Shown in pieces: positions 1 to 32,906 of a stretch of DNA of 32,906 bases. The position numbers and the translations under genes were made by a program. A model generated the notes under the pieces. It made no database searches. It was not told where the DNA came from and saw only the letters and a list, made by a program, of their open reading frames with translations. The number at the start of each line of letters is the position of its first letter. The stretch's first letter is position 1. Origin of the DNA: Actinomycetota bacterium (GTDB lineage: Bacteria > Actinomycetota > Acidimicrobiia > Acidimicrobiales > Ilumatobacteraceae); NCBI GenBank assembly GCA_009927665.1, contig RFMM01000133.1, forward strand, positions 1 through 32,906, in the 5' to 3' direction.

Positions 1-119
1 AACTTTTCGCAGGCGAAGCGACACGACTGGCCTACATGACCGATGAAGCACAAGAGGGTCGCGACGCGTTCTTGCAGAAGCGCGACCCCGACTGGTCGAA
101 CTACCCCTGGCATTTCTGA
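1..119 (+). CDS. menB: 1,4-dihydroxy-2-naphthoyl-CoA synthase, C-terminal fragment (MenB)
   Basis: Only the last 38 codons lie in the window; the gene enters from the left and ends at TGA 117-119. The translated tail contains [19 protein letters not shown] followed by a Trp/Pro-rich end ([11 protein letters not shown]). This closely resembles the C-terminus of MenB as I remember it from mycobacteria and E. coli, where the tail helix helps complete the neighbouring active site. MenB is a crotonase-fold enzyme that closes the second ring of the menaquinone naphthoquinol from o-succinylbenzoyl-CoA. Its presence implies menaquinone synthesis. The call rests on the tail alone; another crotonase is possible but less likely. 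Confidence 0.8.
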
Positions 120-142
120 GCTGGGGCACTCACGACGTCGAC

Positions 143-215
143 GTGTCGCCGTGTCGCCGTGTCGCCGTGCCGCCGTGCCGCTGACTGCATCGATGGGTCG
201 CCGTGCCGCTGACTG
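143..215. repeat. Octamer tandem repeat plus 17-bp direct repeat
   Basis: Five consecutive 8-bp units run from 143 to 182: three of GTGTCGCC, one of GTGCCGCC and one of GTGCCGCT. The last part belongs to a 17-bp exact direct repeat, with copies at 171-187 and 199-215 (period 28 bp). The second copy contains the GTG start codon (203-205) of the methyltransferase. The array fills the whole gap between menB and that gene, where its promoter or leader must be. It looks like a slipped-strand product, and changes in unit number would alter upstream spacing without changing the reading frame. Confidence 0.85.
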
Positions 216-1000
216 AGATCACCGACGAGAGCGATGAGCGACTCGACCCGTTTCGCTGGCGCGAGCGGCGACTCACGGGTGTGCTGCAGCAACGCGAAGG
301 TGGACCACTCTTCATTGCGGAGGGCGACCTGGTTACCGAGCGAGCACTCGCGGCAGGTTGCGAACCCGTTGCAGTCTTGGTGAGCGAGAAGGGCGAAGCG
401 CGCTTATCGGCTTTTGCGCCGGACTACGAGCGCTATACGTATCTCACCAGCGAAGACCTGCGTCGCAACATCACGGGGCTCGGCGTGCCACTTGATGTGA
501 TCGCGTTGTTCAAACGACCGCTCGGCAGCGACCTCGCGACGTTGTCGGCAGCCTTTCGGCGTGGTGTGCTCGTCGATCATGTTGACAACCCCGTGAACAT
601 CGGGTCGATTGCCCGAAACGCAGCGGCCTTCGGGTGGGATGCCATGTTTCTCGACGACAACAGTGCCGACCCACTGGCACGCCGCGCGCTGCGGGTGTCG
701 ATGGGTAACTCGTTTCGAGTTCCACATGCCCGCGTCGCCGACGTCGCAGCGTTCGTGCAGTCGCTGAATGCACAAGGTGTGGCGACGATTGCACTCACCC
801 CGGCTGCTGATGCCATGCCGATGCGCAGCGTGCAGATTGACGCGGCTCGACGACTCGTGCTTTTTGGCTCTGAACGCGAAGGTCTCGACGATGTCGTAAT
901 GGCGGCGTGCACCCACCGCGTGCGCATCGAGATGCAAGAGGGTGTCGACTCTCTGAACGTCGCGGCCGCGAGTGCCGTGGCGTGCTACAGCCTGCGCTGA
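203..1000 (+). CDS. SpoU-family (TrmH) RNA 2'-O-methyltransferase
   Basis: This 265-residue protein is an S-adenosylmethionine-dependent 2'-O-ribose methyltransferase with the trefoil-knot (SPOUT) fold. It most likely modifies 23S rRNA or tRNA. The three SpoU motifs are visible: NPVNIGSIARNA (about residues 129-140), LVLFGSEREGL, and the C-terminal DSLNVAAASAVACY. The N-terminal part (LTEITD... and GPLFIAEGD) matches the substrate-binding region found before the knot in rRNA methyltransferases. The GTG start at 203 is the only one after the upstream in-frame stop (182-184) that keeps this N-terminus, although no clear Shine-Dalgarno is seen. It converges on the globin gene with a 13-bp gap. 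The exact target nucleotide cannot be read from the sequence. Confidence 0.88.
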   Translation: MPLTEITDESDERLDPFRWRERRLTGVLQQREGGPLFIAEGDLVTERALAAGCEPVAVLVSEKGEARLSAFAPDYERYTYLTSEDLRRNITGLGVPLDVIALFKRPLGSDLATLSAAFRRGVLVDHVDNPVNIGSIARNAAAFGWDAMFLDDNSADPLARRALRVSMGNSFRVPHARVADVAAFVQSLNAQGVATIALTPAADAMPMRSVQIDAARRLVLFGSEREGLDDVVMAACTHRVRIEMQEGVDSLNVAAASAVACYSLR

Positions 1001-1013
1001 CTCGACGCAGTCA

Positions 1014-1421
1014 TCACACGTTGCGCAAGTGATCGGCGGCGCGAACAAAGTAGTCGCGCATCTCCCCCACCAGTTCAGGGCTGAGCGCGTTGCCATGCGG
1101 CGCGGCGGGCGAAATGTCTTCGCATGTGACTGCGTCGAGGGCAGCGTTCATATGCATGAGCCAGCGGTCGCGCATTGCTTCATCGATCGCATACGGCGCA
1201 TGCCGCATGCGCAGGCGCGGGTGGCCGCGTTCGTCGGAATACGTCGTGGGCCCGCCCCAATACTGCGCAAGAAACTTTGCCAACTTCTGCTCTGCTGAGA
1301 CGAGGTCGGCCGGGTTCGGATACAAGGCGAGCAGCACCGGGTCGGTGCGCACGCCGCGATAGAACTCGGCGGCGAGACGGTCAAAAAACTGTTGGCCACC
1401 GACGCGTTCGTAGACGGTCAC
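1014..1421 (-). CDS. glbO: Group II truncated hemoglobin (trHbO)
   Basis: This is a small haem protein of 135 residues, the usual length for a 2-on-2 globin. Key group II residues are present: Tyr21 (B10), Tyr34 (CD1), proximal His74 (F8) in HPRLRMRHAP, and Trp87 (G8). The YWGGPTTYS and GHPRLRMRHAP blocks closely match mycobacterial GlbO as I recall it, a protein with very high O2 affinity linked to respiration or to NO/peroxide chemistry. I chose GTG 1419-1421 because it overlaps the crotonase stop as GTGA and gives the expected N-terminus. A GTG seven codons upstream is also open but adds an unlikely extension. It is the last gene of the comF-secA-prfB-ftsE-ftsX operon. Confidence 0.92.
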   Translation of the reverse strand: MTVYERVGGQQFFDRLAAEFYRGVRTDPVLLALYPNPADLVSAEQKLAKFLAQYWGGPTTYSDERGHPRLRMRHAPYAIDEAMRDRWLMHMNAALDAVTCEDISPAAPHGNALSPELVGEMRDYFVRAADHLRNV

Positions 1422-2281
1422 GAGAATTCGGGCTCTTCCCACTCGGGGAAGATGTCGGGCAAGTCGCGGGCCACCGAGTCAGTGAACTTCGCCGGGCGCT
1501 TTTCTAAGAAACTCACGACTCCTTCGTGGGCGTCGGCGCTGCGGCCGCGCAGTTGGATGCCGCGCGAGTCGGCGCGATGCGCCTGCATCGGGTGCGAAGC
1601 ACCGAGCATGCGCCACAACATCTGGCGTGCGAGCGCCACCGACACACCCGAGGTGTTGTGCGCGATTTCTTCGGCAAGGTTGTGTGCGGCGGGCAGCAGG
1701 TCGGCTGGTTCGTGCAGCGACCGAACGAGGCCACCGCTCAGCGCTTCTTGCGCGTCGAACACCCGCCCGCTGTAGACCCATTCGGCTGCTTGCGAGATGC
1801 CGACGGCGCGCGGCAAGAACCACGACGAGCAGGCTTCGGGCACAATGCCGCGACGCGAGAAGACGAAGCCAATTCGCGCCGCGGTTGACGCCAGTCGAAC
1901 GTCCATCGGCAACGTCATCGTGGCGCCGATGCCGACGGCCGCGCCGTTGATGGCTGCAATCACCGGCTTCTTGCAGTCAAAAATGCGCAGGGTGACTCGC
2001 CCACCACCGTCGCGCCGCGTTCGATCGTCTGTAGGGCTAGACCAGTCGCCGTCATCGAAGGTCTTCGCGCCGCCCGACAAGTCGGCACCGGCACAGAACG
2101 CACGGCCTTCACCTGTCACGATCACTGCGCGCACGGCGTCGTCGGCATCGACTTCATCGAAGACTGCGAGCAGCTCGTTCATCATCACTCCGGTGAAGGC
2201 GTTCATCTTCTCGGGTCGATGCAGCGTCACCGTGGCGACGCCACTCGCAACGGTGTAGCGAATCTGCGCGAAGTCGGTCAT
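1418..2281 (-). CDS. Enoyl-CoA hydratase/isomerase family protein (crotonase)
   Basis: This 287-residue crotonase-fold enzyme acts on an acyl-CoA thioester. The two oxyanion-hole segments are visible: GRAFCAGADLSGG (59-71) and INGAAVGIG (111-119). Against classical hydratase, the first catalytic Glu position reads Thr121 and the second reads Ser. A Glu (149) appears instead in FSRRGIVPEACSSW, a pattern I know from a subgroup of actinobacterial crotonases. This makes hydration chemistry uncertain; isomerase or another reaction is possible. The ATG at 2281 lies 4 nt after the ftsX stop, and longer starts would run into ftsX. The gene ends overlapping glbO by 4 bp, so it is probably translated with its neighbours. 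The substrate is unknown. Confidence 0.87.
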   Translation of the reverse strand: MTDFAQIRYTVASGVATVTLHRPEKMNAFTGVMMNELLAVFDEVDADDAVRAVIVTGEGRAFCAGADLSGGAKTFDDGDWSSPTDDRTRRDGGGRVTLRIFDCKKPVIAAINGAAVGIGATMTLPMDVRLASTAARIGFVFSRRGIVPEACSSWFLPRAVGISQAAEWVYSGRVFDAQEALSGGLVRSLHEPADLLPAAHNLAEEIAHNTSGVSVALARQMLWRMLGASHPMQAHRADSRGIQLRGRSADAHEGVVSFLEKRPAKFTDSVARDLPDIFPEWEEPEFS

Positions 2282-2285
2282 GGCG

Positions 2286-3191
2286 TTACACGTCGAGGAA
2301 GCGCGAAGCGGCAATAGCGGAACCAATCGCACCGACGAGTGCTCCGAGCGCGAGCAGAATCACGATGACGCCAGAGAGGTAGCCACTCGGCACCACCAAA
2401 CTTGAGATACCCGTACCTGGTTTGAACGTGGCGACGCCGCTGGTCCATGCGCTGTTCAACGCCCACACGCCGAAGCACGATACAACGCCACCGATAAGCC
2501 CCTGCAACAGACCCTCGAGCATGAACGGCACGCGAATGAACCAGTTGGTGGCACCGACCAGTTTCATCACTTCGATTTCACGACGACGGGCGAACATTGC
2601 GGTGCGAATCGTATTCCAAATCAAACCGACGGCAACCACCAACAGCACGAGCGACATGATGAGTGTGACCGTGCGCACGAATCGCGACAGTGTCGAGATC
2701 ACCTCGAACTCGTCTTCGGCTAGTGCCACCGCTTCAACGCCGGGCAGCGTGCGGTACTGCCCCGCCAAACTGCGCACCAAGTCGGCATCTTCAGTGATCG
2801 GCACGACCTTGAACTGCGTGGGAATCGTCTCGGGCGTCAACAAGCTCAGCGTCACGGGGTCACCGGCAAAGATACGTTGCGCCTCGGCATAACTCTCTGC
2901 CTTGTCGAGGTATCGAATCTTCTCAACATCAATCACGCTTGGTGCAGCACGCAGTGTGCTATCGATCAAAGCGATCTGCTCGGGTGATGCATCGCTGCGT
3001 ACGAAGACGATCATCGCTACGTCGCCGCGCCACTGCAACAGCAGATTCTCGAACGCCCGCTGAATGAGAAACGTCGCACCGACGAGCAGCAAGGCGATGG
3101 CCGACGTCAGCACCGCAGCAAGCGTCAGCGTGAAGTTGCGGCGGAAACTCGCCCACGTTTCGCGCAGTGCATATTCGATGCGAGCGAGCAT
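2286..3191 (-). CDS. ftsX: Cell division protein FtsX
   Basis: FtsX is the membrane partner of the FtsE ATPase. In actinobacteria the pair is thought to activate a peptidoglycan hydrolase at the septum. The 301 residues show the family layout: a cytoplasmic N-terminus with TM1 at about 21-43, a large extracellular domain (about 45-165), then three TM segments near 170-192, 218-245 and 275-297. The conserved REIEVMKLVGATNWFIRVPF loop lies between TM2 and TM3. The ATG shares one base with the ftsE stop (TAATG), which points to translational coupling. In many actinobacteria smpB follows ftsX; here a crotonase follows instead. Confidence 0.95.
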   Translation of the reverse strand: MLARIEYALRETWASFRRNFTLTLAAVLTSAIALLLVGATFLIQRAFENLLLQWRGDVAMIVFVRSDASPEQIALIDSTLRAAPSVIDVEKIRYLDKAESYAEAQRIFAGDPVTLSLLTPETIPTQFKVVPITEDADLVRSLAGQYRTLPGVEAVALAEDEFEVISTLSRFVRTVTLIMSLVLLVVAVGLIWNTIRTAMFARRREIEVMKLVGATNWFIRVPFMLEGLLQGLIGGVVSCFGVWALNSAWTSGVATFKPGTGISSLVVPSGYLSGVIVILLALGALVGAIGSAIAASRFLDV

Positions 3192-3868
3192 TACTCGTAT
3201 ACCCCGCGTTCTTGATCGCGCACGACGACACCTCTGTCGAGCTGAATCACTCGTCGGCGCATCGTGTTGACCACACGGTGGTCATGGGTCGCCATCACCA
3301 CCGTGGTGCCGGTCTCGTTGATCTCCTCCAAGAGCGCCATGATGCCTTCGCTCGTTGCCGGGTCGAGGTTTCCGGTCGGCTCATCAGCCAGCAAAATCAC
3401 TGGGCGGTTGACGAATGCCCTCGCTATCGACACTCGCTGCTGCTCACCACCCGACAGCTGGTTCGGAAACCGCTCGGTCTTGTCGGCGAGACCCACCAAC
3501 TCGAGCACGAGTGGCACCTGTTCACGAATCACGTGCCGTGGCTTACCAATCACCTCGAGAGCGAACGCGACGTTCTCGAAGACGGTCTTGTTGAGCAACA
3601 GTTTGTAATCCTGAAACACGTTGCCGAGCGAGCGACGCAGATACGGCACACGAGAGGCGGCCATCTCTGACAAGTTGCGCCCCGCCACCCAGACGTCGCC
3701 TTCAGTGGCGATTTCTTCGCGGCTCATCAAGCGCAAGAGCGTCGACTTGCCCGACCCCGACTGACCCACCAAGAAGATGAAGTCGCCCTTGGCCACCTCG
3801 AAGCTCACCTGGTCAACGGCGACCGTGTCGTCGCCGTACACCTTGGTGACGCCGTCGAGCCGGATCAT
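3191..3868 (-). CDS. ftsE: Cell division ATP-binding protein FtsE
   Basis: This is a cytoplasmic ABC ATPase of 225 residues that drives FtsX. Walker A is GQSGSGKST (35-43), the Q-loop is VFQDYKLL, the ABC signature is LSGGEQQR (138-145), Walker B is VILLADE (157-163) and the switch His is in MATHDH. The length and the early MIRLDGVTKVYG start fit FtsE. The ATG follows the prfB stop with no gap (TAGATG) and the stop overlaps the ftsX start, so prfB-ftsE-ftsX read as one coupled unit, a common actinobacterial order. No degradation or odd codon use is seen. Confidence 0.96.
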   Translation of the reverse strand: MIRLDGVTKVYGDDTVAVDQVSFEVAKGDFIFLVGQSGSGKSTLLRLMSREEIATEGDVWVAGRNLSEMAASRVPYLRRSLGNVFQDYKLLLNKTVFENVAFALEVIGKPRHVIREQVPLVLELVGLADKTERFPNQLSGGEQQRVSIARAFVNRPVILLADEPTGNLDPATSEGIMALLEEINETGTTVVMATHDHRVVNTMRRRVIQLDRGVVVRDQERGVYE

Positions 3869-4972
3869 CTACTGACCTGCCTCGGTACGCCGCCAGCGCA
3901 GGTAGCCCTCCATGAACTCGTCGAGGTCGCCGTCGAGCACCGCCGTGACGTTACCCGACTCAACATCGGTGCGCAGATCCTTCACCATTTGATACGGCTG
4001 CAAGACGTACGAGCGAATCTGCGTACCCCAGCCGACCGTTGCCTGTTTGCCGGCGATGCGGGCAAGTTCAGCTTCGCGCTCTTCTTCGATGCGCGCCGCG
4101 ACCATCGCCTGCAACCGCTTATATGCATGCTCGCGGTTTTGCAGTTGACTGCGTTCTTGCTGCGACGCTGCGACAAGACCGGTCGGCTTGTGGATGAGAC
4201 GCACCGCCGACGACGTCTTGTTCACGTGCTGGCCGCCCGCCCCCGATGCTCGGTAGACCTCCATCTCGATGTCGGCATCGTTCAGGTCGACATCAACTTC
4301 TTCGAGCACCGGCCACACCTGCACCGTGGCGAAACTCGTCTGACGACGACCCTGATTGTCGAACGGGCTGATGCGCACCAGCCGGTGAGTTCCGCGTTCG
4401 CTGGTGAGAAGACCGTAGGAGAACCTGCCGCGCACGGTGAAGTCAGCCGAAAGAATGCCGGCCTCGGTGCCGTCAGAAATGTCGCCCATTTCGACTGCGA
4501 GGCCCCGCCGCTCAGCCCAGCGGGTGTACATGCGCAAGAGCATCGCGCTCCAATCTTGGGCGTCAATGCCACCATCTTTGGCGTTGATCTGCACGATGGC
4601 GTCAGCTTCATCGTGCTCGCCGATGAAGAGACTGCGCAACTCAACTTCGTCGAGTGCAGCCCGCGCACGCACGAGCGACTGTTCAATCTCGGGTTCTTGC
4701 GACGCATCATCAGCCTCGCGAGCCATCTCGTGCAGCACTTGCACATCGTCGATCAACTGAGCGATGCCGTCGAATTCGGTGAGATCACCCTTGACGCCGG
4801 CATAGTCACTGTTGACCCGTTTGGCGTGTTCTTGGTTGTTCCACAAGTCAGGTTTGGCAATCTCGGTCTCAAGTTCGGCCAAGCGTTCACGCAGCACAGA
4901 GATGTTGAGATACGTCCGCGCTTCTTCGACGCGACGAGCGACGTCGGCAATCTCGGTGGTGAAATCTCTCAT
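3869..4972 (-). CDS. prfB: Peptide chain release factor 2
   Basis: RF2 recognises UGA and UAA stop codons and releases the finished peptide on the ribosome. The 367-residue length is typical. The RF2-type tripeptide SPF (202-204) is present in RISPFDNQG, as is the catalytic GGQ (246-248) in SGAGGQHVNKT. The region around residues 20-25 (ARTYLNIS), where E. coli-type genes carry an in-frame UGA and a +1 frameshift, is open. Autoregulation by frameshifting is therefore absent. The ATG at 4972 gives the usual N-terminus; a longer frame continues upstream into the secA end but adds non-homologous sequence. It lies 29 bp after secA and directly abuts ftsE. Confidence 0.96.
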   Translation of the reverse strand: MRDFTTEIADVARRVEEARTYLNISVLRERLAELETEIAKPDLWNNQEHAKRVNSDYAGVKGDLTEFDGIAQLIDDVQVLHEMAREADDASQEPEIEQSLVRARAALDEVELRSLFIGEHDEADAIVQINAKDGGIDAQDWSAMLLRMYTRWAERRGLAVEMGDISDGTEAGILSADFTVRGRFSYGLLTSERGTHRLVRISPFDNQGRRQTSFATVQVWPVLEEVDVDLNDADIEMEVYRASGAGGQHVNKTSSAVRLIHKPTGLVAASQQERSQLQNREHAYKRLQAMVAARIEEEREAELARIAGKQATVGWGTQIRSYVLQPYQMVKDLRTDVESGNVTAVLDGDLDEFMEGYLRWRRTEAGQ

Positions 4973-5001
4973 GGTGGTGTGCCCGCGGGTCGCTCTCGGC
5001 C

Positions 5002-7764
5002 CTAGCCGCGGCCGTGGCAGAGTTTGTATTTCTTGCCCGACCCGCACGGACACGGAGCATTGCGTGGTGTCGTCGACCAATCGTCGGCGCGTTTCACCAC
5101 GGTGCCACTCGGTTGGTTGCTCGCTGAATCACGCGATGGTGCACGTTCGGTGTCGCCTGCCGCCGTCGGCGCATTGCTTACGGCCTGCACGTTGCTGACC
5201 GTTTGCACGCGCTGGGCGGGCTGATCATTACGAATGACCTGCACATGCATCACGTATTTGACGAAGTCTTGGGCGATGCCCTTCATCAGAGCCCCGAACA
5301 TCTCGAAGCCTTCGCGTTGCCATTCGGTGAGCGGATCTTTCTGACCCATCGCACGCAGGTTGATGCCCTCTTGCAGATAGTCCATCTCTTCGAGGTGCTC
5401 ACGCCAGCGCTGATCGATGATGCGCAGCATCACCTGGCGCTCGATCTCGCGCATCGTTGCGGCGCCGAGTTCGGCCTCGCGCTTTTCGTAGTACACCGAG
5501 GCATCGGCCATGACGCGGTCGTAGATCTCATCGGTGCTCGCGCACGACGACAGCGATTCGGCGGCAATGCCATGCGGCCAGAACGAACCAAGCTCGATGA
5601 CCAGCCCGTCGATATCCCACTCGTCGTCTGCCTCTGACACGCAGTGGGTCTCGATGAGTGAGTCAACGGCATCAGCAAGGTATTCCATCGCGGCTGCTTT
5701 GAGATCGCTACCCGACAAGATCTGATCTCGGCGCTGATAAATGATCTTGCGCTGTTCATTCATCACTTCGTCGTACTTGAGCACGTTCTTGCGAATTTCG
5801 GCATTGCGCTGTTCGACGGTGTTCTGTGCGCGCTCAATGGCCTTGGTGACCATCTTGGCTTCAATCGCCTCGTCGTCGGGCAGGGCGCGACCCATCACCC
5901 ACGACAACGCACCAGTGGCAAACAAGCGCATAAGTTCGTCGTCGAGACTCAAGTAGAACCGGCTCGAACCCGTGTCGCCTTGGCGACCCGCACGACCGCG
6001 CAACTGGTTGTCGATGCGTCGGCTCTCATGACGTTCGGTGCCGAGCACATAGAGCCCGCCGAGCGCTCGCACTTTCTCCCCCTCGTCATTGCACACCTTG
6101 CTGAACTCGCGAACAAGTTCGGCGAGGCGTTCGTGTGCCTTGCGACGGGCGGTGATGTAGTCGATCGGCATTTCTTCGAGCGGCAACGGCAACGCAAACT
6201 CGTCGAGCAACGTGTCGGCGTGATGGCCTTCTTTCAACACTTGGCTGCGCGCCAGACCTTCCGGGTTGCCGCCAAGCAAGATGTCGACGCCTCGACCCGC
6301 CATGTTGGTGGCGACAGTGACCGAACCGACGCGGCCCGCTTGGGCGACGATCGCCGCCTCACGCGTGTGCTGCTTGGCGTTGAGCACTTCGTGCTTGATG
6401 CCGCGCTGTTGTAGTTTGCGCGAGAGCACCTCGCTCTTTTCGACGCTCACGGTGCCGACCAGCACGGGTTGACCGGTTTCGTGGCGCTTGGCGATGTCTT
6501 CAACCACGGCCTCGAATTTGGCGTTCTCCGACTTGTAGATGAGGTCAGCTTCATCCTTGCGAACCATCGGACGGTTGGTCGGAATCGGCACCACGTTCAA
6601 CCCGTAGGTGTTCATCAGTTCGGCGGCCTCGGTCTGTGCCGTGCCGGTCATGCCTGCCAACTTGGAATACATGCGGAAGTAGTTCTGCAGCGTGACGGTG
6701 GCGAGCGTCTGGTTTTCTTCTTTGATGCGCACACCTTCTTTGGCCTCTACGGCTTGGTGAATGCCTTCGCTCCAGCGGCGGCCTTCGAGAATGCGGCCAG
6801 TGAACTCGTCGACGATTTTTACTTCGCCGTCTTGCACGATGTAGTCCTTGTCGCGGTGGTAGAGCACCGCTGCCTTGAGTGCCACCTGCAGTTGATGCAC
6901 CAGATTGCGCTGCACCTCGTCATAGAGATTCTCGATGCCGAGTTGCTGTTCAACCTTGTTGATGCCCGACTCGGTCGGCACCACGATGCGCTTGTCTTCT
7001 TCGACGTCGAAGTCTTGTCCGCGCACCAACGTGCGCACAATCGATGCGAACTTGTAGTAGAGCGTCGCGGCGTCGGCGATTCGACCAGAGATGATCAGCG
7101 GCGTGCGCGCCTCGTCGATGAGAATCGAGTCAACCTCGTCGACGATCGCGAAGTTGTGCCCGCGCTGAACCTTTTCGGCAACTGTCGCTGCCATGTTGTC
7201 GCGGAGGTAATCGAAGCCGAACTCGTTGTTCGTGCCGTACGTCAGATCGCAGGCATAGTCGGCGCGTTTCTCTGCCGCCGACGTGCGTACACCAGGCACG
7301 ACGAGCCCGACGGTGAGACCGAGCCAACGATGAATCTGGCCCATCCACACCGCGTCGCGACGCGCAAGATAGTCATTGACCGTCACGAGGTGCACACCCT
7401 TGCCGCCGAGCCCGTTGAGATACACGGGCAGCGTCGAAACGAGGGTCTTGCCCTCACCGGTGCGCATCTCAGCAACCCAACCCGAGTGCAGCGCCGCACC
7501 GCCCATCAACTGCACGTCGTAGTGCCGCTGACCGATCACCCGCTTCGACGCCTCACGCACGACGGCGAAGGCTTCAACCATCAGATCGTTGAGGTCTTCG
7601 CCACGCTCGAGACGTGAGCGGAACTCCCCCGTCTTGGCGCGCAACGCATCGTCGGAAAGCGCCACCATCGAGGCTTCGAGGGCATTGATCTCTGGCACGA
7701 TGGCGGCCAGAGCCTTGACCTTCTTGCCCTCACCGGCACGCAGAATGCGATCGAGCACTGCCAT
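5002..7764 (-). CDS. secA: Preprotein translocase ATPase SecA
   Basis: SecA is the motor that pushes unfolded secretory proteins through SecYEG. The protein has 920 residues. Walker A is MRTGEGKT (100-107), the DEAD-like box is [18 protein letters not shown], and motifs of the second NBD ([32 protein letters not shown]) follow in order. The C-terminus ends with the zinc-binding [13 protein letters not shown] motif (SEC-C). The ATG at 7764 gives [13 protein letters not shown], the standard SecA start; the frame stays open far upstream, but that part overlaps comF and is not SecA-like. It is preceded by comF (8-bp gap) and followed by prfB. It appears to be the housekeeping SecA1, not the accessory SecA2, because it keeps the C-terminal zinc tail. 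Confidence 0.97.
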
Positions 7765-7772
7765 GAGAGACC

Positions 7773-8405
7773 TCAGCCTACCTTTTGCCGATTCAACGAC
7801 TGGCGAGCGCGACGCAACGGAACATGCGCCACCACAGCACAACGCACCTCTCTCGCGCCCGCTGCGTGCAAGGCTGCCTTCGCGCGATGCAACGAAGTGC
7901 CCGTCGTCATGACATCGTCGACGAGCAACACTCGTTTGCCGTGCACCACACGCGGGTGCGCGATGTACTGCGGCCCGACACGTCGCTGTACTTCGGTGTG
8001 ACCAGTTTGCGAACCCGAGCCGACGCGACGCAATGCCCGTCGGCGCGCGATGCGCATCGTGCGCGCGACACCACCGGCAACAACAGCCGCTTGGTCGTGA
8101 CCGCGCATTCGCATTCGAGCAGCGGTCGTCGGCACCCACGTGACGACATCGGCACGCCACTCGCCATGCACCGCGCAACAACGTCGGGCAAGCAGCACGC
8201 CGAAGCGTGCGGAGATCCAACGGTGATTGCGAAACTTCATCGCGTGAATCGCACGACGCAACTCGCCGCGATACACCCCAAGTGAGACGAGCTCACTGAG
8301 CGCAAGCCCATCACTGGTGTGCGCCGCTCGTTCGATGTCAGCCCGTGTGAAGTACGGTGGCAAGGTGCCAGGTGGAGGATCAACGTCGATTCCGCCGATG
8401 TCCAC
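7773..8405 (-). CDS. ComF-family phosphoribosyltransferase-like protein
   Basis: ComF proteins have a type I phosphoribosyltransferase fold and are linked to DNA uptake or repair in competent bacteria. Visible here are [19 protein letters not shown], the [17 protein letters not shown] block, and the PRPP loop [14 protein letters not shown] near the C-terminus. The N-terminal zinc ribbon (two CxxC pairs) of classical ComF is missing. The start is uncertain. GTG 8405 gives 210 residues but overlaps the divergent membrane-protein start by 8 bp. TTG 8363 and GTG 8276 are alternatives, and neither has a good Shine-Dalgarno. It is probably the first gene of the secA operon. In many actinobacteria hpf lies between comF and secA; here it does not. 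Confidence 0.75.
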
Positions 8406-8997
8406 CGATCGATTGCCCGAACGCATCACCCGTTGTGTGATCGGCCTGGCGCTTTTCGGCATCGGCATTTCGCTGCAGATCGACGCACGCATCGGCGTGC
8501 CACCGTGGGACGTCTTTCACCAAGGTGTTGCCGCACGACTTGACCGCAGCATCGGCACCGTCATCATCGCGACTGGTGCCCTCTTGCTGTTGTTGTGGAT
8601 TCCGCTTCGCCAAAAACCGGGTCTCGGCACGCTGCTGAATGCCCTAGAGATCGGCTTGGTCGCCAACCTCGTGCTCGCATGGCTGCCCGAACCAGAGTCG
8701 CTCGTCGCGCGAGTGCCGATGATGCTCGCCGGCATCGCCGTGACTGGCCTTGGCTCTGCCGTCTACATCGGCAGCGGTCTCGGGCCCGGCCCGCGCGACG
8801 GTTTGATGACGGGGCTCGCAGCGCGGGGCATGCAGATTCGAGTGGCACGAACCGGCATCGAAGTGATCGTGCTCGTGGTCGGTTGGCTACTCGGTGGTCA
8901 GGTCGGCGTCGGCACCGTCGCGTTTGCGGTGCTCATCGGGCCGATCGTGCAGCGATTGCTGCCGACCTTTGTTGTGCGGTCGCGCAGCGCCCGATGA
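8398..8997 (+). CDS. YczE/YitT-type five-helix membrane protein
   Basis: This 199-residue integral membrane protein resembles the YczE/YyaS family, whose function is not established. The family hallmarks are GLALFGIGISLQIDARIG followed by PPWDVFHQGVA, then LLLWIPLRQKPGLGTLLNALEIG and the strongly conserved YIGSGLGPGPRDGLMTGLA loop. About five TM segments are predicted by eye: 15-32, 53-70, 78-100, 108-131 and 155-185. Some YczE proteins sit beside transport or antibiotic genes, but nothing similar is seen here. I chose ATG 8398 because the first helix begins soon after; the frame is open upstream to 8317. A GGAGG lies at 8374-8378, too far away for a standard ribosome-binding site. Confidence 0.82.
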   Translation: MSTDRLPERITRCVIGLALFGIGISLQIDARIGVPPWDVFHQGVAARLDRSIGTVIIATGALLLLLWIPLRQKPGLGTLLNALEIGLVANLVLAWLPEPESLVARVPMMLAGIAVTGLGSAVYIGSGLGPGPRDGLMTGLAARGMQIRVARTGIEVIVLVVGWLLGGQVGVGTVAFAVLIGPIVQRLLPTFVVRSRSAR

Positions 8998-9010
8998 CCG
9001 CGCGCAACGC

Positions 9011-9024
9011 CGGGTGACCACCCG
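9011..9024. terminator. Possible bidirectional terminator hairpin
   Basis: A short hairpin (CGGGT, loop GACC, ACCCG) lies in the 36-bp gap between two converging genes, the YczE-like protein and ahcY. There is no U-tract on either side. It could act as a GC-only terminator or mRNA 3'-end stem; this is inferred from position. Confidence 0.35.
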
Positions 9025-9033
9025 CGACGCGAA

Positions 9034-10488
<1,455 letters not shown>

Positions 10489-10578
10489 GGCTGACCCCGA
10501 TTCTTTCAGTGACTACGAATTTTTTTGCGTCGGGCTGGGGCCTGCTGGCACCAATCGGGTCAGCCGACGACGAAAAGC
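10489..10578 (-). promoter_or_regulatory. Structured ahcY leader, candidate riboswitch
   Basis: The leader can form two exclusive stems. In the closed form, the arm at 10553-10565 pairs with 10489-10502 over 13 base pairs with one bulged G. This stem ends directly at the ahcY ATG and buries the only SD-like run (CGGGGU). In the open form, 10561-10569 pairs with 10528-10537 over 9 pairs with one bulged C. That uses up half of the first arm and frees the ribosome-binding region. A small GCC-AGCA-GGC hairpin and an A-rich stretch (seven A) lie inside. The pairing was read directly from the sequence. A ligand such as SAH or SAM is inference from the downstream gene. I could not match it to the SAH riboswitch consensus I remember. 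Confidence 0.6.
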
Positions 10579-10827
10579 CTACTCGTTGAAGGTTGGGGCA
10601 AGGTGCTCTGCTGCGACCTTGGCCATGAGACGAGCGTGTTCTGCATCAGTCACCGAAGTGGCTTCGTCGATGAGCATGACAGGGATGCCGTCGCGCACGT
10701 CATAGCGGCGCTGCAGTCGTGGGTTGTACAACGCGTCTTCGTCGGCGAAGTAGTAGAGCGGGCCCTTGTCTTGCGGGCAGGCGAGAATTGAAAGCAGCGT
10801 GGCGTCGAGTGTGGGCACGACCCCCAC
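10579..10827 (-). CDS. Trm112-like (YcaR/UPF0434) small protein
   Basis: This small protein of about 80 residues belongs to the Trm112/YcaR group. In eukaryotes Trm112 activates several methyltransferases; in bacteria the role is poorly known. Visible signatures are LLSILACPQDKGPLYYF and YDVRDGIPVMLIDEA. Classical members carry CPxC plus a second Cys pair that binds zinc. Here the second Cys is Asp (CPQD) and the later pair is missing, so zinc binding is probably lost, as I recall for many actinobacterial members. GTG 10827 starts 1 bp after the manB stop; GTG 10818 gives a tidier N-terminus. It lies between manB and the ahcY leader. Confidence 0.85.
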   Translation of the reverse strand: MGVVPTLDATLLSILACPQDKGPLYYFADEDALYNPRLQRRYDVRDGIPVMLIDEATSVTDAEHARLMAKVAAEHLAPTFNE

Positions 10828-10828
10828 G

Positions 10829-12172
10829 CTAGGCGGTGATCAACTGCAGCAGTGTCGCCACTTCGTTGTCGCACTGCTCACGCGTCGGTGCCTCAAGGTT
10901 CAGGCGCAATAGCGGTTCGGTGTTTGACGCTCGCACGTTGAACCACCAGTCACCGCAGTCGACGGTGAGACCATCGAGTCGATCTTGCGGAAACTGCGAG
11001 TACTTCTCTGCCACGCGGGCAATGACCGCATCAATGTCTTTGACTTGGGTGTTGATCTCGCCACTGTTGGCATAGCGCTCGACTGGCTCGCGCAGTTTCG
11101 AGAGTGGCAAGCCCGTGCGGCTCATTTCGCCCAGCACGACGAGGGCGGCGATGAGCCCGCTGTCGGCACGATAGTTGTCGGCGAAGTAATAGTGGCCGCT
11201 GTGTTCGCCGGCAAAGACGGCACCCGTCTCGGCCATCACCTGCTTCATGTATGAGTGGCCGTTCTTGGTGCGCTGACCCGTGCCGCCGTTTTCGGCGATC
11301 ACTTCGGCGACGGCACGCGACGAAATGAGGTTGTAGAGAATCGTCGCGCCCGGCGAGCGTCGCAGAAACACCTGGGCAAGGATCGCCGTCGTCGTGCTGC
11401 CCGACATCGTGCGACCCTGCTCGTCGACGAGAAACACGCGATCGGCATCACCATCGAATGCCAGGCCCACGTCGAAACCGCCGGCGAGCACCCGCGCCTG
11501 CAGGTCGCGCTGATTTGCGGGCTGAATCGGATCAGCGGGATGATTCGGGAACGTGCCATCGAGCTCGCCGTACATGATCTCGAGGTCGATCATCGACAAG
11601 CGCTCGAAGACTGCTGGCACGACGAGCCCGCCCATGCCGTTGGCGGTGTCGGCCACCACCTTGAGCGGGCGCATTGCTGCGACATCAACGAACGACAACA
11701 CATGTTTGGCAAAATCGGCGAGCAGATTGCGACGAGTGACGAGGCTCGGGTCGCCTACGACCTGCTGACCGATGGCGCCGCGTGCAAGTTCACGCAGCTC
11801 GCGCAACCCATTGTCAATGCCGATCGACTTGGCACCTGCAGTGCACATCTTGATGCCGTTGTACTGCGCCGGGTTGTGCGACGCGGTGAACATCGCACCG
11901 GGCACGTTCATGCTTCCGCTCGCGTAATACAAGAGATCGGTGCTAGCCAGACCGAGATTGACCACCGCGACTCCTTCAGAGGTAAGACCCTCTTCGAACG
12001 CGGCGACCAACCCGGGCCCCGATGGGCGCATGTCATGGGCAACGGCCACCGACTCGGCGTCGGTGAAACGCGCGAAGGCGACACCGAAGGCGCGCGCTAG
12101 CGACTCGTCGAGTTGATCAGGCACCGTGCCACGCACGTCGTAGGCCTTGACGACCGCATCAAGATTGGGCAT
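10829..12172 (-). CDS. manB: Phosphomannomutase/phosphoglucomutase
   Basis: This enzyme of the alpha-D-phosphohexomutase family interconverts hexose-6-phosphate and hexose-1-phosphate, here probably mannose. It has 447 residues. All four active-site loops are visible: the phosphoserine loop FTASHNP (Ser98), the metal loop FDGDADR (239-245), the sugar loop GEHSGHYYF (322-330), and the phosphate-binding RASNTEPLLRL near the end. The ATG at 12172 lies 5 bp after the GT-C gene stop; longer starts add an unrelated Arg-rich stretch. It supplies mannose-1-phosphate to the pyrophosphorylase at 27738-28697, from which Gmd could proceed. Choice of mannose over glucose is inferred from gmd in the window and from actinobacterial synteny. 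Confidence 0.93.
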   Translation of the reverse strand: MPNLDAVVKAYDVRGTVPDQLDESLARAFGVAFARFTDAESVAVAHDMRPSGPGLVAAFEEGLTSEGVAVVNLGLASTDLLYYASGSMNVPGAMFTASHNPAQYNGIKMCTAGAKSIGIDNGLRELRELARGAIGQQVVGDPSLVTRRNLLADFAKHVLSFVDVAAMRPLKVVADTANGMGGLVVPAVFERLSMIDLEIMYGELDGTFPNHPADPIQPANQRDLQARVLAGGFDVGLAFDGDADRVFLVDEQGRTMSGSTTTAILAQVFLRRSPGATILYNLISSRAVAEVIAENGGTGQRTKNGHSYMKQVMAETGAVFAGEHSGHYYFADNYRADSGLIAALVVLGEMSRTGLPLSKLREPVERYANSGEINTQVKDIDAVIARVAEKYSQFPQDRLDGLTVDCGDWWFNVRASNTEPLLRLNLEAPTREQCDNEVATLLQLITA

Positions 12173-12177
12173 CGCGG

Positions 12178-14625
12178 TCAGAGTAGTCGCGCGAGATGAC
12201 GGCGCCGTCGCCACCGCACCAAGACGACGATTCCGCCAATGGTCACGACATAGGCGAGGATGTCGAGAAACGACCAGCCGAACGACAAGCGAACGTCGGT
12301 GCTCGTGGGTACGACCACCATCATGTTCGGGGCGACGCGATACGGCCCCTTCGCCCCAGAAACATTCCAATTCGGGAAATACGACGTGCGCACCAGCACG
12401 GGTACACCAACCTTGTCAACACTGAACGACACGCTGCTGCGACCCTGAACGACATCAGTCACCACAACTGGCGCGAGGTTGATCTGCGTGATTTGTTCAT
12501 TCGGCACGACGATGTCAACACGGCGGCCCGACTCACCCGGCTCGCCGATACGCCGCTCGAGGTCAATGCGTGTGGTGACACGCTGCCACTCGTCGGGCCC
12601 GTCAGCGGCAGGAAGCGCGACCCAATCGTTCGGGTTCTGAAACCAACTCGTGCCAACCTCGAGCCATCGTTCTTTGGCGTCACCGGCGTGGCCGACCGCG
12701 ACGTCTTGCTCGGCGGCACCCGATATGACGACGGGTTGCTTGCTGAGCGGAACCACCAAGTCGCTCGCTTCGACTTGGTAGATGACCCATGGCCCTGATC
12801 GTGCGATCTCGCGCAGGGCGGGTTGTGCCGACGCCTCGCGCACGGCTTCGGGGGTGAACCCCATGTAATAACGCACACCGAGTTCTTGCAGGTATCGCAC
12901 CCCGAGCGCGGCTTTGTTGTCGTCATAACGCAACTCGCGCACCGGGTTGCTGCTCTGTTTTGACATCGCCGCCGCGGCAATGAAGTGATACGGCGTCGTC
13001 GCCGAGGCTTCGAAGAAGAGACCCTCCATCGAGCCGATGCAGCCGTCAGTCCAATGCGGCAAGAGCATGAGGCCCATCGTCGTGCCGTACTTGTTGGTCT
13101 CGCCGTTGTTCTCCCACAGCGCGCGACCGCAGCCATAGCGCGGATCTTCGCCAATCTGCTTCATCGTCTCGATGAGCGCTCGATACTCGCCGTAGGCGTT
13201 TTTGCCTTCGTAACCGGTGAAGTTCCAGCGAGCCCAACCATCGACGAAACCGTCATTGCTTGCAGGCACGCTGATTGGCCCGAGCCCGTAACGCTGTGAG
13301 CCGTCGGCGAGCGTGCGAGTGGAGGCAAACGGCAACTCTTGAAAGCGAAAACCGATGATGGTGATGCAGACAAACGAAACCGCGAGAGCAGTTGCCACAT
13401 TGAACGACAGTCGCCCACGCAACGACGGGCCAAGTGTTTGTTCTTCGCCCGACTTCGCGACGCGTGCCGCGGCGCGCTCGAGGCTCACGTAGCGGCCGAT
13501 GGCGACGATCGTTTCGTAGATGCCAATCATCATCAGCAGGTAGCGAACGAGATAGAAGAACGGCAGTACGCGTGGATTCCACAACAGGCCAATGATCGGC
13601 AGGCTCTCGCGCGCCACGAACACACCAATGGCGAGAATCACGCCGTAAATGCCGAGCCAGGCAGCCACGATGCTGCGGCGCCATAGTGCGCTCAAGAACC
13701 CGACGAGCGCAAAGCCAGTGACGAGCACATCGAACGCGATGTGCAGCGGAAAGAACATCTCGACCCAACCTTCACCGAAGCCCGTCGGCTGCGGTTCGTA
13801 CTTCATGTCGGTCATGTAGGCGTGATTCAGTAGGAACGGCAATACCCAAAACGCCGACAACATCACGGCAGTGCCGATGACGGGTGCGCCGTACTTCCAC
13901 TTGGCGGGTTCTTTGTGCATCGCCAAGATGAGCAGGTAACCGAGGAACGCGAATAACAGCACGATGCCGTGGCTCAACGCCGACAAAGCAAGCAAGATGG
14001 TGGCAGCGATGCGGTAGCCACCCGTCTCGATGCCGCGCCAGAACACCCCGAAACCGAGCACGGCGAAGGCGAGCGCGATCGAGAATGAGAACTCTCCGGC
14101 CATCGTCGAGGCGATGTTGCCGCCGTAGATCGTGAAGCTCTCATCAAAGAGAAACACGGTGCTGGCAACCACCAAGAGCTCTGGAATCGGAAACGCGAGC
14201 CGCGCCAGCCGCGCAAAGAGCCACGTGCACAGCGGCAACGCAAGCAATCCGGCAATTGCAACCAGCTTCAACGCAATGCCGTACGGCAAGAAAACATCGA
14301 AAGCGAGAACGAAGAGTGCCGGCACCACCATGTAGAAGCGGTAGATCGGCAGACCCGAATACCAGTCGTTGCTCCACCCCGACAATCGCAACGAGGTGAG
14401 CAGATGGTCGCGAAGATATGCCGGCCCATACACGTGCGCACCCATGTCGCCGCCGGTCGGTGTGTTGTTGCGGAAGATCAGCGACGGCTGCAAGGTGAGA
14501 AAGATCATCAACGTCGTAACGAAGATGATCCCGCCAGCGAGTAGCAGTTTGGTGCGCCGCTCAAAGAAGACAAGGTCGCGCGGTGCGACCACCCGCGTGC
14601 TGGAGGCGAGTTCGTCGTTCGACAT
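12178..14625 (-). CDS. Large multi-pass GT-C-like membrane protein (6-PTPS-related/YfhO type)
   Basis: This 815-residue integral membrane protein has about ten to twelve TM helices in residues 28-420, a long extracytoplasmic region (about 425-780) and a last TM near 785-805. Early after TM1 it has TPTGGDMGAHVYGPAY (Asp60), followed by SNDWYSGLPIYRFYM. An acidic residue in the first outer loop is typical of GT-C polyprenyl-linked glycosyltransferases and of the 6-pyruvoyl-tetrahydropterin-synthase-related membrane family. It probably transfers sugars from a lipid carrier on the outer face, though donor and acceptor are unknown. It lies between a CPBP protease gene (21-bp gap) and manB (5-bp gap), which supports a glycan role. 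The similarity to PTPS is only in the family name and does not imply pterin synthesis. Confidence 0.75.
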   Translation of the reverse strand: MSNDELASSTRVVAPRDLVFFERRTKLLLAGGIIFVTTLMIFLTLQPSLIFRNNTPTGGDMGAHVYGPAYLRDHLLTSLRLSGWSNDWYSGLPIYRFYMVVPALFVLAFDVFLPYGIALKLVAIAGLLALPLCTWLFARLARLAFPIPELLVVASTVFLFDESFTIYGGNIASTMAGEFSFSIALAFAVLGFGVFWRGIETGGYRIAATILLALSALSHGIVLLFAFLGYLLILAMHKEPAKWKYGAPVIGTAVMLSAFWVLPFLLNHAYMTDMKYEPQPTGFGEGWVEMFFPLHIAFDVLVTGFALVGFLSALWRRSIVAAWLGIYGVILAIGVFVARESLPIIGLLWNPRVLPFFYLVRYLLMMIGIYETIVAIGRYVSLERAAARVAKSGEEQTLGPSLRGRLSFNVATALAVSFVCITIIGFRFQELPFASTRTLADGSQRYGLGPISVPASNDGFVDGWARWNFTGYEGKNAYGEYRALIETMKQIGEDPRYGCGRALWENNGETNKYGTTMGLMLLPHWTDGCIGSMEGLFFEASATTPYHFIAAAAMSKQSSNPVRELRYDDNKAALGVRYLQELGVRYYMGFTPEAVREASAQPALREIARSGPWVIYQVEASDLVVPLSKQPVVISGAAEQDVAVGHAGDAKERWLEVGTSWFQNPNDWVALPAADGPDEWQRVTTRIDLERRIGEPGESGRRVDIVVPNEQITQINLAPVVVTDVVQGRSSVSFSVDKVGVPVLVRTSYFPNWNVSGAKGPYRVAPNMMVVVPTSTDVRLSFGWSFLDILAYVVTIGGIVVLVRWRRRRHLARLL

Positions 14626-14646
14626 GTCGGCGGCGGTGCGGGTGGT

Positions 14647-15429
14647 TCAGGTAAGGGCGAGCAATGCCAGCCCCGTGGCATTGAACGCTAGGTGGGCAAC
14701 GAACGGCAAACCAAGTCGTTTCGTCACCAGAAAACACGTGCCCAAGACGAGTGCAAACGCAAACAAGCCCGGAAACTCTGCCACTCGGCCATGCACCACG
14801 GTGAACCACACGGCAGTCACGACGAGTGCGACGATGTCGTTGAAGCGACCCTGCAGACCGGCCTGAAGGAAGCCGCGGTAGACGAACTCTTCGACGATCG
14901 GCGCGCCGAGCACCACGATGACGAATAACACCACCAACCAGATGCCGTTCGCTGAGTCATAAAGGTTGCGTGCGCGATCTTCCACCTCTGCGTTGCTGAA
15001 GGTGTCGGGAAACCATTCGCGAAACGGCCATGTCACAAGACCGACGAGCAGCAGTTGCGAGAGCACACCGATGGGCAGACCCCACAAGTCGGTGAGACGA
15101 AATCGGGCTCGATAATCGGCGAATACGTTGCCGGTGCCCGAACGCTGCGAGACAACGACGAGCAGCACGATGAACGGCACCCACAAGGTGAGGGCACCAG
15201 CGAGCAGAAACCAACTCGGCTGCGAATCGCCTTCGATTTGCACGTCGAACAGCGCAACGAGTGCGAGTTGCAACAGCGTGGCAATCGCGTAACACATCAC
15301 CCAACCGCCGATCACCACCCGCAACGAGAAGGCGGCGCGTGGTGTGGTCGCGTGCGGCACCTCGTGTGCGTACACGCGCTCGCCGTACGGTCGCTCGCCG
15401 AAGGGAGGGTCCCACATTGGGCGGGACAC
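14647..15429 (-). CDS. CPBP family intramembrane metalloprotease
   Basis: This 260-residue membrane protein belongs to the CPBP (Abi/CAAX protease-like) family. The three active-site motifs are visible near the C-terminus: EEFVYRGFLQ (EExxxR), FTVVHGR (FxxxH) and HLAFNATG (HxxxN). About seven TM segments are seen, with a proline/tyrosine-rich N-terminal cytoplasmic tail before the first. Family members include CAAX-prenyl endopeptidases and bacterial proteins linked to bacteriocin immunity. The substrate here is unknown. The start is GTG 15427-15429, 5 bp after the DUF3499 stop, so the two genes are probably co-transcribed. Confidence 0.88.
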   Translation of the reverse strand: MSRPMWDPPFGERPYGERVYAHEVPHATTPRAAFSLRVVIGGWVMCYAIATLLQLALVALFDVQIEGDSQPSWFLLAGALTLWVPFIVLLVVVSQRSGTGNVFADYRARFRLTDLWGLPIGVLSQLLLVGLVTWPFREWFPDTFSNAEVEDRARNLYDSANGIWLVVLFVIVVLGAPIVEEFVYRGFLQAGLQGRFNDIVALVVTAVWFTVVHGRVAEFPGLFAFALVLGTCFLVTKRLGLPFVAHLAFNATGLALLALT

Positions 15430-15434
15430 GATGG

Positions 15435-15665
15435 TCAGCCGGCGAGCTGGCTCGGCAACACCACGCGGAATCGATTGCGGCGGTCTTCGAGGCGCCAGCC
15501 GCTCGGGGCAGCGAAACGCTGGCCGTGTCGCTCACAAAGGTCGTACGCGTGCGGGTCAGCCACGTCGGCGAGATCGTCGATCCAGACAGTGGCAGTTGCG
15601 TAGTGATACGAAAGCGTCATCGCTGCATGATCGTTGCACGTGCTGCGCGAACAACGGCGAGCCAT
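15435..15665 (-). CDS. DUF3499 family small protein
   Basis: This 76-residue protein belongs to the actinobacterial DUF3499 family, of unknown function. It has MARRCSRSTCNDHA at the start and PHAYDLCERHGQRFAAPSGW later, so two Cys pairs or Cys/His clusters (CSRSTC and CERH) could bind a metal in a mini zinc-ribbon. The chosen ATG is supported by a TACTTT -10 box exactly 6 nt upstream (15672-15677), which implies a leaderless transcript. ATG 15686 would put the start upstream of that box. It is divergent from ftsH and heads a run with the CPBP protease, GT-C protein and manB. In mycobacteria a DUF3499 gene also lies next to manB (from memory). Confidence 0.85.
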   Translation of the reverse strand: MARRCSRSTCNDHAAMTLSYHYATATVWIDDLADVADPHAYDLCERHGQRFAAPSGWRLEDRRNRFRVVLPSQLAG

Positions 15666-15671
15666 GTGACC

Positions 15672-15677
15672 AAAGTA
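15672..15677 (-). promoter_or_regulatory. -10 box of DUF3499, leaderless
   Basis: TACTTT reads on the minus strand and is separated by 6 nt from the ATG at 15665. This spacing puts the transcription start at the A of the start codon, the hallmark of actinobacterial leaderless genes. No good -35 is seen. Confidence 0.55.
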
Positions 15678-15700
15678 CCGATTCATGCGTGAAACTCGGT
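15677..15700. promoter_or_regulatory. Dyad in the DUF3499-ftsH promoter region
   Basis: ACCGATTCA and TGAA-AC-TCGGT form an imperfect palindrome of nine pairs around TGCG. It starts at the edge of the DUF3499 -10 box and covers its expected -35 position, and it lies just before the expected ftsH -35. An operator shared by the two divergent genes is an inference. Confidence 0.4.
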
Positions 15701-15708
15701 GGATACCC

Positions 15709-15721
15709 CGCGACAATCGCG
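15709..15721. promoter_or_regulatory. CGCGA-CAA-TCGCG dyad in the ftsH promoter spacer
   Basis: A perfect 5-bp inverted repeat with a 3-bp centre ends 3 bp before the TAGCAT -10 box of ftsH, that is, inside the -35/-10 spacer. A protein bound here would block RNA polymerase. No family can be named from the site alone. Confidence 0.4.
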
Positions 15722-15724
15722 CCT

Positions 15725-15730
15725 TAGCAT
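15725..15730 (+). promoter_or_regulatory. -10 box of ftsH, leaderless
   Basis: TAGCAT is followed by exactly 6 nt and the ftsH ATG (15737). This predicts a leaderless ftsH transcript; correspondingly, no Shine-Dalgarno precedes the start. No clear -35 hexamer is visible. Confidence 0.55.
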
Positions 15731-15736
15731 GACGCC

Positions 15737-17704
15737 ATGGCGAACCTTCCTCCCCCACCGCCGCCACCGCCGTCGTCACCTCGTCGGCCACGGTTCTTGC
15801 GTCAACGATCGTCAGAAGGCGGCGGCGACAAGCGCAACATGCCGCGCTGGGCAGTGTGGGCGCTCATTGCGTTTGCTGCAGTGCTCATCGTTGGACCACG
15901 GCTCATGCCGACCCCCGAACGCACGCGGCTGACCTACACCGAGTTTCTTGAGCTGGTCGAGTCTGGCGAAGTGCGTCAGGTGTCGATCAACAACTTGAAC
16001 AACCAGATCTCGGGAACCCTCGCCGACGGTCGCGATTTCATCACCACTGGTGCGACGATGTTGTCAGACGCCGATGAACAGTTGCTCAAGTCGAAAGGTG
16101 TCGACTACGACTACAGCACGCCCCAGGGCAATTTCTTCACCAATCTGATTCCGATTCTTCTGCCGTTCTTTTTGATCATGGCGTTCTTTTTGTGGATGCA
16201 ACGCCGCGCCATGGGTCAAGCCGGCAACATCATGTCGATCGGTCGTAGTCGCGCCAAGCCATATCAGGCAGACAAACCATCCACCACATTCGCCGATATC
16301 GCGGGCTATGAGGGCGTGAAACAAGAGATTCGTGAGGTCGTTGACTTCCTGCGTATGCCCGAGCGATTCAAAGAAATCGGCGCGCGCGTGCCCAAGGGTG
16401 TGTTGCTCGTCGGCCCGCCAGGCACCGGCAAGACCCTGTTCGCCCGTGCGGTCGCCGGAGAAGCCGGGGTCGGCTTTCTCTCGGTGACGGGTTCTGACTT
16501 TATGGAGATGTTCGTTGGCGTCGGAGCCTCACGCGTGCGAGACCTCTTTCAACAGGCGCGCAAGATGGGGCGAGCGATCATCTTCATCGACGAAATTGAC
16601 TCGATCGGTCGCAAGCGCGGTGCGGGTCTCGGTGGCGGACACGACGAGCGTGAGCAGACGCTCAACCAAATGCTGTCAGAAATGGACGGTTTCGAATCTT
16701 CCGAGGGTGTCGTCGTGATGGCTGCCACCAACCGACCCGACATTCTCGATGCGGCGCTCTTGCGCCCGGGGCGATTCGACCGCCAAATCATCGTGCCCCT
16801 GCCCGAAGCCGAAGAGCGCCACGCGATCTTGAAGGTGCACTCGGCTGGCAAGCGCATCGGCACCGACGTCGACCTCGAGACCATGGCGAAGGCGACCCCT
16901 GGCATGAGCGGCGCCGACTTGTCGAACCTCGTCAACGAGGCAGCGCTCATCGCGGTTCGCCGCGGCTCGACGATGATCGAGCGAATCGACTTTGAGAATG
17001 CGCGCGACCGAGTGGTGATGGGTGCGCGTCGCGAAAGCTTGGCACTGAACGCCGAAGAAAAACGCGCCGTGGCCTACCACGAAGGCGGACACGCAGTGCT
17101 CTCCACCGTGTTGCCCAATAGTGATCCGCTGCATAAGGTCACGATCTTGCCGCGCGGCATGGCACTTGGTGTCACGTGGAGCCTGCCTGAAGAGCGCCAC
17201 ACGTATTCGCGCGATTACTTCCTCGATCTGATTTGCAAGGCAATGGGTGGACGCGTCGCTGAGTCGATCGTCTTCGGCTCGCTCAACAGCGGTGCCGCCA
17301 ACGACCTCGAGCAGGCAACGTCAATCGCCAGGCGCATGGTACGCGAGTGGGGCATGAGTGACGCCGTCGGGCCGATGGCGTGGACTGGTCAGCAGCAGGT
17401 GTTTCTCGGTGAAGACCTCATGACGTCGGGGCGCGAATACAGCGACGAAACCGCCCGCAAGATCGACGACGAAATCGCGCGTATCTTACGCGAGCAAGAA
17501 GAGCGAGCCCGCGTCACCCTGATGAAGCACCGTCGCGGTCTCGACTTGGTCGCCGAAGCGTTGCTCGAACATGAGACAATCGACGGAGCCGAGGTGGCAC
17601 GGCTGATTCAGACAGGTCTTGGCACACCGAATATTCGTGAACAGGCACCCAAGTCGGCGAGCGACCCGGTGACTCCACCGACGGGCGACTCACCCTCCCT
17701 CTGA
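15737..17704 (+). CDS. ftsH: ATP-dependent zinc metalloprotease FtsH
   Basis: FtsH is a hexameric membrane AAA+ protease that degrades misassembled membrane proteins and selected regulators. The 655 residues begin with a Pro-rich cytoplasmic stretch (eight consecutive Pro at 5-12) and TM1 (about 36-53). A short extracytoplasmic domain and TM2 (about 133-157) follow. Walker A is GPPGTGKT (226-233), Walker B ends in Asp285-Glu286 (FIDEID), the second region of homology is [19 protein letters not shown], and the zinc site is HEGGH (448-452). All key residues are intact. It is probably transcribed alone from a leaderless promoter, and its 3' end overlaps the converging thioredoxin gene by 15 bp. 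The poly-Pro N-terminus may need elongation factor P for efficient translation (inference). Confidence 0.97.
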
Positions 17705-18154
17705 CACGTCGCCACACTGCAGCGTCGTGAGTTGCGGATCGCGACAGCGAGCCATTGCCGCCCACAAGTCGGTCGCCGACACCGGGCCGAGTCGGCCGTA
17801 GCGAGTCACACCGTCGGCGTCGGCAATGACCGTCGCTGGCACAGCGTCGATGCGGTACTTGTCGTGTAGCGCGCGATCACGGACATATTCCACTTCTTGC
17901 ACGACGACCTCGCGGCTCGCGAGCACCGCGGCCTTGCGGGCGACGTCACCACACGTTGCACAAGTAGCCGAGGTGAAGACCACCACCAACCACGGTGACT
18001 GCGGAGCGCTGAAGTCGGTGCGGTCGAGCTGGGCGGGCACCTCGGTGCGTGGCTGTGTCGGGGCGGGGCGCACGTGGCGGCGACGCCACGACACTGCCAC
18101 TGCGGCAGCGACCACCGCGCCGAGAAGAAGCAGTCGCCAGACCACGTCTTCCAT
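17690..18154 (-). CDS. Membrane-anchored thioredoxin-like protein
   Basis: This 154-residue protein has an N-terminal TM anchor (about 5-22) followed by a thioredoxin fold outside the membrane. The active site is FTSATCATCGDV (CxxC with Ala-Thr between), and the cis-Pro loop is DAVPATVIADADG. The CATC centre, in place of CGPC, suggests a different redox potential or a thiol-reductase role, perhaps in cytochrome maturation or repair of exported proteins. ATG 18154 is chosen; a GTG one codon upstream is equally open. It lies 58 bp after the DUF5719 stop, with the tandem repeat in that gap, and converges on ftsH with a 15-bp overlap. The partner protein is unknown. Confidence 0.82.
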   Translation of the reverse strand: MEDVVWRLLLLGAVVAAAVAVSWRRRHVRPAPTQPRTEVPAQLDRTDFSAPQSPWLVVVFTSATCATCGDVARKAAVLASREVVVQEVEYVRDRALHDKYRIDAVPATVIADADGVTRYGRLGPVSATDLWAAMARCRDPQLTTLQCGDVSEGG

Positions 18155-18170
18155 CACAGCAAACGTGGCT

Positions 18171-18228
18171 CGACTGGGCCATTCACGACTGGGCTAGTCA
18201 CGACTGGGCCGTTCACGACTGGGCCGTG
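18171..18228. repeat. 15-bp tandem repeat over the DUF5719 stop codon
   Basis: Almost four copies of a 15-bp unit (CGACTGGGCCNTTCA on the plus strand) begin at 18171, 18186, 18201 and 18216. On the minus strand each junction reads CCCAGTCG-TGA, so the last codons and the stop of the DUF5719 gene are repeated in frame. Two further in-frame TGA codons follow the real stop at 15-bp intervals. The array is too short and lacks spacers, so it is not CRISPR. Confidence 0.9.
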
Positions 18229-19682
18229 CCTTCGCTGGTTGCCGCGGCAACAAGCGGTGCCGAACCGAGCACTGGCTGTTTGGCGCCGCGCGACACGCGA
18301 CGAGCAACAACGACCGGCTCTTGCGACACCACCGTGACGGTCGCAGCCATCGTCGCATCGGTAAGTGCCACGCTGGTGCTCGCCCCAGGTGCCAGCGATA
18401 CCGACTCGTATCCGACGACCGGCACTTCACCGGCTGGCCCGAGATACGTGACGGTCAACGTCGCGGGATTGACACCTGGGTTGAAGATGCGCAACGAATC
18501 GTCGACGTTGGGTGAAGCCCCCGATGGCGCGGTCCAACGCAACGCCGCCGCTGGCGAACCGAGCACCACCACCGTTGCGGTCGATTTGCCTTGCTGACTC
18601 GTCAGCACTCGCTCAATGACAACACCTTCGCCGGGCTGCGCCACACTGGCGATCACCGAGTAACGACCCTCGGGCAATGCGGTGAGACCGCTCGGCGCAA
18701 ACTTCGTCACTCGTTTGGCAGGCGCAGTGATGACGATGGGCTCGAGTGCCTCGGCACCGTCGGGCGCGATGATCATCGTGATCTGCTGATCATCACGATG
18801 AGGGTTGTACACGACGTACTCTTCAGCGGCGGTTGACGACTTCAGTGAGTCGGCGAAGTACCACCGCGCACTTGTCGCGCTGGCGCCAAGCGACATGCCG
18901 TACCCGAGTCGCCCACGACCCAAGTAATGCTGCGAACGCCCGACGACGACGCGACCAACGGTTGCCTTGACGCTCACAGCCAGCGTCGCTTCGTTCTGGG
19001 CATCCAACGCCGCCATGTCAAAGACACGCACACTCTCGGGGGGAATCACGACCCCCTTCAATGACTGCGGGCTTCGCTCGCCTGTCGCTGTCACGAAGGT
19101 GACGTCAAGAATTGCTGAGTCGAGCGCCGGATTCGACACGACAACCTGCTCAATGCTGCCTTCGCCCGTGAAGCCATCAGCGAGATACCACTCGTCTGAC
19201 GGCGACGACGCGCACAACGCAACTGCATCACCTGCACGGTGCACGATGCGTTGCTCGACGCTCACTGCAGACCCTTGTGTTTCGATGATCGCTGAGACGA
19301 AAGAAGAACCACTGTTCACCAGCGCGTCGACCTCGATCGTCGTGCGAGGTTGCACGGCAAATCGCTGGCGTGTCGCCGCACCTTCTACGACGAAGCGGGT
19401 AATCGTGCCGCCGACGGGCTTCTCGCCGGCATTGCTGATGATGAAGCGACCCGAGATCGACTCGTCGTTTCCTGGCACGCCCGGGCAGAACCAGGTTGAC
19501 GCGAGCGCGGCGGGCTGCAACAACGGTGCTGCGCTGCGCTCGTCGATTGCTGCGGGTGTCGCCTCGACCGTGCGGCGCTGTATCGACACGATGCCAACCA
19601 CGCTGGCGACGACCATCGCCGCGACAAGCCACTGACGCACCGACAATGTGCGAGTCACCGCGCTTCGCATTTGTCTTGCCAT
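18213..19682 (-). CDS. DUF5719 family secreted/anchored protein
   Basis: This 489-residue protein has a basic N-terminus and a signal anchor (about 16-35), followed by an all-beta extracytoplasmic part with several weakly repeating domains of about 100-120 residues. Recurrent phrases such as VYNPHRDDQQITMI, RIFNPGVNPATLTVTYLG and VVSNPALDSAILDVTFV fit repeated immunoglobulin-like folds. The architecture matches the actinobacterial DUF5719 family, of unknown function, usually coded next to a large GT2 glycosyltransferase, as here. The ATG overlaps the glycosyltransferase stop by one base (TGATG); GTG 19685 is also possible. This indicates translational coupling and suggests the two act together at the cell envelope. 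The last codons lie in the 15-bp repeat. Confidence 0.8.
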   Translation of the reverse strand: MARQMRSAVTRTLSVRQWLVAAMVVASVVGIVSIQRRTVEATPAAIDERSAAPLLQPAALASTWFCPGVPGNDESISGRFIISNAGEKPVGGTITRFVVEGAATRQRFAVQPRTTIEVDALVNSGSSFVSAIIETQGSAVSVEQRIVHRAGDAVALCASSPSDEWYLADGFTGEGSIEQVVVSNPALDSAILDVTFVTATGERSPQSLKGVVIPPESVRVFDMAALDAQNEATLAVSVKATVGRVVVGRSQHYLGRGRLGYGMSLGASATSARWYFADSLKSSTAAEEYVVYNPHRDDQQITMIIAPDGAEALEPIVITAPAKRVTKFAPSGLTALPEGRYSVIASVAQPGEGVVIERVLTSQQGKSTATVVVLGSPAAALRWTAPSGASPNVDDSLRIFNPGVNPATLTVTYLGPAGEVPVVGYESVSLAPGASTSVALTDATMAATVTVVSQEPVVVARRVSRGAKQPVLGSAPLVAAATSEGTAQS

Positions 19683-22600
19683 CACAAGACCACCCGTGCG
19701 CCGTCGTCACTGCGCAACGAGACTTCGACCACTTGACGCGCGGCGCGCACCCGACCGCGAAAGCGACTCGGGTTGAAGGCGATGGCCACGATGACCAGCC
19801 AGAGCGCCACCTGCAGCGCGACCAACAGACGTTGCGCACTCGAGGCACGAAGCCGAATCTCGACCGTTCCGGCGACCGGCGCGTCGAATGCCGTTGTCGC
19901 ACCAAAGGCCACACGTGGCGCGATGCGTGCACCATCGACCGTCATCTGCCAACGCTGCGAAAACGGCACGGCTACGTGCACAGTGCCAGCGCTGAGCGAA
20001 CCACGGTTCACGATCGTCGGATCAAAGCCGGGTAGCAGCGCCGACCGCGCCGTGAGTGCTTCAGCCAAAAGCGACGCCTCGAGCGCTTGCGCACTGGTCA
20101 ATGCTGATCGTTCGTCAAGCACGGCGACCGTCGGAAGTGCAGCCATGTTCTCGAAAATTGCGAGGTCGGTTGACGAGTACACGCGACGAAGATCGAGTTG
20201 GTCGGCAAGTCGGGCGACTGCACCCACACCGACATCACCGCTCAGCGCGGCGCGGCGAGCATGCAACGTGCCGTCGCGCAAGGGCACGACGACGAATCGC
20301 ACGCCAAGTGGTGCCAGCAATCGTCCGGCACGCAACGATTCGCCCGTCATCGCCACCTGCAAGGCACGATCAAGGGCATCGTTCATCAATGTGCGTTCAC
20401 TCGCCAACTGAGTGACGAGTGTCGGCGCACCATCAGATGCAATGCCATAGGCCAGCCCCGGCACTGCGTCGACTGGTCGCGACCACATCGAGAGCAATCG
20501 CGGGTCGCCAAGTGTGACCACCGAGTAATCGCCCGCCGAATCGTCGGGCAACTGCGTGAGCAGTTGACTGAGCGTCGGGGGCGGCTGTGACCAGCGACCG
20601 TCGAGAATCGACACCGCTATCGGAGACAACGAAATCAGGGCCGCGGCGACCGACACCGTGGCAAAGAGTTGCCGCCATTCAAGCGCCCGCGTTCGACCAG
20701 CGAGGAAGCCGCTGAACGCAATCGCTGCGGCAAGTGCAGCGCCGAGCGCTATCGGTGCGGCGAGGGCAAGTGGTTCGACGAACGACACGGTGATGAGACC
20801 TCGCTCGTGCGCCAGTCGCAGCGCCACAGGCAGCGCCACCAACGCAAACGACCGAAGCGCCCATGCGTTGCGGGCTCGCGGGGCGACGAGCGCCATCAAC
20901 ACGACGGGCACGTAGGCGAACACCACGATCCAGCGCAGCACCGAGTTGTCAACGCCGAGCGACAGCACGTCGGCGAGTGAGGCGCCAGTCGCCGGGTGGC
21001 CGGCGCCGACCAGTGCGCGCCACCATTCGGCACCAATGAGTTGCACCGCCCACGGCACGTTCAGGGTGAACGCCCCGAGAAGCGAAAGTGCAAGCGACAC
21101 CACGAGCCATGCATTCGCGCGCCACGGCGACGATGCAAAGAACGCCGCGACCAACAACGCCACTGCGACCATCGCAACTACTGCCGCAGACACCGGCGCA
21201 AAGGCGAACATTGCGCTCACTACGAAAAGCAGCGATGCAGCAAGCTGCGAACGTCGTGCCCCAGTCGGGCGCACCGACGATTCACGCACGGCGTCGAGCG
21301 GATCTCGATCGAGACCGGCGATGCGTCGGGCGAAGTCAAGAATCCACGGCAACAACGCCCAGATGATCAGTGCGTCGCGGCGCCCATCGCGCACGGCAAG
21401 CATGCCCACCGGCGACGCCGCATACAACGTGGCAGCAAGAAGTCGAACACGCGCATCACCGATGGCACCGCTCAATCGCCACGTGCCAACCGCGGCGACG
21501 AAGAACGAACCGACGACAACAAACGTAAGCAGGCCGCTGAAACGACCGACCGCGACGACACCAGCGATCGCAAGTGCGCCGAGCGCAGTGGGTGACGCAG
21601 TCGGTGCGCCGAAGCCGCCGAATGACCAACCCGACAGGTACTGGCGCACGAGATCGCGCATCGACACATCGTCGCGAGCGAATGCAACAAACTGACCGAC
21701 CGGCGAGACTTCTCCCCAGATGAGTTGACGACTGCCAACGATCACCAGCGCCAAGAGCGACAGTGCGAGCAGCACCGTTGTGCGTGAACCCGACGTGGCG
21801 ACAGGTCGCAGTGACGGCGTCTCTGAAGTTTGTTGCTCGCGCAGCGCACGACGATGGCGGGCAAACGCCGCGAGTTGCGCGGTCGATCGAAGTTGCAACG
21901 CAGTCACCTCACGAGATGGCACTCGGCGAAATGGCGCAATCGTGCGTCGTCGTGCGACGATCGCCGAGAGATCGACGGGTATCGCCGCGACCGCGCGCAG
22001 ACCGACCAGCGCGTTGCGGGCGCTACCCGAAAACACACCGATCACCAGTTCGGCGAGTGACTGCAACAGCAATCGAACCACCACCACGGGCATCTGCGAT
22101 AACGAGACACACGACAGCACCGTGCGCACTCGATGGCGGGCCGCTCGAGCGTCAGCCGATGGCAAGAACATGCGTGCAGCAAATGCGCCGCGGTGACGCG
22201 CCACCGCCGATGGGTTCACCAGCACTCGCGCCCCGAGCAAGTGAACGCGCCAACAAAACTCGAGCTCTTCACCGAAAAACGGAATACTGGGCGAGAATCC
22301 ACCGAGCGTGCGAAAGATGTCGTTGCGTACGAGCAGACACGCCGACGGCAACGCAAACGTGTCACGCACTGCATCGTGTTGCTCTTGATCTCTCTCGCCC
22401 GGGTCGACCACGTCGACGAGTCGCCCAGTTCGGTCGGCGTCGAGACCGACATGTTGCAGCACCGTTGGCGCATCCCACTCAACAAGCTTGGGTCCGACGA
22501 CTGCAGCGTTTGATCGAAACGCCTCTTCGACGAGGCTGGTGACGGCATCGCGCTGCAACGCCACGTCGTCATGGAGAAAGAGGAAGAACCCGTCAGTACC

Positions 22601-22891
22601 CTCGACCACCCGCATGGCCTGGTTGGCGACGGGTCCAAAGCCAGGGTTGGCTTCGACCTGGCGCACGAGAGCGCTCGGCAGGGCCGTGCGAATCTGGTCG
22701 CCAATGGCCGACTCGGTTGAGCCGCTCAGAAAGGCCACAACCCGCAGGTTCGGATAGTCCTGCATCGCCAGCGAGGCGAGGCTCTCGGCAAACCAGTCGC
22801 CTGGTTCGTGCACCACGAGCACTGCCACTACCGGGGGTGCCGCGTGGGCTGGCGCGCCCATTGGGGCTGGCGCCTGCGCTGAGGTCGTCAC
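19682..22891 (-). CDS. GT2 glycosyltransferase fused to a large multi-pass membrane domain
   Basis: This 1069-residue protein has an N-terminal family 2 glycosyltransferase (about 20-270): VVAVLVVHEPGDW, the metal-binding HDD (107-109) and GEELEFCWRVHLLGARVLVN. A basic linker follows. From about 365 to 765 there are many hydrophobic helices (roughly ten), then an extracytoplasmic domain and a final TM near 1025-1045. The family occurs beside DUF5719 genes in actinobacteria and probably glycosylates a cell-envelope polymer or lipid. The donor sugar is unknown. The start is GTG 22891, with a TAGGCT box 8 nt upstream. It is coupled to the DUF5719 gene by overlap. High Ala/Arg content and intact motifs argue against a pseudogene. 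Confidence 0.85.
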   Translation of the reverse strand: MTTSAQAPAPMGAPAHAAPPVVAVLVVHEPGDWFAESLASLAMQDYPNLRVVAFLSGSTESAIGDQIRTALPSALVRQVEANPGFGPVANQAMRVVEGTDGFFLFLHDDVALQRDAVTSLVEEAFRSNAAVVGPKLVEWDAPTVLQHVGLDADRTGRLVDVVDPGERDQEQHDAVRDTFALPSACLLVRNDIFRTLGGFSPSIPFFGEELEFCWRVHLLGARVLVNPSAVARHRGAFAARMFLPSADARAARHRVRTVLSCVSLSQMPVVVVRLLLQSLAELVIGVFSGSARNALVGLRAVAAIPVDLSAIVARRRTIAPFRRVPSREVTALQLRSTAQLAAFARHRRALREQQTSETPSLRPVATSGSRTTVLLALSLLALVIVGSRQLIWGEVSPVGQFVAFARDDVSMRDLVRQYLSGWSFGGFGAPTASPTALGALAIAGVVAVGRFSGLLTFVVVGSFFVAAVGTWRLSGAIGDARVRLLAATLYAASPVGMLAVRDGRRDALIIWALLPWILDFARRIAGLDRDPLDAVRESSVRPTGARRSQLAASLLFVVSAMFAFAPVSAAVVAMVAVALLVAAFFASSPWRANAWLVVSLALSLLGAFTLNVPWAVQLIGAEWWRALVGAGHPATGASLADVLSLGVDNSVLRWIVVFAYVPVVLMALVAPRARNAWALRSFALVALPVALRLAHERGLITVSFVEPLALAAPIALGAALAAAIAFSGFLAGRTRALEWRQLFATVSVAAALISLSPIAVSILDGRWSQPPPTLSQLLTQLPDDSAGDYSVVTLGDPRLLSMWSRPVDAVPGLAYGIASDGAPTLVTQLASERTLMNDALDRALQVAMTGESLRAGRLLAPLGVRFVVVPLRDGTLHARRAALSGDVGVGAVARLADQLDLRRVYSSTDLAIFENMAALPTVAVLDERSALTSAQALEASLLAEALTARSALLPGFDPTIVNRGSLSAGTVHVAVPFSQRWQMTVDGARIAPRVAFGATTAFDAPVAGTVEIRLRASSAQRLLVALQVALWLVIVAIAFNPSRFRGRVRAARQVVEVSLRSDDGARVVL

Positions 22892-22899
22892 GCAGGGTC

Positions 22900-22905
22900 A
22901 GCCTA
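22900..22905 (-). promoter_or_regulatory. Possible -10 box of the GT2 gene
   Basis: TAGGCT on the minus strand ends 8 nt before the GTG at 22891, so the leader would be 0-2 nt. It faces away from the promoter at 22944-22972, with the dyad 22912-22938 between them. Confidence 0.45.
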
Positions 22906-22911
22906 CCGATG

Positions 22912-22938
22912 ACACATGCCACATACCTTTGCATGTGT
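22912..22938. promoter_or_regulatory. Perfect 8-bp dyad between two divergent promoters
   Basis: ACACATGC (22912-22919) and GCATGTGT (22931-22938) form a perfect inverted repeat with an 11-bp gap and 19-bp centre spacing, close to two helical turns. It sits 5 bp before the -35 of the small coiled-coil gene and 6 bp behind the GT2 -10 box. The geometry fits a dimeric regulator; its identity is unknown. Confidence 0.5.
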
Positions 22939-22943
22939 TGTGC

Positions 22944-22972
22944 TTGCAAAAGTTAGCAGTGCGTCGTAGCGT
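22944..22972 (+). promoter_or_regulatory. Near-consensus promoter of the small coiled-coil gene
   Basis: TTGCAA (22944-22949), a 17-bp spacer and TAGCGT (22967-22972) match a housekeeping sigma-factor promoter. A transcript would start near 22979 and carry a leader of about 26 nt with AGGAG at 22994-22998, 6 nt before the ATG. This is the best canonical promoter plus ribosome-binding site in the window. Confidence 0.7.
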
Positions 22973-23004
22973 ATTGCTGCACACCTTCAGCACAGGAGAC
23001 GCCC

Positions 23005-23412
23005 ATGCCAACCATGCAGTTCACCAACCCACTTCGTTCACTCGACCTCACCAAGTTTGATGTTCGCTCGTTTGACCCACGCAAGATCACACTTCCGAAC
23101 GTCGATCTGCGCAAGACGGTTGCACCAGCCGCAAAAATCGCACGCGACGCCGCGTACGTGGCCGTTGGTCTCGGCGTGATCGCCACGCAGAAGGCCAGCG
23201 CCCGCCGCTACGACCTCGAACAGCGCGTCAAGGATCTCGCTCCGCGCGTGCGCGACGAAGCCAAGGCCACTGCCGAGCGAGTGTTGCGCGAAGCCAACGA
23301 CAACGTCGTACGCGTGCGCGACGAAGCCACGCAGCGTGTGCGCAAGGTCGTTGATCGTCGCAAGGCCGCGACCTCGGCTGCCGCAACAGCCGACGCAACG
23401 ACCGTCGCCTAA
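23005..23412 (+). CDS. Small basic helical protein of unknown function
   Basis: I do not recognise a named family. The 135-residue protein has an N-terminal segment with loosely repeated phrases (LDLTKFDVR, SFDPRKITLP, NVDLRKT). A short apolar stretch follows (AAYVAVGLGVIATQKA, about 49-65). A long charged, heptad-like helix (about 70-118) rich in Arg, Asp, Glu and Val comes next, and the tail is Ala/Thr-rich. The layout resembles phasins or heparin-binding-haemagglutinin-like surface proteins of actinobacteria: a membrane-touching helix plus a coiled coil. The likeness is only in composition. It has a strong promoter, a good AGGAG ribosome-binding site and its own hairpin after the stop, so it is probably a well-expressed single gene, possibly controlled through the dyad upstream. 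Confidence 0.8.
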   Translation: MPTMQFTNPLRSLDLTKFDVRSFDPRKITLPNVDLRKTVAPAAKIARDAAYVAVGLGVIATQKASARRYDLEQRVKDLAPRVRDEAKATAERVLREANDNVVRVRDEATQRVRKVVDRRKAATSAAATADATTVA

Positions 23413-23447
23413 GTCAACACCAGTTCGGCGACAAGGTCGCCGTTGAC
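23413..23447 (+). terminator. Hairpin after the coiled-coil gene
   Basis: Directly after the TAA stop, CGGCGAC (23426-23432) pairs with GTCGCCG (23436-23442) around AAG. An outer GTCAA (23413-23417) can pair with TTGAC (23443-23447). No U-tract follows, which is common for actinobacterial terminators. It separates this gene from the flippase promoter. Confidence 0.55.
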
Positions 23448-23474
23448 CTGACGTTGCGAAGGTGCGCCGAGCGT

Positions 23475-23480
23475 TAGTCT
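23475..23480 (+). promoter_or_regulatory. Possible -10 box of the flippase gene
   Basis: TAGTCT is followed by 8 nt and the TTG at 23489, in line with the other near-leaderless starts in the window. It lies inside the frame that would begin at GTG 23462, which favours the later start. Confidence 0.4.
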
Positions 23481-23488
23481 CGGCTCGC

Positions 23489-24814
23489 TTGACTGACATT
23501 CCCCCATCGCCGGTTGCAGCGGAGTCTGAGTTCTCGGCTGCCACCACCATCAGCCCCGCCCGCTCACCGCTGCCCACCGGCAGCCTGACGATCGGCTCGG
23601 GCCTGCTGATCGGTGGCTTATCGATCTACATCTTTTTTCGCCTCGGTCAAGAAGCTCTCGGTCAAGACGGTTTCAAGCCCATCGTCTCGTTGTGGTTCGT
23701 GATGTACGCCCTCGTGCCGGGGTTCTTCTTGCCGCTCGAACAAGAGATCAGCCGTGCAGTTGCTCACCGCCGAGCACTCGGCGACGGCGCACGACCCGTG
23801 TTGCGCAAGGTGGCACCCGTTGCTGCAGGCATCACCGTGGCGCTCGTCGCAGGCGTGGCGTTGGCAAGTGCGCGCCTCACGGCCGACCTCTTCGAAGGCA
23901 CGGCGGTCGTCACCATTGCGTTGGCCATCGCACTCGTGGGCTACGCACCGTTTCACTTAGCGCGAGGCATGTGTTCGGGGATGGCATCGTTTCGCACCTA
24001 CAGCGTGATGATTGCCCTCGACGGTCTCGTGCGGGTGGTGCTAGCTGGTGCGTTTCTCGTGGCAGGAATCGATCGAGTCGGACCCTACGCCCTGATGGTG
24101 GCGCTCGTGCCGTTGGCGATCGCCGTCACCGTCTTCGTCACTGGTCGCGTGCACAGCGACGAGGGATCTCCGGCGACGTGGAGCGAACTTGCCCCCAACC
24201 TCGGTTGGCTGCTTGTTGGCACGCTGTTTGCCGGGGCCCTGATCAACGCCGGACCACTGACGGTTGACATCCTCGGTGCCAACAATGACCCAGCACAGGT
24301 GACTCGCTTTGCCAACGCGGTATTGCTCGCTCGTGTGCCACTCTTTCTCTTTCAGGCGGTGCAGGCTGCGATGTTGCCGCGCCTCACTCGCCTTGCGGCG
24401 TTGCGAGATGCCACCGAGTTTCGCGCCGTGCTGCAGCGGCTCTTCGTGCTGGTGGGTGGAGTCGGCATCGTCGGAGTCGTCGGGGCGTTTGCGGTCGGCC
24501 CATGGGTGCTCGAGCTCGTGTACGAAGGCGGCATCGATCGGCGCACCATCACCCTGCTCGCGTTTTCGAGCGCGGTCTACATGCTCGCCCAGGCGTGTGC
24601 CCAGTCGGTGTTGTCGATGTCAGGTCACGTGCTTGTCGCGGCTGGCTGGGTCGTGAGTTTCGCCACGTTCGCGGCAACGGCAGCGTGGTCGAGTGACGAT
24701 CTCTACTTGCGGGTCGAAGTTGCCCTCATCGCCAGTGCGCTCGTCGCACTCACCGTGTTTGCGGTGGCGTTGCGCGCTTACTTCGCGCGTTTGGCTTCAA
24801 CGTCGAGGTCGTGA
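23489..24814 (+). CDS. MOP-superfamily flippase-like membrane protein
   Basis: This integral membrane protein of about 441 residues has 12-14 hydrophobic helices and the pattern of polysaccharide-type (Wzx/MurJ-like) flippases. Examples are [21 protein letters not shown] after TM2, [23 protein letters not shown] at about two thirds, and [12 protein letters not shown] near TM11. These proteins move lipid-linked sugars across the membrane. I propose TTG 23489 (MTDIPPSP...), because a TAGTCT box lies 8 nt upstream; GTG 23462 would add nine residues. The gene converges on gmd with a 37-bp overlap (24778-24814). Near sugar-nucleotide and glycosyltransferase genes, it is a fair candidate exporter for the glycan made here. 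Confidence 0.8.
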
Positions 24815-25761
24815 CGCACCATCATTTCGACGAGTGCAGGAAAGTCGACTTCACGCTTCCAACCGAGCTGACGCTCGGCCTTTGATGCATCGCCGACGAG
24901 CAGATCAACTTCTGCCGGGCGGAAGTACTGCGCGTCTTGCCCAACGAAGTTGCGCCAGTCACCGAGGCCCGCGCACTGAAACGCGAGCTCCAAAAACTCG
25001 GTGATCTCATGCGTTTCTCCTGTGGCGATCACGAAGTCATCGGCGATGGGTTGCTGCAGCATGAGCCACATTGCCTTGACGTAGTCGCCGGCGTATCCCC
25101 AGTCACGTTTGGCGGCGAGATTGCCGAGCAAGAGTTTGTCTTGCAGACCCAACTTGATGCGTGCGACCGAACTGCTGATCTTGCGCGTGACGAACTCGTA
25201 TCCGCGGCGCGGGCCTTCATGGTTGAAGAGGATTCCTGAACAGGCGAAGAGGCCGTACGACTCGCGGTAGTTCACGGTCATGTGATGACCGAACACCTTC
25301 GCAACGCCGTAGGGCGAACGAGGGTGAAATGCAGTCATTTCCGTTTGGGGAATCTCACGCACCTTGCCATACATCTCTGATGACGATGCTTGATACATGC
25401 GGATGGGGTTCTTCTTCTCGCCACCGACAAGGCGAATCGCTTCAAGCATGCGGAGCACACCAAGACCGGTCACGTTCGACGTCAGCTCGGCCTGAGTGAA
25501 CGACATCGCAACGAATGAAATGGCGCCGAGGTTATACACCTCGTCGGGCTCCACTTGGCGTAGCGCGGCGACGAGACTCGAGAAGTCGGTGAGGTCACCG
25601 TGCACCACCTTGATGAACGGAAACTCAGCAAGCAGCGCCGCAACCTTCGGGTTGTTCTGCCCCTTGACGAGGCCGTAGATCTCATAGCCCTTGGTGTGTA
25701 AGAACTCGGCAAGGTGTTGGCCGTCTTGGCCAGTGATACCCGTGATGAGCGCGCGTGGCAT
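24778..25761 (-). CDS. gmd: GDP-mannose 4,6-dehydratase
   Basis: Gmd converts GDP-mannose to GDP-4-keto-6-deoxymannose, the branch point to GDP-fucose, GDP-rhamnose and related sugars. It is an extended short-chain dehydrogenase of 327 residues. The cofactor motif is GITGQDG (8-14). The catalytic region has [10 protein letters not shown] (Ser/Glu at 127-129) and SPYGVAKV with Tyr151 and Lys155. The family-specific [17 protein letters not shown] is also present. ATG 25761 is supported by a TAGCCT -10 box 7 nt upstream. No gene for the following epimerase/reductase (WcaG/Rmd type) is seen in the window, so the final sugar is open. It overlaps the converging flippase gene by 37 bp. Confidence 0.95.
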
Positions 25762-25768
25762 CGTGATA

Positions 25769-25774
25769 AGGCTA
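25769..25774 (-). promoter_or_regulatory. -10 box of gmd, leaderless
   Basis: TAGCCT on the minus strand lies 7 nt upstream of the gmd ATG. The transcript would begin at or within a base of the start codon. It is back to back with the cofD -10 box, only 6 bp away. Confidence 0.55.
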
Positions 25775-25780
25775 CTCACG

Positions 25781-25786
25781 TACGCT
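25781..25786 (+). promoter_or_regulatory. -10 box of cofD, leaderless
   Basis: TACGCT lies 7 nt upstream of the GTG at 25794, which supports that start and so the repeat-containing N-terminus of CofD. No Shine-Dalgarno is present. The expected -35 falls within the first codons of gmd. Confidence 0.55.
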
Positions 25787-25793
25787 CAATGCG

Positions 25794-26963
25794 GTGAAGC
25801 ACAATGGCGTGGCGAGCGACAACGGCGTCGTGAGAGACAACGGCGTCGTCAGAGACAACGTCACGAGACCATCTGCCGGTGGCGAGACGGTGGTGCTCGC
25901 TGGCGGAGTTGGCGCAGCTCGCATGTTGCGCGCCATGCAGTTGCATGACCCCACGCGGCGGGTCACCGCGATCGTCAACACGGGTGATGATGCAGTCGTA
26001 AATGGTCTCTTTATCTCGCCCGATGTCGACACCGTGATTTACACACTGGCCGGCGCCATCGACCCCACGCGCGGCTGGGGCCTGAGCGGCGAGTCATGGA
26101 CGACAATGGCATCACTCGCCCACTATGCGAAAGTTCGCCCCGCAGGCAGTGCTGCCCCGAATGACTGGTTCAACTTGGGTGATCGTGACCTTGCAACACA
26201 CTTGTATCGCACCGCGCGCTTGGCTGAAGGTGCCACCGCCAGTGCCGTTGCCAGCGAGCTCGCACAGGCGTGGAAGTTGGCGTGTCGAATCGTGCCGATG
26301 AGTGATGACCGAGTGGCGACCCAAGTCGTGCTGGCTGACGACGCTTCAGTCGACGGCCGAGTCGTGTATCGCGCAGGTGAGACGATCACTTTTCAGGAAT
26401 ACTTCGTGCGCCTGAAACATGCAGTAGCGATTCGGTCTGTTGACTTCGTCGGCGCATCGCACGCGCACGCCAACTGCCTCGTCGAGTTGCAGAATGCTGA
26501 ACAAATTGTGATTGCACCGTCGAACCCACTGGTGTCAATTGCTCCGATTCGCGCCTTGCGTGGCGTCGACGAGGTGCTTGCAGCGCGACGCGACGTCGTA
26601 GTGGCGGTTTCGCCGATCATCGGTGGAGCCGCCCTAAAGGGGCCAGCCGATCGCATGCTGCGCGAACTCGGCCACGAGGCGACCGCACTTGGCGTCGCGC
26701 GAATCTATGCCTCAGTGTGTGGCACCTTCGTGATCGACGTGGCTGACGCAGCACTCGCGAGCGACATCGAACAACTCGGCGTGCGCTGTGTCGTGACGAA
26801 CACGATCATGAGCAGCGACGATGCAGCGCGCCAGCTCGCAGAGGTCACGCTTTCGGCGGGGCGATCTGCGGCAAGCACGGCCGCTCGCACGGCAACGACG
26901 GGCACAGCCGCTCGCGCAGCATCGGCGGGCACTGCCGCTCGCGCAGCGAAGTCGGGCTCATGA
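25794..26963 (+). CDS. cofD: 2-phospho-L-lactate transferase (CofD/FbiA)
   Basis: CofD joins the phospholactate-type (or phosphoenolpyruvate-type) moiety to the deazaflavin Fo, making F420-0 or its dehydro form. Core motifs are LAGGVGAARML (35-45), TAIVNTGDDAV (58-68), DLATHLYRTARL and VSPIIGGAALKGPADRML. At 389 residues it is longer than the usual 310-330. The N-terminal addition (about 25 residues) is an 18-bp tandem repeat coding DNGVVR units. The C-terminal addition is three 9-residue Ala-rich units. GTG 25794 is supported by TACGCT 7 nt before it. The stop overlaps cofE as ATGA. This is the usual fbiA-fbiB order, but no cofC/fbiD or fbiC gene is in the window. Confidence 0.93.
   Translation: MKHNGVASDNGVVRDNGVVRDNVTRPSAGGETVVLAGGVGAARMLRAMQLHDPTRRVTAIVNTGDDAVVNGLFISPDVDTVIYTLAGAIDPTRGWGLSGESWTTMASLAHYAKVRPAGSAAPNDWFNLGDRDLATHLYRTARLAEGATASAVASELAQAWKLACRIVPMSDDRVATQVVLADDASVDGRVVYRAGETITFQEYFVRLKHAVAIRSVDFVGASHAHANCLVELQNAEQIVIAPSNPLVSIAPIRALRGVDEVLAARRDVVVAVSPIIGGAALKGPADRMLRELGHEATALGVARIYASVCGTFVIDVADAALASDIEQLGVRCVVTNTIMSSDDAARQLAEVTLSAGRSAASTAARTATTGTAARAASAGTAARAAKSGS
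25800..25868 (+). repeat. 18-bp tandem repeat in the cofD N-terminus
   Basis: Three full units start at 25800, 25818 and 25836, and a partial one at 25854. The last two full units differ at only one base. They code HNGVAS, DNGVVR, DNGVVR and DNVTR. The unit is a multiple of three, so changes in number keep the frame. Confidence 0.9.
26877..26957 (+). repeat. 27-bp tandem repeat in the cofD C-terminus
   Basis: Three 27-bp units (26877-26903, 26904-26930, 26931-26957) code TAARTATTG, TAARAASAG and TAARAAKSG. The array ends 2 bp before the cofE ATG, so it also forms the sequence in which the cofE ribosome-binding site would have to lie; no clear Shine-Dalgarno is seen there. Confidence 0.9.
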
Positions 26964-27676
26964 GCGCGCGCCTCGAAGCCTGGGGCGTCGTCGGCCTGCC
27001 CGAAGTGGTGCCAGGCGACCAACTCGGCGACCTCATCGCTGACGCGTGTCGCGCGGCACCAAATGGTCCGCTTGCTGATCGCGATGTCGTGGTCGTGACC
27101 CAGAAAATTGTGAGCAAGGCCGAGGGTCGCCTAGTGAACGTCGACCCTGATGACCCGCTCAGCCACAAGGCGGTCGTTGAGTCTGAGGCAGTGCGCATCG
27201 TGCGACGCCGCGGCGACCTCATCATCACCGAGACTGAGCATGGGTTCATTTGCGCCAACAATGGTGTCGACTTGAGCAACGTGCAGCGAGGTCAGGCCGC
27301 ACTGTTGCCGAAAGACTCTGACCGGTCAGCGCGACGCGTGCGCGACATCATTCGGGCGAGACTCGGCGTGGAAGTCGGCGTCATCGTGAGTGATACGTTC
27401 GGTCGCCCCTGGCGCAAAGGCTTGACCGATGTTGCTATCGGTGTCGCGGGAATCGCCGGCGTCGTCGATCTGCGCGGCACTCCCGATGCCTTAGGGCGCA
27501 CCATGCAGGTCACCGAAGTGGCGGTCGCTGACGAACTGGCGAGTGCGGCCGAACTCGTGATGGGAAAGTCGTCGGGTATTCCCGTGGCAATCGTGCGCGG
27601 GGCCGATGCAACATGGTTTCGAGATGCATCGGTGCGCGAGTTGATTCGCCCGGCCAACGAAGACCTGTTTCGATAG
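26960..27676 (+). CDS. cofE: Coenzyme F420-0:L-glutamate ligase (CofE)
   Basis: CofE adds L-glutamate residues to F420-0 in a GTP-dependent reaction, giving F420 with its polyglutamate tail. The 238 residues cover the CofE domain alone. VVVVTQKIVSKAEGR, GFICANNGVDLSNV, LLPKDSDRSARR, VSDTFGRPWRKGLTDVAIGVAG and VMGKSSGIPVAIVRG match the family. Mycobacterial FbiB has an additional C-terminal nitroreductase-like FMN domain (about 200 residues) that reduces dehydro-F420-0; it is absent here. A separate reductase or a phospholactate-type route would be needed. The ATG overlaps the cofD stop (ATGA), so the pair is coupled. Downstream is a GC-rich hairpin and the converging pyrophosphorylase gene. 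Confidence 0.94.
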   Translation: MSARLEAWGVVGLPEVVPGDQLGDLIADACRAAPNGPLADRDVVVVTQKIVSKAEGRLVNVDPDDPLSHKAVVESEAVRIVRRRGDLIITETEHGFICANNGVDLSNVQRGQAALLPKDSDRSARRVRDIIRARLGVEVGVIVSDTFGRPWRKGLTDVAIGVAGIAGVVDLRGTPDALGRTMQVTEVAVADELASAAELVMGKSSGIPVAIVRGADATWFRDASVRELIRPANEDLFR

Positions 27677-27684
27677 GCAGAGAA

Positions 27685-27708
27685 ACCGCGGCGCTGCGGC
27701 GGCGCGGT
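27685..27708. terminator. GC-rich hairpin between converging genes
   Basis: ACCGCG (27685-27690) and CGCGGT (27703-27708) pair across a 12-nt GC-rich loop in the 61-bp gap between cofE and the pyrophosphorylase gene. It lacks a U-tract. The position between two converging 3' ends suggests a two-way terminator. Confidence 0.45.
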
Positions 27709-27737
27709 CGGCAGGACCCTGTGGCGCGAGTCGTGGC

Positions 27738-28697
27738 TCAGGCGGGCGCAATGAGAGCGTCGCGAACCACCTGTGAGGCCGCAACATCACCGAGTGCGAC
27801 CGAGCCTTCGACAACGGCACTGTCACCGATGACTGCACGAGGGCCGATGACCGAACCAATCACCCGTGCACCTTTGCCAATGCGGGCACCTGCACCCACC
27901 ACTGAATCACGCACTTCGCACTCGTGGTCAAGCACCGCCGATGAGTGCACTGCATCGTCACGATCGTTGCGCCTGCCGTTGATCAGGTCGAGATTCGCGC
28001 GCAGATACGAGTCGGGTCGACCGGCATCGAGCCAGTAATCGTCGGTCGCAAGCGCAAAGAGGGCTTGCTGTTGCACCAAGTGCGGAAACGTCACGCGCTC
28101 GATTGACAGCGGAGCATCGCCCGGCATCACGTCAAGCGACGACGCCTCGAGCACATAAGTGCCGGCGTTCACGTGGCGACTTGCTGTCGTGCCTGGCGCA
28201 GGCTTTTCTACAAAACCGGTGACACGACCGTCGGGTTGAGTCTCGACAACGCCGTACTGCGAAGGGTCAACAACCGGTGTCAGATGAATCGTCGCAAGTG
28301 CCCCGTCGGTGCGATGACGTCGATGCGCAGCGACGAGGTCTGCAATGCGCAGGTCGGTGACGATGTCACCGTTGGCAACGACGAATGGTTCGGTGCGTTC
28401 GTGCAAGCCCACCGAGCGCGCAGCGAAACCAATTGCTCCGGCGGTGTCGAGTGGGGCATCTTCAATCGCAAAGTGCAATCGCACCCCAGCGCAGGTGCGA
28501 TCAGGAAACGCCGCCAGAAATGGCTCAGGTTTGAAACCGAGCGCCAACACGGCGTCGGTGACCCCACCACGGGCGAGGTGCACCATCATCCATTCGAGAA
28601 TCGTGCGCTGTCCGAGTGGCAATAGCGGCTTGGGAACCGCGTTGGTGAGCGGTCGCAGGCGCGTGCCGAATCCGCCGACGAGCACGACGGCGAACAT
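27738..28697 (-). CDS. NDP-sugar pyrophosphorylase, probably mannose-1-phosphate guanylyltransferase
   Basis: The 319-residue enzyme has a nucleotidyltransferase domain (about 1-235) and a C-terminal left-handed beta-helix of hexapeptide repeats (about 250-315: VHSSAV, VRDSVV, ARIGKG, VIGSVI). GGFGTRLRPLT (8-18) and PKPLLPLG bind nucleotide and phosphate; ANGDIV holds the metal Asp, and GFVEKP is also typical. Such two-domain enzymes in actinobacteria make GDP-mannose; UDP- or dTDP-glucose synthesis cannot be excluded. In M. tuberculosis a similar gene (Rv3264c, from memory) also lies close to fbiA-fbiB, which supports GDP-mannose. It is the last gene of the glycosyltransferase operon, 12 bp after the gene for the anchored protein. 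Its product would feed gmd. Confidence 0.87.
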   Translation of the reverse strand: MFAVVLVGGFGTRLRPLTNAVPKPLLPLGQRTILEWMMVHLARGGVTDAVLALGFKPEPFLAAFPDRTCAGVRLHFAIEDAPLDTAGAIGFAARSVGLHERTEPFVVANGDIVTDLRIADLVAAHRRHRTDGALATIHLTPVVDPSQYGVVETQPDGRVTGFVEKPAPGTTASRHVNAGTYVLEASSLDVMPGDAPLSIERVTFPHLVQQQALFALATDDYWLDAGRPDSYLRANLDLINGRRNDRDDAVHSSAVLDHECEVRDSVVGAGARIGKGARVIGSVIGPRAVIGDSAVVEGSVALGDVAASQVVRDALIAPA

Positions 28698-28709
28698 GCC
28701 GCGACTCGC

Positions 28710-29387
28710 CTATTCGCCGGAATTGACGAGCGTCGCCACGTCGCTGGCCGCATCAGGCTGCGGCACCTCTGTGCCGTCCGGCGCAAAGACGAGAGCGACG
28801 GCAAGACCATTGGCATCGAGACGAATGGAACCGAGGTTGGCAATCGACGTCTTGCGCTGGTTGTCGGCGCCCTCGACATCCCACGTATCGACGAAGAGCG
28901 AGCCGCCTTTGCCACCACAGGCATCGGAGCCCTCAGTGAGCACCGCACCGTCGTTGATCGACGCCGGGAACGTCAGCGAGGTTTCCGACAGCTTGAGTGC
29001 GTAGAGGTCAAGCACCGCCGAGACGCGGGCGCGGCGCTGACCGCTCAGAATCTGCGGCTGCCACTCAACGACGCCCGGCTTGCCTGAGACCAGAGTTGCG
29101 CCCTCGCGCACTTCCGCAAGATCGTCGAGCACGGCGGTGTCGGGCAGGTCGATCCACTTGTCGCAGACATACACACCGAACGAGAGGTAGTAGGTGGCAT
29201 TCGTGATGTCGGCAGCCGAGCGGTCTTCAATCGTCTGTCGGGCATAGCCAATGAGCGCCGACCCGAGCACGAGCACCACGGCGATCACGGTGGGAAACAA
29301 CAGCCCGCCGCGCAACTTGATGCCGCGCGGCGTGCGGGTCTTGCTCTTCTCGGCGAGACGGGCGATTTTCTTGGCTGACGACGTCAC
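28710..29387 (-). CDS. Single-TM anchored protein of unknown function
   Basis: I do not recognise a named domain. The 225-residue protein has a basic cytoplasmic tail (1-28), one TM helix (about 29-47) and an extracytoplasmic part of about 175 residues. The latter starts with an AADITNATYYLSFGVYVCDKW segment and later has TEGSDACGGKGGS. These are the only two cysteines and could form a disulphide outside the cell. The conserved-looking FGVYVCDKW stretch reminds me of hypothetical membrane proteins of Acidimicrobiia. GTG 29387 overlaps the upstream glycosyltransferase stop as GTGA. It lies between GT4 genes and the pyrophosphorylase, so an envelope-glycan role is likely but unproven. Confidence 0.8.
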   Translation of the reverse strand: MTSSAKKIARLAEKSKTRTPRGIKLRGGLLFPTVIAVVLVLGSALIGYARQTIEDRSAADITNATYYLSFGVYVCDKWIDLPDTAVLDDLAEVREGATLVSGKPGVVEWQPQILSGQRRARVSAVLDLYALKLSETSLTFPASINDGAVLTEGSDACGGKGGSLFVDTWDVEGADNQRKTSIANLGSIRLDANGLAVALVFAPDGTEVPQPDAASDVATLVNSGE

Positions 29388-30649
29388 GAGCGCTTCATGC
29401 TATCGGCGACGATATTGACGTATGCCAGCGCTGCGTCACGCGCCGACGGGTGTCGCTCGATGAACGTTCGGCCCGCCACACCGCACGCGCGATAGCGCGA
29501 TGGATCGAGGGCCAGCGAACGAACTGCCGCATCAAGAGCCTCGATGTCACCAGGTGCCACGACGACGCCTGCCCCGGCATGGGTGACGAGTCGGTCAATC
29601 TCACTGCCACGGTCAACAACAGCGACCACACTGCGGCCGGCAGCAAGAATCGAATACACCTTTGACGGCACACTCACAGCAGCCAGACCCGCACGCAACG
29701 ACACCACCTGCACATCGGCGGTGGCGAGCACCTCGGCGAGGCGGTCGTCAGGTTGGTAGTCACCGAAGTGCACGTTCTGCAGCCCGGCGGCCTGCGCGCG
29801 CAACTCGGCTAGGGCCGCACCGTCACCATTGATGACAAACGAGACGGCCGGGTTACGCCGTGCCACCTCGACTAGTGCTTCGAGCCCTTGTGAGTAGCCA
29901 ACGTTGCCCGCATACATGACCACCGATTCGGCCCCGAGACCAAGTTCGTTTCGATACGGAGTCATGCGGTCGCGCGGCGAGATGCCGACAGTATCGACGA
30001 AGTTCGGCACGACGTGCACCATCGCCGACAGCGACCGAGCTACTTTTGCGCGCACGTTGGCCCGCAGGTCTTCAGACAACACGACGACCGCAGCCGAACG
30101 CCGATAGGTGAATCGCTCAAGCCAACTCGCCAGTGAGATAACAAACTGATTGGTGATCGCCCCCGTGCGAACAACGGCATCAGGAAAGATGTCTTGCACG
30201 TTGAAGACCAGGTGTGTGCGACGCACGCGTGCTGCGAGCCAGCCGACGGTGCCGAGTGTGAGTGGTGGCGACATGGCGATCACGGCATCAACCCGCTTGC
30301 GTGTCGCTGTCGCTGCGCAAAACCCGGCGACGACACTGAAAACCACGAACGCTGCGGCGCGCGCCACCAGATTTGACTTGTTCGCCGACGTCAGCGGGTG
30401 CACTCGCGTGATGCTGCCCCAGGCGGTGATCTCACGACGTATGAGACGACCGTTCCACCCCGATTCGACGCGGTGCGAGCGATACCACGGCAGCGCGGTG
30501 ACGACATGAATCTCGTGACCGAGTGACGCCCACTGCTCGACGAGGGCGGTCATCACTCGACCCGTCGGGGCGATGTCGGGCGCAAAGTGCGGACACAGCA
30601 CGACGAGTCGCAACGAACGAACCCCAGAGACCGGCACCGCGTTAGCCAC
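29384..30649 (-). CDS. GT4 glycosyltransferase, WbuB/WcaI-like
   Basis: This 421-residue GT-B enzyme belongs to family 4 retaining glycosyltransferases. The N-terminal domain has LVVLCPHFAPDIAPTGRV and the typical WbuB-like VFNVQDIFPDAVVRTGAI. The C-terminal donor-binding half has VVMYAGNVGYSQGLEALV, GDYQPDDRLAEVLATADVQVVSL and the sugar-nucleotide region VPSKVYSILAAGRSVVAVV. Related enzymes add aminosugars such as N-acetylfucosamine in surface polysaccharides; the sugar here is not known. A mildly hydrophobic stretch (about 95-115) may help it sit at the membrane. GTG 30649 overlaps the preceding gene by 8 bp. It is the third gene of the operon. Confidence 0.87.
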   Translation of the reverse strand: MANAVPVSGVRSLRLVVLCPHFAPDIAPTGRVMTALVEQWASLGHEIHVVTALPWYRSHRVESGWNGRLIRREITAWGSITRVHPLTSANKSNLVARAAAFVVFSVVAGFCAATATRKRVDAVIAMSPPLTLGTVGWLAARVRRTHLVFNVQDIFPDAVVRTGAITNQFVISLASWLERFTYRRSAAVVVLSEDLRANVRAKVARSLSAMVHVVPNFVDTVGISPRDRMTPYRNELGLGAESVVMYAGNVGYSQGLEALVEVARRNPAVSFVINGDGAALAELRAQAAGLQNVHFGDYQPDDRLAEVLATADVQVVSLRAGLAAVSVPSKVYSILAAGRSVVAVVDRGSEIDRLVTHAGAGVVVAPGDIEALDAAVRSLALDPSRYRACGVAGRTFIERHPSARDAALAYVNIVADSMKRS

Positions 30650-31763
30650 GAGATGCTCCCGTTGTCATCGCTCGATAGACGGCGGCGAGGTCGCGGCCAG
30701 AGTCAATCGATCGAAACTCGCCCGCGCGTCGTCGGCCACGTGCCTGCCAGTCGGCCCGCTGCGTCGTCGCACGGTCGATGGCTTGCGACCATGCATCGAC
30801 GTCGAGTGGCACCACTTGTCCGGCATCACCGACCACTTCTGGTAGCGCGGCACAATCACTCGCCACTACGGGAGTGCCGAGTGCCATCGCTTCGATGACT
30901 GGCGCACCGAACCCTTCATACGTGCTGGGGAACACCAGCGCATCTGCAAGTAAGAGCAAGCCGTCGCGGTCAGCGTCACCGAGCCGGCCAACAACAAGCA
31001 CCTGCTGCGCAAGACCGTGTGCAGCGATTGCGTTGAGCACGTCGTCGTGCGCTCGCCCAGCGCCACCAGCAAACACGATCTGGGTGTCGTTGAGTCGACC
31101 GTGCCGCGCGAGTTCAAGCAAGAACTGGTGGTTCTTGTGCGGGTGCGTGATAGCCGGATACGCAAGCACGCGCGCAGCGGTAATGCCGAATCGACGACGC
31201 AACTCGTCGGCTGGTGTGGCGCGACCACCGAGCGACGGTTCGACGCCGTGGCGAACGACGCTGATGCGGTGCGCCGCCACACCCAACTGCTCGCACACCG
31301 TCTGTTTGACGAACGCACTCGGCACTGCAATGTGGTTGGCGCGCGCCACCGACGACGGAACCCGCGCCGCGAGATAGCGCAACTTGGTGCGCGAGAAATA
31401 GTGCGGAAACTCGCGGTACTGCACGTCGTGAATCGTGAGCAGCGTTGGCGCCGTGGCGCGCAAGGGCAGGGTTCCACCGCCATGGTGGGTAACTGCCGCA
31501 CCACGGGTCAGTCGCGCCAACGACGTTGCTTCACGCATGATGCGCAGCGGGCGGCTCGTTGCCGACGATGATGACTCGATGATTCGCATGCGCGCTGAGA
31601 GTTCTGGGTGGGCTGCGGCGAACCCGCGTGGGGCAACGATTTCTAACTCGAACTCACCGGGTGCCGCCTCGTGCACACCACAGAGTTGTCGAACCAGATA
31701 CTGCTCAGAGCCGCCCACTTGACCTGGCACGCACCACAACATGTTCACGACCACGCGTGTCAT
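30642..31763 (-). CDS. GT4 glycosyltransferase
   Basis: The 373-residue enzyme is a GT-B, family 4 glycosyltransferase acting at the cytoplasmic face. Residues near the N-terminus (VVVNMLWCVPGQVGGSEQY) form the acceptor-side glycine loop. LLTIHDVQYREFPHYFS and AVPSAFVKQTVCEQLGV are typical of the mannosyl/rhamnosyl-type members. The C-terminal half has LAYPAITHPHKNHQFLLEL and the donor motif FPSTYEGFGAPVIEAMALGTPVV, with the EX7E glutamates in that segment. ATG 31763 overlaps the upstream stop as ATGA; a longer frame upstream adds an Arg-rich stretch without homology. Mannose or a deoxyhexose made through manB and gmd is a plausible donor, but this is inference. Confidence 0.88.
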   Translation of the reverse strand: MTRVVVNMLWCVPGQVGGSEQYLVRQLCGVHEAAPGEFELEIVAPRGFAAAHPELSARMRIIESSSSATSRPLRIMREATSLARLTRGAAVTHHGGGTLPLRATAPTLLTIHDVQYREFPHYFSRTKLRYLAARVPSSVARANHIAVPSAFVKQTVCEQLGVAAHRISVVRHGVEPSLGGRATPADELRRRFGITAARVLAYPAITHPHKNHQFLLELARHGRLNDTQIVFAGGAGRAHDDVLNAIAAHGLAQQVLVVGRLGDADRDGLLLLADALVFPSTYEGFGAPVIEAMALGTPVVASDCAALPEVVGDAGQVVPLDVDAWSQAIDRATTQRADWQARGRRRAGEFRSIDSGRDLAAVYRAMTTGASRG

Positions 31764-32881
31764 GCCCGACGACCACCCATCTCGACGGCCGCGCGATACG
31801 CCTGCACCACGAGGTCGGCGGTGTGTTGCCACGTCGCACCTGTTGCTCGTGTGCGCCCCAACTGCGACAGCTCGTCACGACGCGCCAACACCTCACGAAT
31901 ACCTGCTGCTATTGCCGAGACCTCGAGCGGGTCGACCAACACCGCCGCGCCGGCGGCGACTTCTTCGGTGGAGGTTCCCTTGCTCGTCAACACGGGCGTG
32001 CCATGGGCCATGGCCTCGAGAATCGGCAACCCGAAGCCTTCCATCACCGAGGGATAACAGAGCGCACGAGCGCCGGCATATGCAGCCGCGAGTTCGTGGC
32101 TGGCGACATGCCCGATGAAGTGCACGCGATCAGATGCCTCGTACGAATCTGCAACATCATCACCCCAGCCGCGCGCGCCGACTATCACGAGCGGCGGAAC
32201 ATCGGCGCCGAGCGACTGGTGTGCGGCCAACAGTCGCTGCAGGTTCTTGCGCGGCTCGCGTGTGCCGACAAAGAGCAGGTAGTGCTCGGGTAGCCCATGT
32301 CGAGCTCGCACTGCGGCGACGTCGGCCGGCGTCACCGTGGGCACGCGCACGCCGAGTGGAATCAACCGCAGGCGTGCAGGGTCGAAGCCGTTCGCGGCAC
32401 AATCTGCCAGCGTTGCCTGCGACGAGCACAACACCAGAGTCGCTCGCTCACGCACCATTGCCAGAGCCCGCGCGAACACTCGTCGCCCGCGCGCGGTGAA
32501 GTAGCCGGGATGATGTAAGAACGCGAGGTCGTGCACCGTCACGACAAGCGGAGTTGCTGGTCGTGACGCAAGCGGAATGATGCTCGTTGCATGCAACACC
32601 TCGATCGGGCCCGTTGCACGCTCGACGAGTGGCCACCTCAGTCGCAAGGTCGACTCGACGAGTGCCGCCCCACGCAGCGGTAGTCGCGCGACGGAGACGG
32701 GCGGTTCGAAGCCGGCGGTGGCTGGGCGGCGGTGATTGCCGGCCACGCCAACCACATCAACATCGCTGCGGGCCGCAAGTGCGTTCGCCAACTCAATTGA
32801 TGCGACACCAGTACCACCAGGGGTGGCGCGCCAGCAATGGTCAAAAGTCAACGCCACTCGCAGTCGACTCATCGACTCCAT
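31760..32881 (-). CDS. GT4 glycosyltransferase
   Basis: This is the first gene of the operon visible in the window; 373 residues. It is a GT-B family 4 enzyme like its neighbour, to which it is probably related by an old duplication. N-terminal DHCWRATPGGTGVASIELAN holds the glycine loop, VVTVHDLAFLHHPGYFT is the equivalent His-Asp segment, LLFVGTREPRKNLQRLLAA starts the donor domain, and YPSVMEGFGLPILEAMAHG carries the EX7E motif. ATG 32881 (MESMSRLRV) is used; ATG 32872 is an alternative. No TAnnnT box or ribosome-binding site is evident in the 25 bases left before the window edge, so its promoter may lie outside. Confidence 0.88.
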   Translation of the reverse strand: MESMSRLRVALTFDHCWRATPGGTGVASIELANALAARSDVDVVGVAGNHRRPATAGFEPPVSVARLPLRGAALVESTLRLRWPLVERATGPIEVLHATSIIPLASRPATPLVVTVHDLAFLHHPGYFTARGRRVFARALAMVRERATLVLCSSQATLADCAANGFDPARLRLIPLGVRVPTVTPADVAAVRARHGLPEHYLLFVGTREPRKNLQRLLAAHQSLGADVPPLVIVGARGWGDDVADSYEASDRVHFIGHVASHELAAAYAGARALCYPSVMEGFGLPILEAMAHGTPVLTSKGTSTEEVAAGAAVLVDPLEVSAIAAGIREVLARRDELSQLGRTRATGATWQHTADLVVQAYRAAVEMGGRRA

Positions 32882-32906
32882 TCTGTCGGTGATGCGGGGA
32901 ACCTTC

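Follow-up and report, generated by a model that had tools for sequence, protein, structure and literature searches.

AhcY removes SAH, a toxic by-product of methylation. The SAH riboswitch folds into a pseudoknot that is larger than the element described here. According to a 2022 review, six riboswitch classes respond to SAM or SAH, and a single SAH-sensing class among them is tied exclusively to SAH recycling genes (PMC9971707), and the SAM/SAH riboswitch is located upstream of metK in Rhodobacterales (PMC7367207). Text searches on riboswitches of ahcY or sahH from Actinobacteria or Acidimicrobiia returned no earlier description; they covered main texts, and a listing elsewhere may have gone unnoticed. 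ahcY is not mentioned in the main texts of two large RNA discovery papers, and the portions available of a 2010 paper describe ahcY leaders for SAM-Chlorobi only.

Here we consider the ahcY leader in the window, i.e. the whole 32,906-nt stretch of DNA that was analysed. None of the Rfam 15 families, all of which were scanned, matched over the motif, whether in the window or in 29 related loci, even with E allowed up to 1-10; assignment to a known Rfam class was dropped. The SAH riboswitch covariance model likewise found nothing in the window or the 29 loci at E up to 1, and the SAM/SAH, SAM-I to SAM-VI and SAM-Chlorobi models (Rfam 15) had no match over the motif.

Two exclusive folds in the ahcY leader

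The preliminary description of this leader had proposed, on the minus strand, a stem that hides the start region and a second pairing that would free it. Both are present. The first comprises 13 pairs with one bulge, between GGCUGACCCGAUU (10565-10553) and AAUCGGGGUCAGCC (10502-10489); it abuts the AUG at 10488 and encloses GGGG (10498-10495), the sole SD-like run. The second joins CGUCGGCUG (10569-10561) with CAGCCCGACG (10537-10528). The same bases are claimed by both stems, which are mutually exclusive as had been proposed, and this arrangement is kept in the genus. The alternative stem did exist as described but had to be redrawn as part of a larger motif, consisting of P1 and a P2 hairpin (10537-10552) that had been overlooked (Table 1). 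C10537 has two possible partners in the window, G10552 within P2 or G10561 within P1.

Table 1. Features of the window leader and its gene
Feature	Coordinates	Strand	Remarks
Candidate -10-like box TAGGCT	10576..10581	-	Predicts a transcription start near 10569; based on TANNNT enrichment
P1 5′ strand CGUCGGCUG	10561..10569	-	Doubles as 5′ part of the sequestering arm; covariation
J1/2 bulge ACCCGAUU	10553..10560	-	5′ side only; consensus nnnnGAn; pairs with the start region in the alternative state
P2 hairpin GGUGCC-AGCA-GGCCCC	10537..10552	-	U-C mismatch; one inner pair significant against a tree-based null
P1 3′ strand AGCCCGACG	10528..10536	-	One pyrimidine bulged
Spacer	10503..10527	-	Neither sequence nor length conserved
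3′ sequestering arm AAUCGGGGUCAGCC	10489..10502	-	Contains SD-like GGGG 10495-10498; partner is 10553-10565
ahcY (adenosylhomocysteinase), regulated gene	9034..10488	-	TIGR00936, 624 bits; Pfam and NCBIfam

The window contains a single occurrence of the motif pattern, against none expected from shuffled sequence. The leader has a folding energy of -33.6 kcal/mol, which is only moderately lower than that of shuffles (z -2.0; 7/200 as good), so that one leader alone proves little. A transcription terminator was looked for in the window leader and none was found, and a generic promoter scan detected no full sigma-70 site. The gene preceding ahcY is Trm112-like (10579-10827, ending at 10579), and its stop codon is overlapped by the inferred ahcY -10 box (10576-10581).

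Conservation of the motif and its link to ahcY

A covariance model was built from 22 sequences and run on 298 genomes of Acidimicrobiales; 106 of them yielded matches with E no higher than 0.1, the weaker ones including chance matches. Of the 70 places with the highest scores, 65 have the motif upstream of ahcY and on its strand, with 2-178 nt separating its end from the aligned start of the protein; it thus precedes an SAH recycling gene, the location characteristic of the SAH riboswitch. A strict pattern search of a species-representative genome collection gave at least 58 matches in Acidimicrobiia, all before ahcY among the matches listed, and in one further listed match from this class the locus was too short to tell the gene. 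Judging by the named close matches, the window's own genome also belongs to Acidimicrobiia. At least 22 strict-pattern matches fell outside Acidimicrobiia; none of those among the matches listed preceded ahcY, and they were treated as chance. Every credible match in a phylum scan of 396 genomes was within Acidimicrobiales, the sole match outside the class (G353) having no ahcY nearby and being treated as chance. Four weak matches away from ahcY (L115, L117, L120, L121) had no sensible leader context and were set aside. As far as seen, the class is restricted to this order, where ahcY genes lacking the motif are a minority. From sequence comparison, the existence of an RNA element selectively associated with ahcY is solid.

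In nine genomes (G042-G045, G049, G055, G056, G060 and G293) every AhcY is of a divergent type, with 42-46% identity and an alignment split into two pieces; for all of these except G293 no motif above 26 bits was found among the matches listed. Five MAG records titled Bifidobacterium breve (L126, L131, L141, L168, L200) contain the motif together with an ahcY 69-86% identical to that of the window, and because of this their labels look wrong.

The motif spans ~38 nt and is composed of P1 (GGCUG/CAGCC), a 5′ bulge and P2 (GGnG[CU]C-[AU]Gnn-G[GA]CCCC, with one mismatch). The P1 core is lengthened by pairs that differ between lineages, and the bulge of ~7-12 nt has room for an extra hairpin in some genomes. 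In three ahcY leaders (L017, L037 and L050, from G029, G026 and G051) a hairpin-like stretch is inserted in the P1-P2 bulge, reminiscent of riboswitches with optional stems. The element GGGCUGA-n-GGnGCCAGnnGGCCCCAGCCC was seen upstream of ahcY in congeners and in distant relatives, well beyond the genus.

In an alignment of 85 sequences, whose fitting to the covariance model biases the figures in favour of pairing, 91% of cells were paired and double changes were observed in 8 of 11 pairs, a result reached by none of 500 shuffles. With 100 sequences and an R-scape-like test against a tree-based null, the middle inner P2 pair (C-G, U-A, U-G, G-C) was exceeded in 0/300 simulated alignments. The top four of 1128 column pairs were all structural, the other three being individually not significant. 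P1 varies little, and its covariation is therefore not significant for any single pair. In family f23 the inner P2 pairs are replaced (GGCGC/GCGCC) with the fold kept. A loop-bulge pseudoknot (CUGA/UCAG) noticed by eye was dropped, as the bulge has no change matching the loop A-to-U. Conservation and compensating changes among relatives, by which the preliminary description proposed to check its stems, were therefore both found, and the leader contains a conserved, structured RNA backed by covariation, as is looked for in a riboswitch, with a single pair individually significant.

Inverted repeats such as these, lying directly after an inferred -10 box, might instead constitute the DNA operator of a transcription factor, and the repressor SahR acts on ahcY in some Proteobacteria (PMC4239095). 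However, G-U and U-G pairs are frequent in both P1 and P2; these keep RNA pairing and not a DNA palindrome, which argues for RNA, and the half-site spacing varies through bulge insertions. An operator is hardly credible here.

Coupling between the motif and the start region

Counting TANNNT in 8-nt bins over 55 divergent leaders gave 45 occurrences in the two bins that lie 9-24 nt ahead of the motif and 0-6 in every other bin. A -10-like box just upstream in most leaders would place the motif at the mRNA 5′ end, the probable transcription start being at P1 or immediately upstream of it. A start inside the 3′ arm had been named as a possible objection to the switch; the predicted start lies instead upstream of the 5′ arm, judging from -10-like boxes only.

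In 13 species of the window's genus, the 5′ stretch GGCUGACCCGA and the 3′ arm GGGGTCAG[CT]C-ATG (in RNA, GGGGUCAGYC adjoining AUG) are invariant, and the spacer between motif and AUG ranges over 39-77 nt and is unalignable. The window pairing is proved comparatively by this persistence of both arms beside an unalignable spacer. Folding computations place the free ensemble of the window leader ~11 kcal/mol below the motif-folded ensemble, and the region from -14 to +3 is calculated to be 9% unpaired in the former and 59% with the motif folded.

Across the order, motifs and downstream parts were exchanged between the 55 divergent leaders in 15 rounds. Forcing the motif increased start-region accessibility by 0.116 in native leaders versus 0.063 (sd 0.011) in swapped ones, and by 0.099 versus 0.055 (sd 0.012) when the window's genus was left out. 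The motif was also calculated to form stronger duplexes with the start region in native than in permuted pairs. Outside the genus this coupling is a statistical average and is weak in many single leaders. In several lineages the pairing partner has changed along with the start region, examples being CAUGGGUG with CACCCAUG in L096 and GGCGGGCU with AGCCCGCC in L025, the trace that would be expected of a translational ON switch.

Taken together, these computations tie an expression platform to the aptamer by exclusive pairing, another attribute of a riboswitch. The earlier reading of the leader as a translational switch gains support from the exclusive start-codon pairing kept in the genus and, order-wide, from native aptamer/start-region combinations that switch accessibility better than swapped ones; at the level of sequence, the switch mechanism is well supported. 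Stems that hide a start codon do act as RNA thermometers too, and that of the window is stable. Even so, a ligand-free thermometer or plain repressive hairpin is very improbable, since a thermometer has no need of a second fold kept throughout the order, in which a loop G is invariant and a bulge GA conserved, or of an association with one particular enzyme.

Candidate ligand and relation to known riboswitches

In the mechanism that we propose, the 5′ end of the ahcY mRNA would form a compact ~38-nt aptamer (P1, 5′ bulge, P2 hairpin) of a class absent from Rfam. With no ligand, the P1 5′ strand and the bulge would pair with the ribosome-binding site and start region, blocking translation. On binding of the ligand, most likely SAH, the aptamer would fold and withdraw the P1 5′ strand, freeing the start region for translation of ahcY. 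The net effect would be a translational ON switch by which excess SAH is answered with more SAH hydrolase. Both the binding of a small molecule and the ON polarity are predictions. Because the sequestered state is ~11 kcal/mol more stable in the window leader, a ligand would need to take effect while the RNA is still being transcribed, a point against the proposal.

Only one confident copy is known away from ahcY. This well-formed motif (L110, G293:C17:36950-37003, minus strand; model R2, 35.9 bits) is followed by a gene for adenosine deaminase, and the ahcY genes of the same genome, which belong to a different type (42-45% identity), lack a motif match. At its E-value about one chance match is expected across all genomes searched; the gene that it precedes and the place where it lies make a chance origin less probable, although this copy stands alone. 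Other members of this genome's family (f45) yielded no further confident copy, just matches at E 0.2-1. Adenosine deaminase removes a product of SAH hydrolysis, and removal of adenosine pulls that hydrolysis forward. Both enzymes would thus be wanted when SAH accumulates, which favours SAH as the ligand.

The same copy bears on the possibility that the conserved hairpin controls translation by binding a protein, for instance AhcY. Protein sites, too, typically take the form of a short hairpin whose loop bases do not vary, and autoregulation would agree with the link to a single gene; yet a copy before the unrelated adenosine deaminase gene does not suit a simple autoregulatory circuit, and conserved unpaired bulge bases with an alternative start-region pairing are typical of an aptamer with its expression platform. 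We consider a protein site decidedly unlikely.

For a riboswitch, the adenosine deaminase copy fits adenosine as well as SAH. That the same RNA responds to a metabolite other than SAH (adenosine, SAM, homocysteine or methylthioadenosine) is nevertheless the lesser prospect: confident copies precede only ahcY and the one deaminase gene, with no SAM synthetase or methionine gene seen, and the class described as exclusive to SAH recycling genes is the SAH-sensing one (PMC9971707). Taken individually, SAH is somewhat favoured, adenosine is quite unlikely and SAM more unlikely still. We regard it as quite probable that a new class, order-wide in Acidimicrobiales, provides a ~38-nt hairpin aptamer for SAH or adenosine that switches on ahcY and, in one genome, adenosine deaminase. 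It also seems reasonably probable that the ahcY leader is a translational ON riboswitch of a class absent from Rfam, with SAH as its most likely ligand. In any case the motif gives a defined RNA that can be tested directly, in an order that is widespread although poorly cultured; if the proposal is true, it would also offer a compact sensor for methyltransferase assays.

Among described RNAs, the SAM-Chlorobi motif is similar in being a candidate RNA from leaders of operons with metK and ahcY (PMC2864571); it is described as confined to Chlorobi, and the Acidimicrobiales motif has no Infernal match to it. SAM-VI and SAM-III are likewise translational switches of SAM metabolism, and SAM-VI also occurs in Actinomycetota (Bifidobacterium, PMC6914780), but both are larger folds with several conserved junctions, and neither has an Infernal match to the motif. 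The SAM/SAH riboswitch shares small size and translational control; it differs in being an H-type pseudoknot with the SD within the pseudoknot helix, where binding represses (PMC7367207). The SAH riboswitch (Rfam SAH_riboswitch; Wang et al. 2008) resembles the motif in its location before ahcY, whereas it was described in Proteobacteria (PMC4239095) and the Acidimicrobiales motif is a bulged hairpin. If our reading is true, this hairpin would be a second, smaller and unrelated SAH aptamer, pointing to convergent evolution.
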